DNA of 64,000 nucleotides, from positions 1,736,001 through 1,800,000 of the forward strand of contig NZ_CP133594.1 of NCBI RefSeq assembly GCF_031312535.1, given 5' to 3'. A model generated the notes under the pieces. It saw only the letters and a program-made list of their open reading frames with translations, had not been told where the DNA came from and searched no databases. The translations under genes and the position numbers were made by a program. This DNA is from Methanolobus mangrovi. GTDB lineage: Archaea > Halobacteriota > Methanosarcinia > Methanosarcinales > Methanosarcinaceae. Shown piece after piece: positions 1 to 64,000 of this stretch (positions are counted from its first letter, which is position 1; every line of letters starts with the position of its first letter).

Positions 1-724
1 CTATAAGCAGTGATGCCAGAGTGTTGGCCTGGTCTTCACAGTCACTTACTATTTCACCAGGAACCGGGTTTGAATCATAATCCGGAGTTTTCTCAAGGAA
101 CTCAGTTGGGGTCAACCATTCTTCCTGTTGTCCATTCAGTGTACTGTCAGATACCCATATCCACTGAACTGCAGCCTCATAGATCTCATCCTCATTATCG
201 AGATTTTCATCATCAAGATAATCCTGAACCGCATCTACATATGGAGTTACATATTCCTGGAACTCTGAGACATCTGTTACTGAGAATGTGTTATCCTGCA
301 GGAAATCCCTAAGTTCTTCCCTGTCCGTCATTCCCTGTTGCATTCTTGGAACAGGCCCTATAGGAACATTCTGGCCAGGCATGTTTGAAGGAGCAGTATT
401 CATTCCATCCTGTTGACCCTGTTGCCTCATATTCTGCATATCCTGATTTTGCATATTATTCTGCAGGGCTTGAGGAGTATGCATGTTTTGTGCATTCATC
501 TGATTCTGGCCAAATCCTAATCTCCGGGCCATATTGGAATTAAAGAACTGCTGACTGGTCACATAGCATATTTGCTGGGCTTTAGCCTGCATTCGACCTG
601 AAACACCATCCCCTATGGAAACAGAAGAAAAGAATAGAGTCGAATCGTCATTTTCAGCAGCTACACAATAGGCCGAGAACATCAATGTCAGTGCCATTAT
701 AGTCGACAGTACCAGTTTCTTCAT
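1..724 (-). CDS. Exported transglutaminase-like protein, C-terminus cut by window edge
   Basis: The frame reads open from the ATG at 724 to base 1, about 241 residues, so the C-terminus lies outside the window. An AAGGTG ribosome site sits 8 bases before the start. The first 22 residues (MKKLVLSTIMALTLMFSAYC) look like a signal peptide. A long Gln/Asn/Met-rich low-complexity stretch follows, and then an acidic segment rich in Asp, Glu and Tyr. At the window edge the frame reads SDCEDQANTLASLL. This resembles the catalytic Cys motif of transglutaminase-like (papain-fold) proteins, in which the Cys is followed by Glu-Asp and a helix. The His and Asp partners would lie beyond base 1. I infer an extracellular cysteine-peptidase or transglutaminase-like protein. 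The substrate is unknown. Confidence 0.6.
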   Translation of the reverse strand, partial: MKKLVLSTIMALTLMFSAYCVAAENDDSTLFFSSVSIGDGVSGRMQAKAQQICYVTSQQFFNSNMARRLGFGQNQMNAQNMHTPQALQNNMQNQDMQNMRQQGQQDGMNTAPSNMPGQNVPIGPVPRMQQGMTDREELRDFLQDNTFSVTDVSEFQEYVTPYVDAVQDYLDDENLDNEDEIYEAAVQWIWVSDSTLNGQQEEWLTPTEFLEKTPDYDSNPVPGEIVSDCEDQANTLASLLI

Positions 725-810
725 AGTATTTCACCTTATTTTGCATATACTATCCTCTATTCAATCAATTATATCCATTTTATTTCATTAGTAAACCCAT
801 ATTCCCGATA

Positions 811-851
811 TTAAAAAAGGATCATATGAAGTACCCCCATAGCTTCATATG
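811..851 (-). terminator. Hairpin terminator of the ABC transporter operon
   Basis: The perfect 9-bp arms CATATGAAG (823-831) and CTTCATATG (843-851) enclose an 11-base loop. On the minus strand a short T-run (complement of 813-818) follows. It lies 32 bases after the stop of the FtsX-like gene and before the next minus-strand gene, as expected for an intrinsic terminator. Confidence 0.6.
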
Positions 852-882
852 AAACCTGCCAAGTCCTTTCAGGAGAGGAACT

Positions 883-2127
883 TTATTCGTATCTCAGTGC
901 GTCAACCGGCCTCATCTTCGATGCGTTGTATGCAGGGACAATACCTGACAGCACTCCAATGACCACTGCGATGGAGATTCCCATTAGCATAAGGTCAGGA
1001 GCTATCGTCGAACCCATGGATGAACGCATCATAGATATTCCAAGGTACGGAAGCAGAGATGTTAACACAAGACTCAGCACTATACCGAGCACACCTCCTA
1101 CAAAACCCACCAGTGCCGAGTTAAACAGGAATATCATCAGAATATCCTTGTTCTTGGCACCAATGGCCTTCATAGTACCGATCTCCTTGGTCTTTTCCAT
1201 CACAGAGGTGAACATTGTGTTGGCAATCCCCACAGAACCTACAACAAGTGATACACCTGCTATGGCTCCCAGGAAGATAGTCATGGATTCCATCATTTCA
1301 CTGGCCGATTCTGCCTGCGAAAGTGAATCAGATACACTGAAGTCCCTGTCATCATCGTTGGCAATGTGCCTGGATATCAGGAGCTTCTCTTCGATCTCAT
1401 CAACTACTGTCTCGACGTTGTCGACACCATCCACCTTTACAACGATCTTGTCGTATACATCCTGTTCAGCATCATCAATGATATCCACTGCTGAGTCTAT
1501 CGGCATGATGATCGCATTATCACTTTCACCGTCTGCCAGTATACCTACAACTCTGTAGGATTTGCCTTCGATAGCAAGCACACGGTTCAGGCCGACCTCC
1601 TGATCGTACATGTCATGGGCAATTCCGTAACCAATGACCACGACGTTATTGTCGGTGGCTTCCAGCAATCTGCCGGATTCCAGTTCATAGGTAACAGTAT
1701 ACTGCCATACCTGTGGATCGACCCCGGTCACAGAGAGATCAGCAGTCTTACCCATAAAGTAAACTTCCAGATCACTGCCAGATATCTGACCATAGATGTA
1801 ATCGATATTCTCGACCAGTTTTATCGCCATGATGTCCTTATCTGTCAGTTCTGCATCATCTGAGGAATAACTGCTGCCCCCCATGCCAGGAGGACCGCCG
1901 CCGCCAAATCCTGACATGGCCTTGGTATAGCCAGGACTGACCTGAACCAATGTAAGGTCCATGTCAGCAAACCTTTCTTCCATATCTGCAGACATGCTAT
2001 CACTCAGCGCCATGATAGTGACGACCGAACCTACACCGATGACAATACCTATTATAGTGAGCCAGCTTCTGATCTTACTGTGGATCAGGATGTTCGTAGC
2101 AAGCTTTAGATAGGTACTTCGTCTCAT
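883..2127 (-). CDS. MacB/FtsX-type ABC transporter permease
   Basis: This 414-residue membrane protein is the permease of an ABC system of the MacB/LolC/FtsX type. Such systems act on extracytoplasmic proteins or lipids by mechanotransmission rather than by ordinary import. One membrane segment near residues 18-42 is followed by a large external MacB-like domain (about 45-275). Three more membrane segments follow in the C-terminal FtsX domain, which contains the family-typical EIGTMKAIGAKNKDI. A Gly/Pro/Ser-rich loop lies near residues 72-90. Its start overlaps the stop of the upstream exported gene by four bases (ATGA), and the ATPase gene precedes that, so the three form one operon. Substrate unknown. 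Confidence 0.88.
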   Translation of the reverse strand: MRRSTYLKLATNILIHSKIRSWLTIIGIVIGVGSVVTIMALSDSMSADMEERFADMDLTLVQVSPGYTKAMSGFGGGGPPGMGGSSYSSDDAELTDKDIMAIKLVENIDYIYGQISGSDLEVYFMGKTADLSVTGVDPQVWQYTVTYELESGRLLEATDNNVVVIGYGIAHDMYDQEVGLNRVLAIEGKSYRVVGILADGESDNAIIMPIDSAVDIIDDAEQDVYDKIVVKVDGVDNVETVVDEIEEKLLISRHIANDDDRDFSVSDSLSQAESASEMMESMTIFLGAIAGVSLVVGSVGIANTMFTSVMEKTKEIGTMKAIGAKNKDILMIFLFNSALVGFVGGVLGIVLSLVLTSLLPYLGISMMRSSMGSTIAPDLMLMGISIAVVIGVLSGIVPAYNASKMRPVDALRYE

Positions 2128-3500
2128 CTCTTTTCCTTCTTCAAGATCTTACCTTTAAGGTTCTTAATCTCAACACTCAGAGGTTCATAGGTACCTGCTT
2201 TCATCATTTTCTTTTTTCTGTAGTTCAATCCTGCAACTACAACTATCAGGAGTGCAGCACCATACAACAAGTAACTGTTACTCGATGAAGAGCTTTGACC
2301 TCCGGGCCCTCCTGCACCTATTGTCATGGTTCCTCCGGTCAGTTCTTCTATCTGAACTGCCTTCTCAACAGAGTGCCTCTGGCCTACAGAATCAGTGTAC
2401 TCGATAGTGACAAGAAGCTCATTTTTAGCTTCCATTTCTTCCTGCATAGCTTCCATATCCTCTTCTGTCATTTCAGAAGGTTCAGCTTGAGCCGTACCGG
2501 TTGAATCCTCAGCCATTGATGGCATTGTATTGGTCTGGGATATGGAGAATGAAGTGATGGTATAGTCACCTTTTTCGAGGTTACCTACTATAGTAGAGGT
2601 ACTTCCTGTAGCCTGGAAATTATCCTGCTCAGGTATCGACACCTTAACGGAGTAAGCCTCATTGTTACCTACGTTTGCAAGAGACAGGGACACTTCACCT
2701 TCATCGCTCTCAGAGTAACTCAGATCGAAATCTGTGCTGCCTCCGACAAACAGGCCTGCTTTGGTCTCAATGGTGTTGGTGTTTGAATCATAATCCTCGA
2801 ATTCAAGAGTAATGTCAAGCTGATACAATCCCGGATCTGCATTCACATCTGCCATTACAGAGTATGCTATATTTGCTGATTCTCCGACACCAAGATAGCT
2901 TATGTACTTGGTATTAGAGGAGTAAACTGGCAGGATAACACCAGTTGACTCGTCCCATGAAACAGCCATATTCTTGAGTGGGGAACTGCCAGTGTTAGTA
3001 ATAACGAACTCTATTGGTTCCACGGTTGCAACATCGATATTTGATTCGCTTATGGTGACGACCTGTGCATACTCTTTACCCTGTATATCTACGGAGACTG
3101 TTGTTGATACACTTGAATCGGTATCACTGTCGCTGACAACTATATCTACATCATAGCTGTCCTCTGCAACATCCGCATCAACCTTCATTTTGAATTTTAG
3201 AAGGGTTGCATCATCATCATCCTGACGGGCTTCAAGGAATGATATTTTTTTGCTCAGGGATTCACCGGATATCTCAGTAAATGGGTATTCCGGGTCTATT
3301 GAGACCACTATGTCTGTGAGGTCCTTACTTCCTACATTCTGGACACTGACGGTAAGTTCTACTGTTTCACCTGGCCTTGCAGGGCTTGGACTCTGGGTCA
3401 TCAGATCCACCTGTACACCGGATACGCTGGCAGAGATATCTGCCGATGCTGCTGTTATAGGTAGGACCAATACTAACATCAATAATAAAATTCGTCTCAT
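2124..3500 (-). CDS. Exported CARDB/COG1361-like protein with C-terminal anchor, ABC partner
   Basis: The start chosen is the ATG at 3500, preceded by GTGAT. A GTG three codons earlier is in frame but sits on that ribosome site. The product has about 458 residues: a signal peptide (1-22), tandem Ig-like beta domains of the S-layer-related COG1361/CARDB kind, and an Asp/Glu/Met-rich insert near 345-365. A Gly/Ser linker, one membrane helix near 410-430 and a short Lys-rich cytoplasmic tail end the protein. It therefore stands outside the cell, held by a C-terminal helix. It lies between the ATPase and permease genes of the same operon. I infer that it is the external adaptor or substrate-binding partner of that transporter. 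Confidence 0.75.
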   Translation of the reverse strand: MRRILLLMLVLVLPITAASADISASVSGVQVDLMTQSPSPARPGETVELTVSVQNVGSKDLTDIVVSIDPEYPFTEISGESLSKKISFLEARQDDDDATLLKFKMKVDADVAEDSYDVDIVVSDSDTDSSVSTTVSVDIQGKEYAQVVTISESNIDVATVEPIEFVITNTGSSPLKNMAVSWDESTGVILPVYSSNTKYISYLGVGESANIAYSVMADVNADPGLYQLDITLEFEDYDSNTNTIETKAGLFVGGSTDFDLSYSESDEGEVSLSLANVGNNEAYSVKVSIPEQDNFQATGSTSTIVGNLEKGDYTITSFSISQTNTMPSMAEDSTGTAQAEPSEMTEEDMEAMQEEMEAKNELLVTIEYTDSVGQRHSVEKAVQIEELTGGTMTIGAGGPGGQSSSSSNSYLLYGAALLIVVVAGLNYRKKKMMKAGTYEPLSVEIKNLKGKILKKEKR

Positions 3501-3505
3501 TTTTA

Positions 3506-4255
3506 TCACATTGCTTCACGGTTCTTAATCTCTATACTGTCGACCATTCCATCTTTAATATGAACCACACGATCTGCATATTTTGTAAGTTCAGGATCGT
3601 GGGTGATCATTATGATTGTTTTACCTTCTTTTTGGTGAAGGTTGCTTAAAAATTCAAGAATGTAATTTCCTGTTTCACTATCCAGGTTTCCTGTAGGTTC
3701 GTCTGCAAGGATGACTTTGGGATCTACTGCCAGAGACCTTGCGATTGCAACTCTCTGCCTCTGGCCACCGGATAATTGTGAAGGGAGATTGTATTTTTTG
3801 TCACTGAGAGAAACGATATCCAGAAGTGTTTCTGCTCTCTTCCATGAATCATCTGGGTCAGCTTCCTGGAATTCAAGAGGAAGCATAACGTTTTCGATTG
3901 TGTTCAAAGTTGGTAGCAGATTGAATGTCTGGAAGATGAAACCAATCAACTGGCCCCTGATCTGGGCAAGCTCTGATTCTTTCATCTGGGCAATGTTCCT
4001 GTTGTTAAGTTCGACAACACCCTTGCTTGGAATATCAAGACAGCCGAGCAAGTTCATCATTGTACTCTTTCCGCTTCCGCTTGGACCGAGTATAACTACA
4101 AATTCACCATGTAATATTTCCAGGTCAACTCCTTTAAGAGCCGCAAATTCGACTTCTCCCATCTTGTATATCTTCCACACATCAGTAAGACGCATGAGAG
4201 TATCCGGTTCATCGTTTGATGGTTTTTTGTTTACATTATTAAGATTCTCGTCCAT
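3506..4255 (-). CDS. ABC transporter ATP-binding protein (LolD/MacB family)
   Basis: This 249-residue ATPase energises the MacB-like permease encoded two genes downstream. Visible motifs are Walker A GPSGSGKST (57-65), the Q-loop FQTFNLLPTL (about 108-117), the signature LSGGQRQRVA (161-170), Walker B ILADEPTG (about 182-189) and the switch His in MITHD (219). The N-terminus carries a polar 20-residue extension before the usual family start, so initiation at MRLTDVWKIY is possible. The ATG at 4255 follows GAGGTAATC, which supports the longer form. It is the first gene of the three-gene operon ending at 883. Confidence 0.93.
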   Translation of the reverse strand: MDENLNNVNKKPSNDEPDTLMRLTDVWKIYKMGEVEFAALKGVDLEILHGEFVVILGPSGSGKSTMMNLLGCLDIPSKGVVELNNRNIAQMKESELAQIRGQLIGFIFQTFNLLPTLNTIENVMLPLEFQEADPDDSWKRAETLLDIVSLSDKKYNLPSQLSGGQRQRVAIARSLAVDPKVILADEPTGNLDSETGNYILEFLSNLHQKEGKTIIMITHDPELTKYADRVVHIKDGMVDSIEIKNREAM

Positions 4256-4348
4256 GATTACCTCAATATTCTATTCCTGAATAATTTAGATATTATATTA
4301 TAATGATAAGACAATAGAAATCTGCATAAATCCGATATTCATGCCTGT

Positions 4349-4540
4349 TTACAATCCCCTCAGGACTTCTTTTTCGCCTATTGGAGATATTTTTAACAAC
4401 CTACCAATCTGTTCCGGACTCAGTTTGCCAGACAAAGGGGAGAAAATATACTCTGTTTCAGGTTGATTCTTCTCATCCATTTTTGAATTATAGACATCGA
4501 ATCCTGCGAGCTGAACCTGTGTATCATTTGTATCTTTCAT
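4349..4540 (-). CDS. Small conserved-in-module protein, copy 1 (63 aa)
   Basis: The start at 4540 follows a GGAGATC ribosome site. The in-frame ATG ten codons earlier lies within the leader hairpin region and is less likely. I do not recognise a family. The C-terminal half shares a pattern with the small protein at 7132-7335: Ser-Gly-Lys-Leu-x-Pro-Glu-Gln-x-Gly-Arg-Leu-x-x-Ile-Ser-Pro-x-Gly. The N-terminal halves differ. This conserved block in two otherwise diverged copies argues that the frame is translated and selected. The gene is the last unit of the first duplicated module. About 20 bases separate the final leader hairpin from the start codon, so translation may be controlled by the leader RNA. 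Confidence 0.65.
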   Translation of the reverse strand: MKDTNDTQVQLAGFDVYNSKMDEKNQPETEYIFSPLSGKLSPEQIGRLLKISPIGEKEVLRGL

Positions 4541-4730
4541 TTTTGATCTCCAGATTCGAATAAGAGACACCCGACGGATAGGTGATAGGTGTCTCTTAGA
4601 CGAGGGGTTGTTGGTTGTTGGTACGTTGATGGCACCAGGCTGGATGTGGTTGGGGGGTTAGGTGCCACCTCGTTTGGGTGGTACCCACCAGGAATATTAA
4701 CTGGTAGGCAATCCATCAATTAGCCAGTTT
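4541..4730 (-). ncRNA. Structured leader RNA, copy 1 (four hairpins)
   Basis: Read on the minus strand, this gap before the small gene holds four inverted repeats. They are AACTGG/CCAGTT (4699-4704 with 4724-4729), GGTGG/CCACC (4677-4681 with 4685-4689), GGCACC/GGTGCC (4631-4636 with 4661-4666) and the perfect 10-bp arms TAAGAGACAC/GTGTCTCTTA (4561-4570 with 4589-4598). The leader at 7336-7510 has four hairpins in the same order. There the third keeps its stem and the loop core GGCTGGATGTGGTT, while the others keep pairing with changed bases. This is the pattern expected of a conserved cis-acting RNA. The ligand or partner is unknown. The 5' end is inferred from the TATA-like element at 4728-4747. 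Confidence 0.6.
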
Positions 4731-4747
4731 TAAATAAAAGCATACTT
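4728..4747 (-). promoter_or_regulatory. Shared-motif promoter P1 (leader/small protein copy 1)
   Basis: The minus strand reads AAGTATGCTTTTATTTAAAA, an AT-rich TATA-like box directly preceded by AAGTATGC. The same arrangement occurs at 7511-7530, 9581-9600 and 10032-10051. A start site about 25 bases downstream would put all but the first hairpin arm into the transcript. The rest of the gap up to 4970 is AT-rich and holds no gene. Confidence 0.55.
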
Positions 4748-4970
4748 ACTTTGAAAAGACAAAAAATAAGCAAATTTTGAAAAATAAAGCTTTATAGAGA
4801 TTCCAATACCAATAATACAGTTTATAGACCATCTAAAAGCTTATCCTAAATATAAAATAACCTTAAAACGTTTTAAAATAGATAATATGAACTATTACAG
4901 GCAAGAGATAGTTTGTTTTATAGAAAAAAGATCCATGGAAAATACCATGATTAAAATTCAAAGAGGATGA

Positions 4971-5891
4971 TCACTCATCCGATTCCACAAGGAAAAGGAC
5001 ATTTCCACGTCCCTTCTTAAATTTTTGGATCTTACCCCGCTTTTCAAGGTCAAGAAGCATGAGACTGACCTTACCTTCAGAGTACTTCAGGCGCTTACGC
5101 ATATCTTTTTGCGTCATCCTTCCACCCTGGGTCTTCAGAATATCCAGAATCTCCTGAAGATCTGCAGGTACGGGTTCATCGGGATTAATTGGTGCAGCAT
5201 TAAGTGGTTCTCTTTCGGACTCCACTGAAGATGTGATTCCAGGTTCATCCAATATTTCAGTTATTGTTTCTTCCCTGTCTTCTTCTAATGCCATATCCTG
5301 TACTTCTTCCCTGATCATTTCAGCAGCATCTCCGGTAACTACATGTGACACATGAGAAGTTTCGTCATCATTCTCGTCTTCCTTTATTGGCTTTAATGCC
5401 GGAGATCTTTGTGGCCTCTGTTTCATCTGATATGCCAGCAGGACCAAAAGAATGATAACAACAAATATGGAGCCAAAAATAAGTGAACTTGCGTTAGCCA
5501 CCGGAGAAGAGGATTCAGTTTCGACATCCGTGACAGAAGAAGCTGTATCGTCCGAGCTGGAATAAGAAGGCAACAACAGCAGGTCCAGAACATAACTGCC
5601 TTCATCTGAAACTGTAATAATGTCTTCCGCATAATAGGTTAGCTGATCATCCTCATAATAACTTGCAGTGATGTGATACGTACCATTTGTTAATTCGAAA
5701 GAGTAAACGCCGTACTTGGCCACCATTGACTGGGCAGGAGTGGAATTTACCTCGATTATTGCATTGTCAAGGGGTTCGAATGTGCTCCATTCATAAGCTA
5801 CGCCATGTACAGTTGCAATACCTGAAGCTCCGGCAAGTCCTGATAAAAGCAGGATAATAGCAATACAACCGATGCAGGATATTACTTTCAT
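4971..5891 (-). CDS. Membrane-spanning winged-helix regulator, copy 1
   Basis: This 306-residue protein looks like a one-component transmembrane transcription regulator. It has a signal-like N-terminus (1-22) and an external beta-sandwich of the carboxypeptidase-regulatory/PEGA kind (about 25-110, with NGTYHITASYYEDDQLTYY). A Ser/Thr-rich spacer, one membrane helix (about 135-157) and an acidic cytoplasmic linker follow. The C-terminal winged helix-turn-helix (about 238-306) reads LKTQGGRMTQKDMRKRLKYS and then a basic wing rich in Lys, Arg and Gly. It follows the 304-residue anchored protein gene after 32 bases, probably in one transcript. The copy at 7691-8539 has the same architecture; the extracellular and DNA-binding parts are well conserved while the linkers diverge. 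I infer that it senses an external cue and binds a nearby promoter. Confidence 0.7.
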   Translation of the reverse strand: MKVISCIGCIAIILLLSGLAGASGIATVHGVAYEWSTFEPLDNAIIEVNSTPAQSMVAKYGVYSFELTNGTYHITASYYEDDQLTYYAEDIITVSDEGSYVLDLLLLPSYSSSDDTASSVTDVETESSSPVANASSLIFGSIFVVIILLVLLAYQMKQRPQRSPALKPIKEDENDDETSHVSHVVTGDAAEMIREEVQDMALEEDREETITEILDEPGITSSVESEREPLNAAPINPDEPVPADLQEILDILKTQGGRMTQKDMRKRLKYSEGKVSLMLLDLEKRGKIQKFKKGRGNVLFLVESDE

Positions 5892-5923
5892 GTCACAACC
5901 CTAAACCTAATATTTCTGGTATA

Positions 5924-6838
5924 TCAATCACTCTCAAATATTGACTTTATCCAGACACTTTCGTTTTCTTTAAAGGTACCATAATCGAAATAATAAGTCC
6001 CGTTTCCGACAAGCTCAGCTTCCCCCGTACCTGTTGCTACAAGACTGATATTATCATCCATTATCGCAACGGAAAATGATGATCCGGATAAAGACACATT
6101 ACCTGTAACTTCTACATATGAGACCATTTTTTGTGGCATCATCAAGTCAGGAGCTTCACCCCTTTCAGGTATGACTTCCTGCTTATATTCATGCTCCATA
6201 TCTATTGCTACATCTCTTGCAAAATCAATTACGGAGAACTTTCCATCAGACAGGAAAAAGCTAACATCAATATCTCCGGCCAATATGGCTACACCACTAC
6301 CTTCAGCAACCAGGCTGCTATTGTCAGATATGCCTACCGGACCGGTAAGATATGTTCTTACCTTATCGAATATGGGTTTAAGTTCTGAATTTGCACGAAC
6401 GATATTTTCCCTTGATAATTTGAGATATTGCTGCTCATCTGAGCTTACTGATGAATTTTCTGCCAGTGAAAGATATTTTTTGGCCTCTGATACAAGAAAA
6501 GCGTAATTGTCCACCATCTGTCCGAGTTCTCTGACATCTTTACCTTCCTGATTCAGACGTGCAACAGCTCCATCCAGACGTATTACCATTTCCTCTGACT
6601 TCTCAATATTATCTGCAAGAAAGAACTTCTCATCCACAGGAGAAGTATACGGAACTATGTACAGAATTGCTCTTTCACCCTTATAAGGCTCTTTCATGTC
6701 AAAAGGAGGGATGAACAATACATCAGATTGTTCCTGTCTTTCATCAGGATATTGTTGCATAAGCCCCGAATCCGTCATGCCAGAAATAACAACGAGCAGC
6801 ATGAGGAATATCAACACTATGAGAGGCATCTTTTTCAT
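5924..6838 (-). CDS. Anchored extracytoplasmic coiled-coil/beta protein, copy 1
   Basis: This 304-residue protein is of no family I can name. An N-terminal hydrophobic segment (about 4-22) without a lipobox acts as signal anchor. Next come a polar Gln/Pro/Asp-rich stretch, a helical coiled-coil-like region (about 75-160, with conserved LADNIEKSEEMVIRLDGAVA) and a C-terminal Gly/Ser-rich beta region (about 165-300). The beta region has two similar strands, GSGVAILAGDIDVS and GTGEAELVGNGTYYF. Its duplicate at 8564-9472 keeps all these parts. It is the first gene of a pair with the winged-helix membrane regulator, so it may be the external sensor or ligand partner of that regulator (inference). 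The start follows a GTGATC-type site. Confidence 0.6.
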   Translation of the reverse strand: MKKMPLIVLIFLMLLVVISGMTDSGLMQQYPDERQEQSDVLFIPPFDMKEPYKGERAILYIVPYTSPVDEKFFLADNIEKSEEMVIRLDGAVARLNQEGKDVRELGQMVDNYAFLVSEAKKYLSLAENSSVSSDEQQYLKLSRENIVRANSELKPIFDKVRTYLTGPVGISDNSSLVAEGSGVAILAGDIDVSFFLSDGKFSVIDFARDVAIDMEHEYKQEVIPERGEAPDLMMPQKMVSYVEVTGNVSLSGSSFSVAIMDDNISLVATGTGEAELVGNGTYYFDYGTFKENESVWIKSIFESD

Positions 6839-6948
6839 TGAAGATCACATCTTTGGGAGTATAAACAATAATTACGCATATCCTATTCTAAGACAGATAA
6901 CAGATATTCATGCATCTTAAACGTTTTCTTCATTTAATATATTCCATG

Positions 6949-6966
6949 TATATTTAAATGCATGCT
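6949..6966 (-). promoter_or_regulatory. TATA-like promoter P5 for the 5924-6838 gene
   Basis: The minus strand reads AGCATGCATTTAAATATA, about 110 bases before the start at 6838. It resembles the shared AAGTATGC-plus-TATA element less closely than the other four. The remainder of 6839-7131 is AT-rich with no gene seen. Confidence 0.4.
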
Positions 6967-7131
6967 CTTTGCTAAGGAATTAACATACATTCTGACATCG
7001 GACAATATGCCAATTGGAATATTGAAGAAATAAAACCGCGAGTAATTACTTGAAAAGTAAGAGGAACAAGAGAGGATCAAGTAAGCAAACTACCCACGGT
7101 TCTATAAAGGAAATTTGGCCTTATTAATAAT

Positions 7132-7335
7132 TCACCATTTGAAATCCTTTTTGGATATGGACATATTGTCACCAAATGGAGAGATTCTTGACAAACGACC
7201 CATCTGTTCAGGAGTCAATTTACTGATGAGACCTGAAGCAATGTAATATCTATCAGGATAGAGTGCCTGGGCACGGGTTGCTTCCTGAAGCCTTGATTCA
7301 ATGAATTGTTTTAACGAATCAGTCATATCTTCCAT
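7132..7335 (-). CDS. Small conserved-in-module protein, copy 2 (67 aa)
   Basis: The start at 7335 follows CAGGTGATC, a strong site for this genome. An ATG seven codons earlier in frame lacks such a site. The C-terminal half, SKLTPEQMGRLSRISPFGDN, matches the 4349-4540 protein in pattern, while the N-terminal half is a different acidic helix. The product is soluble and has no signal peptide. Function unknown. Its place behind the second structured leader repeats the arrangement of copy 1, which supports it as a genuine small gene controlled with or by that leader. Confidence 0.65.
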   Translation of the reverse strand: MEDMTDSLKQFIESRLQEATRAQALYPDRYYIASGLISKLTPEQMGRLSRISPFGDNMSISKKDFKW

Positions 7336-7510
7336 TTGATCACCTGTATCGGTCAAGAGATGCCTTGATTGCAGGCACCTCTTAAACGAGTGGGGGGTTG
7401 TTGGTACAATGGCGGCACCTGGCTGGATGTGGTTATGTATTTGGTGCCACTGGGTTGGGGGTGGTGTCTGCCACCATTTTATTGTTGACAGACAATTCCT
7501 CCATTAGCAC
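7336..7510 (-). ncRNA. Structured leader RNA, copy 2 (four hairpins)
   Basis: The four hairpins, in plus-strand coordinates, are AAGAG(a)TGCC with GGCA(c)CTCTT (about 7355-7383), GGCACC with GGTGCC (about 7414-7447), GGTGG with CCACC (about 7459-7474) and ATTGT with ACAAT (about 7481-7496). Compared with copy 1, the upper part of the first stem changes from ACAC:GTGT to TGCC:GGCA, so pairing is kept by double changes. The loop core GGCTGGATGTGGTT is identical. It lies directly before the small gene at 7335. The AT-rich remainder up to 7690 shows nothing else. Confidence 0.6.
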
Positions 7511-7530
7511 TTTTAAATAAAAGGATACTT
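7511..7530 (-). promoter_or_regulatory. Shared-motif promoter P2 (leader/small protein copy 2)
   Basis: The minus strand reads AAGTATCCTTTTATTTAAAA, 18 of 20 or more positions like P1. It is followed by GTGCTAATGG, which resembles the bases after P1 and P4. It is placed about 20-25 bases before the presumed 5' end of the leader. Confidence 0.55.
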
Positions 7531-7690
7531 GCTGAGAAAGAGATGATATCTGGTAAAAACGAATAATAAAACTTTATAGGCACTTTTATCAGAGAAATAG
7601 ACCATAAAATACAACAGAATACTTATCTAAATTCAATTGAACTTTTATTATACAAAATACTGCATTATAAACAGGTAACGTTTCCATAAA

Positions 7691-8539
7691 TCACTCTTCC
7701 AATCCTGTCAAAAACAGGATGTTTCCACGCCCTTTCCTGATCTTTCGTATGTCGCCCCTTTTTTCAAGATCAAGAAGCATAACACTTACCTTGCCTTCTG
7801 AGTAAACAAGAAACTTACGTAACTCCCTTTGGGACATGGTACCCCCATGGGATTTCAGGATATCAAGTATTTCCTTATGCTGGGTTGACAGTGGTTCTGG
7901 TATATGGACCATATCTTTGGGGGGATGTTCATCTTCATGAACAATTGAATGGAATATATTTTCATGAAATTGAGATTTTAATTGCTCCGGAAATGCAGCC
8001 TTTTCTTTTGGAGATGAAACTTTAACAGGAGAAGCAGAAAATGCATATTTAAGATTGTGCTTTATATGAGGCTCTGTTAGTGGTTTCTTCCTTATTTGAT
8101 AAAACAATGAAACAACAAGGATTAACATAATAACAACAGAGACAGCGAGCAGAGAAACTGATAATGATACTTTTGCAGAATCAATATATTCTTCCGCAGG
8201 GGTAGGGGAATAAGAAGGTAAGAGTAACAGGTCTACTACATAATTCCCCTCATCCAGTACGGTTATCACATCTTCCCCGTAATATGTAAGCTGATCACCT
8301 TCATAATAACTGGCAGTGATGCGATAGGTACCCTTGGGTAATTCGAATGAGTAGATGCCATATTTTGCAACAATTGATTGCACCGGAGTGGAATTTACCT
8401 CGATTATCGTATTAGCCAGAGGATCGAATGTATTCCACTCATAAGCTACGCCATGAACAGTTGCAACATATTCAGCAGAAGCAATTCCTGAAAAAAGTAA
8501 AATGATGGCGATGCAACCTGCACAATATGTAATTCTCAT
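7691..8539 (-). CDS. Membrane-spanning winged-helix regulator, copy 2
   Basis: This 282-residue duplicate of the 4971-5891 regulator has a signal-like segment (1-22), an external beta-sandwich (about 24-110), a membrane helix (about 122-146) and a poorly conserved cytoplasmic linker. The C-terminal winged helix (about 215-282) contains LKSHGGTMSQRELRKFLVYS and a basic RKIRKGRGN wing. The linker is shorter and richer in His and Lys than in copy 1. The domains, rather than the linker, have been conserved since duplication. It lies 24 bases after the anchored protein gene at 8564, so the two are co-transcribed. I infer a membrane-bound one-component regulator. The recognition half of its winged helix differs at a few positions, so target sites may have diverged. 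Confidence 0.7.
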   Translation of the reverse strand: MRITYCAGCIAIILLFSGIASAEYVATVHGVAYEWNTFDPLANTIIEVNSTPVQSIVAKYGIYSFELPKGTYRITASYYEGDQLTYYGEDVITVLDEGNYVVDLLLLPSYSPTPAEEYIDSAKVSLSVSLLAVSVVIMLILVVSLFYQIRKKPLTEPHIKHNLKYAFSASPVKVSSPKEKAAFPEQLKSQFHENIFHSIVHEDEHPPKDMVHIPEPLSTQHKEILDILKSHGGTMSQRELRKFLVYSEGKVSVMLLDLEKRGDIRKIRKGRGNILFLTGLEE

Positions 8540-8563
8540 GTCACATTACCATATATGCACATC

Positions 8564-9472
8564 TCAATCAATATCAAATATTGGAGAGATCCAGGTTCCT
8601 TCTTTACCCATGGTGGCGTTATCCAGATAATAGGAACCATTGCCATATAATTCAGCTTCTCCAGTGCCTTTTACAAGAAGACTTACATCATCATCACTCA
8701 TGATAGCTACAGTAAGCTCTGAACCAGAGAGGGTCACATTACCCCGGACATCAACATAGGAATACAACTTTTGTGTCTTTTCAGGGTCAACTGATGGAAT
8801 TGCCCTCTCCAACACGATTTCAGGACTATATATTTCATCTGTCGAAATATGTAGATCTCCTGCATAATCAACTACTGAAAACTTGCCCATAGAGAAACTA
8901 AGATCTATATCAAGGTCACCCGATAATATAACAATTCCACTTCCGTTAACATTCAAGCTATCGTTTCCGGATATACTGACAGGTCCGGGAAGATATGTTT
9001 GCATCTTATCAAAAATACCTTTCAGCTCAGAATTTGCAAGAATTATCTTATCTCTTGATAACGCAAGATATTTCTGTTCATCTGAAAGCGAAGTAGATGC
9101 ATCAGCCTTTGAAAGATAATCTTTTGCCTCGGATACGAGCAAAGCATAATCATCAACCATCTGTTCAAGTTCCTGAACATCGTTACCTTCTTCATTCAGT
9201 CGCACAATCGTACTATCAAGACGCTCTACCATTTCATCTGATTTTTTGATGTTGTCTGCAAGAAAAATACTTTCGTCTTTTGGAGCAGGTTTGTCACCTG
9301 ACGCAAAAGATGGATTGTCATCGGATAAGTCCTTGCTTATATAATCAGGCTGTGAGAACAATAGACCATGGTGTTCCCCATGAACATCAGAGTTCCTGAC
9401 TGAATCAATAAACCCGGAGATCAATACGATAACTATGAGGGACATTATTAGTACAAGTGGCATTTTTTTCAT
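8564..9472 (-). CDS. Anchored extracytoplasmic coiled-coil/beta protein, copy 2
   Basis: This 302-residue paralogue of the 5924-6838 protein has an N-terminal hydrophobic anchor (about 5-22), a variable His/Asp/Ser-rich neck (25-60), a conserved helical region (about 65-160) and a beta region with GSGIVILSGDLDIDLS and GTGEAELYGNGSYYLD. No enzyme motif is visible. The variable neck and the conserved beta core suggest that the core has the shared role. It heads the second regulator pair, and its promoter at 9581-9600 carries the shared motif. Family unknown to me. Confidence 0.6.
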   Translation of the reverse strand: MKKMPLVLIMSLIVIVLISGFIDSVRNSDVHGEHHGLLFSQPDYISKDLSDDNPSFASGDKPAPKDESIFLADNIKKSDEMVERLDSTIVRLNEEGNDVQELEQMVDDYALLVSEAKDYLSKADASTSLSDEQKYLALSRDKIILANSELKGIFDKMQTYLPGPVSISGNDSLNVNGSGIVILSGDLDIDLSFSMGKFSVVDYAGDLHISTDEIYSPEIVLERAIPSVDPEKTQKLYSYVDVRGNVTLSGSELTVAIMSDDDVSLLVKGTGEAELYGNGSYYLDNATMGKEGTWISPIFDID

Positions 9473-9580
9473 TGGCTATCACACCTCAATCGAATGCTCC
9501 CATATAATTTCATTTCTTAATACGAGTAAACGTATTACTACGAATCCTGACGTTTTTCTCATATTACACAGGAAAGGGAG

Positions 9581-9600
9581 ATTTAAATATAAACATACTT
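9581..9600 (-). promoter_or_regulatory. Shared-motif promoter P3 (8564-9472 gene)
   Basis: The minus strand reads AAGTATGTTTATATTTAAAT, the AAGTATG box plus a TATA-like element at the same spacing as at 4728, 7511 and 10032. It lies about 110 bases before the start at 9472. Confidence 0.5.
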
Positions 9601-10031
9601 TAGTGTGAAGATATATTTTGAAAAAACAAAGATAGATACTAGCTTTTTACTCTTTATGAAGCTTTTTTAATACAGGAATTATTCAATAACATGGTATTAA
9701 GATTGTAAATCATTTAAATACTGATTATACGAGCTATTTACTGATATTATGCCATAATTCAATACAAGAAAAACAATATTTTCAAATTAAATATCCGGTT
9801 TCTCTTTGTTAGTCTATCAACCCATCATCACGAATACGGCATAATTAATTTACCAAAAAAATGATTTTAGTATCGTTTTATTTGCGGCTCTGCCGGAAAG
9901 TCTCACGCCATGGACTGTCACAGGAAGAAATATAATTATTCATTTAAGTTGTTCAAAGGTTGTCTGCAAACCTAAACCTTTATTGAAGCTTTATTTTCAA
10001 TTTTTAAGCCCTAATTTCACTCCTTTTTGCT

Positions 10032-10051
10032 AAGTATGCTTATATTTAAGC
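10032..10051 (+). promoter_or_regulatory. Shared-motif promoter P4 (10137 gene)
   Basis: The plus strand reads AAGTATGCTTATATTTAAGC followed by CTGCTAAT. This is nearly the same as P1 and P2, which are followed by CTGGCTAAT and GTGCTAAT. A start about 25 bases downstream leaves a leader of roughly 65 bases. Confidence 0.55.
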
Positions 10052-10136
10052 CTGCTAATCTTGGGAATGTCAGAAAAGCACTGGTAATTAGCCGTCGCTG
10101 CATCTGACACACATAATAAAGGAGGAAAGAAAAAGA

Positions 10137-10910
10137 ATGAAACACAGATTCATGAAAACTCTGGCCTGTCTTTCATTAGTGCTAATGGTGTTCAGTGCTG
10201 TGGCACCAGGTGCTTTTGCTGATGAGACAGGAACCACGGAAGACACAAAAGAATTCGGCGATCATCCAATGATGCATGGCCCACATGGAAATCCTGAAAT
10301 GAGTGATGAGGGACTCATAGAAGCAATGGAATTCGAGTCAGATGATGAAGAGATGGCATTCCTTGTGGAAAAGGAGACAGAACACATCAACAACAAGATC
10401 GACATGCTAAACGAAAAGCTTGCTGATCTCGAAGAGAACAGCGAGGAGTATGAAGCAATCAGTGCAGAAATAGAGGAACTCGAAACACTTCTTGGCGAAC
10501 TGGGAGATGTAACTACACTTAATGATCTCAAAGCAATACTGGATGAGGTAAGAGAATCCATGATGGACATGAGGGGTGACAGACCCGAAATGGAAGCAAT
10601 GCAATTCGAGTCAGATGAAGAAAAGATGACTTTCCTTGTAGATAGCGAAACAGAACACATCAACAACAAGATCGACATGCTAAACGAAAAGCTTGCTGAT
10701 CTCGAAGAGAACAGCGAGGAGTATGAAGCAATCAGTGCAGAAATAGAGGAACTCGAAACACTTCTTGATGAACTAGGAGATGTAACTACACTCGATGAAT
10801 TCAAAGAGATACTGGAAGAGTACAGAGAAGATAGCCCAAAGTCACATGAACATGGAAGAGAACGCAGCCTCATGAATCATGAATTCCAGAAAGAAGTAAC
10901 CGCCGAGTAA
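10137..10910 (+). CDS. Exported acidic coiled-coil protein with internal duplication
   Basis: This 257-residue protein has a clear signal peptide (1-28, cleavage after AFA). The rest is very acidic and helical, in two long repeats of 91 residues. Each repeat holds a coiled-coil segment (TEHINNKIDMLNEKLADLEE and following). The central 118 bases of each repeat (10377-10494 and 10650-10767) are identical in DNA, so the duplication is recent or homogenised by conversion. Flanking parts of the repeats differ moderately. No enzyme motif is visible. The promoter shares its upstream box with the duplicated module at 4349-9472, suggesting common control. I infer an abundant envelope-associated protein. 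Function unknown. Confidence 0.7.
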   Translation: MKHRFMKTLACLSLVLMVFSAVAPGAFADETGTTEDTKEFGDHPMMHGPHGNPEMSDEGLIEAMEFESDDEEMAFLVEKETEHINNKIDMLNEKLADLEENSEEYEAISAEIEELETLLGELGDVTTLNDLKAILDEVRESMMDMRGDRPEMEAMQFESDEEKMTFLVDSETEHINNKIDMLNEKLADLEENSEEYEAISAEIEELETLLDELGDVTTLDEFKEILEEYREDSPKSHEHGRERSLMNHEFQKEVTAE

Positions 10911-10952
10911 GAAAAAACGGATGGACTGTAAAATAATTAGTACCCTAAAACC

Positions 10953-10981
10953 ATGAGATAGGATTACTCATCCTATCTCAT
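10953..10981 (+). terminator. Perfect 12-bp hairpin between two exported-protein genes
   Basis: ATGAGATAGGAT and its exact complement flank a 5-base loop. No T-run follows directly, so it may be an mRNA-stabilising or processing hairpin rather than a terminator. It stands between the stop at 10910 and the start at 11015. Confidence 0.5.
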
Positions 10982-11014
10982 AATATAAATTATCAATTTT
11001 TAAGGAGTTTTAAG

Positions 11015-11620
11015 ATGAGAAGAGAGATTACTATATCATTCGCTTTATTGATGATACTTTTCAGCACTGCAATACCGGGAGTATATGCCATGGAAGATGA
11101 CACCGGCATGGAAATGCCTGAGATGGATGCTGCCCAGATGAAAGAAATGACCCTTGGAATGATAGAAAATAATATTGATTCACTAACCAATCTTCAATCG
11201 GAACTTGATGATGAAGAACTGCTGGATTCTGTTGACGATCTTCTTGAACAGGTCGAATCACTGAAAACAGAGCTTGAATCAACTGACGATGAAGAAGCGA
11301 TATTTGAGATAATGGATGAATTCAGGAGCTTAATGGAAGAAGCACCTGAAGAAGTACGAGATACATTGATGCAAAACGGTCAGATGAGTGGAGAAGGTCA
11401 GAACCCCATGGGCGGAAATAGAACCATGATGGAAGGCAACGAAAGTATGCAAGCTCAAGATGGCGATTTCCATGGAAATGGAAGCATGACCGGTGAAGAG
11501 AGAATGAATAAACCCACTGACAGCGGTGTTACAGGCGATGAAACAATAGATGATGATACATCTGAAGAAACTACAGGACTGCTGAGTGGTCTCATTAACA
11601 TGATTAAAGGACTTTTCTAA
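11015..11620 (+). CDS. Exported acidic Met-rich protein
   Basis: This 201-residue protein has a signal peptide (1-25, cleavage after VYA). The mature part is rich in Asp, Glu and Met, with a helical stretch (about 50-115) and a Gly/Asn/Met-rich stretch (about 120-160). A short amphipathic hydrophobic C-terminus, GLLSGLINMIKGLF, could attach to the membrane. I do not recognise the family. Strong composition likeness to the preceding exported protein and the same orientation suggest related envelope roles. AAGGAG precedes the start by 9 bases. The Met and acidic residues could bind metal, but this is only a guess. Confidence 0.6.
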   Translation: MRREITISFALLMILFSTAIPGVYAMEDDTGMEMPEMDAAQMKEMTLGMIENNIDSLTNLQSELDDEELLDSVDDLLEQVESLKTELESTDDEEAIFEIMDEFRSLMEEAPEEVRDTLMQNGQMSGEGQNPMGGNRTMMEGNESMQAQDGDFHGNGSMTGEERMNKPTDSGVTGDETIDDDTSEETTGLLSGLINMIKGLF

Positions 11621-11647
11621 CTACTTATCCTCGCATACCTCTCCGGT

Positions 11648-11706
11648 TCACCTGATGGAACATCCTGATAGTTCCAATCATGTGACTATCTTGCTTTTAT
11701 TTTTTT
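11648..11706 (+). terminator. Hairpin plus T-tract after the 11015 gene
   Basis: The GGAAC/GTTCC stem is extended by TGAT/ATCA and CAC/GTG pairs. It is followed by TTGCTTTTATTTTTTT, typical of a terminator. Confidence 0.5.
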
Positions 11707-11873
11707 AACGGTTTTAGCAGGAGATAAATACTGCCATCCATTATAGTAATAAGGAGTTATTATATATACCATGATAATAATTAACACAGTCAGATTATCC
11801 CTATTGGATAATACCAAAAACGTTAACATACAATAGAATATGATTACATTCTCACCAGAGCAGGAGAAACGTC

Positions 11874-12593
11874 ATGAAGATTGCAATACTTGGAGGCACA
11901 GGTAATATAGGCAAAGGCTTTGCACTTCGCTGGGGCCAGATGCACGAAATAATCATCGGTTCCAGGGATTTAGAAAAAGCCGAAGCTGTCGCTGCAGAAT
12001 ACAATGAAGTACTTGAAAAATACGGCCATATGGCAACTATAACAGGTACAGATAACAGGACAGCAGCCGAAAAAGCAGACATCATTGTTGTTGCCATCCG
12101 GTATAGCCAGCTTGGCCCTGTTATGGAAATGATTCGTCCTTTCATAGAAAATAAGATAATTATCAGTGTAGTCGTGCCAATGGAAAAGAACATGTGCTAC
12201 ATCAGTCCCGGCGCTAAACACCTGACAGTTCCAATAGAAAGCAAAGAGTTCAATAGCGAATACTTCTGCTTCTCAATGCCTGAAGCCGGAAGTGCTGCCC
12301 AGGAGATTCAGAAGATGTTGCCTGATAATGCAGAACTTGTAGCTGCTTTCCATACAGTCCCTGCAAAGAAACTGGCAGACCTTGAAATGGAACTTGACTA
12401 TGACATAGGCGTTTGCGGAAATTCAATGTATTCAAAAGAAATAGTATTTGGTCTTGTAAACGATATTTCCAATATGAGACCCCTTGATGTAGGGCCTCTG
12501 GAAACCGCAGCAATGATAGAATCCCTTACACCTTTGCTTATCAACGTTGCGGCAAGGAATGAAATGAAGGACATTAGTCTGAAATTCATTTGA
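11874..12593 (+). CDS. npdG: F420H2:NADP+ oxidoreductase
   Basis: This 239-residue cytosolic enzyme moves hydride between reduced coenzyme F420 and NADP+, supplying NADPH for biosynthesis. The N-terminal Rossmann motif GGTGNIGKGFALRW (8-21) and the following GSRDLEKAEAVAAEY are typical. The C-terminal RPLDVGPLETAAMIESLTPL block is characteristic of the archaeal Fno/NpdG family. Length fits the family. The start follows GGAG. It is a single gene with a T-rich region after it. Its NADPH could also serve the aro and dap enzymes in this window. Confidence 0.9.
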   Translation: MKIAILGGTGNIGKGFALRWGQMHEIIIGSRDLEKAEAVAAEYNEVLEKYGHMATITGTDNRTAAEKADIIVVAIRYSQLGPVMEMIRPFIENKIIISVVVPMEKNMCYISPGAKHLTVPIESKEFNSEYFCFSMPEAGSAAQEIQKMLPDNAELVAAFHTVPAKKLADLEMELDYDIGVCGNSMYSKEIVFGLVNDISNMRPLDVGPLETAAMIESLTPLLINVAARNEMKDISLKFI

Positions 12594-12752
12594 ACTTTTT
12601 TATTTTCATTCTTTTTGTATTCTTTTTTACTCTGTTATTTTTGAATTTAAGGTATAACTTTTATGGCAACCTATAATTGCATGGAGTTAGATAACCAAGA
12701 ATAATTTTGCATTGCATGTGCAGAATATAGAGGAAGAATAGCAGGCGATTAA

Positions 12753-14081
12753 ATGATAATTTGCAATAAGGAAGACGTTATCAAAGCCATTGAAACAAAC
12801 AACGTAAAGTTCATACGTTTGCAGTTTACGGACATACAGGGAGTAGTCAAGGATGTTGAGATCCCTGTGACGCAGATCGAAAAAGCATTGACCACAGGAA
12901 TATCCTTTGATGGATCATCCATAGAGGGTTTTGTAAGGATCGATGAATCGGACATGGTGTTAAAACCGGATATAAGGACATTTGCAATACTGCCCTGGAA
13001 CAACGATAAAGGTCTGGTCGCAAGAATGATCTGTGACATTTATATGCCAAACGGGAAAGAGTTCGAAGCTGATCCCCGTTATGTCCTTAAAAAGGTAATG
13101 AAAGAAGCTGAAGAAATGGGATATGAGCTCAATGTAGGCCCGGAGCTGGAGTTTTTCCTTTTCGAGAAGATAAATGGAAAGGCAACTGTAGTACCTCATG
13201 ATTATGGAAGGTATTTTGAATTTGCACCTACCGATCTTGCAGAGGATATCAGAAGGGAAATTGTCCTGACATTAATGGACCTTAACTTTGATATTGAGGC
13301 ATCACATCACGAGGTAGCTTTCGGGCAGCATGAAATCGATTTCAAATATGGGGATGCACTGACAACGGCAGACAATGTAATGACGTTCAAGTATGTTACC
13401 AGAACCATTGCAAAAATGCACGGTCTTCATGCCACCTTTATGCCAAAGCCAATTGCCATTGAGAATGGATCAGGTATGCATGTGAACCTTTCACTTTCAA
13501 AGGATGGCGAGAATGCATTCTATGATGAGAATGGAGATATGCAGATCAGTGAAACTGCAAGACAGTTCATTGCAGGCGTCCTGAAACACATCAAAGCCAT
13601 TTCATGCATTGCAAACCCACTTGTAAACTCATACAAGAGACTCATCCCAGGGTATGAGGCACCTGTGTACATCACCTGGTCAGGTGCAAACCGTAGTTCC
13701 CTTATCAGGATACCTTCACCCAGGGGCAAAAGCACAAGGACAGAGCTTAGAAGCCCGGATCCCTCATGTAACCCATACCTGACATTCGCAGCCATCCTTG
13801 CAGCAGGTCTGGAAGGAGTAAGGAACAAGATGGACCCCGGAAAGATTATGGATTACAATATCTTTGACCTGACAAAACAGGAACGTGCAGAGAGAGGTAT
13901 TGAGACACTGCCATCAACCATCAGTGAAAGTGCAGATTATCTAGAGAATGATGAACTCCTGAAAAGCACTCTTGGAGAACATGTCCATGACAATATATTG
14001 AGACTTGCAAGGGCAGAGTGGGATGCGTACAGAACACAGGTCCACGACTGGGAGATACAGCGTTACCTGAACACTATCTGA
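12753..14081 (+). CDS. glnA: Glutamine synthetase type I (first copy)
   Basis: This 442-residue enzyme makes glutamine from glutamate, ammonium and ATP. Recognisable parts are the beta-grasp (IRLQFTDIQGVVKDVEIP), FDGSSIEGF (about 52-60), the catalytic and metal-site segment ASHHEVAFGQHEIDF and the ATP-site ANRSSLIRIPSPRGKSTRTE. The Tyr adenylylation loop of the enterobacterial form is absent, as usual for archaeal GSI-alpha. It is about 60% similar to the second copy at 19346-20686, and both look intact. Unlike the second copy, its upstream region shows no obvious GGTA-N6-TACC operator, so the two may respond differently to nitrogen. A GNAT gene follows after 3 bases. Confidence 0.95.
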   Translation: MIICNKEDVIKAIETNNVKFIRLQFTDIQGVVKDVEIPVTQIEKALTTGISFDGSSIEGFVRIDESDMVLKPDIRTFAILPWNNDKGLVARMICDIYMPNGKEFEADPRYVLKKVMKEAEEMGYELNVGPELEFFLFEKINGKATVVPHDYGRYFEFAPTDLAEDIRREIVLTLMDLNFDIEASHHEVAFGQHEIDFKYGDALTTADNVMTFKYVTRTIAKMHGLHATFMPKPIAIENGSGMHVNLSLSKDGENAFYDENGDMQISETARQFIAGVLKHIKAISCIANPLVNSYKRLIPGYEAPVYITWSGANRSSLIRIPSPRGKSTRTELRSPDPSCNPYLTFAAILAAGLEGVRNKMDPGKIMDYNIFDLTKQERAERGIETLPSTISESADYLENDELLKSTLGEHVHDNILRLARAEWDAYRTQVHDWEIQRYLNTI

Positions 14082-14084
14082 GAT

Positions 14085-14630
14085 ATGGATCCGATATTTT
14101 CCATAAATGAAACAAGTGAAGCAGATTATCTACAGGTCAGGAGATTCATTGAACTTGTAGATACTGATTTTTATCCTCCCCTGAGTGAAAGGGGAGGAGG
14201 CATCCCTGAAAGGGTAGATGCTGGTCTGGATACACCCAAAGGAAATTTCCTTGTTGCCAGGTTAAAAGAAAGGGATTCATCGGATCATACTGATGGGATT
14301 GTCGGTATGGTAGGTTATACAAGGAACTGGAAAAGTGATGACAGTGCCTACATTAATTTTCTTGCAACACACCCACAGCACAGGAACCAGGGAATTAGCA
14401 GGGAGCTTTGCCTTAGACTTGAGGAGTTTCTGGGAGAACAGGAAATAAAAAGGATTTATCTTTGCACATGGTCCAGTAATCCTGCTGCAATTAAGTTCTA
14501 TGAGAAACTCGGATATTATGCATATTCTGTTGTTCTCGATGACAGAGGAAGAGGAATAAATACGATATACTACAAAAAGGACATTAGCATACCTATGCAA
14601 AACAATAATATACGATTAGATTCTCGATAA
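14085..14630 (+). CDS. GNAT-family N-acetyltransferase
   Basis: This 181-residue protein has a GNAT fold. The acetyl-CoA loop lies in HPQHRNQGISRELCLRLEEF (Q/R-x-x-G-x-S variant), preceded by a beta strand with AYINFLATHP and followed by YLCTWSSNPAAIKFYEKLGY, the usual motif B. It begins 3 bases after the first glutamine synthetase, so the two are translated from one mRNA. The substrate is not evident. A link to glutamine or an amino-acid product is possible from context only. Confidence 0.75.
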   Translation: MDPIFSINETSEADYLQVRRFIELVDTDFYPPLSERGGGIPERVDAGLDTPKGNFLVARLKERDSSDHTDGIVGMVGYTRNWKSDDSAYINFLATHPQHRNQGISRELCLRLEEFLGEQEIKRIYLCTWSSNPAAIKFYEKLGYYAYSVVLDDRGRGINTIYYKKDISIPMQNNNIRLDSR

Positions 14631-14723
14631 GGAAGTCTTTCCTTAAATCGCATTCATTGCGGAAAACTTTGCAGGATAACTTTTATCCTTATGAGCTTTA
14701 CCCGCTTTGATTGAAAAAAGACA

Positions 14724-14782
14724 GGACACGAGTGCCTATTGCATGGTTAGGAAGAATAGAGGAAGTGGTAGGCACCGTGTCC
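14724..14782. terminator. Long-stem hairpin between convergent genes
   Basis: GGACACG-A-GTGCCTA (14724-14738) pairs with TAGGCAC-CGTGTCC (14769-14782). This gives 14 pairs with a single bulged A around a 30-base loop holding purine-rich GGAAG-like repeats. A T-run follows on the minus strand (complement of 14713-14719), and another lies on the plus strand about ten bases further on. It probably terminates transcripts from both sides: glnA-GNAT and the glutamate synthase operon. A stable small RNA is an alternative. Confidence 0.55.
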
Positions 14783-14809
14783 ATAAACGTGATATTTTTT
14801 GTTTTTGGG

Positions 14810-15832
14810 TTACTCCTCTGGCATTCGTTCAAGCTTCTTTGAAGATAGCTTTTCAACTAATTCCAGATTCACATCATTTTCAAGTGACAGTTTTCCATTT
14901 CTTACTGCATTGTCGACAAACTGCTTGCCAACAGGGTTGCGTATTATCAGGGTAGTGTAACCCTGAGCGCTGCCAATGGAACCTGCCGATATGTCTGCGT
15001 CCAGCGCAGTGAGATCTGTACAGATATGACATCCCGGACGAACACAATCCTCAACTTCTTTTAGTGAGATAATCGTCATGTTTCCGTCTTTCAGGGTGAT
15101 CTCAAGCTTGCCTTTTACATCAAAGTGCATGATGTCAAGAGGGTCTATATGGCGCTCTGCAATAAGTTTGTCCTGTACGAGTTTTTCATAATCGAAGGTT
15201 TCTGTACAGAAAAGTCCGACTGCAAGACGTATATATTTCCTGAATGGACGCAAAAGGTCCATTTCGCTCTTTCGCATCTTGCTTACAGCCTGCATGACAC
15301 ATGGAACACCGACAACTGCTATGTTGGTGTACTTCTTGGTAATTACAGCTTCTTTCAGTGAAGCTACCAGAGGAACCCACCAGTTGTAACGGCTTCCTGC
15401 GTGGTGAACAAGCACTTCTGAGGACGTAATTACAGCAGATGAAGGCCGCAGTGTCCAGGGATCTTCCACAACAGTAACTATTGCATCGATCATTCCCTGT
15501 TCCAGAGCATTTGTAAGTATTGCTGTCACAGCTCCACCACTTTGTTTTCTTGGAACATCGATACCGGACTTTGCGGACACAATATCTATGTATTCACCAA
15601 GAACTTCAGATGATGGTGTGTCAATTCTGGGGCATACTTCATAGCATGCACCACAGGGAACTCCGTCATTGACATCCTTGCAGTAACCACTGTTAAGAGG
15701 ATGTGTGGAATCCCTGCCAAGTTCGAAATAAATAGCATCTGCCGGGCATACAGCTACACATGCACCACATGCTGCGCATTTCCCTGTATCCCAGATTTCT
15801 GCCTTAAGATCTAGATAATTTTTACCTGCCAT
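14810..15832 (-). CDS. FrhB-like F420-binding subunit of glutamate synthase
   Basis: The ATG at 15832 is chosen because GGAGTGATC precedes it. The 340-residue protein has an N-terminal ferredoxin-like part with CAACGACVAVCP and CGACYEVCP (about 19-75). An FrhB/FpoF-type domain follows, with KQSGGAVTAILTNAL and GVPCVMQAV, the region that binds FAD and F420 in hydrogenase beta subunits. It is the last gene of the operon encoding the three separate glutamate synthase domains. No GltD-type NADPH subunit is present. From context I infer that it feeds electrons from F420H2 to glutamate synthase. Direct proof is lacking here. Confidence 0.8.
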   Translation of the reverse strand: MAGKNYLDLKAEIWDTGKCAACGACVAVCPADAIYFELGRDSTHPLNSGYCKDVNDGVPCGACYEVCPRIDTPSSEVLGEYIDIVSAKSGIDVPRKQSGGAVTAILTNALEQGMIDAIVTVVEDPWTLRPSSAVITSSEVLVHHAGSRYNWWVPLVASLKEAVITKKYTNIAVVGVPCVMQAVSKMRKSEMDLLRPFRKYIRLAVGLFCTETFDYEKLVQDKLIAERHIDPLDIMHFDVKGKLEITLKDGNMTIISLKEVEDCVRPGCHICTDLTALDADISAGSIGSAQGYTTLIIRNPVGKQFVDNAVRNGKLSLENDVNLELVEKLSSKKLERMPEE

Positions 15833-15837
15833 TGTGA

Positions 15838-16578
15838 TCACTCCCATGTGTATTTACCTGCAAATGGCCTGCTGCTTGCAGGGATTATTCTTGAATAGTT
15901 CGTATCCAGGAATTGGGACGGATCTATGTCAAACCTTTCACAGAAATCTATTATCACAGGAGTTAACCTTTTCAGGTCTTCTTCAGTAAATTCAACTTTC
16001 TTGGCTCCGACACCGAGTAACTTCTCGTCGACATCGCCCCTTATAACGATCTCTCCGCCGTGTATTCCACTACCAATACCACGATCCTGTATTGTTGGTT
16101 CCTGTCCAATGCCAAGAACAAGGATGAGACCACCGGCCATGTATTCCCCAAGGAATGCATGGGATGTACCGCCTATAGCTAGTATAGGACGTTTACCCTC
16201 ATACTCCTTCATATGGATGCCACCACGGTACCCTATGCTGCCTTTTACAAAGACCTTTCCACCGCGCATACTGTGTGCAACCGCATCCCCTGCACTTCCG
16301 TGAATTATCAATGAACCGTAATCCATGGTGTTTCCAGGGGCATGCTCGGCATTACCAAATACCTCACATTCCGGACCGCTCATGAACATTCCGAGATCTC
16401 CGCCAGGAACACCATTAATGGTGATCTTTGCATCGCCTCTTACTCCATTCCCGATGAAACGCTGTCCAAGAACATTATTGAGCACTATTTCCTTTACACC
16501 AGAAGCCACTGCTTCACGAATCATCTTATTCAACGGGGAGTAGTGCATACCTTTTACGTCTATTACTAAAGGATCCAC
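15838..16578 (-). CDS. gltB3: Glutamate synthase GXGXG-domain protein
   Basis: This 246-residue stand-alone version of the C-terminal beta-helix of glutamate synthase large subunit contains repeated Gly-rich turns such as GNGVRGDAKITINGVPGGDLG and GGKVFVKGSIGYRGG. It gives structural support in the complex and is cytosolic. The ATG at 16578 lies 5 bases after the upstream gene, and the FrhB-like gene starts 5 bases after this stop, so translation is probably coupled. Archaea often carry these domains as separate genes, so the split is not a break. Confidence 0.9.
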   Translation of the reverse strand: MDPLVIDVKGMHYSPLNKMIREAVASGVKEIVLNNVLGQRFIGNGVRGDAKITINGVPGGDLGMFMSGPECEVFGNAEHAPGNTMDYGSLIIHGSAGDAVAHSMRGGKVFVKGSIGYRGGIHMKEYEGKRPILAIGGTSHAFLGEYMAGGLILVLGIGQEPTIQDRGIGSGIHGGEIVIRGDVDEKLLGVGAKKVEFTEEDLKRLTPVIIDFCERFDIDPSQFLDTNYSRIIPASSRPFAGKYTWE

Positions 16579-16583
16579 TTCAA

Positions 16584-18092
16584 TCAGGCCCCCACAGATT
16601 CTATTTTGAGTACATCAAGCAGACCCTGGTCAAGCATGTAACCACGGAGACGTTCACGGTTTCCGCGAAGACTCTCAATGCTGTTAAGACCTGCTGCACC
16701 CATTAGTTCACTTATTTCAAGTGTCCAGGCCTTGATAAGGTTTGCAACATGTTCTGCACCGATCTCCGGATCGATACGGTTAACCAATTCCGGTTTCTGG
16801 GTTGCAATACCCCATGGACAAAGACCACGATAGCAGTTTCCACATACGCGGCATCCTAATGCTATGAGTGAAGCTGTTCCAATGTAAACTGCATCAGCAC
16901 CGAGTGCTATAGATTTTGTAATGTCAGCACTGTTGCGAATACCACCACTTGCGATCAGTGAAACTTCATTCCTGATACCCTGGTCGTTCAGTTTCTCATC
17001 TACTGCGGCGATAGCTGCCTCAATAGGAATACCGACATTGTCCCTGAATACCTTTGGTGCTGCACCGGTACCACCTTTGAAACCATCAACTACTACGGCA
17101 TCTGCATCTGATCTTGCAATTCCTGCTGCAATTGCTGCCACATTATGTACTGCAGCGATCTTCACGAAGACAGGCTTTTCCCAGTTAGTGGCCTCCTTAA
17201 GACTGCGCACAAGCTGAGCAAGATCTTCTATACTGTAAATATCATGATGAGGAGCAGGACTGATAGCATCCGAACCCAATGGTATCATACGGGTACAGGA
17301 TACATCTGCACATACCTTCTCTCCCGGAAGGTGACCACCGATACCTGGCTTGGCACCCTGGCCTACCTTGATCTCAATAGCTGCACCGCGTTCCAGATAA
17401 TCAATATCGACACCGAAACGTCCTGATGCAATCTGGACTATTGTGTGATCCTGATATGGGTAAATAGCCTCGTGCATTCCTCCTTCACCAGTACCCATGA
17501 AAGTTCCGGTCTTTGCCACTGCCTTTGCAAGACTTAACTGTGCATTCAGGCTGATAGCACCGTAACTCATGTGACCTATCATAATAGGAGTGTCGAGTTT
17601 AAGATTCGGAGCAAGTTTTGTTGTAAGATCAATGTCACCATTGTTCTTTGTAAATTCAAGTTTTGCAGGCTTCTTACCAATATATGTCCTCAGTTCCATT
17701 GGTTCTCTCAGAGGATCTATACTTGGGTTGGTGACCTGGCATGCATCCAGTACCAGCCTGTCAAATATAACAGGATAATCACGTGCATTGCCCATTCCGG
17801 CAAGGATGATCTTTCCGCTACGTGCCTGATTTATAACATCTTCACGTGCCTCTGCAGTCCACAGAGGATGACTGCGGTAGTCCACAGGTTTTTCCTGAAG
17901 GTTGATAGCATCTCTCGGACACATGGAGATACAGCGATGACATGCAGTACACTTGCGGGAATCTATGAGGATCTTATCATCTTCGATCCTGTAAACACCA
18001 TAGGAACAGTTATCGACGCAACGCATACATTTCATGCACTGGTCACGGTCAATACTGATCTTGTACTTTAGGGGAACACTTCCAAGGCTCAT
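16584..18092 (-). CDS. gltB2: Glutamate synthase FMN-domain protein with ferredoxin motif
   Basis: This 502-residue catalytic core of archaeal glutamate synthase reduces 2-iminoglutarate to glutamate on FMN. Two [4Fe-4S] ferredoxin motifs stand at the N-terminus (CMKCMRCVDNCSYG about 19-32 and CTACHRCISMCP about 48-59). The FMN TIM barrel shows GEGGMHEAIYPYQDHTIVQI and GFKGGTGAAPKVFRDNVG. The distal cluster motif CRVCGNCYRGLCPWG lies near residue 430. The start overlaps the stop of the amidotransferase gene. It receives ammonia from the gltB1 product and electrons probably from the FrhB-like subunit. Confidence 0.93.
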   Translation of the reverse strand: MSLGSVPLKYKISIDRDQCMKCMRCVDNCSYGVYRIEDDKILIDSRKCTACHRCISMCPRDAINLQEKPVDYRSHPLWTAEAREDVINQARSGKIILAGMGNARDYPVIFDRLVLDACQVTNPSIDPLREPMELRTYIGKKPAKLEFTKNNGDIDLTTKLAPNLKLDTPIMIGHMSYGAISLNAQLSLAKAVAKTGTFMGTGEGGMHEAIYPYQDHTIVQIASGRFGVDIDYLERGAAIEIKVGQGAKPGIGGHLPGEKVCADVSCTRMIPLGSDAISPAPHHDIYSIEDLAQLVRSLKEATNWEKPVFVKIAAVHNVAAIAAGIARSDADAVVVDGFKGGTGAAPKVFRDNVGIPIEAAIAAVDEKLNDQGIRNEVSLIASGGIRNSADITKSIALGADAVYIGTASLIALGCRVCGNCYRGLCPWGIATQKPELVNRIDPEIGAEHVANLIKAWTLEISELMGAAGLNSIESLRGNRERLRGYMLDQGLLDVLKIESVGA

Positions 18093-19141
18093 ACTGTAAC
18101 CCTCCCGATAACCGGTTCGCCTGCTCTTGGCATGTATATTGTCTTTACTTCAGGGTCCATTGTACGTATGGCGGCTTCTTCACTTGATATGTAAAGACGG
18201 GAACCGTTCTCTCCTACGACGAGAGGACGCAGCTTTATCCTGTCAGTGAAACCTACGATACCATCCTTTGTAGCCACAACTATTGCAAAAGGACCGTTCA
18301 TCAGTGCAGGTCCGTACGTAAGACGCAATGTGCGCAGGAATTCCTCCTGCTTTTCCGGCATCTCATCGATCTCATCCCAGAATGGAGGAGCAAGTGCCGT
18401 AACAACTGTTTCAGATGGAAGTCCATGTTGCCTTCCGAGAAGATCGAAAAGATAAGCTACAACTTCTGTGTCAGTTAACATGGTACACTGGTAACCATTA
18501 CTTTCCACATAACGACGATTAGTGCCGTATGAAGTTATCTCACCGTTGTGGACAACTGACCAGTCAAGGAGATTAAAAGGATGAGCGCCTCCCCACCATC
18601 CAGAAGTATTTGTTGGATAGCGGTTGTGTGCAAGCCAGATGTAACCCTTGTAGTCCTCTATCCTGAAAAAGTTGGCTACATCCTCAGGCCAGCCGGCAGC
18701 TTTGAATACTCCCATATTTTTACCTGATGAGAATACCAGAGCACCTTTTACATCTGAATTTATGGACATCACAAGACGCTTGACATTATCATCGTCAGGA
18801 TTTGTAGTACCAACCATAAGATCAGTATAAGGTTTGAAGAAATATCTCCAGGAAATATGTTCCTTTTTGAGACCCGGTTGTTCATATGTTGGGATCTCTT
18901 CCTGATGAACGATCCTGCCCCATGTTTGCAGTATCTTGTCCACCATGGTTTTTGGTTCTAGCAAATTATCAAAAAATACGTGGATGGCGTAGCAATCTGC
19001 ATAGTCAGGGTATATACCATAAGCTACGTATCCTGCGCCTTCTCCACTTCCTCTTTCATCCATCAGACTCAGGGCTTCCTTAATACTGGAGCCGTCCATT
19101 CTGGACATTGTCCGATCGATTACGCCTATAATTCCGCACAT
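18089..19141 (-). CDS. gltB1: Glutamate synthase amidotransferase-domain protein (class II)
   Basis: The ATG at 19141 is chosen because the next residue is the Ntn-type nucleophile Cys (MCGIIGVIDR). A GTG three codons upstream would hide it and itself lies in a GTGATC ribosome site. The 350-residue protein releases ammonia from glutamine. It shows GRIVHQEEIPTYEQP, LAHNRYPTNTSGWWGGAHPF and VVHNGEIT, typical of class II amidotransferases. It is the first gene of a four-gene operon continuing with the FMN and GXGXG proteins and the FrhB-like subunit. Upstream lies a CGTGAA/TTCACG inverted repeat (19241-19261) that may be regulatory. Confidence 0.92.
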   Translation of the reverse strand: MCGIIGVIDRTMSRMDGSSIKEALSLMDERGSGEGAGYVAYGIYPDYADCYAIHVFFDNLLEPKTMVDKILQTWGRIVHQEEIPTYEQPGLKKEHISWRYFFKPYTDLMVGTTNPDDDNVKRLVMSINSDVKGALVFSSGKNMGVFKAAGWPEDVANFFRIEDYKGYIWLAHNRYPTNTSGWWGGAHPFNLLDWSVVHNGEITSYGTNRRYVESNGYQCTMLTDTEVVAYLFDLLGRQHGLPSETVVTALAPPFWDEIDEMPEKQEEFLRTLRLTYGPALMNGPFAIVVATKDGIVGFTDRIKLRPLVVGENGSRLYISSEEAAIRTMDPEVKTIYMPRAGEPVIGRVTV

Positions 19142-19329
19142 GTTGATCACTATGAGTATTTATTCTTGGGGCTATGAGATAGTATTTACCTGATATGAAT
19201 TTAACCATGCAAAAACCCATTCAGGAAAAGCCCAGAGTTGCGTGAACAACTTCTATTCACGTTTTAGCAGCAACAAGAAACACTGCTGACTTAAGATATG
19301 GATATATTATGTTGAAATATAAAGTGAAA

Positions 19330-19349
19330 GTAAGGGGAATTCCCCTTAC
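19330..19349 (-). terminator. 20-bp palindrome over the glutamine synthetase stop codon
   Basis: GTAAGGGGAATTCCCCTTAC is a perfect palindrome that includes the stop codon at 19346-19348. The following minus-strand sequence is only modestly T-rich, so it may act in mRNA end formation or stability rather than as a strong terminator. Confidence 0.45.
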
Positions 19350-20686
19350 AGTATGCTAAGGTAGGTGTCAAGTTCCCACTGGTGAACCTGTGCCTTGTAA
19401 TCGTCCCACTGAGCGTTCTTTGCACTGAGATAGTTCTCGAACACGTGGTCTCCAACTACGTTCTTTACAAATTCACTGCCGGTCATGAGATCGATAGCTT
19501 CCTTAAGGTTGCCTGGCAGAGATTCAATACCTCTTGCTGCCCTGTCTGCTTCGGTGAGCTTGAATATGTTGACATCAGTTGATGCTGGTGCTTCCATTCC
19601 CTTCTCGATACCGTCAAGACCTGCGCTGAGCATTGCTGCAAAGGCGAGGTATGGGTTACATGCAGGGTCAGGACATCTGAGCTCTACCCTTGTACCAAGG
19701 CCTCTTGATGCAGGAATCCTGATAAGGGAACTGCGGTTTGATGCAGACCATGTGCAGTAGATAGGAGCTTCATATCCAGGTACGAGCCTCTTGTATGAGT
19801 TTACAGTTGAGTTGGTGATTGCAGCGAACTCACGAACGTGTGTGAGGAGACCTGCAATGTACTGCTTTGCAACTGTTGAAAGTTGGTCAGGAGTTTCTGG
19901 GTCATAGAATGCGTTCTTTCCGTCCTTCATGAGGGACTGGTTGGAGTGCATACCTGAACCGTTCACACCATAGAGTGGTTTTGGCATGAAACTTGCATAG
20001 TATCCCATATGATATGCAATGGATTTAACAACATACTTGAAGGTTACAATGTTGTCACATGTGTTCAGCACATCGCCGAATCTGAAGTTGATCTCGTGCT
20101 GTGAAGGAGCGACCTCGTGGTGGGATGCTTCAATTTTGAAGCCCATGTCTTCAAGAGCGAAGTCAATAGCTCTTCTTACATCCTGTGCCTTGTCAAGAGG
20201 AGCGAAATCGAAGTATCCTCCCTTGTCTGTGAGGTTTGTTGTTGGGTGACCTTTCTCATCGAGTTCAAAAAGGAAGAACTCAAGTTCAGGACCGGTGTTC
20301 ATTGTGTATCCAAGCTCTGCTGCTTTTGCAACAGCCTGCTTCAGAACATATCTTGGGTCGCCCTCGAAAGGCTTTCCGTTTGGCCTGTATACATCACCAA
20401 TGATACGAGCAACTGCACCTTCCTTTGGTCTCCATGGGAGTAATCTGAAGGTGGTTGGATCTGGCATGAGGATCATATCGGATTCTTCGATCCTTGTAAA
20501 TCCTTCAATTGATGAACCATCGAACATTACACCGTTCTCAAATGCACCTTCGAGATCTTCTGCAGGGATTGCCCAGCTTTTGATCATACCGAGGGTATCG
20601 GTGAATTGGGTTCTTATGAATTTGACATCGTTCTCGGTTACAGCCTGTAACACGTCTTCCTTCGTTACTGGATTTGCTTTTACCAT
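19346..20686 (-). CDS. glnA: Glutamine synthetase type I (second copy)
   Basis: The start at 20686 follows GAGGAGTAGTC. The frame extends 36 codons upstream, but that part is promoter sequence. The 446-residue enzyme shows FDGSSIEGF, ASHHEVAPSQHEINFRFGD, ASNRSSLIRIPASRG and the C-terminal NIFKLTEADRAARGIESLPG, with no adenylylation Tyr. It is highly conserved and is probably the main ammonium-assimilating enzyme, working with the adjacent glutamate synthase operon that runs in the same direction. A TATA box and an NrpR-type operator lie just upstream, indicating induction under nitrogen limitation. Confidence 0.95.
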   Translation of the reverse strand: MVKANPVTKEDVLQAVTENDVKFIRTQFTDTLGMIKSWAIPAEDLEGAFENGVMFDGSSIEGFTRIEESDMILMPDPTTFRLLPWRPKEGAVARIIGDVYRPNGKPFEGDPRYVLKQAVAKAAELGYTMNTGPELEFFLFELDEKGHPTTNLTDKGGYFDFAPLDKAQDVRRAIDFALEDMGFKIEASHHEVAPSQHEINFRFGDVLNTCDNIVTFKYVVKSIAYHMGYYASFMPKPLYGVNGSGMHSNQSLMKDGKNAFYDPETPDQLSTVAKQYIAGLLTHVREFAAITNSTVNSYKRLVPGYEAPIYCTWSASNRSSLIRIPASRGLGTRVELRCPDPACNPYLAFAAMLSAGLDGIEKGMEAPASTDVNIFKLTEADRAARGIESLPGNLKEAIDLMTGSEFVKNVVGDHVFENYLSAKNAQWDDYKAQVHQWELDTYLSIL

Positions 20687-20723
20687 TTTGACTACTCCTC
20701 TATTCACTACACTAAGGGGTGTG

Positions 20724-20756
20724 AGTAACCCATTACCTATCAAGAGATATATATAG
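20724..20756 (-). promoter_or_regulatory. glnA promoter with NrpR-like operator
   Basis: On the minus strand a TATA box (GCTATATATATC, complement of 20747-20758) is followed after about ten bases by GGTA-N6-TACT (20724-20737). The Methanosarcina NrpR operator is GGTA-N6-TACC, so one base differs. The site overlaps the expected transcription start, fitting repression during nitrogen sufficiency. Confidence 0.55.
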
Positions 20757-20892
20757 CTTGTTGTTTTTTGTGGAAAGAAAGATTCACTCCCCAAAGAAAA
20801 ATAAAACCTGGTATCTATTAAAACTTCCCTCTAAAAAAGCACAATAAAACTAAAAAACAGGATTCTGAAAAATGTACGATACATCAGGAATC

Positions 20893-21051
20893 TAATATAT
20901 AAGGCATTGAATTTTAAAACAGTGTTTCCTGCAAAACCATAAATTAAAGGAAAAAGGATGTCTATGTCTAATGTTGCCGCACCTTCGTGGAGGACTTGCG
21001 GAAGCTTTATCATTCTTGTAAAAATACTGATTTTAAGAAGCGAGATTGGAT
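20893..21051 (+). promoter_or_regulatory. Promoter and hairpin leader of the hdrCB genes
   Basis: A TATA-like CTAATATATAAGG stands near 20893-20905. The leader of about 120 bases contains a nested hairpin, CCGCA/TGCGG with CCT/AGG (20977-21001). An overlapping 53-codon frame from ATG 20958 runs through it into hdrC, preceded by a purine-rich AAAGG. It may be a leader peptide or chance. Confidence 0.4.
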
Positions 21052-21558
21052 ATGACAGACAAAAATACGGGCGAAACAGAAACCATGGAACGAATTCAAA
21101 ATGCTTCCATTGATGCACTCAGATGTATCCAATGCGGAGTGTGTAGTGGGAGTTGCCCTTCAGGAAGACATACAACCCTGAATATAAGGAAGCTTGTAAA
21201 AATAGCAGGCAAAAACACTGATATCCTGAATAACAAAGAACTCTGGATGTGTACAACCTGCTACAATTGCCAGGAAAGATGCCCGAGAGATATAGGCATT
21301 GTAGACATATTACTCGATATAAGAGCTATTTCCGTACAGAATGGAAATATACATCCCGAACATAGAATAGTCTGTGAAATGCTGCTCGAATACGGTCATG
21401 CAGTACCTATTAATGAGCATACCCGAGCTAACAGAGTGAATATCGGACTGGAAGAACTGCCTGAGACCGTTCACAAGTATGAGGACGGGCTTGAAGAAGT
21501 AAAAAGTCTTCTTGCTTCGTGCGGGTTTAGAAAACTGATCGAACAGAATGAAAGTTGA
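21052..21558 (+). CDS. hdrC: Heterodisulfide reductase subunit C-like iron-sulfur protein
   Basis: This 168-residue electron-transfer protein has two classical [4Fe-4S] motifs, CIQCGVCSGSCPSG (about 22-35) and CTTCYNCQERCPRD (about 67-80), spaced as in HdrC. The start at 21052 (ATG) is preferred over a TTG two codons earlier. The ribosome site is weak. The next gene is HdrB-like, but no hdrA is next to them, so the pair may work with an HdrA elsewhere or with another partner. In Methanosarcina soluble HdrCB sets work beside the membrane HdrDE; that this pair is one is inferred. Confidence 0.88.
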   Translation: MTDKNTGETETMERIQNASIDALRCIQCGVCSGSCPSGRHTTLNIRKLVKIAGKNTDILNNKELWMCTTCYNCQERCPRDIGIVDILLDIRAISVQNGNIHPEHRIVCEMLLEYGHAVPINEHTRANRVNIGLEELPETVHKYEDGLEEVKSLLASCGFRKLIEQNES

Positions 21559-21576
21559 TTTACCGGAATGTGGAAT

Positions 21577-22473
21577 ATGAAAGAACTATCACTCTTTTTA
21601 GGATGTCTCGTGCCTAACAGATACCCGGGAATCGAACTGGCAACCAAATTATGTCTTGCCAAACTTGACATCGACTGCACAGACCTCGCAGGTGCTTCCT
21701 GTTGTCCTGCACCGGGAGTGTTCCGATCATTTGACAGAACAACATGGCTGACGCTGGCAAGCCGTAATATAGTACTGTCAGAGCAAATGAATAGAGATAT
21801 GCTTACTATCTGCAACGGATGCTTTAGCACACTTGCAGATGCAAACCGTAGTATAAAAGAAGATAAGGATTCAAAGGAAGATGTCAACAGGCACCTTGAG
21901 AAGATAGGAAAGGAAATAAAGGGCGATATTGATGTCCGACATATTATAGAGTACCTGTACGAAGAGTACGGTCCTGAAAAGATCAGCTCCTACGTTGAAA
22001 GACAACTTGACATCAGGGTTGCAGTCCATTACGGTTGCCACCTCATAAAACCTACAAAGGAGAGAGGCCTAGGTAATTTTGAAAGACCAGGCTTTTTTGA
22101 TGAACTTGTCACCGCACTTGGTGCAACAAGTGTTGAATACCCGGACAAGATGGCATGCTGCGGAGCCGGAGGAGGAGTGCGCTCCTCCATGAAAGACAAG
22201 TCATTGAAAATGACAGAAGCAAAGCTTTCAAGGATAAAAGAAGCAGAAGTAGATTGCATAGTAAACTCGTGTCCTTTCTGCCATATGCAACTGGGCGAAG
22301 GACAATCAGAGATAAAAGAGCAGATGCAAATCGAGTATGACATTCCCGTACTTCATTACACACAACTTCTCGGACTTGCGCTGGGATTCCCTGCTGAAAT
22401 GCTTGGAATTGACACAAACATAGAGAAGAACAGGAAATTTATGGATATACTGGATGCAGGAATGGAATGTTAA
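21577..22473 (+). CDS. hdrB: Heterodisulfide reductase subunit B-like protein
   Basis: This roughly 298-residue protein has two CCG domains, the cysteine-rich fold that holds the non-cubane [4Fe-4S] clusters reducing the CoM-S-S-CoB disulfide. Visible parts are FLGCLVPNRYPGIE, GASCCPAPGV and CNGCFS in the first, and HYGCHLIKP, MACCGAGGGVR and CPFCHMQL in the second. Both domains appear complete. I start at the ATG at 21577, which gives the usual MKELSLFLGC opening. An ATG three codons upstream is possible. It follows hdrC by 18 bases in the same transcript. It is cytosolic with no membrane segment. Confidence 0.88.
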   Translation: MKELSLFLGCLVPNRYPGIELATKLCLAKLDIDCTDLAGASCCPAPGVFRSFDRTTWLTLASRNIVLSEQMNRDMLTICNGCFSTLADANRSIKEDKDSKEDVNRHLEKIGKEIKGDIDVRHIIEYLYEEYGPEKISSYVERQLDIRVAVHYGCHLIKPTKERGLGNFERPGFFDELVTALGATSVEYPDKMACCGAGGGVRSSMKDKSLKMTEAKLSRIKEAEVDCIVNSCPFCHMQLGEGQSEIKEQMQIEYDIPVLHYTQLLGLALGFPAEMLGIDTNIEKNRKFMDILDAGMEC

Positions 22474-22583
22474 AAATGCATTTCCAGCATTTTATGGAAA
22501 TATACTGCAATAATTCACACCGGAAACCTATTTCACCAATAACTTTAAGATATTGAATGTTATTACGTGAGTAGCACAACATG

Positions 22584-22658
22584 AGCGTGTGGCCTAGTCA
22601 GGATATGGCGGCAGCCTCCTAAGCTGCAAGCCGGGGGTTCAAATCCCTTCACGCTCGC
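22584..22658 (+). tRNA. tRNA-Arg (CCU anticodon)
   Basis: Acceptor arms GAGCGTG (22584-22590) and CACGCTC (22651-22657) pair fully. The anticodon arm GCAGC-CTCCTAA-GCTGC gives anticodon CCT, and the T-loop reads GGTTCAAATCC. There is no intron, and CCA is not encoded. Confidence 0.95.
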
Positions 22659-22693
22659 TATTTCTCTTTTTAACAATTACCGGAGATTGCTAA

Positions 22694-23146
22694 TTGATAA
22701 TAAGAAAGGCTACTGTCAATGATATACCAGGAATTAAGAGCATCATAGACCTTTATGCAAAACAGGAAAAGATGCTTCCACGATCATTGAGTGAACTGTA
22801 TGAATTCACCCGCAGTTTTTATGTTTGTGAGATGGACAATGACATAGTTGGCTGCTGTGCCCTCCAGGTAAGCTGGGAGGATATGGCAGAAGTAATGTCC
22901 TTTGCTGTGAAACCTGAGTATAGAGAACAGGGCATCGGTACGGAACTTATCAATGCCTGCCTTAAAGAAGCAAAAGAACTTGGTATTAACAATGTGTTCA
23001 CACTTACCTACGCAGTCCCATTCTTTGAGAAACAGGGATTTGAGAAAATTGACAAACAAGAGCTACCACACAAAGTGTGGAGTGGATGTATAAAGTGTCC
23101 CAAGTTCCCAAATTGCGATGAAGTCGCAATGCTGCGAACTATATAA
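22694..23146 (+). CDS. ArgA-like GNAT N-acetyltransferase
   Basis: This 150-residue protein resembles the short N-acetylglutamate synthase-type GNAT enzymes. The fold is clear: RKATVNDIPGIKSIIDLYAK at the start, the acetyl-CoA loop in VKPEYREQGIGTELINACL (about 76-94) and FTLTYAVPFFEKQGFEKIDK. A Cys-rich tail, GCIKCPKFPNCDE, is typical of this archaeal subgroup and may bind metal. The start is TTG at 22694, eight bases after CGGAG. It would make acetylglutamate, the substrate of ArgB encoded at 28195. Assignment to that substrate is by similarity, not proven. Confidence 0.78.
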   Translation: MIIRKATVNDIPGIKSIIDLYAKQEKMLPRSLSELYEFTRSFYVCEMDNDIVGCCALQVSWEDMAEVMSFAVKPEYREQGIGTELINACLKEAKELGINNVFTLTYAVPFFEKQGFEKIDKQELPHKVWSGCIKCPKFPNCDEVAMLRTI

Positions 23147-23177
23147 TTCATCTTCACCACCTGCATTATAATTGCAG

Positions 23178-23615
23178 TTACAGGGGCTTTTCAAAATACA
23201 AAGTCCCAGCTTCTTCTTTTACTATTTCAAACCCATTACTTAGATAGATAAAGATAGCTTTTTTGAGAGATGAATCTGTTTTCAATCTTACAAATGAATA
23301 GTTCTTTTTTGAAAAATCCAATGCAGCCAGAAATAAAGCCAGACCAAGACCTTTCCCACGGCATTCTTTTTTCACATACAACCTTTTGACCTCACAATTA
23401 CCTGAACCCAGATTCTTTACTGCAGATGTACCGACAATCTCACCCTTGTACAAATATATGAAAAAAGCACCTCCCGCCCGGAGGTAATTTCCCCCGACAT
23501 CATCCAGATCAGAGTCCTTTAATGGATCATATTCAAATCCTTCTCCTGAAAGCACACTGAGAACAAAAGCTCTTGTTCCGGAGGAATATTCAGAGGAGAA
23601 AGGAAATACACTCAT
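23178..23615 (-). CDS. GNAT-family N-acetyltransferase
   Basis: This 145-residue GNAT enzyme has the acetyl-CoA loop ECRGKGLGLALFLAALDF (about 90-107) after strand VKRLYVKK. The C-terminal strand ends IYLSNGFEIVKEE. Its ATG overlaps the stop of the upstream amidohydrolase by four bases, so the two are translationally coupled. An acetylating and a deacylating enzyme in one operon suggests turnover of an N-acyl compound. The substrate is not identifiable from sequence. Confidence 0.75.
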   Translation of the reverse strand: MSVFPFSSEYSSGTRAFVLSVLSGEGFEYDPLKDSDLDDVGGNYLRAGGAFFIYLYKGEIVGTSAVKNLGSGNCEVKRLYVKKECRGKGLGLALFLAALDFSKKNYSFVRLKTDSSLKKAIFIYLSNGFEIVKEEAGTLYFEKPL

Positions 23616-24802
23616 TCCAGGTATGCTCCGGAATTTTTAAGAAAATCAACAGCTACAGAATAGAGTAGTTCAACACCGGTAATTAATACATCCTCATCTA
23701 TGTCAAAACTGGCTGAATGATTTCCTTCAACAATACCTTTTTCCACATTCCTTGTTCCAATGATAGCATACATACCCGGAACTTCCTGCAGGTAGTAGGC
23801 AAAATCTTCTGCACCAAATATTGCTTTTGCATGAGTATTAACAATGGGAAATTTTGTTTTCAGCAACTTTGAAGCGGTGTCGGTGAAAAGAGGATCATTG
23901 AAAAGGACAGGATAACCGCGGTAAACTTCAAGTTCATAAGAAGGAACTCCATCAAATCCTTCCCTTGAATAGGAAACCATCAATGAATCAAGAATCGAAG
24001 ACATCGTTTGTTCTATGGCATCAGTATCCATATCATCGAATGTCCTGAAACTACCTACAAGTTCAAGCTCATCCGGCACCCTGTTGAATTGGCTACCACT
24101 ATGGATAGTACCAAAACCAAGTACATAGTCCAAAGGACAAACCTTTTTGGATATCGAAGGATTTAGGGAGGATATAAATTCTGAAGCTACCTGAATCGGA
24201 TCAATACAGTAATCAGGTATTGAATGGTGGCCGCCTTTTCCGAATATCTTCACTTTAAAGCGATTTGAACTTGCCATGAAAGGTCCGGGACGTATGTTTA
24301 TGACACCGATATCAACATCACCGAATACATGAAGGCCGATAATGGCATCCACACCTTCAAGGCCGCCTTCGTCTATGATCCTCGACGCACCGCCAGGAGG
24401 AACTTCTTCAGCAGGCTGGAAGATAAATCTTACAGTTCCGCAGATATCCTTGCGTCTTTCCTTTATGAGCCGGGCAACTCCAAGGACAATAGCCATATGT
24501 CCGTCGTGACCGCATGCATGCATCACTCCGGGATTCTGTGAAATGTATTCTTTATTCAGAGCGGTCAGGGATTCTTCTGCCGCAAGTGCGTCAATGTCCG
24601 AACGGATGGCGATACACGGACCTGGGGTCCTGCCACGAACTTCTGCAATGACACCAGTGTCGGCAATCTTCCTGCAATTGATCCCAAGCTCTTCCAGTAC
24701 CGACATTATAATTTCCTGCGTACCATACTCATGAAAACTCAGTTCCGGATTCCTGTGGAACTCCCTGCGAATATCCTGTACCCATTTTTCAAAGGATTGC
24801 AA
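23612..24802 (-). CDS. M20-family amidohydrolase (N-acyl amino acid hydrolase type)
   Basis: This 396-residue metal-dependent hydrolase belongs to the hippurate/IAA-amino acid hydrolase group of M20. It shows the metal-site HACGHDGHMAIVLG (about 95-108), FIFQPAEEVPPGGA with catalytic Glu, GLHVFGDVDIG and the C-terminal IFGAEDFAYYLQEVPG. The dimerisation lid lies between. It is cytosolic, with no signal. The start at 24802 follows AAGGTGA. It overlaps a GNAT gene downstream. Possible substrates are N-acetylated amino acids or N-acyl diaminopimelate. Sequence alone does not decide. Confidence 0.85.
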   Translation of the reverse strand: MQSFEKWVQDIRREFHRNPELSFHEYGTQEIIMSVLEELGINCRKIADTGVIAEVRGRTPGPCIAIRSDIDALAAEESLTALNKEYISQNPGVMHACGHDGHMAIVLGVARLIKERRKDICGTVRFIFQPAEEVPPGGASRIIDEGGLEGVDAIIGLHVFGDVDIGVINIRPGPFMASSNRFKVKIFGKGGHHSIPDYCIDPIQVASEFISSLNPSISKKVCPLDYVLGFGTIHSGSQFNRVPDELELVGSFRTFDDMDTDAIEQTMSSILDSLMVSYSREGFDGVPSYELEVYRGYPVLFNDPLFTDTASKLLKTKFPIVNTHAKAIFGAEDFAYYLQEVPGMYAIIGTRNVEKGIVEGNHSASFDIDEDVLITGVELLYSVAVDFLKNSGAYLE

Positions 24803-24968
24803 ATCATTTCACCTTGCTGCGAATATGAAAATATGAAAGTGCCGATCTCGACCAATATATCAGATAAAATGTTAGCATAAGTATATATCTGATTTGATAT
24901 CTGCCTCATTCGGCCAGCACTATTTTTATGTAAAAAGGGAATTTACCTGTACAAATACTTACTGAGAA

Positions 24969-25940
24969 ATGACTGAAAAATCACCAGGAAGGCTAAATAT
25001 GATCAAAACACGACTTCGGGATTTCCTTGTTACAAAAGATGACTGGATCTTTGCAGTTTCCGATTATTTTCATCCACACGGCATCAGATCAACACTAAGA
25101 TACGTACCTGACGAGAATGGTGAGCGCGAACTTAACGGAATGCGCTATAAGAAATATGATTTTGATGTGTCTTTCGACTTCATGCGCAACAACCGTCCCG
25201 AATGGGTGGAGGATGTCCATGTAGTGCCTGAAGACCAGATAAAAAAAGTGCTTCCGCCAACCAGCGCTATTGGAAAACTGTATGATTCCGATAAGAGAGT
25301 GGCCGTTGTTGTAGATACTCTTGAGAAGGCAGGCATCTGCCGGAATATGATGGGCGTTACCGGCTCACTTTTACCAGGACTCCAGAATGAAGGATCAGAT
25401 ATCGATTTTGTGGTCTACGGCGAGCAGTGGTTCATTGCAAGGGATGCGATCGCAAAGGCAAAGACAGAACCAGGACCTATAGACGATATTGATTCGACGA
25501 TGTGGAAAAAGATATACAACAAAAGAATCCCTGAGATCTCATTTGAGGAATTCATCACCCATGAGAAGAGAAAGGGTAACCGTGGAATGGTTGATGGCAC
25601 ATATTTCGACCTCCTCTTTGTCCGTGACTGGGAACAGATAAAAGAGCCTACTTTGAGGGGAAAGGATATCGGAACTATGAAAATAGAAGCTAAGGTCACA
25701 AATGCAGATCTTGCCTTTGACAGCCCTTCAGTATACAAAGTAGAACATGATGAGATAGACCACGTGCTTTCATACACGCACACCTATGCAGGACAGGCGC
25801 TTAAAGGAGAAACTATTGAAGCACAGGGTGTCGTTGAGCAGGTCGGCGACATTAAAAGACTGGTCGTTGGAACTTCCAGAGAACCAAAAGGCGAATGGAT
25901 ACGTTCACTCACGTTACTTGAAAAAGAAGGACTTATTTAA
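24969..25940 (+). CDS. Archaeal nucleotidyltransferase-like protein (COG1665 type)
   Basis: This 323-residue protein contains a minimal nucleotidyltransferase-fold motif, GVTGSLLPGLQNEGSDIDFV (about 120-140, G-S and D-x-D). It resembles predicted archaeal nucleotidyltransferases of COG1665. The N-terminal 110 residues are basic and aromatic. The C-terminal region (about 265-323) looks like a beta barrel with QGVVEQVGDIKRLVVGT. The substrate is unknown; RNA or nucleotide binding is likely. It stands alone, divergent from the amidohydrolase. A second ATG (codon 12) is possible. Confidence 0.7.
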   Translation: MTEKSPGRLNMIKTRLRDFLVTKDDWIFAVSDYFHPHGIRSTLRYVPDENGERELNGMRYKKYDFDVSFDFMRNNRPEWVEDVHVVPEDQIKKVLPPTSAIGKLYDSDKRVAVVVDTLEKAGICRNMMGVTGSLLPGLQNEGSDIDFVVYGEQWFIARDAIAKAKTEPGPIDDIDSTMWKKIYNKRIPEISFEEFITHEKRKGNRGMVDGTYFDLLFVRDWEQIKEPTLRGKDIGTMKIEAKVTNADLAFDSPSVYKVEHDEIDHVLSYTHTYAGQALKGETIEAQGVVEQVGDIKRLVVGTSREPKGEWIRSLTLLEKEGLI

Positions 25941-25965
25941 ATTAAAAAATAAACGATTGGCGGAT

Positions 25966-26283
25966 TTAACCTCCGCCAGTTACCTGTCCAACATCCGCAA
26001 TGCCGTCATCGCCACCACCATAGGTACGCATATAGGATTCAGCATCTGCAATGGAACTGCGTTCGGCCCTTTCTTCTTTAAGATCACTGACATCTGCAAT
26101 AACAAGTGTTTCGGGTTTATAGTAAAGACCCGTAGCGTCCACAAGTACCCAGATGCCGTCCTCATCTTCCTTAAGATCGATAACCTTTCCAACTGTACCG
26201 GTATTCAGGTATCTTACTACAGAGTCAATTACAATTGGGTTTCCGCCCATGTCCAGTGCTTCGATAGTTTTAGAATCTGCCAC
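25966..26283 (-). CDS. Methanogen conserved small protein (DUF2098-like)
   Basis: This 105-residue soluble protein resembles the methanogen-restricted DUF2098 family. It has a short beta-rich domain (about 10-70, VDSVVRYLNTGTVGKVIDL, WVLVDATGLYYKPETLVI) and a flexible C-terminus ending in Gly-rich GGGDDGIADVGQVTGGG. The SH3-like beta pattern suggests a binding module. No catalytic motif is seen. GGAG precedes the start. It is convergent with the 24969 gene and upstream of nothing obvious. Function unknown. Confidence 0.65.
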   Translation of the reverse strand: MADSKTIEALDMGGNPIVIDSVVRYLNTGTVGKVIDLKEDEDGIWVLVDATGLYYKPETLVIADVSDLKEERAERSSIADAESYMRTYGGGDDGIADVGQVTGGG

Positions 26284-26348
26284 AGTGTAACTCCTGTAAT
26301 TTACTCTTTGTAGATTATTATAGATATATGAACCGGATGGAACAATGA

Positions 26349-27305
26349 TTAAGCATCCTGGGATATTTCCAGACGCAGGTCACCAATGGTTGCAACCCTT
26401 TCGGCGAAAGCATTGTGCCTGTGTATACTTTCCTCATTGATCTGCTTGATCGTAATAATTGCCTCATCAGGAAGGTGTTCAAACCCTTTGACAACATTCT
26501 TTGCCATTGTTCTTACACAATCTTCCACAAATTTAGGATTATTATGGGCAGTCTGAACAACCATTGCTTCATCAGAGCGCTTCAAAAGCTCAAATACACT
26601 GGAACTCATGGACCCTTCAATGATCTCAATGATTTTCTCAAGTGACACGAAAACATTACCTTCCACTTCTATGGAGATTATGCCGCGTCCACGCTGGTTG
26701 TGAGTGGCCATTGGAACCCTGTGAAGGAATTCTGCGATATGCTGCCCTTCAACACCAATATTCTCCAGCTCCTTTCTTGCGTTATCCCTCATGATCTCCT
26801 GAGCGCAGGGGCATGCGGTCATTCCCACTACCTCAGCACCAATGAGCTTCTTAACGGCCATTCTCTCAACATCGTCACGCATGGCAATTGCTTCTGCGAA
26901 TATTTCCACGACTTCCTGACATTCCATCTTGGTAGCAGGGGACTCCCTCTTGACCACATACTCACTTTTAAGAATGACCTCAGCACGGCTCGCATATTCA
27001 TGACGAGTCAGGAGACTCTGGGCAACATCGCTGCACAGCTGTTCAATTTCATAAACAGGCATGTTGACTGCTTTTTCAAGTACTTCGTCTACTGCCTCAA
27101 AATTGCGTGACAGATTAGCTCCCTTCAAATGAGAAGGAAGGTCAACGAAGATATCAAAAGTACATATCAGAATAACAGGACGTTTGTCCTTCCTCTTGAT
27201 CTGCACTAGTTTTTTAACATTAGTAACGCCGACACGTGTCAGGTTAATAGGTATCTGGGGCTTGTTAGCCTGTATATCTGGTAGTTTGACAACCGGGACT
27301 TCCAT
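26349..27305 (-). CDS. mptA: GTP cyclohydrolase MptA
   Basis: The ATG at 27305 follows GAGGTCATA. The frame runs 37 codons further upstream without support. The 318-residue protein is the archaeal Fe(II)-dependent GTP cyclohydrolase that starts tetrahydromethanopterin synthesis, homologous to bacterial FolE2. Visible are [20 protein letters not shown], the conserved catalytic [12 protein letters not shown] with Cys and Glu, and [13 protein letters not shown] with the metal-site His. The C-terminal [18 protein letters not shown] is also typical. It is a single gene. Confidence 0.93.
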
Positions 27306-27733
27306 TATTATGACCTCGAAAATCAAAAGATGGTAAACCATTCTATAATGATGGATAGTAATTATATCATGCTGAAAGGGACTCATTACATGTAAAGGTT
27401 GTGTTAAGTCCCCCATATGCTAAAAGAAAACAAAATGGATACGGAAGAATCTTCAAAGTAGAAAACAAGCAACTTAGACTCTATTTACATAAAAGGAATA
27501 CCCATTTTTAAAATCAAGTTTACTTGATAGGTTGCCACATACTGCTCTATAATGTGCCGAGGCTAAAGGGATATATTATAATAATCCTGGCATATTGACC
27601 CGTAATAAACACCTAAATTACGAAAAATGCGCTAAAACAAGAACAAAAGACAACATTAAAAGAAAAATATATATACTGCATATACTAAATACGGTTAGCA
27701 GTGGTAATCGCATAATGATTACGAGGTGACATC
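27306..27733 (+). promoter_or_regulatory. Intergenic region with MC1 promoter and 5' hairpin
   Basis: Most of this gap is AT-rich with no gene. Near the end, AAAAATATATATAC (27663-27676) is a good TATA box. GTAATC (27704-27709) and GATTAC (27717-27722) form a hairpin directly before the GAGGTGAC ribosome site of MC1, close enough to influence initiation. Confidence 0.5.
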
Positions 27734-28024
27734 ATGTCTGAAACAAGAAATTTTGTGTTAAGAGACAAGAAAGGAAATGAACATGGGGTATTCACTGGAA
27801 AACAGCCAAGACAGGCTGCTTTGAAGGTTGCAAACAGAGGAAAAGGAACTAAAAAGAAGCCAGATGACATCAGGCTTCGTGAGCGTGGAACAAAGAAAGT
27901 CCATGTGTTCAAAGGCTGGAAAGAAATGGTCGATGCACCAAAGAACAAGCCAGACTGGATGCCTGACAAGATCAACAAGCCATTTGTTAAGAAAGTCGGT
28001 ATCGAAAAGCTCGAGAAAGTCTGA
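27734..28024 (+). CDS. mc1: Non-histone chromosomal protein MC1
   Basis: This 96-residue basic protein is the small DNA-bending chromatin protein of Methanosarcinaceae. The sequence closely follows known MC1: TRNFVLRDKKGNEHGVFTGK, QPRQAALKVANRGKGTKKKP and RERGTKKVHVFKGW. It wraps and compacts DNA as a monomer. Strong TATA and ribosome sites fit high expression. A terminator follows immediately (28036-28060). It is one of the best lineage markers in the window. Confidence 0.97.
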   Translation: MSETRNFVLRDKKGNEHGVFTGKQPRQAALKVANRGKGTKKKPDDIRLRERGTKKVHVFKGWKEMVDAPKNKPDWMPDKINKPFVKKVGIEKLEKV

Positions 28025-28035
28025 ACTTCATGAGG

Positions 28036-28060
28036 GACCCATTATATGGGTCTTTTTGTT
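28036..28060 (+). terminator. Terminator of MC1
   Basis: A perfect GACCCAT-TAT-ATGGGTC hairpin is followed by TTTTTGTTTT, 11 bases after the MC1 stop. Confidence 0.8.
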
Positions 28061-28194
28061 TTACACACCTTTTTTTACAGATCTACACCCTGCGATAGAA
28101 ATAACTTTTAAATCATCTAACCATATTAATAATAAGCTCCGGAGTTATAGCTACGCAGATACCGGACTTATAATAAAATCGCAGGTATAATATT

Positions 28195-29088
28195 ATGACA
28201 CTTAATCGAGAGAATGTACTGATCGAAGCATTGCCATACATAAGGGACTTCCACGATTCAGTAATGGTGATAAAAGTCGGTGGCCACGCAATGGTCAATC
28301 CCGAGGTGATGAGTGACATCATACAGGATATCGTCCTTCTGAGATTTGTAGGGATACACCCCATCATAGTCCATGGCGGCGGACCTGAAATCTCTGAAAA
28401 GATGAAGCGCATGGGAAAAGAGTCCCAGTTTGTCGGCGGACTGCGAGTTACAGATGATGAAACACTTGAGATCGCGCGCATGGTCCTTGTAGGCAACATA
28501 AATACAGAGATCGTCGCACTCATCGGAAAACATGGTGCTAAAGGAATCGGACTCTCAGGAAAAGATGGGAAGATGATCATAGCAAAGAAAAAGCCATTCC
28601 AGAAAATCATGATTGAAAATGTAGAACATGAAGTGGACCTCGGATGGGTCGGAGATACGGAAATAATCAACCCCGAACTGCTTAACATCCTCATTCGTGA
28701 AGGCTACATACCAGTCATATCACCAATTGCTATGGATATCAGCGGCAAAGCACTTAATATAAATGCAGATACCGTTGCAGGCGACATTGCAGCTGCACTG
28801 AAGGCCAAGAAACTCATCCTCATGACCGATGTGCCCGGATTACTGAGAGACATCAATGACAGAAGCTCACGCATATCAAGGGTTGCAATTGATGAAATTG
28901 ATGACATGGTAGACAGCGGATTGATCTCAGGAGGGATGATACCTAAGATGAGAAGTGCCGCATGTTCAGTAACAAGCGGAGTTGAGAAAATACACATAAT
29001 AGACGGAAGTGTATCACACTCCATTCTGCTTGAACTGTTCACAGATACCGGAATCGGTACAATGGTCTACAAAAAAGAAGATGAGTGA
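28195..29088 (+). CDS. argB: Acetylglutamate kinase
   Basis: This 297-residue amino-acid kinase phosphorylates N-acetylglutamate in arginine synthesis. It shows VIKVGGHAMVNPEVM (about 24-38), IIVHGGGPEIS, KGIGLSGKDGKMI and the C-terminal LISGGMIPKMRSAACSV with the catalytic Lys. Length is typical. It stands alone here, with the ArgA-like acetyltransferase 5.5 kb away. It converges with the archaeosine gene. Confidence 0.94.
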   Translation: MTLNRENVLIEALPYIRDFHDSVMVIKVGGHAMVNPEVMSDIIQDIVLLRFVGIHPIIVHGGGPEISEKMKRMGKESQFVGGLRVTDDETLEIARMVLVGNINTEIVALIGKHGAKGIGLSGKDGKMIIAKKKPFQKIMIENVEHEVDLGWVGDTEIINPELLNILIREGYIPVISPIAMDISGKALNINADTVAGDIAAALKAKKLILMTDVPGLLRDINDRSSRISRVAIDEIDDMVDSGLISGGMIPKMRSAACSVTSGVEKIHIIDGSVSHSILLELFTDTGIGTMVYKKEDE

Positions 29089-29108
29089 AAACTCATCTTA
29101 AATTCATT

Positions 29109-30149
29109 TTAGTCCAGTATAGGACTGCCGAATGAGTGGTCATCAAGTTCCAGAACCTGCTCCCACAGATCCTTACAGTCACATGAAAGATGCTCAAGAC
29201 AGGAAAGGTCCTGTGTGAGCGAGAAGAGCCTGATGGCATCTGCAACGGCATGACTGCATTCCCTGCAGTTACGAGGACCTCTTTTTGAACCTGCACCCAC
29301 AGGATCGGATGTGATTATCATATCAGGGAACTCTTTCTTTGTCCTCTGCAATATATCCACGATACTCCATAACCAGGGAGGACGGTACTGCTTCCTTTCC
29401 CAGAGATATTCCACAAATGTGCCACGCTGGACGTTACAGAGATTAATGGAGAACGTATCCGAATACTCAGCAGCATCACGCACGGTTTTAACAATATCTT
29501 CCAATGCCTCTTTCTCTGACAGGAATAGCGGCTTTAACATGAGATAGGATTTTACTGTTGCACCATTTGCTCTTGCGGCAGTGGCAGCATCGGTGAAGTT
29601 CTTGAAAGTAAAACCTTTGTTGATGGATTGTTTGCGAATTGTATCCGAACTTGTCTCAAGACCCATTGCAACTTCAAATGCCGTGTTCTTGAGAGTACTT
29701 ACACAATCCTTTACACTTTCCTCAGTTACAAATTCCGGACGCGTTTCAGCCAGTACTTTTACGACCCTTTCATCAGCATCAAGTTCACTCAGTATCCTGT
29801 GCCTCACCTCAAGAGGAATCTCGTTCGTATCAAGGAAACTGCCTGAAGTGAATATCTTGACCATGAATGTCTCAAAGTCAGAGGCTTTCCTCATTGCCCG
29901 TGAAAGCTGGGCCATCAAGTCATCATCAGACGGAGCGGTCTGGGCACTATCATAGACATAGCCGCACATGGTACAGCCTCCTGCCTTACCCCACCAGCAT
30001 CCGGATGTCTTAAAGATAATCGTGATGGTGTCTACCTGCTCAGTGCCGAGAAGGTCCTTCCCGGTCCACACAGCAGCAGGCTCATCGGAACGAGAGGGTT
30101 TTACCTTCTGACGATTACGGATATCAAGAACTGCTTTATTTAGTGACAT
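29109..30149 (-). CDS. raSEA: Archaeosine synthase radical-SAM subunit RaSEA
   Basis: This 346-residue protein matches the archaeal radical-SAM family that, with ArcS, completes archaeosine at position 15 of tRNA. The iron-sulfur motif is the unusual CWWGKAGGCTMCGY (about 50-63), not the plain CxxxCxxC. Other parts are FTSGSFLDTNEIP and the C-terminal CRECSHAVADAIRLFSL with further Cys, likely metal ligands. It is a single gene, divergent from nothing nearby and downstream of GMP synthetase in the same direction. The gap of 32 bases makes co-transcription possible. Confidence 0.82.
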   Translation of the reverse strand: MSLNKAVLDIRNRQKVKPSRSDEPAAVWTGKDLLGTEQVDTITIIFKTSGCWWGKAGGCTMCGYVYDSAQTAPSDDDLMAQLSRAMRKASDFETFMVKIFTSGSFLDTNEIPLEVRHRILSELDADERVVKVLAETRPEFVTEESVKDCVSTLKNTAFEVAMGLETSSDTIRKQSINKGFTFKNFTDAATAARANGATVKSYLMLKPLFLSEKEALEDIVKTVRDAAEYSDTFSINLCNVQRGTFVEYLWERKQYRPPWLWSIVDILQRTKKEFPDMIITSDPVGAGSKRGPRNCRECSHAVADAIRLFSLTQDLSCLEHLSCDCKDLWEQVLELDDHSFGSPILD

Positions 30150-30181
30150 TTGCCTGAACTCTTAGTATATAGATGTAATAT

Positions 30182-31096
30182 TCACTCGAATTCAATTGTA
30201 GCTGGTGGTTTTGGAGTCAGGTCATACAGAACCCTTGCAACAGATGGTATTTCTGCAGTTATCCTTGATTCGATCTTTCTAAGAACATTCCATGGAAGCT
30301 CCATTGCTTCTGCAGTCATGCCGTCTCTAGAACCTACTGCCCTTACAGCAACTATCCAGCCGTGTACCCTCACATCGCCTTTAACGCCGGTGCCCTTACC
30401 AACTATTGCAGCAAAGGTCTGCCATGGGTGGAATTGCTCTACAAGCTCTTCCTCAACAATTGCATTGGCTTCTCTTACGGCATCTACAAGCTCCTCAGTG
30501 ACCTTGCCGACAATCCTTACTGAAAGACCGGGACCGGGGAAAGGCATCCTTTCGGAGATCTCATGAGGGAGTTCCAGTGCACGAGCAACCTCACGGACCT
30601 CATCCTTATACAGATCATCTATTGGTTCCACGATTGCCTTGAAATCCATAACTGAAGGAAGACCGCCTACGTTGTGGTGTGATTTTATACCACCCTCAGA
30701 TTCGATCCTGTCAGGATAAATGGTTCCCTGAATTAGATATTCGGCTTTGAGTAATTTTGCTTCATCCTCAAAGACACGTATAAAGGTTTCACCGACTGCC
30801 TTACGCTTTTCTTCAGGGTCCTCGATACCTGCAAGTGCTGAAAGGAAACGGTCCTTTGCATCTACTACCTGAAGATTCATATCTGAGAAAATTTCCTTTA
30901 TTCTCTCAGTTTCACCTTTTCGCATAAGGCCAGTGTCTATGTAGATAGGCGTCAGCTTATCACCAATAGCACGATGTGCGAGGATAGCACAAACTGAACT
31001 GTCCACGCCTCCGGAAAGTGCTATAATGGCAGGACCATCGATCTGCTTCTGAATCTTTTCTATCGCTTTAGGAATGAATTTGTCTACTTTTACCAT
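30182..31096 (-). CDS. guaAB: GMP synthase, ATP pyrophosphatase subunit
   Basis: The start at 31096 (MVKVDKF) follows GGAG. An ATG five codons earlier overlaps that site. The 304-residue subunit adenylates XMP and uses ammonia to form GMP. It shows the PP-loop [15 protein letters not shown] (about 29-43), [25 protein letters not shown] and the C-terminal [17 protein letters not shown]. The glutaminase subunit is encoded 23 kb away at 54234-54803, the split-gene arrangement usual in archaea. Confidence 0.93.
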
Positions 31097-31298
31097 GAAT
31101 GAGAACTCCAAATATAGGATTTAGGATTTTTAGGGATTTTACCCTGAGATGGTATTTCGTACTTATTAATGCTCTCCCGGACATAAGAGCCTTACCAGAG
31201 ATAAACAAACAAAAATCCATCAAACACTTTCACCCTGCTTACCAGACAATTAAATACACCGGCTACATATATGCAGGAAAAACAAGTATGGATTAAAG

Positions 31299-33389
31299 AT
31301 GCATAAGACCCTCCGGAAGTACTTTGGATATTCTGATTTTCGTCCCCTTCAGGAAGACATCATTAACGATGTCCTTAATGACAGGGACACTTTTGTGCTT
31401 ATGCCAACTGGCGGAGGCAAGTCACTTTGCTACCAGATTCCGGCCCTGCTCAAAGATGGCATTACAGTAGTTGTTTCACCCCTTATATCCCTCATGAAGG
31501 ACCAGGTCGACAGCCTCAAGGAAAACGGTGTCGATGCAGCATACCTTAACAGTACCCTGAAACCTGCAGAATCCAGGAGAATATATGAGGAACTGAAAAG
31601 GGGCGAGATAAAGATACTGTATGTGGCCCCTGAAAGGCTGACAATGTCAAGTACCATCACGCTTCTGAAAAGCCTGAATGTCAGTCTTTTCGCAATTGAC
31701 GAGAGTCATTGCATTTCTGAGTGGGGGCATGATTTCAGGCCAGAGTATCGAAGACTCAATTTCCTGAAGAAAAAGTTCCCTGAAGTACCTATCGTTGCAC
31801 TTACCGCAACAGCTACACCAAAAGTCAGGGAAGACACCATTAATCAGCTTGGTATCAAGCACGGCAAAACATATATTGCAAGTTTTGATCGTGCAAACCT
31901 TTTCTACCGTGTCAGAGCAAAGAAGGACACATATGATAATTTACTCCAATACCTGAGAAAGAAGAGAGGAGAAAGCGGTATAATCTACTGCCAGAGTCGC
32001 AAGACAGTTGACAGTCTTACTAATAAACTCAAAAAAGACGGCTTCAATGCCCTCCCATACCATGCCGGCCTTAAAGACACCCAGCGAGCAAAGAACCAGG
32101 AGATGTTCATAAAGGACAGAGTCGATATCATCGTTGCCACCATTGCCTTTGGAATGGGAATCGACAAACCCAATGTCCGTTTTGTTATCCACTACGACCT
32201 GCCTAAAAACCTTGAAAGCTATTACCAGGAAACAGGCAGAGGTGGAAGGGATGGCCTTGAATGTGAATGTGTGCTTTTTTTCAGTCACGGTGACAGGTAC
32301 AAGATAGAGTATTTCATCAAACAGAAGGACAAGAAGGAAGAGAGGGACATCGCCCTTAAGCAACTCAGCGAAATGGTGGACTACTGTGAAAGCAATATCT
32401 GTCGCAGGAAAGTGTTGCTCAGGTATTTCGGAGAAGAGACACAGGAAGATAATTGCGGGAAATGTGATGTCTGCCTCCAGCCACGTATAGAGGTTGACGG
32501 AACCAATGATGCGAAACTGCTTATCAATTGTATAAAGGAACTTGACCAGAGATTTGGCATGAATCATGTCATTGATGTGCTTACAGGTAGCCGGGCAAAG
32601 AAGATCACAGACAAGAAACATCATCTTCTCAAACACTTTGGCCAGGGCGACATGTACACTAAAGCCACCTGGCTGGATATGACCCGGGACATGGTCAGGC
32701 AGGATGTTATCAAAGTGGAAGGTGCACGTTACCCACTCCTCAAACTAAACAGCAAGAGTGAGGAAGTCCTGTCCGGCAAGCGAATGGTGACATTTACAAG
32801 AAGTGAGGATGATGAATGCCAGGCAGATTATGAACCAGTGGAATTTGTACCGGAAAAGATGGAAAGAGCTGAGCGGCCAGCTTCTGCTTCACACAGGAAG
32901 GTCAGCAATGACCCTGACGGGGAGCTTTTTGATAAACTGAAAGAACTGCGTGTATTACTGGCCCAAATGCAGGATGTTCCTCCATATATCGTATTTGCTG
33001 ACACTAGCCTTCGGCAAATGGCTTCCCGAAAGCCCAGAACCAGTGAAGAACTGCTGAAAATTACCGGTGTTGGAGAATACAAGCTCAAGAAGTACGGAGA
33101 TCGCTTCCTGAAAGAGATTGAAAGACATTGTGAAGAACTGGAAGAAAATGAGAAGGCACCAGTTAAAAAGAAACTTCCTGAACCAGGCATCCAGAAGAAA
33201 ACGGCCAGCAGGGCCACACCGCCATCAACTCCGAAACCAAAGCTTGAAAAGGAAATGTTACTCAGGACAATGGATGCTCTTCAGGATGAACTTGTAAAAA
33301 TGATAAAAGATAAACTGGGCGGGGTTTTTTCCGACGAGGAAATAAGAATGGCGTATCAATCCCTTATCAGGGATGATAGCACGAAATAG
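31299..33389 (+). CDS. recQ: RecQ-family DNA helicase
   Basis: This 696-residue protein has Walker A LMPTGGGKSLCYQIP (about 33-47), Walker B IDESHCISEWGHDFRPEYR (DESH in place of the common DEAH), motif VI QETGRGGRDG, a Zn-binding RQC region (CESNICRRKVLLRYFGE, CGKCDVC) and an HRDC domain (about 540-610, VPPYIVFADTSLRQMASRKP). A Lys/Pro-rich linker and a short C-terminal helix extend it past the bacterial length. It acts on recombination and fork intermediates. RecQ is scattered in archaea and common in Methanosarcinales. Bacterial origin is known for the family there. No nearby partner gene is seen. Confidence 0.93.
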   Translation: MHKTLRKYFGYSDFRPLQEDIINDVLNDRDTFVLMPTGGGKSLCYQIPALLKDGITVVVSPLISLMKDQVDSLKENGVDAAYLNSTLKPAESRRIYEELKRGEIKILYVAPERLTMSSTITLLKSLNVSLFAIDESHCISEWGHDFRPEYRRLNFLKKKFPEVPIVALTATATPKVREDTINQLGIKHGKTYIASFDRANLFYRVRAKKDTYDNLLQYLRKKRGESGIIYCQSRKTVDSLTNKLKKDGFNALPYHAGLKDTQRAKNQEMFIKDRVDIIVATIAFGMGIDKPNVRFVIHYDLPKNLESYYQETGRGGRDGLECECVLFFSHGDRYKIEYFIKQKDKKEERDIALKQLSEMVDYCESNICRRKVLLRYFGEETQEDNCGKCDVCLQPRIEVDGTNDAKLLINCIKELDQRFGMNHVIDVLTGSRAKKITDKKHHLLKHFGQGDMYTKATWLDMTRDMVRQDVIKVEGARYPLLKLNSKSEEVLSGKRMVTFTRSEDDECQADYEPVEFVPEKMERAERPASASHRKVSNDPDGELFDKLKELRVLLAQMQDVPPYIVFADTSLRQMASRKPRTSEELLKITGVGEYKLKKYGDRFLKEIERHCEELEENEKAPVKKKLPEPGIQKKTASRATPPSTPKPKLEKEMLLRTMDALQDELVKMIKDKLGGVFSDEEIRMAYQSLIRDDSTK

Positions 33390-33403
33390 ATATTCGAATT
33401 CAA

Positions 33404-33532
33404 TTATTCACAGGTATCCAGCAGGTGACGTTTTGGGCGAACCCTTGAGTCTCCAGGATGTATCGGGGAAACTTTTGCTTCCTTTTCATCGTCTTTTTTC
33501 TGCATTTTATCTTCAGGAGTCTTTTTTTCCAT
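33404..33532 (-). CDS. Small highly charged protein (42 aa)
   Basis: The ATG at 33532 follows GGAGGT by 6 bases, one of the best ribosome sites in the window. The product starts MEKKTPEDKMQKKDDEKEA and ends RPKRHLLDTCE. It is Lys/Asp/Glu-rich and probably disordered. It lies in the 208-base gap between recQ and the peptidase gene, on the opposite strand to recQ. I do not recognise it. The ribosome site and non-random composition are the only support. Confidence 0.5.
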   Translation of the reverse strand: MEKKTPEDKMQKKDDEKEAKVSPIHPGDSRVRPKRHLLDTCE

Positions 33533-33597
33533 AGAACCTACCTCCAATTAATAAGTTAGAGGTAAGGATATTAAAAGTTAATGAAAAAAGAAGCAAT

Positions 33598-34356
33598 TCA
33601 CATCATCATGAATTGAATTGTAAGGTAAAATATGAGGTCACCGAATACAACTGCAGTAATAAAACCGGCAGTTATAGGAATCATAAATGGGAGTCCGGGA
33701 GTTATCCACACACCATCCTTCACTTTACCTTCTTTCTGGTAGCCTTTCAGCTCTGAAATAACGTTAGATGTAAGTTCAGTACCTGACCTTGAGAATTTGA
33801 ACTCGATACCGGCCTTTGTCCTGCTATATGACTCGATCATACGGAAATGCCCTTTTTCCAGCTTTGAGATCGGTGTGATGTAACCTATGAACATATAGAG
33901 GGGACGCTTCAGCGACTCCGATGGATTTTTTATCAGGTTGTACAGGAACAGCCCAATAGGAACTATAATCGTGAGTATTATAGAATTCCCAAACACGCTG
34001 AATGCAAACAAGTTGATTAACGGAACTCCATCAAGCGGAAGTGAAGTTGAACCTATCGTAATAAGCGGGTACGTAGGGATAATCAGCGAAATGACCATCA
34101 ACACCTTTGCATCCGCTCCTCCGAAGGCACCAAACTGGAAAAGCATGTACACAAAAGCAAAGATGAATATGAATGATAGGATGTTGCGTATAAGATATGG
34201 AAATCCGTATGTCATGAGATCGTACACTATAAAGATGAATCCGACACCGAACATCATGACCCATACTTCATTTGCTACACGGCGGGTTTTAATATCAGCA
34301 TAACAGGCATACAGTAAAAAAGGCATGCATGCAAGAACTTTCAGTATTTCGATCAT
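33598..34356 (-). CDS. Archaeal prepilin/preflagellin peptidase, A24 family
   Basis: This 252-residue aspartic membrane peptidase cuts the signal of type IV pilin-like or archaellin proteins. The catalytic Asp pair is seen in YADIKTRRVANEVW (about 20-33) and FGAFGGADAKVLM (about 78-90, G-G-A-D). Six membrane segments are predicted, with a soluble C-terminal part between the last two (about 150-215). The gene begins two bases after the stop of the Hps-RraA gene and is translated with it. Substrates are not in the window. Confidence 0.85.
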   Translation of the reverse strand: MIEILKVLACMPFLLYACYADIKTRRVANEVWVMMFGVGFIFIVYDLMTYGFPYLIRNILSFIFIFAFVYMLFQFGAFGGADAKVLMVISLIIPTYPLITIGSTSLPLDGVPLINLFAFSVFGNSIILTIIVPIGLFLYNLIKNPSESLKRPLYMFIGYITPISKLEKGHFRMIESYSRTKAGIEFKFSRSGTELTSNVISELKGYQKEGKVKDGVWITPGLPFMIPITAGFITAVVFGDLIFYLTIQFMMM

Positions 34357-34357
34357 T

Positions 34358-35638
34358 TCAGTGTTTCTCCCATTTCTTAAGTTTCATGACCTCTGACAGA
34401 GTTGATCCTCTGCGAATCTCCTCGAAAAGACGCTGTTCTGTCTTCTCAACTTCCTTTGCGCGTCTTGCAATCTCATAGGCACGTTCCTTTGGGATTACCA
34501 CTACACCATTGTCATCCCCTATGATATAATCACCCGGACTTACGGACTGGTTCCCGCAGACAATTTCAGAATTGATTTCACCAAAACCTTTGGGTTCTCC
34601 TGCATTCGGAACATTACACGTTGCAAATACAGGTAACCCTATTTTACGAATCTCATCTATATCCCTTACCGCCCCATCAACGACAACACCCGCTATACCC
34701 TTGTTAAGGCAGCTCAGGGTTGCAAGGCCACCCCATGGAGCAACATGCCTGCTGCCATTATAGATGACAATCACGTCCCCTTCCTTTGCCTCATCTATGG
34801 CCTCAACGGCCTTGGCCCAGTCACCTTTGAAAGTCTGGACAGTAACCGCAGTACCAATCATTTTTTTGCCGGGCATCATGGAGAATATATCCTGCATAGC
34901 TCCTTTACGGTGCATGGCATCTGAAATATTGGAAGTTGAAACATCCTCCAGTATCTTGCGGATCTCATCAGCAGGCGAACTTTTCAACACAGGTGCAGAA
35001 GAAGGAGAATCCACACTTTTCCGGATGGCCTTTGCTGAAGCGGTCACATTGGACGAGCGGACAATACTTCCCCCAACTATCACGATCTTCGCGCCAGAAG
35101 CCACAGCTTCAGAGCAGGAACTGGCATCCAGCCCGCCTGCAACAGCAACCGGGATACTCACCTGTTCCACTACTTTTTTCATTATGGCAAGTGAGTCATG
35201 GCCTTCCATCTGCTGGTCGATGCCAGCATGCACATTAATGTAATCTACCCCTAACTTCTCCAGTTCGATACTGCGGGCAACCGGATCATTACAAGATATC
35301 AGGTCTGCCATTATCTTCACACCATATTTTTTTCCGGCACGTATCGCCTCCAGAATGGTGGAATTATCAGCGCTGGCAAGTACAACAACAATATCAGCAC
35401 CTGCTTTGGCACCCATTTCAACTTCCATGGAACCAGTATCTGCTATTTTCATATCTGCGATAATTATCCGGTCAGGAAAGTTCTTCCTGAGCTCCCTTAT
35501 AGCATCCATGCCCTCGCTTTTTATGAGCGGTGTTCCGACTTCTATCCAGTCCGCACCTCCCTCAAGGGATTCTTTCGCTATCTGTATTGCCCGATCCGTT
35601 TCTAAGAGGTCAAGAGCTACCTGAATGATTGGTTTGAT
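34358..35638 (-). CDS. Hexulose-6-phosphate synthase / RraA-like fusion (apparent AUC start)
   Basis: The frame encodes an N-terminal orotidine-decarboxylase-like barrel of 3-hexulose-6-phosphate synthase ([46 protein letters not shown]). An RraA-like C-terminal domain (about 225-426) follows, with [14 protein letters not shown] and [15 protein letters not shown]. Methanogens carry this fusion. Hps makes hexulose 6-phosphate from formaldehyde and Ru5P, or runs in reverse for ribose supply. Homology begins at [12 protein letters not shown], directly after GGTGATC. Here the expected ATG is ATC at 35638-35636, in frame. The first ATG downstream (35509) would remove 43 residues, including the first strand of the barrel. 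Confidence 0.82.
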
Positions 35639-35735
35639 ATGATCACCTTTGGAAATACTTACACTACTAAAATACTTGAAAACCTATAAATTTAATCACG
35701 TAAAATTAATATCTTGTGAAATAATCCGGAGAAAA

Positions 35736-36182
35736 ATGACTGAAAACAAAGAGATATCCGATCAGGAACGACAAATATTGCTGAACAGGCTTCACAAGTG
35801 TCTTTTCTGGGTAGGAGAACAGATTCCCAGTAAGATATGCATCAAAGGAAGAGAGGTAAACCTTCATGAAGTGGTATGGGAAATCGTCAATAAAGCAAAA
35901 CTGGATCATGATGACCTGAAAAACATAGATTGTTTTTTAGAGCTCTTGCGTGATAAAGAAAAGGAATACGAGGAATGCCTCGAACATGAACATCTGAACT
36001 GTGACGAGGCAAAAGAACTCTTTGACAGGGCTGCCGGTGTTATGCGAGCTATTATGGACCTAAAGGAACTGACGATATCATCTAAAAGAAAAGTCATTTT
36101 CAAAAACCGGCATATCTGCAAAGATGTGAGTACAGATGAGTGGGATGCGTTGACAGAAGATATAAACAAAAATGAGCGCTGA
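35736..36182 (+). CDS. Conserved hypothetical protein (DUF5788-like)
   Basis: The start at 35736 follows CCGGAG. The frame continues 29 codons upstream without a site. The 148-residue soluble helical protein resembles a family seen in Methanosarcinaceae that I would place tentatively as DUF5788. It has an acidic central segment with paired Cys/Glu-rich helices (ECLEHEHLNCDEAKELFDRA) and a basic C-terminal KRKVIFKNRHICKDVS. No enzyme motif is seen. It lies 60 bases before pyrB in the same direction, so it may share its transcript. Confidence 0.55.
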   Translation: MTENKEISDQERQILLNRLHKCLFWVGEQIPSKICIKGREVNLHEVVWEIVNKAKLDHDDLKNIDCFLELLRDKEKEYEECLEHEHLNCDEAKELFDRAAGVMRAIMDLKELTISSKRKVIFKNRHICKDVSTDEWDALTEDINKNER

Positions 36183-36242
36183 ATATCATACATCCATATT
36201 ATCAGGCAAATATTATATCCCATGTAATGCCTTTAGTAGTCA

Positions 36243-37169
36243 ATGAAATTCAAGGAACAACATATCATTTCCATGAGGGAATTCTCCAGGGAAATGATCG
36301 ATCATATCCTCGATGCTGCTGAAAAGATGGAGCCCATTGCACACGGGAAACAGAAATCAGACCTGCTTGCCGGAAAAGTTCTTGCAGTCCTTTTTTTTGA
36401 ACCAAGTACAAGAACCAGAATGTCCTTTGAGACTGCAATGTTGCGGCTTGGAGGAGATGTTCTGAATCTTGGATCAGTGGATGCAAGTTCCATAGCCAAG
36501 GGAGAAACGCTTGCAGATACCATCAGAGTTGTTGATGGGTATGTGGATGCTATCGTATTACGTCACCCAAAAGAAGGAGCTGCACAGCTTGCATCCGAGT
36601 TTGCAAAAGTACCAATCCTTAATGCAGGAGACGGGGCAGGCCATCATCCAACGCAGACGCTGCTTGACCTTTACACCATCAGGCGTGAAAGCCATCTTGA
36701 TGGATTGAAAATTGCACTTGCCGGTGACCTGAAATATGGAAGGACGGTACATTCCCTTTGTTATGCGTTATCCCTTTACGGTGCGCAAATAACACTGATA
36801 TCCCCAAAGGAACTTCGTATGCCGGATGAGATAATCAGCGACATAATAGCAAGGGGTGCAAAGATCATTGAAACTGATTCCATTGAGGATGCCATCAATG
36901 ATGTTGACGTGCTTTACATGACGCGCATACAAAAGGAAAGATTCCCGGATCCTGCGGAGTATCAAAAGGTTGCTAACAAGCTTAAAATAACAATTGAAAC
37001 TTTAAAAGATGTGAAACCTGAATTAAAGATCATGCATCCGTTGCCAAGGGTCAATGAGATAGATACAAAAATTGATGACACGCCACATGCATGTTATTTC
37101 AAACAGGCATTCTATGGAGTACCTGTACGTATGGCGCTTTTGGGACTGGTTTTAGGGGCTATAGAATGA
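36243..37169 (+). CDS. pyrB: Aspartate carbamoyltransferase catalytic chain
   Basis: This 308-residue enzyme commits carbamoyl phosphate and aspartate to pyrimidine synthesis. It shows the carbamoyl-phosphate site FFEPSTRTRMSFETA (about 51-65), HPTQTLLDLYTI and the C-terminal HPLPRVNEIDTKIDDTPH. The stop overlaps the start of pyrI by four bases, so the chains are made together as in other archaea with the allosteric holoenzyme. Confidence 0.96.
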   Translation: MKFKEQHIISMREFSREMIDHILDAAEKMEPIAHGKQKSDLLAGKVLAVLFFEPSTRTRMSFETAMLRLGGDVLNLGSVDASSIAKGETLADTIRVVDGYVDAIVLRHPKEGAAQLASEFAKVPILNAGDGAGHHPTQTLLDLYTIRRESHLDGLKIALAGDLKYGRTVHSLCYALSLYGAQITLISPKELRMPDEIISDIIARGAKIIETDSIEDAINDVDVLYMTRIQKERFPDPAEYQKVANKLKITIETLKDVKPELKIMHPLPRVNEIDTKIDDTPHACYFKQAFYGVPVRMALLGLVLGAIE

Positions 37170-37636
37170 CTGACATCGAAACAGAACTAAGGGTGCGCAG
37201 GATAGAGAATGGAACTGTTATAGACCACATCACTGCAGGAAAAGCACTGAATGTACTAAAAATACTCGGACTGCCGGATTCATCCCACGGAGTTGTAAGT
37301 GTCCTGATCAACTCGCATGGAGAATACGGGAAAAAAGACGTTGTAAAAATTGAGAATCGTGAGCTTAAGGTTAAAGAGGTTGACAGAATAGCACTTATCG
37401 CACCTAACGCAACGATCAATATTATACGCAACTTCAATGTAACAAGCAAGAATAAGGTGCATATACCCTCTTTTGTAGAAGACGTTGTGGAATGCATAAA
37501 CCCTAATTGCATTTCCAATAGTGATGAACCAATTACTTCTAAATTCAAAGTGGATACGGAAAATGCATGCCTGAAACTCAGATGTTTTTACTGTGGCCGG
37601 GTGATTTCAGAAAATATTGCAGAGCAATTACTATAG
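37166..37636 (+). CDS. pyrI: Aspartate carbamoyltransferase regulatory chain
   Basis: This 156-residue nucleotide-binding and zinc-binding subunit has an N-terminal allosteric domain (TVIDHITAGKALNVLKILGL). The C-terminal zinc domain has four Cys, CINPNC and CLKLRCFYC (about 111-148). The start at 37166 overlaps pyrB by ATGA; an upstream frame extension inside pyrB has no support. It forms the regulated ATCase with PyrB. Confidence 0.95.
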   Translation: MTDIETELRVRRIENGTVIDHITAGKALNVLKILGLPDSSHGVVSVLINSHGEYGKKDVVKIENRELKVKEVDRIALIAPNATINIIRNFNVTSKNKVHIPSFVEDVVECINPNCISNSDEPITSKFKVDTENACLKLRCFYCGRVISENIAEQLL

Positions 37637-37682
37637 AGAGGTTTTAAAAATAAAAAAGAAGAAACGTTTGGAGGTAGCAATC

Positions 37683-37736
37683 ATGGCACTGAGATACATA
37701 TGCTACAAATCCAAATATATATTAGCAGATATATAA
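37683..37736 (+). CDS. Possible 17-residue microprotein after pyrI
   Basis: GGAGGT stands 7 bases before ATG 37683. The frame reads MALRYICYKSKYILADI and stops at 37736. The strong site makes it worth noting, but a frame this short occurs by chance. It is not conserved by any evidence visible here. The rest of 37637-37841 is AT-rich and empty. Confidence 0.2.
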   Translation: MALRYICYKSKYILADI

Positions 37737-37841
37737 TATTGATGGCCATTGTTCATGATTTATTACGCATCTTTATGCGCACACATATCCTAAACTGTGC
37801 CACAAATGAACATATTTATGCCTAAAAAAAGTGTTTTGCCA

Positions 37842-38633
37842 TTAAAGGCCAAGAATATCCTGCATAGTATAAATACCAGGTCCGGCACTGCCAATCCATG
37901 CCGCTGCTTTTACCGCACCGCCTGCAAATGCCTGTCTTGAATGGGCCTGATGTTTTATTTCGATCCTTTCGCCGTCACCTGCAAAGAGTACTGTATGATC
38001 ACCCACAATATCCCCACCGCGAACAGCGTGTATACCTATTTCTTTTCCGCGTGGAGCAAGCCCCTCACGGCCATAAACATAATCCTTGCCACCCAGAACG
38101 TCACTGATAACTTCGGCAGCACCTTTTGCAGTACCACTAGGAGCATCCTTTTTCTGATTATGGTGAGCTTCTATGATCTCAATGTCAGTGTCAGAAAGAT
38201 ATTTTGCAGCTTCCTTAAGAATCCTGAAAAATACATTTACACCAACTGAGTAGTTAGGCGAGATGATTCCTGCAACGTTATTTTCCACAATTGAGTCTTC
38301 AATTGCTTTTTTTTGTTCAGGAGTAAAACCGGTCGTGCCTATTACAAGACTCACGCCGGATGCTGCCGCCCGCGGAGCATTGACAACTGTAGCATTTGCA
38401 ATTGTAAAATCGATGAGCACCTGAGTTCCGGTTTCCTTTAGAACGGATTCCATGTCACTTACATCAGATATTGGTACATTCAAAGTACCTATCTGGGCGA
38501 CTTCACCTACATCTTTACCAATGTTAGCAAGATCGAAAGCTGATGTTAAGCATACATCTTCAGACCGGAGTATGTTTTCAATAATGAGTTTACCCATTCT
38601 TCCAGAGGCACCTGTAACTCCAGCGTTTATCAT
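37842..38633 (-). CDS. dapB: 4-hydroxy-tetrahydrodipicolinate reductase
   Basis: This 263-residue NAD(P)H-dependent enzyme belongs to lysine/diaminopimelate synthesis. It shows the Rossmann motif GVTGASGRMGKLI (about 5-17), VIGTTGFTPEQKKAIE, the catalytic EAHHNQKKDAPSGTAK and the C-terminal HQAHSRQAFAGGAVKAA. The ATG at 38633 overlaps the dapA stop by four bases. It is the third gene after rps17e and dapA. Confidence 0.95.
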   Translation of the reverse strand: MINAGVTGASGRMGKLIIENILRSEDVCLTSAFDLANIGKDVGEVAQIGTLNVPISDVSDMESVLKETGTQVLIDFTIANATVVNAPRAAASGVSLVIGTTGFTPEQKKAIEDSIVENNVAGIISPNYSVGVNVFFRILKEAAKYLSDTDIEIIEAHHNQKKDAPSGTAKGAAEVISDVLGGKDYVYGREGLAPRGKEIGIHAVRGGDIVGDHTVLFAGDGERIEIKHQAHSRQAFAGGAVKAAAWIGSAGPGIYTMQDILGL

Positions 38634-39505
38634 GCAATACACCCCATACTGCGAAGAACCTTTTCAAGTTCGACGCTGTTCTCTTCACTGAGAGGTGCAA
38701 GAGGGAGTCTCATAGCTCCACTTGATAAACCGATAAGTTCCACGGCACGCTTCACAGGAATAGGGTTAGTCTCTGTGAACAATTCACGGATCAGAGGTGC
38801 CATCTCAAAGTGAAGCTTTCTTGCAGTTTCAAGATCGCTGGCTTTGACAGCATCATATAGCTTAACCATCATTTCAGGAACAATGTTAGCAACAACAGAT
38901 ATCACACCTGCTCCACCCATAGCGAGTATTGGTAATGTAAGTCCGTCCTCACCGGAGAGAACTTCAAAATCCTCATCAACCGTCTGTTCAAGTATCTGTG
39001 ACACTTTACCAAGATTGCCACTTGCCTCTTTTACAGCTACAATGTTCTCTACTTTTGAAAGCTCAATAATGACTTCCAAAGGCATATCCTGTCCTGTTCT
39101 GGAAGGTACGTTATATAATACGATAGGGAGATCCGCAGATTCCGCTATTTTCTTAAAATGAGCAATCAGCCCTGCATTATTGGGCTTAATGTAATAGGGG
39201 GATATGATAAGAGCACCATCTGCTCCGGAGTCTGCCGCATGTTTGGTGAGTTCGACTGCTTCAACAGTGTTGTTAGAACCAGTACCGGCCATTACGGGAA
39301 CCTTTGCACAATCAACACAGAGGTTGATCAGCTCTTTATGCTCCCTGGTTGACAGGGTAGCAGATTCACCGGTCGTGCCACTGACAACAACTCCGGAAAC
39401 GCCACCTTCCTCAACATAATTGACAATATTTCTGAAACTTTCTGCATCGATACTATTGTCACTTGAGAATGGCGTTACAAGAGCAGGCAAAACTCCTTCG
39501 AACAT
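38630..39505 (-). CDS. dapA: 4-hydroxy-tetrahydrodipicolinate synthase
   Basis: This 291-residue TIM-barrel aldolase joins pyruvate and aspartate semialdehyde. It shows VVSGTTGESATLSTREHKEL (about 38-57), the catalytic Tyr in LYNVPSRTGQDMP and the Schiff-base Lys in VAVKEASGNLGKV. Length is typical. It lies 21 bases after rps17e and overlaps dapB, forming one operon common in archaea. Confidence 0.96.
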   Translation of the reverse strand: MFEGVLPALVTPFSSDNSIDAESFRNIVNYVEEGGVSGVVVSGTTGESATLSTREHKELINLCVDCAKVPVMAGTGSNNTVEAVELTKHAADSGADGALIISPYYIKPNNAGLIAHFKKIAESADLPIVLYNVPSRTGQDMPLEVIIELSKVENIVAVKEASGNLGKVSQILEQTVDEDFEVLSGEDGLTLPILAMGGAGVISVVANIVPEMMVKLYDAVKASDLETARKLHFEMAPLIRELFTETNPIPVKRAVELIGLSSGAMRLPLAPLSEENSVELEKVLRSMGCIA

Positions 39506-39526
39506 GGGAATATCCCTTCAGAATAA

Positions 39527-39721
39527 TTACTGCTGTGGTTTGTATGTCATCTTTCTTGTAACGTAACCAGCTACACGGTTTCTAATAACCTTACTCTCGA
39601 TTGTAGTGTACTTTGACACAAGTGGCTTGTTCTTATCGAAGTCAGTTGTAAATACGTCACCGTGCTTTTCTACTAAGCGAATTGAAATTCTCTTGATGTT
39701 GGTTTGTCTAATATTTCCCAT
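39527..39721 (-). CDS. rps17e: Ribosomal protein S17e
   Basis: This 64-residue basic protein of the small subunit is found only in archaea and eukaryotes. It has the family pattern [32 protein letters not shown] and [12 protein letters not shown]. It leads the dapA-dapB operon, a gene order known from other methanogens. Confidence 0.95.
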
Positions 39722-39845
39722 GATAATTCTCCATTTTATTAGTATTATTAAGATGAAACTTTATGATAGTAACTTGTATCGGGTTATAATAAATACCCTT
39801 ACATTTATACCTTTTGGACTACTGGAAATGCACCTGAATACTTAA

Positions 39846-40133
39846 TTATATATCAGTCTTTCCCAGAAGACGGTCAATTGCCTTTGCATCCTTGAAAACT
39901 TGTTCCCTTGTACCTTTTTGATTGAAGAAAAGAGCAATCAGCACAATTAAAAGCCCAAGATTTGGATTGGATAAAGAGAACAGTACACCAAGCATAACAA
40001 GAGCTGATGCAAAGATACCTTTCAGAGCACCTTTACGATAGGAAGCAAGCCTGGTCCGCATATATATACGGACATCACGCAAAGTGAGGAACAGGACCAC
40101 AACATAAGCCAGAATTGCTATATATACATACAT
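39846..40133 (-). CDS. Small membrane protein with two to three segments
   Basis: This roughly 95-residue protein starts at the ATG at 40133, six bases after GGTG. ATGs at 40145 and 40151 are also in frame. Hydrophobic segments are about 1-18 (MYVYIAILAYVVVLFLTLRD), 37-55 and 58-75, with a basic loop between the first two and a charged cytoplasmic tail. No family is recognised. Neighbours give no hint. Confidence 0.6.
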   Translation of the reverse strand: MYVYIAILAYVVVLFLTLRDVRIYMRTRLASYRKGALKGIFASALVMLGVLFSLSNPNLGLLIVLIALFFNQKGTREQVFKDAKAIDRLLGKTDI

Positions 40134-40266
40134 TTTTGCACCCATTTGCAACTAATACCTGTTCAAGGTCTGTGATGTTATATCAGGATTCCGTCGGACA
40201 TGAAAATCACATAAAGTAAATGATATGCATAATTTAATTAAATCCAGAAATATACAGAGGTGTTGA

Positions 40267-41355
40267 ATGAAAAACTCATCCAGAGAACGAATAACACTAC
40301 ACCTTGACATGGATAGTTTCTACTCTTCTGTAGAAGTGAGAGATAGACCTGAACTTAAGGGGTTGCCTGTTGTTGTGGGCTCTGATCCAAAAGGCGGCAG
40401 TGGAAGAGGAGTTGTAAGCACATGTTCCTACGAGGCAAGGGAATTTGGAATACATTCCGGAATGCCCATATCAAAAGCCTACAGACTCTGCCCTGACGCA
40501 GCGTACCTTCAGGTCAATATGAAGCTTTACAAGGATACTTCTGAAAAGATAATGGATGTCATACGTATTTTCGCAGACAAATTCCAGCAGGTGAGCGTGG
40601 ATGAGGCTTACATAGACATAGGGGATTCGATAAGTGATTATGAGTCTGCAACCCTGCTTGCACAAAAGATCAAAAATGAAGTGAAACGCTTACAGGGACT
40701 CACATGCTCCATAGGAGTTGCACCCAACAAGGTCATTGCAAAAATAGCATCTGATTTCAATAAACCCGATGGACTTACGGTCGTAAGACCTGAAGATGTT
40801 CAGGATTTTCTGTTTCCTCTGCACGTATCGAAGATACCGGGCATAGGAAAGAAGACACAACCCATTCTTCAGGAAATGGGAATCGAATCTGTGGGACAGC
40901 TTGCATCATGTGATGTTCAGCTCCTGATAGCACGTTTCGGAAAGTTCGGGGTAGTGATGCACCAGCTTGCAAACGGGATAGACATGCGCGAGGTAAAGGA
41001 ACGCGAGGAAGTAAAATCCATCAGTACCGAGGATACTTTTGATGAAGACATATCAGACCCGGGAGAAATAGAAAACTCACTTGCCGGCCTTTCAGAGAAA
41101 GTCTATACATCACTCATCAAAAAGCGTTTCAGGTTCAGGACTGTGACCCTCAAGGTTCGTTTTGAAGATTTCAGAACATACACAAGGGCAAAGACATTAC
41201 ATGCGGCTACTACAGACAAAGAGGCGATTAGAAAAACATCTCTCAGTCTTATGGAAGAGTTTCTCGGAAAAGGCAGATTCCGATTACTTGGGGTTGGAGT
41301 TACCAAGCTTGAAAAAATTGATGAGAGACAGACATGTCTTAGTGATTTCCTGTAA
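40267..41355 (+). CDS. dinB: DNA polymerase IV (Y family)
   Basis: This 362-residue translesion polymerase shows the catalytic acids in LHLDMDSFYSSVEVRDRP (about 11-28) and VSVDEAYIDIGD (about 104-115). CSIGVAPNKVIAKIASDFNKP and the thumb helix-hairpin-helix KIPGIGKKTQPIL follow, then the little-finger domain. A short C-terminal QTCLSDFL may be a PCNA-binding tail. It is a single gene. Confidence 0.94.
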   Translation: MKNSSRERITLHLDMDSFYSSVEVRDRPELKGLPVVVGSDPKGGSGRGVVSTCSYEAREFGIHSGMPISKAYRLCPDAAYLQVNMKLYKDTSEKIMDVIRIFADKFQQVSVDEAYIDIGDSISDYESATLLAQKIKNEVKRLQGLTCSIGVAPNKVIAKIASDFNKPDGLTVVRPEDVQDFLFPLHVSKIPGIGKKTQPILQEMGIESVGQLASCDVQLLIARFGKFGVVMHQLANGIDMREVKEREEVKSISTEDTFDEDISDPGEIENSLAGLSEKVYTSLIKKRFRFRTVTLKVRFEDFRTYTRAKTLHAATTDKEAIRKTSLSLMEEFLGKGRFRLLGVGVTKLEKIDERQTCLSDFL

Positions 41356-41656
41356 GTGAATATTGTATCCAATACATATCGCATGTCTTTAAAAACCAGA
41401 AACTCATTCACAAATAAGCTATTAAATGGTTTTTTTACATAATTAAACTACTATTTGGCTTTTAATAAAGCAAATAATCTTATTTTAAAGAAAAAACAAG
41501 CATTAAGAGTAACATTCCTATTTTAAACAGATTCAAACACCATATAAGAACTAATACTAGAATAAAAGAGATTATCGTAGGTTTTTTATCTTTATAACTC
41601 CTATCGAGCTTTGGTTGCATATATTATGCATTCCAAAAATTAGAGGGTTATACCTG
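41356..41656 (+). other. AT-rich intergenic region
   Basis: These 301 bases hold no gene that I can support. A CTTTATAAC TATA-like element near 41589 could drive the following fusion gene. Confidence 0.4.
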
Positions 41657-43573
41657 ATGAAAGATAGATCTAAAGATTACCAGAACAAAGAAAAACAAAA
41701 ACCAAGGACATTAGGACCTGTACCACACCTTGAAGAACATGTGAACCCCGACTGGTGGAAGAAAATATTCAATTCACTCTACCTGAAAACCGATGCAGAT
41801 ATTGTTGATGATGCATCCATCACCAGACAGGAAATAGACACCTTTTCTTCAATACTCAATATTAATCCTGAAAGCCACGTACTTGACCTGTGCTGCGGGC
41901 AGGGCAGGCATTCACTTGAGCTTGCAAGAAGGGGATTTAAAAATGTAGAAGGACTTGACAGGTCGCACTACCTTATACAGAGAGCAAAGAACTCTGCAAA
42001 GAAAGAGAGTCTTGGAGTCAGGTTCAAAGAAGGGGACGCAAGAAAGACACCCCATGCAACAGACACCTTTGATGCCGTAATGCTCCTTGGAAACAGTTTT
42101 GGTTATTTTGAGACATCTGATGAAGACCTGAGGGTACTGAAAGAGGTAAAACGAATCCTCAAACCATGGGGAAAGATCCTGCTGGACGTTGCCGACGGCT
42201 CATACCTCAAGGAAAAATACCAGCCTCGTTCATGGGAATGGATAGATAAGCATAACTTTGTTTGTAGGGAACGTTCAATATCCACAGACGGACAGAAACT
42301 GATATCCAGGGAAGTTATCGTCAACGATACTTCAGGAGTTATCGCAGACCAGTTTTATGCAGAACGCCTCTACACAACTGAATCAATGATAGAACTCCTT
42401 AAGAAAGCAGACTTCGCTGACATAGAGATAGTGGATGCCATAAATTCCCAGACACTGAGAAACCAGGACCTCGGGATGATGGAGAGACGCATACTGGTCA
42501 CCGCTTCTGTAAGAAAAGAGTGGACACCCAAGAAGAAAAAAGTGAAGGATATTGAAAAGAATGTGGTGGTAGTTTTCGGTGACCCGAGGAAAAATGATTC
42601 ACTGAAACCATGCGGTGTCTTCGATGATGATGACATATATACCATCGACCAGCTAAAAGGCGGCCTCAATGAAATAGAAGGTTATTCTGTCAAATACCTG
42701 GACAATCACGATACGCTCATCAGTGACCTTTCAAAACTGAGAGGAAAGATAGACTTCATTTTTAACCTCTGTGATGAAGGCTTTGGGAACGACCCAAAGA
42801 AAGAGTTACATGTGCCTGCCGTTATGGAAATGCTGAACATCCCTTACACAGGTTCAGGCCCGCAGTGCCTGGCATTCTGTTACGACAAAGCACTTGTGAT
42901 AGGTATTGCCAAAGACCTGGGGGTTCCGGTACCAGAGGGAATTGTAGTAAAAGGAGAGGACAGCCTCTTCGAACTGCCAATGGATTTCCCGGTCATTGTG
43001 AAACCAAACTTCGGAGACTCGAGCTTTGGCCTGAACCAGCACAGCGTATGTAACAACCGTGATGAGGTCGTCAGGGCTATTTACGACATCAGGGAAGGGT
43101 TGGGATACGATAAACCCATACTAGTGGAGGAATTCCTTACAGGCCAGGACCTGAGTATTGGCATAATCGGAAATCCTCCTGAAAACTACACAGTCCTGCC
43201 GCTTACAAAGGAAGATTACTCCGAACTGCCTGAGGACCTCCCAAGATTATGTGGTTATGAGGCAAAATGGATACCTGATTCACCATACTGGAAGATCAAA
43301 TCCATGCCAGCAGACCTTCCAAAAGAAACAGAAGAACTCATAGTCGAGTGCAGCCTGAAACTTATCAACAGGCTTGAATGCAGGGATTACACCCGTCTGG
43401 ACTGGAGAGTTGACTCATCAGGCACTCCTAAACTACTGGAAGTAAACCCCAACCCGGGCTGGTGCTGGGACGGACATCTGGCAAAGATGGCAAAGATAGC
43501 CGGCATTTCATACACTGAGATGATAAGGATGATCCTTAAAAGTGCGGATGAAAGGATATCTGCACAGAGATAA
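41657..43573 (+). CDS. Methyltransferase / D-Ala-D-Ala ligase-like ATP-grasp fusion
   Basis: This 638-residue protein starts at the ATG at 41657. An upstream in-frame ATG lacks a site. Residues about 30-285 form a class I SAM methyltransferase (VLDLCCGQGRHSLELARRG, DTFDAVMLLGNSFGYF). Residues about 295-630 form an ATP-grasp ligase of the D-alanine-D-alanine ligase type (IDFIFNLCDEGFGNDP, PYTGSGPQCLAFCYDKALV, VIVKPNFGDSSFG, LEVNPNPGW with metal ligands). Both catalytic sets look intact. This archaeon should lack murein, so the ligase probably joins a different carboxylate and amine, and the first domain would methylate the substrate or product. The substrate is unknown and no neighbouring pathway gene is seen. 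Confidence 0.82.
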   Translation: MKDRSKDYQNKEKQKPRTLGPVPHLEEHVNPDWWKKIFNSLYLKTDADIVDDASITRQEIDTFSSILNINPESHVLDLCCGQGRHSLELARRGFKNVEGLDRSHYLIQRAKNSAKKESLGVRFKEGDARKTPHATDTFDAVMLLGNSFGYFETSDEDLRVLKEVKRILKPWGKILLDVADGSYLKEKYQPRSWEWIDKHNFVCRERSISTDGQKLISREVIVNDTSGVIADQFYAERLYTTESMIELLKKADFADIEIVDAINSQTLRNQDLGMMERRILVTASVRKEWTPKKKKVKDIEKNVVVVFGDPRKNDSLKPCGVFDDDDIYTIDQLKGGLNEIEGYSVKYLDNHDTLISDLSKLRGKIDFIFNLCDEGFGNDPKKELHVPAVMEMLNIPYTGSGPQCLAFCYDKALVIGIAKDLGVPVPEGIVVKGEDSLFELPMDFPVIVKPNFGDSSFGLNQHSVCNNRDEVVRAIYDIREGLGYDKPILVEEFLTGQDLSIGIIGNPPENYTVLPLTKEDYSELPEDLPRLCGYEAKWIPDSPYWKIKSMPADLPKETEELIVECSLKLINRLECRDYTRLDWRVDSSGTPKLLEVNPNPGWCWDGHLAKMAKIAGISYTEMIRMILKSADERISAQR

Positions 43574-43589
43574 TACTGCTTTTTTGTAA

Positions 43590-43616
43590 GGGGGATTTTT
43601 ACATCCCTCTTTTTTT
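43590..43616 (+). terminator. Terminator after the fusion gene
   Basis: A GGGAT/ATCCC hairpin is followed by CTCTTTTTTT, 16 bases after the stop at 43573. Confidence 0.7.
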
Positions 43617-43769
43617 AACAGGTTTCGGCAAATTTAAGTAATCTGGCTGCTCATGAATAAATGGGGGTAAATAGGGATTTGCGGATAGAAATATCTAAGC
43701 GGTTGATTTAATTTTCATAAGTATTAATGTTGAAATGTGGAAAATGTAGAGTAAACGGAGTGTGTAAGA

Positions 43770-44054
43770 GTGTTTTCAAAAGTACCCGCAGATATTGCAA
43801 GGATGAGCAAGGAAGACATAAATAAAGAAATGTTAAGGGCTGCACTAATTGCAGAATTGGATGCTATCAATCTTTATGAGCAGATGGCAGGCATGACCGA
43901 GAACGATGAGGTCAGAAGAGTTCTCCTTGATGTTGCAAAGGAAGAAAAGACCCACATTGGCGAGTTCCAGACACTCCTGTTAAGGATGGACAAGGAGCAG
44001 GTCGAGGAACTTGAAGCCGGCAGGGAAGAAGTGGATGAAGAGTTACAGAAATAA
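43770..44054 (+). CDS. Short ferritin-like protein, EncFtn type, copy 1
   Basis: This 94-residue helical protein has a GTG start after CGGAG. The pattern AELDAINLYEQMAGM (about 28-42) and VAKEEKTHIGEFQTLL (about 56-71) gives Glu and Glu-x-x-His metal ligands. The spacing resembles encapsulated ferritins, which form the iron site at a dimer interface. Known members store or oxidise iron inside encapsulins, but no encapsulin gene is in the window. A paralogue follows after 18 bases. Confidence 0.7.
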   Translation: MFSKVPADIARMSKEDINKEMLRAALIAELDAINLYEQMAGMTENDEVRRVLLDVAKEEKTHIGEFQTLLLRMDKEQVEELEAGREEVDEELQK

Positions 44055-44072
44055 CATCATGGAGAGGGTAGT

Positions 44073-44345
44073 TTGTTCTCAGAAGTTCCAATCGATATTG
44101 AAAAAGTAAGTAAAGAAGACCTTGACAAGGAGATCATGAGAGTGGCCATCATGGCAGAGTTCGATGCAATAAATATGTACGAACAGATGGCAAACCTTAC
44201 CGATGACGAGGACCTCAGGTTCATCCTGCTGGACATAGCCAAAGAAGAAAAAGTACATGCTGCCATGTTCCAGACAGTGCTCATGGAAGTGGATACTGAA
44301 TACCTGCAGGTCATGGTAAGTTATTCACTGGCCAAGGATAAGTGA
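44073..44345 (+). CDS. Short ferritin-like protein, EncFtn type, copy 2
   Basis: This 90-residue paralogue of the preceding gene has a TTG start after GGAGAGGG. It keeps AEFDAINMYEQMANL and IAKEEKVHAAMFQTVL, so the Glu and Glu-x-x-His ligands are conserved. The C-terminus differs (MVSYSLAKDK). The 18-base gap and shared N-terminal MFSxVPxDI pattern show a tandem duplication. The two could form a mixed ring (inference). Confidence 0.7.
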   Translation: MFSEVPIDIEKVSKEDLDKEIMRVAIMAEFDAINMYEQMANLTDDEDLRFILLDIAKEEKVHAAMFQTVLMEVDTEYLQVMVSYSLAKDK

Positions 44346-44454
44346 TTTACATTTATTCAGCCACTTGATTTTGAATACTTTTCTTTTTCCCTTGGCACAC
44401 CGGTACGAAAAATGCTTAATACGACCTGAAAACAATATTCCAGTGGGGAATCTC

Positions 44455-45357
44455 ATGGGAAATATAAGAAAGGTCAGAAAGATACTGAAGAGCATGCCAA
44501 CCATTGAAGGTGCAGGAGTACACCTCAAAAGGGCATTCGGGTTTAACCACGTACCGCAACTTGATCCATTCCTATTACTTGACGATTTTCATTCGGATGA
44601 TCCGAAGAATTACATTATGGGTTTTCCCTGGCACCCGCACAGAGGGATGGAAACTATAACCTACGTGCTTCAGGGCAACGTAGAGCACGGAGACAGCATG
44701 GGCAACAAAGGTGCCACAGGACCCGGAGATGTCCAATGGATGACAGCAGGCAGCGGTATAATCCACCAGGAGATGCCAAAAGGTGAGAGCAATGGAAACC
44801 TTTGGGGTTTCCAGTTATGGGCCAACCTCCCGGCATCCCGGAAGATGATGGACCCACGTTATCAGGAAGTAAAAAGCAGCCAGATACCTGAGATCACCAT
44901 GGATAATGGTACTCGCATCAAAATAATATGCGGAAAAATAAACGGTGTTCAGGGCCCTGTAAAGGACATTGTCACAGACCCCGAATATCTCGACATAGCA
45001 GTCCCTCCAAAAACCACTTTTGAGTATCCGACAAAATCCGGCTATACCGTGATAGCCTACGTCATAGAAGGTGACGGACATTTCGACCCTGAAAACGACC
45101 AGTATTCATACGAGGTTGACGGAGCAAAGTACTTTGACCTTGAAAGTGGCTCATCCACCGGAAAAGAGAATCTCGTAATGTTCGATGATGGTGAAAGGAT
45201 AGTAGTCAACGCCGGTGAGAATGGAGTCCGTTTCCTGCTGATGACCGGCAAAGCCATCGGAGAGCCAGTTGCCTGGTACGGCCCGGTAGTCATGAACACA
45301 CAGGAAGAATTGCAGCAGGCTTTTAAGGATTACAGGAACGGGACATTTGTTAAGTGA
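44455..45357 (+). CDS. Pirin-family protein
   Basis: The start at 44455 (MGNIRKVRKI) follows GGGGAATC. The 300-residue bicupin shows FLLLDDFHSDDPKNY, the metal-site FPWHPHRGMETITYVLQGNV (about 63-82, His pair and Glu) and AGSGIIHQEMP with the fourth ligand. Some pirins are quercetin dioxygenases and others are redox-linked regulators. The role here is unknown. The gene stands at the left edge of the AT-rich insert. Confidence 0.88.
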   Translation: MGNIRKVRKILKSMPTIEGAGVHLKRAFGFNHVPQLDPFLLLDDFHSDDPKNYIMGFPWHPHRGMETITYVLQGNVEHGDSMGNKGATGPGDVQWMTAGSGIIHQEMPKGESNGNLWGFQLWANLPASRKMMDPRYQEVKSSQIPEITMDNGTRIKIICGKINGVQGPVKDIVTDPEYLDIAVPPKTTFEYPTKSGYTVIAYVIEGDGHFDPENDQYSYEVDGAKYFDLESGSSTGKENLVMFDDGERIVVNAGENGVRFLLMTGKAIGEPVAWYGPVVMNTQEELQQAFKDYRNGTFVK

Positions 45358-45421
45358 AATAGATTGTTCCGCTACCACCATGATCTGCTATTGAATTCGA
45401 CTTTCATTGAAACCTTTTAGT

Positions 45422-45598
45422 AATTTTTTCGCCAGGTAGTCATGATTATAGCTGCCACAGTCAGAACCTTGAACTCTTCCCTTATCCCCCTAACCATAGG
45501 CCTTTGCTGTTCACCTATACCTCTACAGTCTTGACACAAACAGTTTTAAAATCAAGATAATCTGCGCCCAGTTTTATTGGCATCGCCATTCGAAGTAT
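45422..45598 (-). pseudogene. Decayed copy of the adjacent NTPase gene
   Basis: The minus strand keeps the two ends of the gene at 47540-48043 and lacks the middle. The start region reads ILRMAMP, then LDFKTVCVKTVEV, an in-frame stop and VNSKG, matching LDLKACGIRTAEILVNGK of the intact protein. The sequence then jumps to IREEFKVLTVAA, matching IRKEFEVLTVDE, and the last bases resemble its C-terminal codons. About 330 bases are missing and the start codon is lost, so no product is expected. Confidence 0.75.
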
Positions 45599-45687
45599 CT
45601 GAAATCAGCCCCCATATTTAAAAGATGAGGCAGAGTAGTATATTATATGGAATATTATGTTTTTCATTCGTGGTAGCACTAATGTCC

Positions 45688-47082
45688 TTACTTTAGTCCT
45701 TCAAATGTAGATTTCAATGATTCAAGATTAAAAATACATGTCCTAATCTCCAGATATAATGGACCGTTACAAACACCACCAACATGAGTAGATAAGGAAT
45801 CAAGTTTTGCCATAATATCATTTAAGGAATCTAATTTTTCTTTTTTGGATAAATTATTAGTATCTAATATTTTTTCCCCAATTTTATATGAATAAGTCAC
45901 AATATTAATTGAAAAGGAGTTCATTGATTCATCATCACTCAATTTTCCAGCGAGCTGTATCAAAAACATTAATATTGCCTCCACTATCGTCTTAACTTCG
46001 TGGGAAAAAGGCTCATCATCAACTAATTTATACCCTGTTTTAGAAAGAGCCAATATTCCATGGCCTATTTCAGTTTCCCATTTATTATCAACAGATATTC
46101 GTGTGAGTTCTGCGACCTTCACAACCGATCTATGAACAATAATAAAATCACCAAACGATGTTTTAAGAGGGGTACTACAAAAAAAACATATTTTCATTAT
46201 TGACGTATCTGTTATTTTTCTAAGATTTTTTGTAGCAGCAGCAATTCCAATATCCGAGATAATATTGACTGCAAATATTGCAGCATCCTCCATATCTTTT
46301 TTAGCTGCATCTATTACAAGTTCACCAATATGAAAAATAATATGATCTACAACTTTGAATGTACTTTCTAAATATTGATTCTCTTTATTTTCAATGATTG
46401 AAATGGCTTTTTTCTTGAATACATTCAAACCATATTTCACGCTTTCATAATCATGCTTTTTAATAGAGCCACGCAATACGTCAACAATTGGCTGAACAGT
46501 ATCGATTACAGGCTCAACTTCGCCACCTACATCAATGTTCTTTTCTTTTTCAAGCGCATTTTTGATATTATAATAGCCCACATCTGTTGAAAATAATTTA
46601 ATCATTTCAGTGGGTTTGAACATTTCAAGTATGCGATTGATATAGATTATTAAAGCAAAAAATGCAAAAATACCCAATGAATATGCAGCTATAACCTTAT
46701 TTTCAAAAACTGATTCATCATTATATTGGCCAAAAAACAAGAAATTATGACTAATAACTCCAAATGATTGTGAATTGTGAATTGTTTTAAGCACCCAAAG
46801 ACCGTAAATTATGGATGAGAAATAAATGAACAATAGAATGATAAAATCAGGATTTGTTTTAAAGCTTTTAAACAAATCAATTGTTCTTTCAGAATAATAT
46901 GCGGCTACATGTTGTATAGCAACTAAACTAAGAGTAATTACTATAGCGATAATTGCTGCTTCACTCTGGACTAGGGCACTTATCATGTATCTTGCACTGT
47001 CTGCATTTGTCTCAAATGCCCATACTTTAGCAAGGAATACGTAAGAAACGGACATAAATAAGACAAACCATTTAAAATACAT
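45688..47082 (-). CDS. AT-rich membrane protein, large part
   Basis: This 464-residue frame starts at the ATG at 47082 without a clear ribosome site. An in-frame stop lies 15 bases upstream. It has four membrane segments in the first 160 residues (WFVLFMSVSYVFLAKVW, IIAIVITLSLVAIQHVAAYY, FIILLFIYFSSIIYGLWV, AYSLGIFAFFALIIYI) and a long soluble helical C-terminal part (about 170-464) of no known family. Base composition is far more AT-rich than the surroundings. The 46983-47396 frame overlaps it by 100 bases and adds two more membrane segments. I favour one gene with a frameshift, though two proteins remain possible. Confidence 0.55.
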   Translation of the reverse strand: MYFKWFVLFMSVSYVFLAKVWAFETNADSARYMISALVQSEAAIIAIVITLSLVAIQHVAAYYSERTIDLFKSFKTNPDFIILLFIYFSSIIYGLWVLKTIHNSQSFGVISHNFLFFGQYNDESVFENKVIAAYSLGIFAFFALIIYINRILEMFKPTEMIKLFSTDVGYYNIKNALEKEKNIDVGGEVEPVIDTVQPIVDVLRGSIKKHDYESVKYGLNVFKKKAISIIENKENQYLESTFKVVDHIIFHIGELVIDAAKKDMEDAAIFAVNIISDIGIAAATKNLRKITDTSIMKICFFCSTPLKTSFGDFIIVHRSVVKVAELTRISVDNKWETEIGHGILALSKTGYKLVDDEPFSHEVKTIVEAILMFLIQLAGKLSDDESMNSFSINIVTYSYKIGEKILDTNNLSKKEKLDSLNDIMAKLDSLSTHVGGVCNGPLYLEIRTCIFNLESLKSTFEGLK

Positions 47083-47396
47083 ACTACTCTTAATTTAACT
47101 AAATCGGGAATTTTTATTATCAACGAAACGGCCTCCCACGTAATTGTTGGATAGAATGAAAGCATAAGCAAAGGAAGCACCATATACAATAAAAAATCAA
47201 AACAATTTGATGGAGTATAAAAACTAATAACCATAAACTCGAAAATCATTGTAATAGAATATGAAATAAAAAATAGTAAGATGCAATTAGAAACAGTAGG
47301 TACGCCAACTGATTTAAGCATATCAACCAATGAATCAATACTAAATACTTTTTTAAAAACTGTAATTAAAGTATTTTCCTTTGACATCTCTGCCAT
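46983..47396 (-). CDS. AT-rich membrane protein, N-terminal part (possible frameshift)
   Basis: This 137-residue frame begins MAEMSKENTLITVFKKVFS and has membrane segments near 37-60 and 64-85. The last 34 residues are read out of frame over the start of the 464-residue frame and look like a shadow (VCILNGLSYLCPFL). Joining at about 47082 to the next frame would give one protein of roughly 570 residues with six membrane segments. The ribosome site is weak. No family is recognised. It lies in the AT-rich insert. Confidence 0.45.
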   Translation of the reverse strand: MAEMSKENTLITVFKKVFSIDSLVDMLKSVGVPTVSNCILLFFISYSITMIFEFMVISFYTPSNCFDFLLYMVLPLLMLSFYPTITWEAVSLIIKIPDLVKLRVVCILNGLSYLCPFLTYSLLKYGHLRQMQTVQDT

Positions 47397-47539
47397 AAAT
47401 TAACTATTATAATATAAACATATTCAATTATTTGAGCATAAAGAGACAAAGAAATTGTATTTAATTCCTAGAATTATATCATTTTTTGCATAGCCAGAGC
47501 AGACAGGAACAATCCACTTAGGCAACTTAAATTCTACCT

Positions 47540-48043
47540 TTATCTAAAAATCTCAGCTATCCTCTCCGGTAAATCGTCCCGATTATCTTCATCAACAGTC
47601 AGAACCTCGAACTCTTTCCTTATCCTCTGCGCCAGTGGATGCTCACTCGATCTGTGCAGCACGGCCAGTATCGACCTGGCCGAATCCAGTGCACCCTCTA
47701 CAGCCCGGATGAAATTCTCTGACTTGAGTTCCATGGGTCCGACCTCATCTATAACCACAACATCACAATCAATGGCATTCTTAATGGCTTCTGCACCTAT
47801 GCCGTCAAGGTCTGCAAGGTTCACATGATACTTTCCAAGCTTCGGGCCTGAACATCGGACATGACTCAGGACACCTTTTCTGCCGGCAGAGATATCCTCT
47901 ATCGAAAAGCCCTGTCGTTTGCCGTTCACAAGTATTTCCGCGGTCCTGATGCCACAGGCTTTTAGATCTAGTTTTTCCACAGCCCTTGCTACAACAGTTG
48001 ATTTGCCAACACCCGGCTTTCCAGTTACAGCTATTCGAAGCAT
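47540..48043 (-). CDS. THEP1-like nucleoside triphosphatase
   Basis: The start at 48043 follows GGAGG by 6 bases. The 167-residue P-loop NTPase of the archaeal THEP1/NTPase_1 family shows Walker A GKPGVGKST (about 7-15), Walker B CDVVVIDEVGPMELKS and ILAVLHRSSEHPLAQRI. These enzymes hydrolyse NTPs; their cellular role is not settled. A second, broken copy lies at 45422-45598 beyond the AT-rich membrane gene, so this gene was once duplicated or was the target of an insertion. Confidence 0.88.
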   Translation of the reverse strand: MLRIAVTGKPGVGKSTVVARAVEKLDLKACGIRTAEILVNGKRQGFSIEDISAGRKGVLSHVRCSGPKLGKYHVNLADLDGIGAEAIKNAIDCDVVVIDEVGPMELKSENFIRAVEGALDSARSILAVLHRSSEHPLAQRIRKEFEVLTVDEDNRDDLPERIAEIFR

Positions 48044-48134
48044 CTGGAACCTCCTTTGCAGATCAGCCATAAAAATTACAAATAAATAAACCGAGAGTCA
48101 ATCCCTGTCATCCGCTTATTATCATTAATTCCGA

Positions 48135-48419
48135 TCAGACTGGTATGTCTTCTATCTTGTCCAGAAAAATGATTTCTGGTTTGCGGATTACACCCACTTC
48201 TTCCATTTTCTTTTTTAATTCAGGAGATTCTGTGAACTTGCGTGCATTCTCAATAGTATCCCACTCGAAAAGGATTGCCAGGGAATTAGGATCATCTGAT
48301 GTGCGGAAAAGCATTCCACCTTTGGAACCACTCTCTTTTCGCATGGAACCGTGCTCGTCAAATCCTGCTTTCCATTTAGAAAAATCTTCGACTATATGCT
48401 TGATAAGTACGTATACCAT
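48135..48419 (-). CDS. Small ferredoxin-like-fold protein (monooxygenase-like)
   Basis: This 94-residue protein has the beta-alpha-beta-beta-alpha-beta pattern of dimeric alpha/beta barrels such as antibiotic-biosynthesis monooxygenase-like and cyclase-like proteins (YVLIKHIVEDFSKWKAGFDE, LAILFEWDTIENARKFTES). No catalytic residue can be assigned. The start follows a GGTTATAAACA region with a weak site. It is a single gene. Function unknown. Confidence 0.6.
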   Translation of the reverse strand: MVYVLIKHIVEDFSKWKAGFDEHGSMRKESGSKGGMLFRTSDDPNSLAILFEWDTIENARKFTESPELKKKMEEVGVIRKPEIIFLDKIEDIPV

Positions 48420-48583
48420 TGTTTATAACCCCAATAATCATCAGGCTTACAGCTATATAGTGTTTTACAGTCGAAGTAGGATTGTTTCTAAACATGTCTC
48501 TTGTTATAATCAGTTGACGTGGAACTTGTTCTTAGAATTCTCATAATATTGAGGATTTCTATAGATGCAGAATACGTTTGAAT

Positions 48584-49327
48584 TCAAATCGAAGCAAACA
48601 GAAATAAAATCCCCACAATCACCGGCTGATGCACCAGATAAATCAACAACGACTTTTTTCCCAGATAACCCAGCAATCCCACAACAGCATTATTCTCGCA
48701 ATCACACATCCTGAAGCCCCTCTGATACTCAGGATAAAGGCGGCTCCCTGTGAAAACACCCATCAGTACAACGCCAAACCATGGGATCAGCGGGAAATAA
48801 TCCAGAGTATAGAAACCGTAGGGTTTGATGCCAAGCCAGAGCAACCAGGGGAAATCTGCATAGGCACCATCCATGATCACGCCTGCAAACAGGGACAGAA
48901 TACCAGCGATCAGGCTGAAATTCCGGTATTTCAGAAATGGATAAGCAAGGACAATGGAAACACCGATGAGGTGCAGTATTCCAAAATAAATAGTTCCTCG
49001 TTCAAGGGCTATTGCTGTGACAACTGTAATTACAAGACCCCACGCAAAGATACCTGCACCTCTTTTCAGAAAATGAGAGAACTGATTCTGTGTGCCATGT
49101 AAGGATAATGCACGTGAATGGCTTAACGTAAGGGAAACGCCGACAAGGACAATGAACAGAATTGCGGCAGTCCTTCCGATTATCAGGAGAATACCGGAAT
49201 GTGTGTTGAATTCATGGATGCCGAAAAAATCAAGATCAAAAAAGAAATGGTAGATTACCATCAGAAAGATGGCTATACCGCGAAAGGCGTCAACTTCAAA
49301 GAATCGTTTGTTGTGGCCCTTATCCAT
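48584..49327 (-). CDS. DUF1624-type membrane protein (acyltransferase-like)
   Basis: This 247-residue membrane protein has about seven segments and the N-terminal motif RFFEVDAFRGIAIFLMVIYHFFFD (Asp/Arg/His). The motif is typical of the heparan-alpha-glucosaminide N-acetyltransferase-like DUF1624 family. The start at 49327 follows GGGGCAG. The Zn-ribbon gene ends 24 bases upstream in the same direction. Members may acylate surface sugars at the membrane. The substrate is unknown. Confidence 0.8.
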   Translation of the reverse strand: MDKGHNKRFFEVDAFRGIAIFLMVIYHFFFDLDFFGIHEFNTHSGILLIIGRTAAILFIVLVGVSLTLSHSRALSLHGTQNQFSHFLKRGAGIFAWGLVITVVTAIALERGTIYFGILHLIGVSIVLAYPFLKYRNFSLIAGILSLFAGVIMDGAYADFPWLLWLGIKPYGFYTLDYFPLIPWFGVVLMGVFTGSRLYPEYQRGFRMCDCENNAVVGLLGYLGKKSLLIYLVHQPVIVGILFLFASI

Positions 49328-49350
49328 TGTCTGCCCCAAAAAGAAAATAA

Positions 49351-49812
49351 TCACTTTTTCTTCTTTTTCTTATCTTTATTATCCTTGAAAACAGAACCAA
49401 GGTGTAATGCGTAAGTACCATCCTCTTTTATGGCCATGACTATTTCCTTGCGGTCAAGCAGGGAATCGAGGTTCAGTTCATATGAACCGGGGCCAAGAAT
49501 ACGTACGGATTCAACACGCTCACCTTCCTCTTCAATAACACGAGGAGGTTTCTTTTCAACCCCGAGGATATCATCTATTTCCCGGATGATCTTTTCAGAA
49601 GATCCTTTAGAATCACCTTCATGAGAGGTTTCATCAATAATAGCGTGCTTTTCCTCACTTTCAGTTCCTTCGGCGCCCTCCGCAACAGGGCCGGCAGCCT
49701 CTTCCTCACTCACGTAAAGGAACTTGTTCCAGCCACAGTTGGGGCATCCGCTCAATATTACTGAAGCACCGTCGATAAAGATAGATTCGCATCTTGTGCA
49801 CTTATGAGGCAT
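49351..49812 (-). CDS. Archaeal Zn-ribbon protein (COG3364/OapC-like)
   Basis: This 153-residue protein has an N-terminal Zn ribbon, CTRCESIFIDGASVILSGCPNCG (Cys-x2-Cys and Cys-x2-Cys, about 4-26). An acidic disordered middle (about 38-100) and a conserved C-terminal beta strand pair (VRILGPGSYELNLDSLLDRK, VMAIKEDGTYALHLGSVF) follow, then a run of Lys. It resembles COG3364 proteins, some of them named OapC for association with replication origins. The homology is by pattern. The role is unknown. Confidence 0.75.
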   Translation of the reverse strand: MPHKCTRCESIFIDGASVILSGCPNCGWNKFLYVSEEEAAGPVAEGAEGTESEEKHAIIDETSHEGDSKGSSEKIIREIDDILGVEKKPPRVIEEEGERVESVRILGPGSYELNLDSLLDRKEIVMAIKEDGTYALHLGSVFKDNKDKKKKKK

Positions 49813-49886
49813 TGGTCCACCGACTTAAATAAGTATCATGATATATTAAAACACTTGCGATAAGCCTGTAATAGATAGCAGGCTCA

Positions 49887-50750
49887 TCATTCATTAAGGT
49901 ATTTGCCTATCAGGGGGTCGAGTTTCCTTCTGGTGTCATGAGGGATCATGGAAGGAACGGTTGTAATAGCACCTGCCAGGGCATCCTTACACATACAGTG
50001 CTGCTCAAGACTGAATTTCTCAAGAGATGACACAATTATGTCCTTAACAGCAGCCTCGTTCTTCATGGCATTCTCAATGATGGTTTCGATGGTCACATCT
50101 TCCTCATGCCACACATCATAATCTGTCACCGTAGCTATCATCGAGTAGCATATCTCAGCCTCGCGGGCAAGTTTTGCTTCCGGGATAGCAGTCATACCAA
50201 TGATATCAAAGCCAAGTGCCTGATATACACGGGACTCTGCACGGGTTGAGAATTGAGGACCTTCCATACAAAGATATGTTCCGCCTTCTTTGACATTGTA
50301 ACCTTTTGATCTGGCAACATCCACTATGTCCTTTGAAATTTCAGGACAGAAAGGGTCAGCAAATCCCATGTGTACAACTATGCCATCCTCAAAGAACGTG
50401 GAAGGTCTGCACTTTGTACGGTCGTATATCTGGTTCGGGATCACTATATCCAGCGGTTTGAGCTCTTCCCTGAGACTCCCAACAGCAGAAGCTGCAATTA
50501 TGCGTTTCACGCCGAGTTTTTTAAGTGCGAAGATGTTGGCCCGGGAATTAAGTTCGGAAGGAGATATCCTGTGCCCCACCCCATGCCTTGGAAGGAAACA
50601 AACAGTCCTCTCACCATGTTCACCAATTGTGATGGAATCGGAAGGTTTTCCAAAAGGTGTATCAATATCCACCTGACGCACATTATCCAGCAGATTTGCG
50701 TCATATATGCCGCTTCCGCCTATTATTGCAATATCAGCTTTTTCCTGCAT
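49887..50750 (-). CDS. mtnP: S-methyl-5'-thioadenosine/thioinosine phosphorylase
   Basis: This 287-residue enzyme splits the methylthio-nucleoside made from SAM-dependent reactions. Visible motifs are IIGGSGIYDANLL (about 8-20), FLPRHGVGHRISPSE, AASAVGSLREELKP and MEGPQFSTRAESRVY. In methanogens the substrate is often methylthioinosine after deamination; which nucleoside is used here cannot be told. It is followed upstream by a purine phosphoribosyltransferase in the same orientation, so released hypoxanthine or adenine could be salvaged. Confidence 0.9.
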   Translation of the reverse strand: MQEKADIAIIGGSGIYDANLLDNVRQVDIDTPFGKPSDSITIGEHGERTVCFLPRHGVGHRISPSELNSRANIFALKKLGVKRIIAASAVGSLREELKPLDIVIPNQIYDRTKCRPSTFFEDGIVVHMGFADPFCPEISKDIVDVARSKGYNVKEGGTYLCMEGPQFSTRAESRVYQALGFDIIGMTAIPEAKLAREAEICYSMIATVTDYDVWHEEDVTIETIIENAMKNEAAVKDIIVSSLEKFSLEQHCMCKDALAGAITTVPSMIPHDTRRKLDPLIGKYLNE

Positions 50751-50778
50751 TTTATCACTTGTGTATTATAGAGAAGTT

Positions 50779-51477
50779 TCAGATAAGTTTCCAGTATTGT
50801 TTCCCATCTTCACTCACAGAACTTACGATCCCCCTGCGGTGCATCTCTTCCAGTACTTCAGTAAGTCTGCCTGGCTGGGCGATCTCAAATGCAAATGAAT
50901 CCAGTGAATGATACATATAGAGACCATGCTTTATAGCAGGAATGTCCCACATACCCCGGCCTTCTTTTTTCATGAGGGTTGATATGAGGTCGATCATATC
51001 TTCAATGAAATTCCACGGGAAAACAACCCATGCCCATTCCTCGAGGCGCTCGCCACAATAATCCGGGTCATGCACTGAAGAATCAAGATATTGGAGAGTT
51101 GCAGTCCTTATTTCTTTAGGATTCTGCTGCTTTACATACTCAACCGAACTGATCATGCTTTTACCCGTATCGGCGATATCGTCAACGATAAGTATGTTCT
51201 TTCCTGCAACTGCATTGTCAGCAAGCGGGTACCTTATCAGGGGTTCATCACCGGCAAGTGCAGTACCCAGATAGTGCTCTATCTTCAGGCTTGTCAGGTC
51301 ATCAAGACCCAGGAAATCACATAATACACGACCTGCGAACCATCCACCCCTTGCAAGAGCAATGATCATATCAGGTTCATATCCTGAAGCTTTCACGTCA
51401 TTTGCAACATCTCTGCAAAGATCGTAAATGTAATCCCAGTTTGTAATAACACATTTGAATTTGTCAGGTAAGGCCAT
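50779..51477 (-). CDS. Archaeal purine phosphoribosyltransferase with winged C-terminus
   Basis: The start at 51477 follows GGAG. The 232-residue protein has the PRPP site NILIVDDIADTGKSMISS (about 89-106) and MIIALARGGWFAGRVLCDFL. Its C-terminal 70 residues (EVLEEMHRRGIVSSVSEDGK) look like a winged-helix extension. It matches archaeal hypoxanthine/guanine PRTases of COG2236. It is adjacent to the MTA/MTI phosphorylase gene, 29 bases apart and co-oriented. Confidence 0.82.
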   Translation of the reverse strand: MALPDKFKCVITNWDYIYDLCRDVANDVKASGYEPDMIIALARGGWFAGRVLCDFLGLDDLTSLKIEHYLGTALAGDEPLIRYPLADNAVAGKNILIVDDIADTGKSMISSVEYVKQQNPKEIRTATLQYLDSSVHDPDYCGERLEEWAWVVFPWNFIEDMIDLISTLMKKEGRGMWDIPAIKHGLYMYHSLDSFAFEIAQPGRLTEVLEEMHRRGIVSSVSEDGKQYWKLI

Positions 51478-51619
51478 TTGTATAATCTCCAATGCACCAT
51501 ATTTACAGGTACAAGATATATATTTAATTCATATCGAAAAATGCTACTATACGAAATGCATATATAGTATGTAGATGTTGAGAGAGGAGTACTGTTCCAA
51601 AATAAACAGCAATCTACGA

Positions 51620-51694
51620 AGCGGGGTAGGGTAGCCAGGAGATCCCGACGGGCTCATAACCCGTAGACCGATAGTTCGAATCTATCCCCCGCTA
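51620..51694 (+). tRNA. Initiator tRNA-Met (CAU), copy 1
   Basis: AGCGGGG pairs with CCCCGCT to give a first pair A1-U72. The anticodon arm is ACGGG-CTCATAA-CCCGT, with three G-C pairs next to the loop. Both features mark archaeal initiator tRNA. No intron or encoded CCA is seen. Confidence 0.92.
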
Positions 51695-51818
51695 CTTTTC
51701 TAATATTGCAGTTTTGACTTAACCATCAATTAATGTGTTAGAGACGTGTTTTGGAAACATACATATATAACAGGAAACATAGTAAAGCTATAGTTCCCAA
51801 TTAAACATCAATCCCTGA

Positions 51819-51893
51819 AGCGGGGTAGGGTAGCCAGGAGATCCCGACGGGCTCATAACCCGTAGACCGATAGTTCGAATCTATCCCCCGCTA
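51819..51893 (+). tRNA. Initiator tRNA-Met (CAU), copy 2
   Basis: This is identical to the gene at 51620-51694. Bases on both flanks are also similar (for example CTACTTTTCTAA, ACAGTTTTG, CAATTA), showing a tandem duplication of a unit of 199 bases. Confidence 0.92.
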
Positions 51894-51976
51894 CTTTTCT
51901 AACATTACAGTTTTGGTGCAGCCACCAATTAGTGCTTTAAGGTCTTCGCTCTCCCAAGCAACCAGAGGTAAACGAG

Positions 51977-52810
51977 ATGGAATTATCTATTGCCATATTC
52001 GGACTTGCAGCAGCAGCGTGTTGGGGAGCCGGAGATTTTAGCGGAGGAGTTGCAACAAAACGAAGCGGAGTATTGATAGTTGCAATACTTTCCCAGATAG
52101 TAGGAATAATACTACTTGCCTCGGCTGCATTGCTGTTCACGGAAAGCATACCACCCACTACAGATTTTTTATGGGGTGCAGCCGCCGGACTTGCAGGAGG
52201 AATTGGCCTTCTTGCTCTTTACCATGCACTATCCATGGAAAAAATGGGCATTGTAGCTCCTGTTACAGCGGTTTTAAGCGCAATTGTCCCCATGACATTC
52301 GGAATAGTAACCGAGGGACTTCCCACTATAAGCCAGCTTACTGGTTTTCTTTTTGCATTCATCGGAGTATGGCTGATATCAAGAGAAGAGAATAGTCCCA
52401 AGATAGAATTGGAGAAACTGAAGCTTCCACTCCTTGCAGGACTTGGTTTTGGGCTTTTTATGATACTTATCGACCAGGTAGAGTCAAATGGAGTATTCTG
52501 GCCACTTGTCGGAGCAAGGATGGCAACCATCCCGACATTTATACTTGTAGCATCCTACAAAAAACAAACAAAGATACCAGGAATTAAATTCTTGCCACTC
52601 ATTGCACTTGCAGGGGTGCTTGATACAGGAGGAAATGTGTTCTACGCCCTTGCAGCAAAGACGGGGAGAATGGATATTGCAGCGATCCTTACTTCAATGT
52701 ACCCTGCAATAACCGTACTTCTTGCATGGATACTTCTGAAAGAGAGATTAAAGAACAGGCAGTGGATTGGCGTATTTGCCGTTATGGTAGCAGTAGTGCT
52801 TATAACATGA
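51977..52810 (+). CDS. EamA/DMT-family transporter
   Basis: This 277-residue membrane protein has ten segments in two EamA repeats (about 1-138 and 145-277). It begins IAIFGLAAAACWGAGDFSGG and includes ITVLLAWILLKERLKNRQWI near the C-terminus. It exports or imports a small metabolite; the substrate is unknown. GAGGTAAACGAG precedes the start. It is a single gene after the tRNAs. Confidence 0.88.
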   Translation: MELSIAIFGLAAAACWGAGDFSGGVATKRSGVLIVAILSQIVGIILLASAALLFTESIPPTTDFLWGAAAGLAGGIGLLALYHALSMEKMGIVAPVTAVLSAIVPMTFGIVTEGLPTISQLTGFLFAFIGVWLISREENSPKIELEKLKLPLLAGLGFGLFMILIDQVESNGVFWPLVGARMATIPTFILVASYKKQTKIPGIKFLPLIALAGVLDTGGNVFYALAAKTGRMDIAAILTSMYPAITVLLAWILLKERLKNRQWIGVFAVMVAVVLIT

Positions 52811-52909
52811 AGCAGAAAATAGAATAACGACTTACTGCTTCACAACAGGATTAAATATGAACTGCCCTTTAATAGAACAAAATAGAGAACTGAACAGGAT
52901 GATCCTTAA

Positions 52910-54229
52910 ATGGTAATGGATAAACTCGGGAATTCACTGCAGGATGCCCTAAAGAAACTGGTGAAATCAGGACGTATCGACGAACGGACCGTAAATGAGG
53001 TCGTCAAGGATATCCAGAGGGCTTTGCTCCAGTCTGACGTAAACGTCAAGCTGGTCATGCAAATGTCACAGCATATCAAAGAGCGTGCACTGAAAGAGGA
53101 AGTGCCCTCAGGAATGAATCCCAGGGAACATGTAATAAGGATAGTCTATCAGGAACTTATCAGTATAATAGGAAAGAGTACCGATATTCCACTAAAACCC
53201 CAGACCATCATGATGATAGGTTTGCAGGGTAGCGGTAAGACAACTACGACTTCAAAACTTGCACGCTATTTCCAGAGAAAAGGACTCAAACCGGCTGTAG
53301 TCTGTGCAGACACATTCAGACCGGGTGCATACCAGCAGCTAAAAACCCTTTGTACCAGACTCAACGTCGCATTCTACGGTGAGGAAGGAAACCCGGATGC
53401 AGTTGGAATTGTAAAGAGAGGCCTGGAAGAGCTTCACAAATATGACGTACTTATAGTTGACACAGCAGGTCGTCACTCACTTGAAAGTGACCTTATCACC
53501 GAGATGGAAGAAATACACGCCGTGGCCAAACCGGATTATAAATTGCTTGTACTTGACGGTGCTATCGGACAGCAGGCAAGCGAGCAGGCACGTGCATTCA
53601 ATGATTCTATCGGAATATCAGGCGTAGTGATCTCCAAGCTTGACGGTACCGCAAAAGGTGGTGGAGCACTTTCCGCAGTATCTGAAACAAATTCATCCAT
53701 TGCTTTTATTGGTGTAGGAGAAACACCGGACGACCTTGAAAGATTTGAGCCGGACAGGTTCATTTCAAGACTTCTGGGAATGGGCGACATCAAAAGTCTC
53801 ATTGAAAAAGCAGAGGAAGCCCTTGGAGAAGAAGACTTTGACATGGAAGCAATGCTCCGTGGCAGGTTCACACTCAAGGACATGTACAAACAGCTCGAAA
53901 GTCTCAACAAGATGGGACCAATGAAGCAGATCATGCAGATGTTGCCACTTGGAGGACTCGGTGCCAAGATCCCTGAAGATGCATATCAGGTAACAGGTGA
54001 CAAACTCGGACGTTACAGGGTTCTTATGGACTCAATGACAGAAGAGGAAATGCTCAATCCAAGAGTTATTGGCAGTGCCCGCATCAAGAGAATTGCAAGA
54101 GGTTCAGGCTGTGCCCCAGAGGATGTAAGGGAACTTCTGAAATACCACAAGATGATGCAGACCGCTATGAAAGGATTCCGTGGCGGAAAATTCAATATGC
54201 AAAAAATGATGAAGAAAATGGGAATGTGA
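52910..54229 (+). CDS. ffh: Signal recognition particle protein SRP54
   Basis: This 439-residue GTPase binds signal sequences and 7S RNA for membrane targeting. It shows an N domain, P-loop [18 protein letters not shown] (about 104-121), [18 protein letters not shown]-type [16 protein letters not shown] and a Met-rich M domain ending [10 protein letters not shown]. Length is typical. The start follows GGATGATC. It converges with the GMP synthase glutaminase gene. Confidence 0.96.
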
Positions 54230-54233
54230 GAGT

Positions 54234-54803
54234 TTAATACTCCTCACATACCTTAAAGAAATTCATCAAAAGCTGTTCTCCTTTTTCTGTGTGTGCCACC
54301 TCAGGGTGCCATTGCACACCAAAGATAGGCCTGTCAACATGCCTCATTGCCTCACATTCACAGATGTTTGACCTTGCAAGTTGTTTGAAATCCTCAGGCA
54401 TCCTGACAACCTCATCAGCATGTGATGCCCAGACTGAGGTCTTCGGACCCAGCCCTTTAAGGAGCTCATCCTCATCAACGATCTCAATTTCAATGTCTGC
54501 ATATCCGCCTGAAACACCTGGACCTACCTCTCCGCCAAATGTCTTTGCGATTACCTGGTGCCCAAGACAGATACCAAGGATTGGGAGGTCGATGCTTTCA
54601 ACATATTCAGAACACATGCCAGCCCTTTCCAGTGTAGGACCACCGCTTAATATGATCCCGTCAGGTTCCTCGTCAAGGATATCTTCAACAGGAGTCGTGT
54701 TGGCAACGATCTTAGTATCCATGTCCAGATCCCTTACTGCACGATGGATAAGATGGCAAAACTGCCCATAGTTATTGATAACAAGAATTTTTAATTCTCT
54801 CAT
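54234..54803 (-). CDS. guaAA: GMP synthase, glutaminase subunit
   Basis: The start at 54803 ([15 protein letters not shown]) matches the family. The frame extends 27 codons upstream with no site. The 189-residue class I amidotransferase shows nucleophile [15 protein letters not shown] (about 81-95) and [14 protein letters not shown] with His and Glu. It delivers ammonia to the ATP-pyrophosphatase subunit encoded at 30182-31096. Separate genes are the normal archaeal arrangement. Confidence 0.93.
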
Positions 54804-54948
54804 AGATTGTTTCCTGCATTTATTTTTATTAATATGTGTATCAATATTGCCATAATAGTAATTAACCATATAAGAGGGTTTCATACTTAATAGATGAAAA
54901 TTTTCAAAAAAAAACTTATAGCGTGTATATAGAATTAAAAAAAAGGAG

Positions 54949-55587
54949 TCAGATTAACCCCAATATACTTGATATTTTAAGAATCAGATTTCCCACAGAT
55001 AGTTTTGCCTTGTTGGAAAAGGAGACGCCTTCTACCTCAATATTTCCGCTTTCATACGCATCAAGGAAATAAGATGCAGGGTCTTCTGAAAGCATCAATC
55101 CGGATAGTGTATCCTCATCCGTGTAAACAATGACAGTGGGATCCAGTTCCGAACTAAGACCAACTGCAGACTGGAGAATGATCCTCCCATCAAGGGAATT
55201 TACCTTCTTGTTGCCATCCACATCAAGACCCATGTCTTCCGGTAGTTTTCCAGTCGACATCTTGATAGCCCCAAGACCGTCAAGGGCTGTCAGGGAACCG
55301 TCATTATCATAATCACCTTTTCCCTGTTCGATCTCCATGGTAACTTTAGTGAACTCGACCACCAATCCATCCTTAGTAACGGCTTTAATCTCCAGATTTG
55401 TACCATCACTCATGCTGACTATGCCATACATCTCCTCATTCCCGAGCAGACCTATGATAACATCCGGTACAAGATCGACATTCTGGTTGTATGAAGGAAC
55501 CATATCACCCATATCGGAGTAAAGGTCTGCATGGGCCGTGTTTACAAGTAAAAAGAATAAAAGAAAAGAGAGAATTTCCTTTTTCAT
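54949..55587 (-). CDS. Exported dockerin-containing protein
   Basis: The start at 55587 follows GGAGATCC. The 212-residue protein has a signal peptide (1-20) and a beta-rich part (about 21-85). A two-repeat dockerin-like module (about 86-145) shows Ca-loop patterns [18 protein letters not shown] and [20 protein letters not shown]-terminal region (about 150-212) ends in a hydrophobic helix. Dockerins bind cohesins. Two cohesin genes lie directly upstream in the same operon, so it probably attaches to them. No catalytic domain is seen. Confidence 0.8.
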
Positions 55588-55598
55588 TTGGATCTCCT

Positions 55599-56141
55599 TC
55601 ACTCATTCCTGTTGATGATCATAGCGCACAGGCCAAAGATAGCTACAACATACAGTGCTACCGAAGCATACCCTGCATTTTTGCCACTGGCTTCTGTAAC
55701 TGTGACTGTCCCATCCTCTGTGCCAGTCACCAGTTCCACAAGCTCTGTATTATGGATCTTGGCCTCTTCCAGCGTAACAGCACAGGAACTACCTGCATCT
55801 CCAACTACCATGAAGGATATTTTTACCACAGGGCCATCACCACTTATTCCAGAAGCATCGGCGAGTGCTATGATAACTTCACCTTCGTTTGCGGTGTTGG
55901 ATTCAATAAAGGCATTCTTTCCAATATCACTGGTCTTTACAGATGTTGCCTGCAATACCTCAGCATCATATTTCAGCACAAGGTCCATACTTCCCACATC
56001 TTCTGCATCCCTAAGGACTATAGGAAGCTCAATGGAAGAGCCGCTTGCCGCTTGCATGTCATCGATGCTCACAGTCAATTCCGCGCCTGAAGCGCTTGAA
56101 ATAAAACAAAATAATAACAGACTGAATAATATCCATTTCAT
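55599..56141 (-). CDS. Membrane-anchored cohesin-domain protein
   Basis: The start at 56141 follows AAGGTGAGA. The 180-residue protein has a signal peptide (1-19) and a single cohesin domain (about 21-148). The domain shows IELPIVLRDAEDVGSMDLVL, DAEVLQATSV and GEVIIALADASGISGDGPVV, the classic cohesin strands. A C-terminal membrane helix (about 156-175) ends INRNE. It could dock a dockerin protein onto the cell surface. It lies between the dockerin gene and the cohesin-dockerin gene, 11 bases from each. Confidence 0.82.
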   Translation of the reverse strand: MKWILFSLLLFCFISSASGAELTVSIDDMQAASGSSIELPIVLRDAEDVGSMDLVLKYDAEVLQATSVKTSDIGKNAFIESNTANEGEVIIALADASGISGDGPVVKISFMVVGDAGSSCAVTLEEAKIHNTELVELVTGTEDGTVTVTEASGKNAGYASVALYVVAIFGLCAMIINRNE

Positions 56142-56152
56142 TGTTCTCACCT

Positions 56153-57973
56153 TTATTCAATATCCCCTACAGGTTTTTTCTCCGATGCCAGTTTAAGGAT
56201 CATCCTTGCATCTATCGAGGTTACTTTTCCATCACCATTCACATCCATTGACTCATGCTCGTCGATCTTGCCCACGGACATCAACAGGGAATAGAGAGCA
56301 TCGTATGCTGAATATTCGCCCCCGTCACCGGCAGCGTCACCCATACCATCATCGACACTTATTACCTCGAACACACCATTCTTTTTGTCAAGACCCATTT
56401 CTGAAAGATCATCCGCATTGTTTGCAGTGATACTGCTTATCATCAATTCAGATATGGAACCCTCTTCACCTATGACATTGAATTTCACATAGGCAACTGA
56501 ACCTTCACCGCTAAAGCCTTCCATATCTGCAAGACTTACCCTTATCTCACCGCCCATAATATTAGACTCAAATAGAGAATCATCCGTAAGACCGCCTTTT
56601 ATGACCTCGATGCACTCAAGAACATCAGTATTGTAGGTCAGTTCCAGATCCATGTTGCCTATCCCCTCTTTTACTCCAGAGAGCGTGAGAGGTATCTGCA
56701 CACTACTTCCTGCAGGCTTGCTGCGGGACTCGAACATAAGCCCACAAAAACCAGCACCTACATCAGTGATCATCTCTGTTTCGACTTCCAAAGGTTCAAC
56801 TTCAGCAACTTCCTCTTCAAGAGAAATCCCTGAATATGCCATCTTTGAGGACTGAAGAACAGAGGATGAGACCGGAGCTATATCATCAACGTTTTCGTAA
56901 AAATGACCTACATAGACTGAGGAATCATATTGGTCATCGGTAACTGTAAAAGATATCGTCTTTCCGTCAGCGCTTATGAAAGTGTTACCTATATCACCGC
57001 CAAAGTTTAGTTTCTCCACAGGGAATAGCAAGAGTTCCTCATTGCTTGTAGTATCGACAATGATACCTTTCTCTGAATCGGATACGAACATCTTCTGTCC
57101 GGTGTTGTCAAGCTGACCCCATCCGCTGTAAGAACCCAGTTCCTTGCCATTTGAGCCTGTTGAAGAAACGATGAAATGATTACCCTTGTAGATGTAAAGG
57201 ATGTTCTTTCCATCGCCACTCACATCAAGAAGCACTTTAGAATAACCATCGTTTGCAGTTCCTTTTGAAGTTAACTGATCATAGTTACCATTGACCCATG
57301 AGAATACCTCTGATTTATCGTAGACAGTATCGCCGATCACGTAACCGCTTGACAGGAATGCCACCGTCTGCCCGTTGCTGGATACTGCAAAATCATGGAT
57401 GAAAGAGGTATCATACCCATCTACTTTAAAATTGTCAGAATTCACAACCGTCTGTGAGCCTCCGCCATTGTGCCCGGTCTTCCAGATACCTTTTTTTCCG
57501 CTAATGGAATAATACACATAGTCACCTGAATCGGCAGTTCCCAGAGACCAGATATAGTTCTCAGAACCAATATCTGCGACCTCTGACAAGCCAGTGCTTC
57601 CTATCTTATAGATATTGCTACCACTAATGAAGAAAGCCATTGAACCATCCCCATTGACAACTATACCAACCGCACTGTCGTCCGGAGCATCATACTTCCT
57701 CATTCCGGAACCATCGGAATTCAGGTAGCCCACCACCATATGTTCTGTGCTTTTGTCCACTCCGATAAAATAGATCATGCTACCATCAGAACTCATCGCA
57801 GTATGGAACACCTCTATATCAGTACTGCTACCATCCAATATCTTGTCATAGACAGCAATTGAATATGGTTTAAAATCATCAGATACAACAGCAGATACCG
57901 TGGAGGAAGCAAAAACAGCGAAAATCATTAGCACTAAGAATATTTGAGTTATTTTAAAGAGCTTTTTATCCAT
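56153..57973 (-). CDS. Exported beta-propeller, cohesin and dockerin protein
   Basis: This 606-residue protein has a signal peptide (1-28) and a long repeat region of WD/TolB-like beta strands (about 40-360, with repeated FVAVSSNGQTVAFLSS-like blades). A spacer and a cohesin domain (about 405-540, GSSVQIPLTLSGVKEGIGNM, GEIRVSLADMEGFSGEGSV) follow. The dockerin half at the C-terminus (about 555-606) has one intact Ca loop, MDVNGDGKVTSIDARMIL, and a degenerate first half. It can therefore both present a cohesin and bind one. It is the first gene of the three-gene operon, which reads as a small surface scaffold. Confidence 0.82.
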   Translation of the reverse strand: MDKKLFKITQIFLVLMIFAVFASSTVSAVVSDDFKPYSIAVYDKILDGSSTDIEVFHTAMSSDGSMIYFIGVDKSTEHMVVGYLNSDGSGMRKYDAPDDSAVGIVVNGDGSMAFFISGSNIYKIGSTGLSEVADIGSENYIWSLGTADSGDYVYYSISGKKGIWKTGHNGGGSQTVVNSDNFKVDGYDTSFIHDFAVSSNGQTVAFLSSGYVIGDTVYDKSEVFSWVNGNYDQLTSKGTANDGYSKVLLDVSGDGKNILYIYKGNHFIVSSTGSNGKELGSYSGWGQLDNTGQKMFVSDSEKGIIVDTTSNEELLLFPVEKLNFGGDIGNTFISADGKTISFTVTDDQYDSSVYVGHFYENVDDIAPVSSSVLQSSKMAYSGISLEEEVAEVEPLEVETEMITDVGAGFCGLMFESRSKPAGSSVQIPLTLSGVKEGIGNMDLELTYNTDVLECIEVIKGGLTDDSLFESNIMGGEIRVSLADMEGFSGEGSVAYVKFNVIGEEGSISELMISSITANNADDLSEMGLDKKNGVFEVISVDDGMGDAAGDGGEYSAYDALYSLLMSVGKIDEHESMDVNGDGKVTSIDARMILKLASEKKPVGDIE

Positions 57974-58231
57974 AAATATCCCTCATAATAAGTAACAACA
58001 TGTATAACATATAATTATATATAATTACTTTTTTAAATCCACTTGAATGTTATAAAACAAAAATAAATTGAACAAATATTAGGCGGTTCAACTTGGGCAT
58101 TCCGCTGCCTACCATTTAACAAATAGTATTAAGTAAAATTAAAATGAAAACTATATTAGAGAGAGAGAAACTTTCATATTTAGTAAAATATAATTACTTT
58201 GCTTGTCGCAGTTTTGTGAGAGGAAAATACC
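57974..58231. promoter_or_regulatory. Divergent AT-rich promoter region
   Basis: These 258 bases separate the cohesin operon (minus) from the KaiC-like gene (plus). TATA-like stretches face both ways, for example ATATAATTATATATAATT near 58008. A GAGAGGAAAATACC ribosome site precedes the TTG start at 58232. No gene is seen. Confidence 0.4.
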
Positions 58232-59599
58232 TTGGAAACTAAATTTACAGGAATACCGGGATTGGATGAGATCCTCGGAGGAGGCATCATGGCCCCTTCC
58301 ACAATATTGATCGCAGGTAACCCCGGTAGTGGAAGGACCACACTCGGAGTACAGGGCTTATGTGAAGCAGCCAAGAATGGAGAGAATGTGCTTTACGTAT
58401 GCATGACATCAAAATCCGAAACCGCAGTCAGAGAAGCGCTCTCTAACTATGATTTTTACGAAGAGTCCCTGAATATCCGTACCTTTAATGTTAGTTCCGT
58501 TGAAAGGGATCCACTTACGATGCTGGTTGAACTTGGGAATATAGTAGCATCCTTAAAACCAGACAGAGTATTGATAGACCCTGTGACACCTATCGGATTT
58601 GGTTTTCCTGAAGCTGAAAGAAGAAGGTTCATGTATTCACTTAATTCTGCAATTGGAGAATGGAATGCCATTGTTTACCTGACAGGAACAATGTCGCAAT
58701 CTGATGTGTGCAGATCAGTCATCAGCGATGTGGTCGAAGGGATAATATATCTTTCACAGGAGATCGAAAGGAGAGGAAGCAAGCGCTCGATCAAGATAAT
58801 GAAAATGAATCGCCCCAATTACATAGAGGGAGAGCATACATTCGACATTTCAAGCAGTGGAATAGAGATATACCCCAGAATAACCACCCATAACACCGAA
58901 CAGTTATCACCTGAAACGAGAATTGATTCAGGAATTCCCAGGTTCAATGAATTGATCCGTGGAGGGCTCTTTGAACTCTCATCCACATTGATAGCAGGAA
59001 ATACAGGCACCGGGAAAACGTTATTCGGACTCCATTTTATTGTCCAGGGCGCCAGGGATGGCGATGCCGGGATCATCAGTACTTTTGAAGACAGCCCTGC
59101 GGAATTGCGTCGTTATGCTTCAAGTCTCGGGCTTGAGCTTGAAGAACTGGAACAGAAAGGACTGATAAAGATCATTTACACACCTCCTCCGGAGATCAAT
59201 GCCTGCAGACATACCGTAGAGCTCAGGAAGAACATTGAAGAGATGGGAGCAAAAAGATTACTCTTGGACGACATATCAGGATTTGATTATGTTTTTGCAG
59301 ATCCTGTTGTCAAAAGAGAGCATATTGCCAATATGATGAGGAATTTTAAGGATATGGGAATTACATCCATGCTCATCAGTGGTAACCGGGCAGCTGGCAA
59401 TAATGTGCTTACAAGCGAAATACCAGTTTCCTCACTTGTGGACGTGTTGATACTACTCAAACACGTAGAGATTGGCAAGGAGATCAAAAAGACCATGTCA
59501 ATTATGAAGATGCATGGTAGTGACCATGAGAAACATCTCATCCAATATGATATAGATTCTGAAGGAATACACATCGGTGAATTCCTGAAAGATATGTGA
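58232..59599 (+). CDS. Two-domain KaiC/RadA-like ATPase
   Basis: This 455-residue protein (TTG start) has two RecA-like KaiC domains. The first (about 4-230) starts FTGIPGLDEILGGGI and has AGNPGSGRTTLG, a Walker A in which the usual Lys is Arg. The second (about 235-455) has IPRFNELIRGGLF and an intact AGNTGTGKTLFG, with Walker B RLLLDDISGFD. Archaeal two-domain KaiC homologues are widespread, and their roles (signalling, archaellum or DNA-related) vary. Conserved kaiB is not seen. The Arg suggests the first domain has lost hydrolysis and may only bind ATP. Confidence 0.85.
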   Translation: METKFTGIPGLDEILGGGIMAPSTILIAGNPGSGRTTLGVQGLCEAAKNGENVLYVCMTSKSETAVREALSNYDFYEESLNIRTFNVSSVERDPLTMLVELGNIVASLKPDRVLIDPVTPIGFGFPEAERRRFMYSLNSAIGEWNAIVYLTGTMSQSDVCRSVISDVVEGIIYLSQEIERRGSKRSIKIMKMNRPNYIEGEHTFDISSSGIEIYPRITTHNTEQLSPETRIDSGIPRFNELIRGGLFELSSTLIAGNTGTGKTLFGLHFIVQGARDGDAGIISTFEDSPAELRRYASSLGLELEELEQKGLIKIIYTPPPEINACRHTVELRKNIEEMGAKRLLLDDISGFDYVFADPVVKREHIANMMRNFKDMGITSMLISGNRAAGNNVLTSEIPVSSLVDVLILLKHVEIGKEIKKTMSIMKMHGSDHEKHLIQYDIDSEGIHIGEFLKDM

Positions 59600-59637
59600 T
59601 ACTCTTTATTTTTCTTTTTTGACAGCCAATACAAAAA

Positions 59638-59755
59638 CATTTAAATATAAATCCGTGCTACTGTGTCACATAGTAGCAAAGATAGTATAAATACATTAGT
59701 GCACATTATAGTGCATTGATACACATCTAATAACATACAAAGAGGGTGAAATCAT
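59638..59755 (+). promoter_or_regulatory. Promoter of the aro operon with two inverted repeats
   Basis: Two TATA-like elements are present, ATTTAAATATAAATCC (59639-59654) and AGTATAAATAC (59684-59694). Two inverted repeats accompany them: GCTACTGTG-TCA-CATAGTAGC (59657-59677, one mismatch) and TGCAC-N6-GTGCA (59700-59715, perfect). The second lies about where transcription from the second TATA would start, a position fit for a repressor. Confidence 0.5.
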
Positions 59756-60553
59756 ATGACAGAAATTGGTAAGAAGATTCGTATCGAAAGGATCATGCAC
59801 AGAGAAAGCAGGAACATGGTAATAATCCCCATGGACCATGGATTATCAGACGGACCTATAAAGGGCCTGATAAATGTAGCAGATTCCATTAATAAAGTTG
59901 CAGACGGCGGAGCGGACGCAGTGCTCATGCAGAAGGGAATCGTCACTCATGGACATAGAGGATACGGACATGATGTAGGACTCATAGTCCACATGAGCGC
60001 TTCTACATCCCTTGCACCGGACCCAAATAACAAAGTACAGGTATGCTCTGTGGAAGAGGTCATGAAAATGGGAGCTGATGCAGTATCAATACATGTGAAT
60101 GTCGGATCAGAGACCGAAGCAGACCAGTTACAAAAACTCGGAAGCGTAGCTGAAGAGTGCAACTACTGGGGAATGCCACTTCTTGCAATGATGTACCCAC
60201 GTGGAAAAGACATCAGCAACCCCCATGACTCAGAACTCGTTGCGCATGTTGCAAGAGTTGGTGCTGAGCTCGGTGCAGATGTTGTAAAAACATTATACAC
60301 CGGAGACGTTGATACATTCAAAGATGTGGTTCAGGGCTGCCCCGTACCTGTGGTAATTGCAGGCGGACCAAAAACAAACACTGACAAAGAGTTCCTTGAA
60401 ATGATCCAGGGTGCTATGGAAGGCGGTGCAAGAGGTGTTGCTATCGGAAGGAACGTGTTCCAGCACGAGAATCCTACAAAAATTACAAGAGCAATAACAG
60501 AGATAGTGCACCATAAAAAGTCAGTTGAAGAAGCACTGGAAATGCTAAAATAA
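59756..60553 (+). CDS. 2-amino-3,7-dideoxy-D-threo-hept-6-ulosonate synthase
   Basis: This 265-residue class I aldolase-like enzyme starts the archaeal shikimate route from aspartate semialdehyde and a 6-deoxy-ketose phosphate. It has [16 protein letters not shown] (about 22-37), the Schiff-base region with [12 protein letters not shown] and [16 protein letters not shown]. It is close to archaeal FBP aldolase in sequence, and the gene order decides for ADTH synthase, since DHQ synthase II follows. It is the first gene of the operon. Confidence 0.9.
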
Positions 60554-60589
60554 AGATAGATTATTTTCTGTGCTTGTGGATGTGCTCAT

Positions 60590-61732
60590 ATGAATAATAA
60601 GATAATCTGGATAAAGGCCGATGAAGGCAACTGGGATGAACGCAAGGCTATAATCACTACCGGGATGGAATCAGGAGTAGATGCCATACTGGTTGATGCT
60701 GTAGATGTTGAAAAAGTAAAAGAACTTGGAAACGTAAAAGTGGCTGCCTTTGCTACCAATGATGTTGAAGGAGCAGAAATAATCGTAGTCGGAAAAGGAG
60801 GAGAAGGAGATGGAACAAAACCATTACCACCTGACTACGGAGGTTCACTTGACATTACAAATGCCCTTCGCCTGAAAGAGAAAGGACTCAAGGTTGCAGG
60901 CTATGTTATCATCCAGAACAAGAACTATGAGAACTTTGCAGCCGAAATGGGAAATGTCTGCGATTATCTCATTACCATAGGCACTGACTGGCAGGTCATT
61001 CCACTGGAAAACCTCATTGCAGGACTACAGAAAAAGGATGTAAAACTTATATCCGGAGTTCAGAACTCAGAAGAAGCGAAGCTTGCTTTTGAAACAATGG
61101 AGCACGGAACCGATGGTGTGCTTCTTGACACAAAGGACCTGAGCCAGATCAAGAAGACTGCCGAAGTCGCTGAAAGTGCTGGTGTCAGTAACCTGGAGAT
61201 TAAAACTGCAGTTGTGACAAAAGTTGAATCCATCGGCATGGGTGACAGGGTTTGTGTAGACACATGCAACCTGATGGTCAAAGGCGAGGGAATGCTTGTT
61301 GGTTCACAGGCAAACGGTATGTTCCTTGTACACTCCGAATCAGAGGAAAGCCCATACGTCGCATCCCGTCCGTTCAGGGTCAATGCCGGTGCGGTACATG
61401 CATACATCAAAGTAGGCGAAAAGACCCGCTACCTTTCCGAACTTAAAGCAGGCGACCAGGTCACCATAGTTGACGGGAACGGTAAGCAGAGAACTGGAGT
61501 AGTTGGCCGGGTAAAGATAGAGAGAAGGCCGCTCATTCTTGTTGAAGCAGACCTAAATGGAAAAACGATCAAGAATATCCTGCAGAATGCAGAAACCATA
61601 AAGCTTGTTACAAAGGACAAGGAACCCGTAGCTGTGACTGACCTGAAGGTTGGCGATGAGATACTCGTCCACTCAGAGGACATCGGGCGCCACTTCGGAA
61701 TGAAGATAGAAGAGACCATTATCGAAAAATAA
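60590..61732 (+). CDS. aroB': 3-dehydroquinate synthase II
   Basis: This 380-residue archaeal-type enzyme turns the ADTH product into 3-dehydroquinate with NAD. It bears no likeness to bacterial AroB. Visible are KIIWIKADEGNWDERKAIIT at the start, GSQANGMFLVHSESEESPYV, PFRVNAGAVHAYI and a C-terminal LKVGDEILVHSEDIGRHFG. It lies 36 bases after the first enzyme and 10 before aroD, in one operon. Confidence 0.92.
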   Translation: MNNKIIWIKADEGNWDERKAIITTGMESGVDAILVDAVDVEKVKELGNVKVAAFATNDVEGAEIIVVGKGGEGDGTKPLPPDYGGSLDITNALRLKEKGLKVAGYVIIQNKNYENFAAEMGNVCDYLITIGTDWQVIPLENLIAGLQKKDVKLISGVQNSEEAKLAFETMEHGTDGVLLDTKDLSQIKKTAEVAESAGVSNLEIKTAVVTKVESIGMGDRVCVDTCNLMVKGEGMLVGSQANGMFLVHSESEESPYVASRPFRVNAGAVHAYIKVGEKTRYLSELKAGDQVTIVDGNGKQRTGVVGRVKIERRPLILVEADLNGKTIKNILQNAETIKLVTKDKEPVAVTDLKVGDEILVHSEDIGRHFGMKIEETIIEK

Positions 61733-61742
61733 GGTGGTCGCT

Positions 61743-62447
61743 ATGGTGAAAATAGGGACTTTTGACCTCGATGAAAAACCTGCAATAGTCTCAGTAATAG
61801 ACGATGACCCGGCAGAAAATGCAAAAGCTGCAAACTGGCTGGGTGCCGATGTACTGGAATTGAGACTTGACCTTCTCAATTTTTCGGACCTTGAGGAAGC
61901 AAAGAAGACAATTGAAAGGATAAAAGTGAATACCAACCTCCCATGTATTGCAACCAATAGGTTACAATCTGATGGTGGCAAGTGGGAAGGCAGCGAGGAA
62001 GAAAGAATCGCATTATTGACAGATATACTCCCTTTCGTGGAAGCAATTGACATCGAGCTCAGCGCAGATGCAGACCAGCGCAGCAAGCTCATAGATGCGG
62101 CAAAAGCTGCAGGTGTAACTGTTATCGTTTCAGCCCATGATTTCAACGCCACACCCTCTGTTGAGGAAATGAAAAAGATACTCAACAATGCGTATGAGGC
62201 CGGTGCGGATATTGCAAAGCTGGCAGTCATGGCCCAATCAAAGCAGGATGTACTTAATGTACTTCAGGCAACTGCCGACATTGATAAACCGGTATGCACC
62301 ATTGCAATGGGAGAACTTGGTAAACACAGCCGCATAGTTGCTCCTTGTTATGGTTCACGCCTGACATACGGTGCAATTGCAAAAGCTGTGGCACCCGGGC
62401 AGATAAAGATACACGAACTTAAATCAGCCCTGGAGATACTCTTTTGA
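61743..62447 (+). CDS. aroD: 3-dehydroquinate dehydratase, type I
   Basis: The ATG at 61743 follows AAGGTGGTC. The 234-residue TIM barrel uses a Schiff-base Lys (ADIAKLAVMAQS) and a catalytic His (VIVSAHDFNATPS). The start GADVLELRLDLLNFSDL is typical. The stop overlaps the TTG start of aroE. Confidence 0.94.
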   Translation: MVKIGTFDLDEKPAIVSVIDDDPAENAKAANWLGADVLELRLDLLNFSDLEEAKKTIERIKVNTNLPCIATNRLQSDGGKWEGSEEERIALLTDILPFVEAIDIELSADADQRSKLIDAAKAAGVTVIVSAHDFNATPSVEEMKKILNNAYEAGADIAKLAVMAQSKQDVLNVLQATADIDKPVCTIAMGELGKHSRIVAPCYGSRLTYGAIAKAVAPGQIKIHELKSALEILF

Positions 62448-63259
62448 GAACTGTTTACGGGGTATTCGGCGATCCAATAGCACATTCAAAGTCACCTGAC
62501 ATGCACAACGCAGCTTTCAGGGAACTTGATATGGAATGCACATACCATGCATTCAGGGTCAGCCCTGAGAAACTGAAAGATGCGCTCCTTGGAGCAAAGG
62601 CCATGGGTTTTGGTGGAGTGAATCTCACCGTCCCGCTGAAACAGGAAGCATTGAAGATAGTCAGTGCAGACCCGCTGGCTGAAGGAATTGGCGCTGTGAA
62701 CACCGTTGATTTCAAAGAGGGCATGGTAGGTTACAATACTGACGGACTTGGTGCAAAACGCAGCCTTGAGGAAAAAGGAGTGAAGGTAAAAGGCTCCAAT
62801 GTACTGATCGTAGGTGCAGGAGGAGCTGCAAGAGCTATCGCATTCCAGTTCGCAAAGGACGGAGCTGACATCACCATAGCTAACAGGACCGAGGAAAAGG
62901 CTATCGAGCTTGCAACTGGTGTGTCGGCAGTCGGAAGTGCCAGAGGTTGCGGACTTGACAACATGAAGGAACTGGTAGCTGACAGCGACATACTCATCAA
63001 CTGCACCACCCTTGGAATGCATCCAAAGACCGAGGGAACAATAGCAACAGCAGAGGAGATGCACCCTGAACTCACTGTATTCGATATAGTGTACAATCCT
63101 CTGGAAACCACCCTTTTGAAAGAAGCAAAGAAAGCCGGTGCTAAAGCTGTCACCGGAGAGATGATGCTTGTTTACCAGGGGGCAGAGGCATTTAAGATAT
63201 GGACCGGTGTGGAACCACCCATTGACGTTATGAAAAAAGCAGTGTTGGAGGGCTTTTGA
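62444..63259 (+). CDS. aroE: Shikimate dehydrogenase
   Basis: This 271-residue NADP enzyme has a TTG start overlapping the aroD stop. It shows the shikimate site GVFGDPIAHSKSPDMHNAAF (about 5-24), GGVNLTVPLKQEAL with catalytic Lys, NTDGLGAKRSLEE and the Rossmann motif IVGAGGAARAIAFQFA. Fourth gene of the operon. Confidence 0.94.
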   Translation: MRTVYGVFGDPIAHSKSPDMHNAAFRELDMECTYHAFRVSPEKLKDALLGAKAMGFGGVNLTVPLKQEALKIVSADPLAEGIGAVNTVDFKEGMVGYNTDGLGAKRSLEEKGVKVKGSNVLIVGAGGAARAIAFQFAKDGADITIANRTEEKAIELATGVSAVGSARGCGLDNMKELVADSDILINCTTLGMHPKTEGTIATAEEMHPELTVFDIVYNPLETTLLKEAKKAGAKAVTGEMMLVYQGAEAFKIWTGVEPPIDVMKKAVLEGF

Positions 63260-63261
63260 GT

Positions 63262-64000
63262 TTGAAGGTCCTTATCATAGGCGGTACCGGTGAAATGGGA
63301 CAGTGGTTCACTCCTTTTTTTAAGAACCACGGTTACGAGGTCGTTGTCTGGGGCAGCAGCGGAAAGACAGAGATAGCAGAGAGAATGGGAGTTGAGTTTG
63401 CCCGTGATATTGATGCTGCAATAAGCACCAGTGACATTGTTATCGTAACAGTACCCATCAACATCACCGAAAAGGTCATCAGTGAAACAGCACCTAAAAT
63501 GAAGAGTGGAAGCCTTCTTATGGATTTCACTTCCCTGAAGGTCGGACCCACTGAAGCTATGAAGAAGTATGCTCCCGAAGATGTGGAGATACTCGGCACC
63601 CACCCTATGTTCGGACCATCCATTCCAAGTCTGCACGGACAGATTTTCATTCTAACACCAATTAACGGACGATGTGAGAAATGGTTCCCGATCATGCGCT
63701 CACTTTTTGAGGACAACGGTGCACATATCGAAGTCATCACTCCCGCAGAGCACGACAGGTTCGTTTCCGTTGTGCAGGGACTTACTCACTTTGCTTACAT
63801 CACCATCGGTACGACCTTTGACCGGCTTGATTTCAGTGTGAATGAATCAAGGCGCTTCATGAGTCCGGTCTACGACATCATGCTTGATTTCGTTGGCAGG
63901 ATACTTGGACAGAACCCTTATCTCTATGCATATATCCAGATGGAGAACCCGGAAGTTCTAAAGGTGCATGATGCTTTCATGCAGCAGTGCAGCGAGATGT
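63262..64000 (+). CDS. tyrA: Prephenate dehydrogenase, C-terminus cut by window edge
   Basis: A TTG start at 63262 follows GGAGGGC. The first 246 residues show the NAD motif VLIIGGTGEMGQWFTPFF, VTVPINITEKVI, GTHPMFGPSIPSLHGQIF and QGLTHFAYITIGTTFD, typical of archaeal prephenate dehydrogenase. It turns prephenate to 4-hydroxyphenylpyruvate in tyrosine synthesis and continues the aro operon two bases after aroE. The end, which may hold further domains, is outside. Confidence 0.9.
   Translation, partial: MKVLIIGGTGEMGQWFTPFFKNHGYEVVVWGSSGKTEIAERMGVEFARDIDAAISTSDIVIVTVPINITEKVISETAPKMKSGSLLMDFTSLKVGPTEAMKKYAPEDVEILGTHPMFGPSIPSLHGQIFILTPINGRCEKWFPIMRSLFEDNGAHIEVITPAEHDRFVSVVQGLTHFAYITIGTTFDRLDFSVNESRRFMSPVYDIMLDFVGRILGQNPYLYAYIQMENPEVLKVHDAFMQQCSEM

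Follow-up and report, generated by a model that had tools for sequence, protein, structure and literature searches.

The DNA that we analysed (the window) is a 64,000-nt stretch of Methanolobus mangrovi (GCF_031312535.1, contig NZ_CP133594.1, positions 1,736,001-1,800,000, forward strand). Twice on its minus strand, a gene for protein A is followed in the same order by the gene for a predicted membrane regulator (B), a structured leader and a small open reading frame (small ORF) (9472-7132 and 6838-4349; Table 1). This four-part unit had been described in an earlier note. We found all of its parts, and folding, covariation and dN/dS agree with it. The coordinates given there end too early: copy 2 extends into an ABC exporter cassette, and promoter boxes are found as far as 10050. 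The four-part locus is a conserved Methanolobus locus. In genomes of the genus the gene order is kept, with sec1/sec2 diverging from A1-B1-leader-small ORF-A2-B2-leader-small ORF-ABC cassette.

Table 1. Features of the M. mangrovi locus, in window coordinates.
Feature	Position	Strand	Description
sec2	11015..11620	+	second small secreted protein, 3' of sec1
sec1	10137..10910	+	acidic, mostly helical secreted protein; divergent from A1; box in common
sec1 promoter box	10032..10050	+	2 mismatches vs AAGTATGCTTTTATTTAAA
A1-B1 promoter box	9582..9600	-	2 mismatches vs AAGTATGCTTTTATTTAAA
A1	8564..9472	-	302 aa, secreted or N-terminally anchored; three-helix bundle and beta-layer domain
B1	7691..8539	-	predicted transmembrane regulator: transthyretin-like outer domain, TM helix, DUF7343 winged helix
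Leader 1 promoter box	7512..7530	-	1 mismatch vs AAGTATGCTTTTATTTAAA
Leader RNA 1, P1-P2-P3	7349..7498	-	model R1, 128.9 bits
Small ORF 1	7132..7335	-	67 aa; ATG start; SD-like GGTGATC
A2 (A1 paralogue)	5924..6838	-	304 aa
B2 (B1 paralogue)	4971..5891	-	winged helix near-invariant throughout Methanolobus
Leader 2 promoter box	4729..4747	-	exact AAGTATGCTTTTATTTAAA
Leader RNA 2, P1-P2-P3	4556..4714	-	model R1, 146.7 bits
Small ORF 2	4349..4540	-	63 aa; ATG start; SD-like GGAG
ABC ATPase, downstream exporter cassette	3506..4255	-	
Exporter-cassette extracytoplasmic protein	2124..3509	-	CARDB/NPCBM_assoc
Exporter-cassette permease	883..2127	-	MacB_PCD/FtsX

A1 and A2 are 52% identical, as are B1 and B2. 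A fold search with protein A gave no significant match. In a structure model, B begins with a hydrophobic helix (residues 2-19) and a transthyretin/carboxypeptidase-regulatory-like domain, and a hydrophobic helix at 120-150 separates this outer domain from the DUF7343 winged helix (wHTH). B combines a DNA-binding domain (the DUF7343 wHTH) with a predicted TM segment in one protein, as expected of a transmembrane transcription regulator, and its predicted topology gives it an extracytoplasmic sensor domain. DUF7343 was not mentioned in the literature searched. The B1 sequences form a single clade (support 100/99). Judged from the sequences, the module duplication is old and happened only once, early in Methanolobus.

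Structured leaders and small ORFs

We found that both leaders are structured RNAs. They folded better than shuffled sequence (z scores of -4.54 and -4.56), and for both leaders none of the 200 shuffles did as well. The two leaders align with long identical blocks and share a fold of three helices (P1-P2-P3), in which 16 of 35 pairs carry compensatory changes. Among 27 homologues, 94.6% of cells were paired, compared to 37-47% with the partners slid, and there were 68 double-changed cells, compared to 22 in shuffles. The leader is present in all Methanolobus genomes with the locus (19/19, in three cases through a weak score or visual inspection) and absent from those without it (8/8). We found no other copy at significance in the 19 locus-bearing genomes. 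Searches of Rfam with both leaders gave nothing at the gathering score and nothing credible at E<=10, and leaders of relatives had no match there. The leader is a newly recognised structured RNA, outside Rfam.

Each leader lies entirely 5' of its small ORF. With a conserved, covarying structure directly 5' of a coding region, it fits a cis-acting structured leader. In Methanolobus leaders, P2, P3 and the unpaired core are better conserved than P1, and long, near-invariant unpaired A/C-rich segments suggest binding of protein or RNA. A competing local 5-bp helix (CCACC/GGTGG) is sequence-compatible in most leader rows and shows a compensatory change in none; we make no claim that the leader is a switch operating through this helix, which has no covariation support. 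A search with model R1 in the 21 other genera sampled gave no match at E<=0.001, and the leaders of other genera were therefore located by synteny and the promoter box described below. A 5'-terminal hairpin near the putative start is present in 61 of 62 leaders, the remainder of which varies between genera.

The small ORF has a median dN/dS of 0.15-0.41, depending on the group, and is a coding sequence under purifying selection. Translation most likely starts at the ATGs at 7335 and 4540, which have SD-like sequences, rather than at the upstream TTG/GTG implied by 7356 and 4570, codons that fall within leader helix P3. In nearly all loci the SD-like-bearing small ORF begins ~15-40 nt from P3, and in single-copy species the ATPase gene lies only tens of nt 3' of the small ORF end. 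The small ORF sits beside the regulator in 18 Methanolobus genomes, with no copy elsewhere in those genomes at significance. The view that the whole set is kept under selection is supported within Methanolobus, as the set is both old and maintained there: B1 is one clade, and leader and small ORF accompany the regulator in 19 and 18 genomes, respectively. Homologues lying apart, or a regulator without leader or small frame beside it, was not the pattern in this genus.

In other genera of Methanosarcinaceae, the small ORF is absent or has no detectable relationship to that of Methanolobus. We rejected two candidate homologues, the N-terminal extension of the Methanosarcina ATPase and the small ORFs of one further genus (g25); neither was more similar to the Methanolobus small protein than shuffled sequences were. 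One genome (G018) has kept the leader and lost the small ORF, so that the leader runs directly into the ABC gene. The RNA is therefore not merely a control element for the small protein, the role that the earlier note had given it.

A rare promoter box and the exporter cassette

A rare promoter box, AAGTATGCTTTTATTTAAA, lies 5' of A1, of both leaders and of the divergent sec1. In it, AAGTATGCTT adjoins the TATA element; the portion considered apart from TATA is AAGTATGC. At up to two mismatches, the 2.62-Mb genome contains four sites, all within the locus. A strict form of the motif had 61 matches in 27 Methanolobus genomes, 52 of them in the locus (a proportion that is partly circular, since the motif had been derived from this same locus), and reversed-pattern controls had 0. 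The nine matches outside the locus are 5' of other genes. There was no strict match in the eight genomes without the cassette, and no recognisable box upstream of A2-B2.

These results favour the earlier suggestion that the regulator acts on nearby promoters, as the four promoters of the locus share a box, with 0-2 mismatches, that has no other genomic site. If so, B would bind this box. The box also overlaps the TATA/BRE region, and the stretch from TATA to the start is conserved as well, so the conservation could mark a strong core promoter. The least variable portion of the sites is AAGTAT, upstream of TATA.

Copy 2 leads into the exporter cassette (4255-883), which has an ABC ATPase and a permease with MacB_PCD and FtsX domains. 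We call it MacB-type with reference to the permease only; there is no MacA-type adaptor in the cassette, and the third gene matches NPCBM_assoc/CARDB. Bacteria have MacB/LolCDE-type cassettes in which an ATPase and a MacB_PCD/FtsX permease are accompanied by a dedicated envelope-sensing regulator. In contrast, the cassette here is archaeal, a CARDB-type accessory replaces MacA, and it is accompanied by a putative one-component membrane wHTH regulator and an RNA leader.

The box and a hairpin-first leader persist 5' of the orthologous cassette across Methanosarcinaceae, with differing leader sequences. Cassette copies without a box in other genera have no adjacent B either. Methanosarcina genomes with box and cassette and no adjacent B have a B homologue elsewhere, and several Methanosarcina carry B away from both box and cassette. 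The emphasis of the earlier note on the four-part set is not supported. By sequence comparison, the unit conserved family-wide is A-B, box, structured leader and ABC cassette, and the four-part form with the small ORF is a Methanolobus elaboration.

A proposed circuit and its alternatives

We lean slightly toward reading the locus as an envelope-sensing one-component regulon, with a single duplication of its sensor-leader module early in the history of Methanolobus. For the transcription start, operon read-through, direction of regulation, signal and RNA mechanism, we infer the following. B would be a single-pass membrane transcription regulator. Its outer transthyretin-like domain, perhaps with the neighbouring surface protein A, would sense cell-surface conditions. 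In the cytoplasm, the winged helix of B would act at the promoter box. The box would drive A1-B1, both leader transcripts and the divergent sec1, and the leader-2 transcript would extend past the small ORF to take in the exporter cassette. The leader RNA would open with its 5'-terminal hairpin, at the transcription start or close to it, and carry P1-P2-P3 just 5' of the small ORF. It would add control over the small protein and exporter at the level of mRNA stability or of translation.

The box might instead be merely an unusual strong core promoter (BRE, TATA and start region) of a few highly expressed structured transcripts, with B regulating something else and its proximity historical. This would account for the overlap with TATA and the conserved TATA-to-start region, for the same box 5' of operons with no B nearby, and for those Methanosarcina that retain the box while B is unlinked. 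We consider it rather unlikely. A generic promoter is expected to be common, but the genome has only the four sites, all at one locus; the eight Methanolobus genomes without the locus have no strict match, and the part that varies least lies upstream of TATA. If the leaders were only 5' hairpins that stabilise mRNA against decay from its 5' end, with no regulatory input, the near-universal hairpin and the differences between genera in the rest would be explained. However, in Methanolobus P1 is less conserved than P2, P3 and the unpaired core, which a purely stabilising role would not require, and this explanation is improbable.

It is unlikely, too, that the structured RNA acts in trans, as a stand-alone or processed small RNA whose promoter region is common to the downstream genes. 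In favour of this, the RNA is retained in loci that have lost the small ORF or carry a truncated one, and its near-invariant unpaired segments could contact other RNAs or proteins. However, an SD-like-preceded small ORF follows P3 closely in nearly all loci, and very different leader sequences in other genera occupy the same position 5' of the ABC gene. We regard as very improbable that the small protein is a peptide (a signal or bacteriocin-like) exported by the MacB-type pump and sensed by A and B. A short gene 5' of exporter genes, with copies that diverge fast, is consistent with this idea, but neither a signal peptide nor a hydrophobic segment nor a double-glycine leader is present in the small proteins. 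Moreover, genera that keep sensor and exporter lack a detectably related small protein, and G018 lost it while the exporter remains.

Related systems and a possible wider regulon

ArnR and ArnR1 of Sulfolobus acidocaldarius, a paralogous pair of TTR, control surface-structure genes via promoter boxes (PMC10269533, PMC6396743). By analogy, B would likewise unite DNA-binding and TM parts in one protein and exists as a paralogous pair; unlike them, it has a transthyretin-like outer sensor and a C-terminal DUF7343 wHTH, and its gene neighbours include an ABC exporter and a structured leader. The archaellum activator EarA of Methanococcus maripaludis has a TACATA consensus that abuts BRE/TATA upstream and is thought to aid TFB recruitment (PMC5512572, PMC6396743). 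The Methanolobus box resembles it as a short consensus at BRE/TATA, but is single, longer, and overlaps or abuts TATA, and the target genes differ. The leader resembles riboswitch-like or riboregulatory leaders (a candidate structured-RNA type, PMC2864571) in its conserved 5' structure, compensatory changes and position 5' of a transporter operon, and differs in its lack of an Rfam match and its long unpaired A/C-rich segments. The literature searched on DUF7343, on envelope-stress regulators of archaea and on leaders in Methanosarcina contained nothing on this system, and the available part of the Methanolobus psychrophilus TSS paper (PMC5378194) does not mention the locus.

Little is known about either envelope sensing or cis-regulatory RNAs in archaea. 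The locus supplies a covariation-supported RNA family missing from Rfam, a candidate operator for the uncharacterised regulator domain DUF7343, and a set of defined targets, namely the MacB-type exporter and the secreted proteins. The core of the putative circuit reaches Methanosarcina, which has workable genetics, and the hypothesis is thus directly testable.

Tentatively, and with doubt as to the whole, the system may be a two-level, family-wide regulon that joins a transmembrane winged-helix sensor at a rare box to a class of 5'-hairpin leaders. In this wider regulon, one trans factor would bind an unpaired GUACCAMCA-type element common to the leaders. The regulon would bring the envelope ABC cassette under joint control with secreted proteins and two or more further operons (VTC-like; DUF4405-like/AMP-phosphorylase), and each of the duplicated Methanolobus small proteins would have kept one half of the single-copy protein. 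The small-protein pair clearly illustrates a duplication after which the copies underwent apparently complementary loss.

Organization of the locus and its leader RNA

We found that two copies of a four-part set lie on the minus strand, in the order that the earlier note had claimed: a secreted or anchored protein (A1, A2), a predicted transmembrane winged-helix regulator (B1, B2), a structured leader and a small ORF (smORF). Two features lie outside the unit described there. Genes for a MacB-type ABC exporter (the cassette) are directly beyond copy 2, and genes for two small secreted proteins, sec1 and sec2, are divergent from A1 at the other flank. The whole arrangement, including the cassette and sec1/sec2, recurs across Methanolobus (e.g., M. 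vulcani and M. profundi), and the cassette is present in 19/27 genomes of this genus. The sec1 product is strongly acidic and has a near-identical repeat within its sequence, INNKIDMLNEKLADLEENSEEYEAISAEIEELETLL...ELGDVTTL. Elsewhere in the window, two tRNA-Met genes (51620-51695 and 51819-51894), ~200 bp apart and with equal covariance-model scores, are possibly a recent duplicate.

Features of the locus (window coordinates)
Feature	Position	Strand
A1	8564-9472	minus
B1	7691-8539	minus
leader 1	7349-7498	minus
smORF 1 (likely start)	7132-7335	minus
A2	5924-6838	minus
B2	4971-5891	minus
leader 2	4556-4714	minus
smORF 2 (likely start)	4349-4540	minus
cassette, ATPase	3506-4255	
cassette, CARDB/NPCBM_assoc extracytoplasmic protein	2124-3509	
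cassette, MacB_PCD/FtsX permease	883-2127	
sec1	10137-10910	plus
sec2	11015-11620	plus

The aligned leaders (n = 27) support a three-helix fold: P1, a hairpin at the 5' terminus; P2, in which GGUGGCACC pairs with GGUGCCACC and closes a large loop containing the nearly invariant CCACAUCCAGCC; and P3, immediately upstream of smORF. Bases paired in 94.6% of the alignment cells and in 37-47% once the partners were slid. Both sides had changed at 16 of 35 pairs, with 68 doubly changed cells observed vs 22 in shuffles. The folding energy of both window leaders is far below that of shuffled sequence. The leaders had no match in Rfam and, by that test, are a new RNA family. A competing short helix, CCACC/GGUGG, exists in the leader; because it does not covary, we do not claim a switch.

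An RNA model of the leader (R1) found it at E<=0.001 in 16/19 cassette-bearing Methanolobus genomes. When R1 was used to search the locus, two more leaders (G005 and G026) scored 25.5 and 20.7 bits, and that of G015 was recognized by eye at the same position. Leader and cassette are both absent from the remaining 8/27 genomes.

Small proteins, regulators and the duplication

The earlier note placed the smORF so that its first codons fall inside P3; the likely starts are two ATG codons, one at 7335 following GGTGATC and one at 4540 following GGAGATC. The smORF is coding, with median dN/dS of 0.41, 0.35 and 0.15 in three groups. A profile search found it in 18/27 genomes. All matches at E<=1e-3 were within the locus, and those outside were weaker (E>0.01).

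The smORF product of single-copy species is 54-55 aa long and has two conserved halves, KDxFKQFIExRTQA...YVASAL and RKLTPEQMDRLLKISP...DFHW. In two-copy genomes, the first half and the terminal DFxW persist in most copy-1 proteins, and KLxxEQMxRLxxIS persists in copy-2 proteins; both halves are still present in the copy-1 protein of the window. This looks like complementary loss between the two small proteins after duplication. Some genomes (G018, and copy 1 of G002) have kept the RNA and lost smORF, and the RNA is therefore independent of smORF. In G018 it runs directly into the ABC gene, which indicates that the more constant downstream partner is the exporter operon rather than the small protein.

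In a tree of B, the B1 sequences formed one clade (support 100/99), the B2 sequences were compatible with one origin that the tree did not resolve, and the single-copy lineage was placed beside B1 with weak support (87/91). B1 evolved faster than B2. From this tree, the duplication is older than most sampled species with both copies.

Pfam DUF7343 covers the C-terminus of both B copies (E = 1.3e-14 and 4.4e-17). In the predicted structure, a hydrophobic helix at the N-terminus precedes a transthyretin/carboxypeptidase-regulatory-like beta-domain; a TM helix and a disordered linker then lead to a winged helix. This architecture identifies B as a probable one-component membrane regulator. A combines a hydrophobic N-terminal helix with a three-helix bundle and a beta-layer domain; a structural search with A gave no significant match. 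A third DUF7343-type paralogue, with A-like genes close by, is found at L044 (G000:C1, about 1172900-1178000), where we found no promoter box of the kind described below. B homologues like that of L044 occur in most Methanosarcinaceae genomes searched.

A promoter box and the proposed circuit

The box, AAGTATGCTTTTATTTAAA, is a partial palindrome (AAGnATnCTT) that abuts TATA. Within 2 mismatches, it has only four sites in the 2.62-Mb genome: leader 1, leader 2, A1 and sec1. A strict degenerate box had 61 matches in the 27 Methanolobus genomes, 52 of them, by our count, within the locus, a concentration that is partly circular because the box was defined from locus sites; its near-absence elsewhere is not circular. 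The reversed pattern had 0 matches, and the strict box had 0 in the eight cassette-less genomes. The outside matches precede an operon with candidate VTC-like/DUF4956-like and lipoprotein genes or, in G000 and G009, a candidate DUF4405-like/AMP-phosphorylase operon whose hairpin leader is a different one. These gene names are our presumed assignments.

Elsewhere in the genome, a second leader class lies behind a similar box at L183 (G000:C1:494337, plus strand) and L184 (G000:C1:425578, minus strand), before the DUF4405-like/AMP-phosphorylase operon and the VTC-like operon. In its hairpin, formed by AAGATCACATGT...ACATGTGATCTT, an A/C-rich loop carries ACCAACCACCA and GTACCACCA; a GUACCAMCA element is common to this class and the R1 leader.

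We favor the interpretation that the locus is an envelope-sensing one-component circuit, autoregulated via the box, with additional control at the leader. The RNA fold, the coding status of smORF, the conservation and the positions of the box are demonstrated by the results above. B, whose sensor architecture is a prediction from sequence and structural model, would sense the envelope and bind the box, and the leader may control the smORF and exporter mRNA. This scheme presupposes a putative transcription start, a continuous operon and a presumed signal. In several Methanosarcina-type genomes, box and cassette are retained and the B homologue is elsewhere in the genome. This is expected if B acts in trans, and is also compatible with the box being a core-promoter element. 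No B is adjacent to cassette copies without a box in other Methanosarcinaceae. The proposed circuit would be of a known type, with a new RNA family within it. B satisfies the sequence definition of a transmembrane transcription regulator (PMC10269533), and by analogy the locus may work like ArnR/ArnR1, an archaeal paralogous pair of such regulators controlling surface structures (PMC6396743). The proposed promoter logic resembles that of EarA, which acts adjacent to BRE/TATA (PMC5512572).

Leaders in other Methanosarcinaceae

In other Methanosarcinaceae (we infer genus names such as Methanosarcina and Methanococcoides for the compared genomes), the orthologous cassette is preceded by the box and then by a leader that starts with a hairpin and has a quite dissimilar sequence, often with A-B upstream. 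Stable hairpins open 61/62 leaders, close to the inferred start, and a CCACC[CA] element follows in 44/62 vs 8.6 in shuffles, the rows being related.

In three loci of another genus (L134, L135 and L138), a 3' leader hairpin before the ABC ATPase, CACCUGUA...UACAGGUG, stops a few nt short of the apparent ATG. Direct translational control is possible there because the 3' arm contains a likely Shine-Dalgarno sequence, AGGUG. In the L128 leader (about 742-943, upstream of the ABC ATPase), the large-hairpin loop GCACCUC is complementary to an SD-like GAGGUG before the ATPase start. The leaders of L129, L130, L131 and L038 have two mutually exclusive helices, GCTACCAC/GTGGTAGC and CCTCTCAAGGTGG/CCACCTTGAGAGG, with GGTGG common to both.
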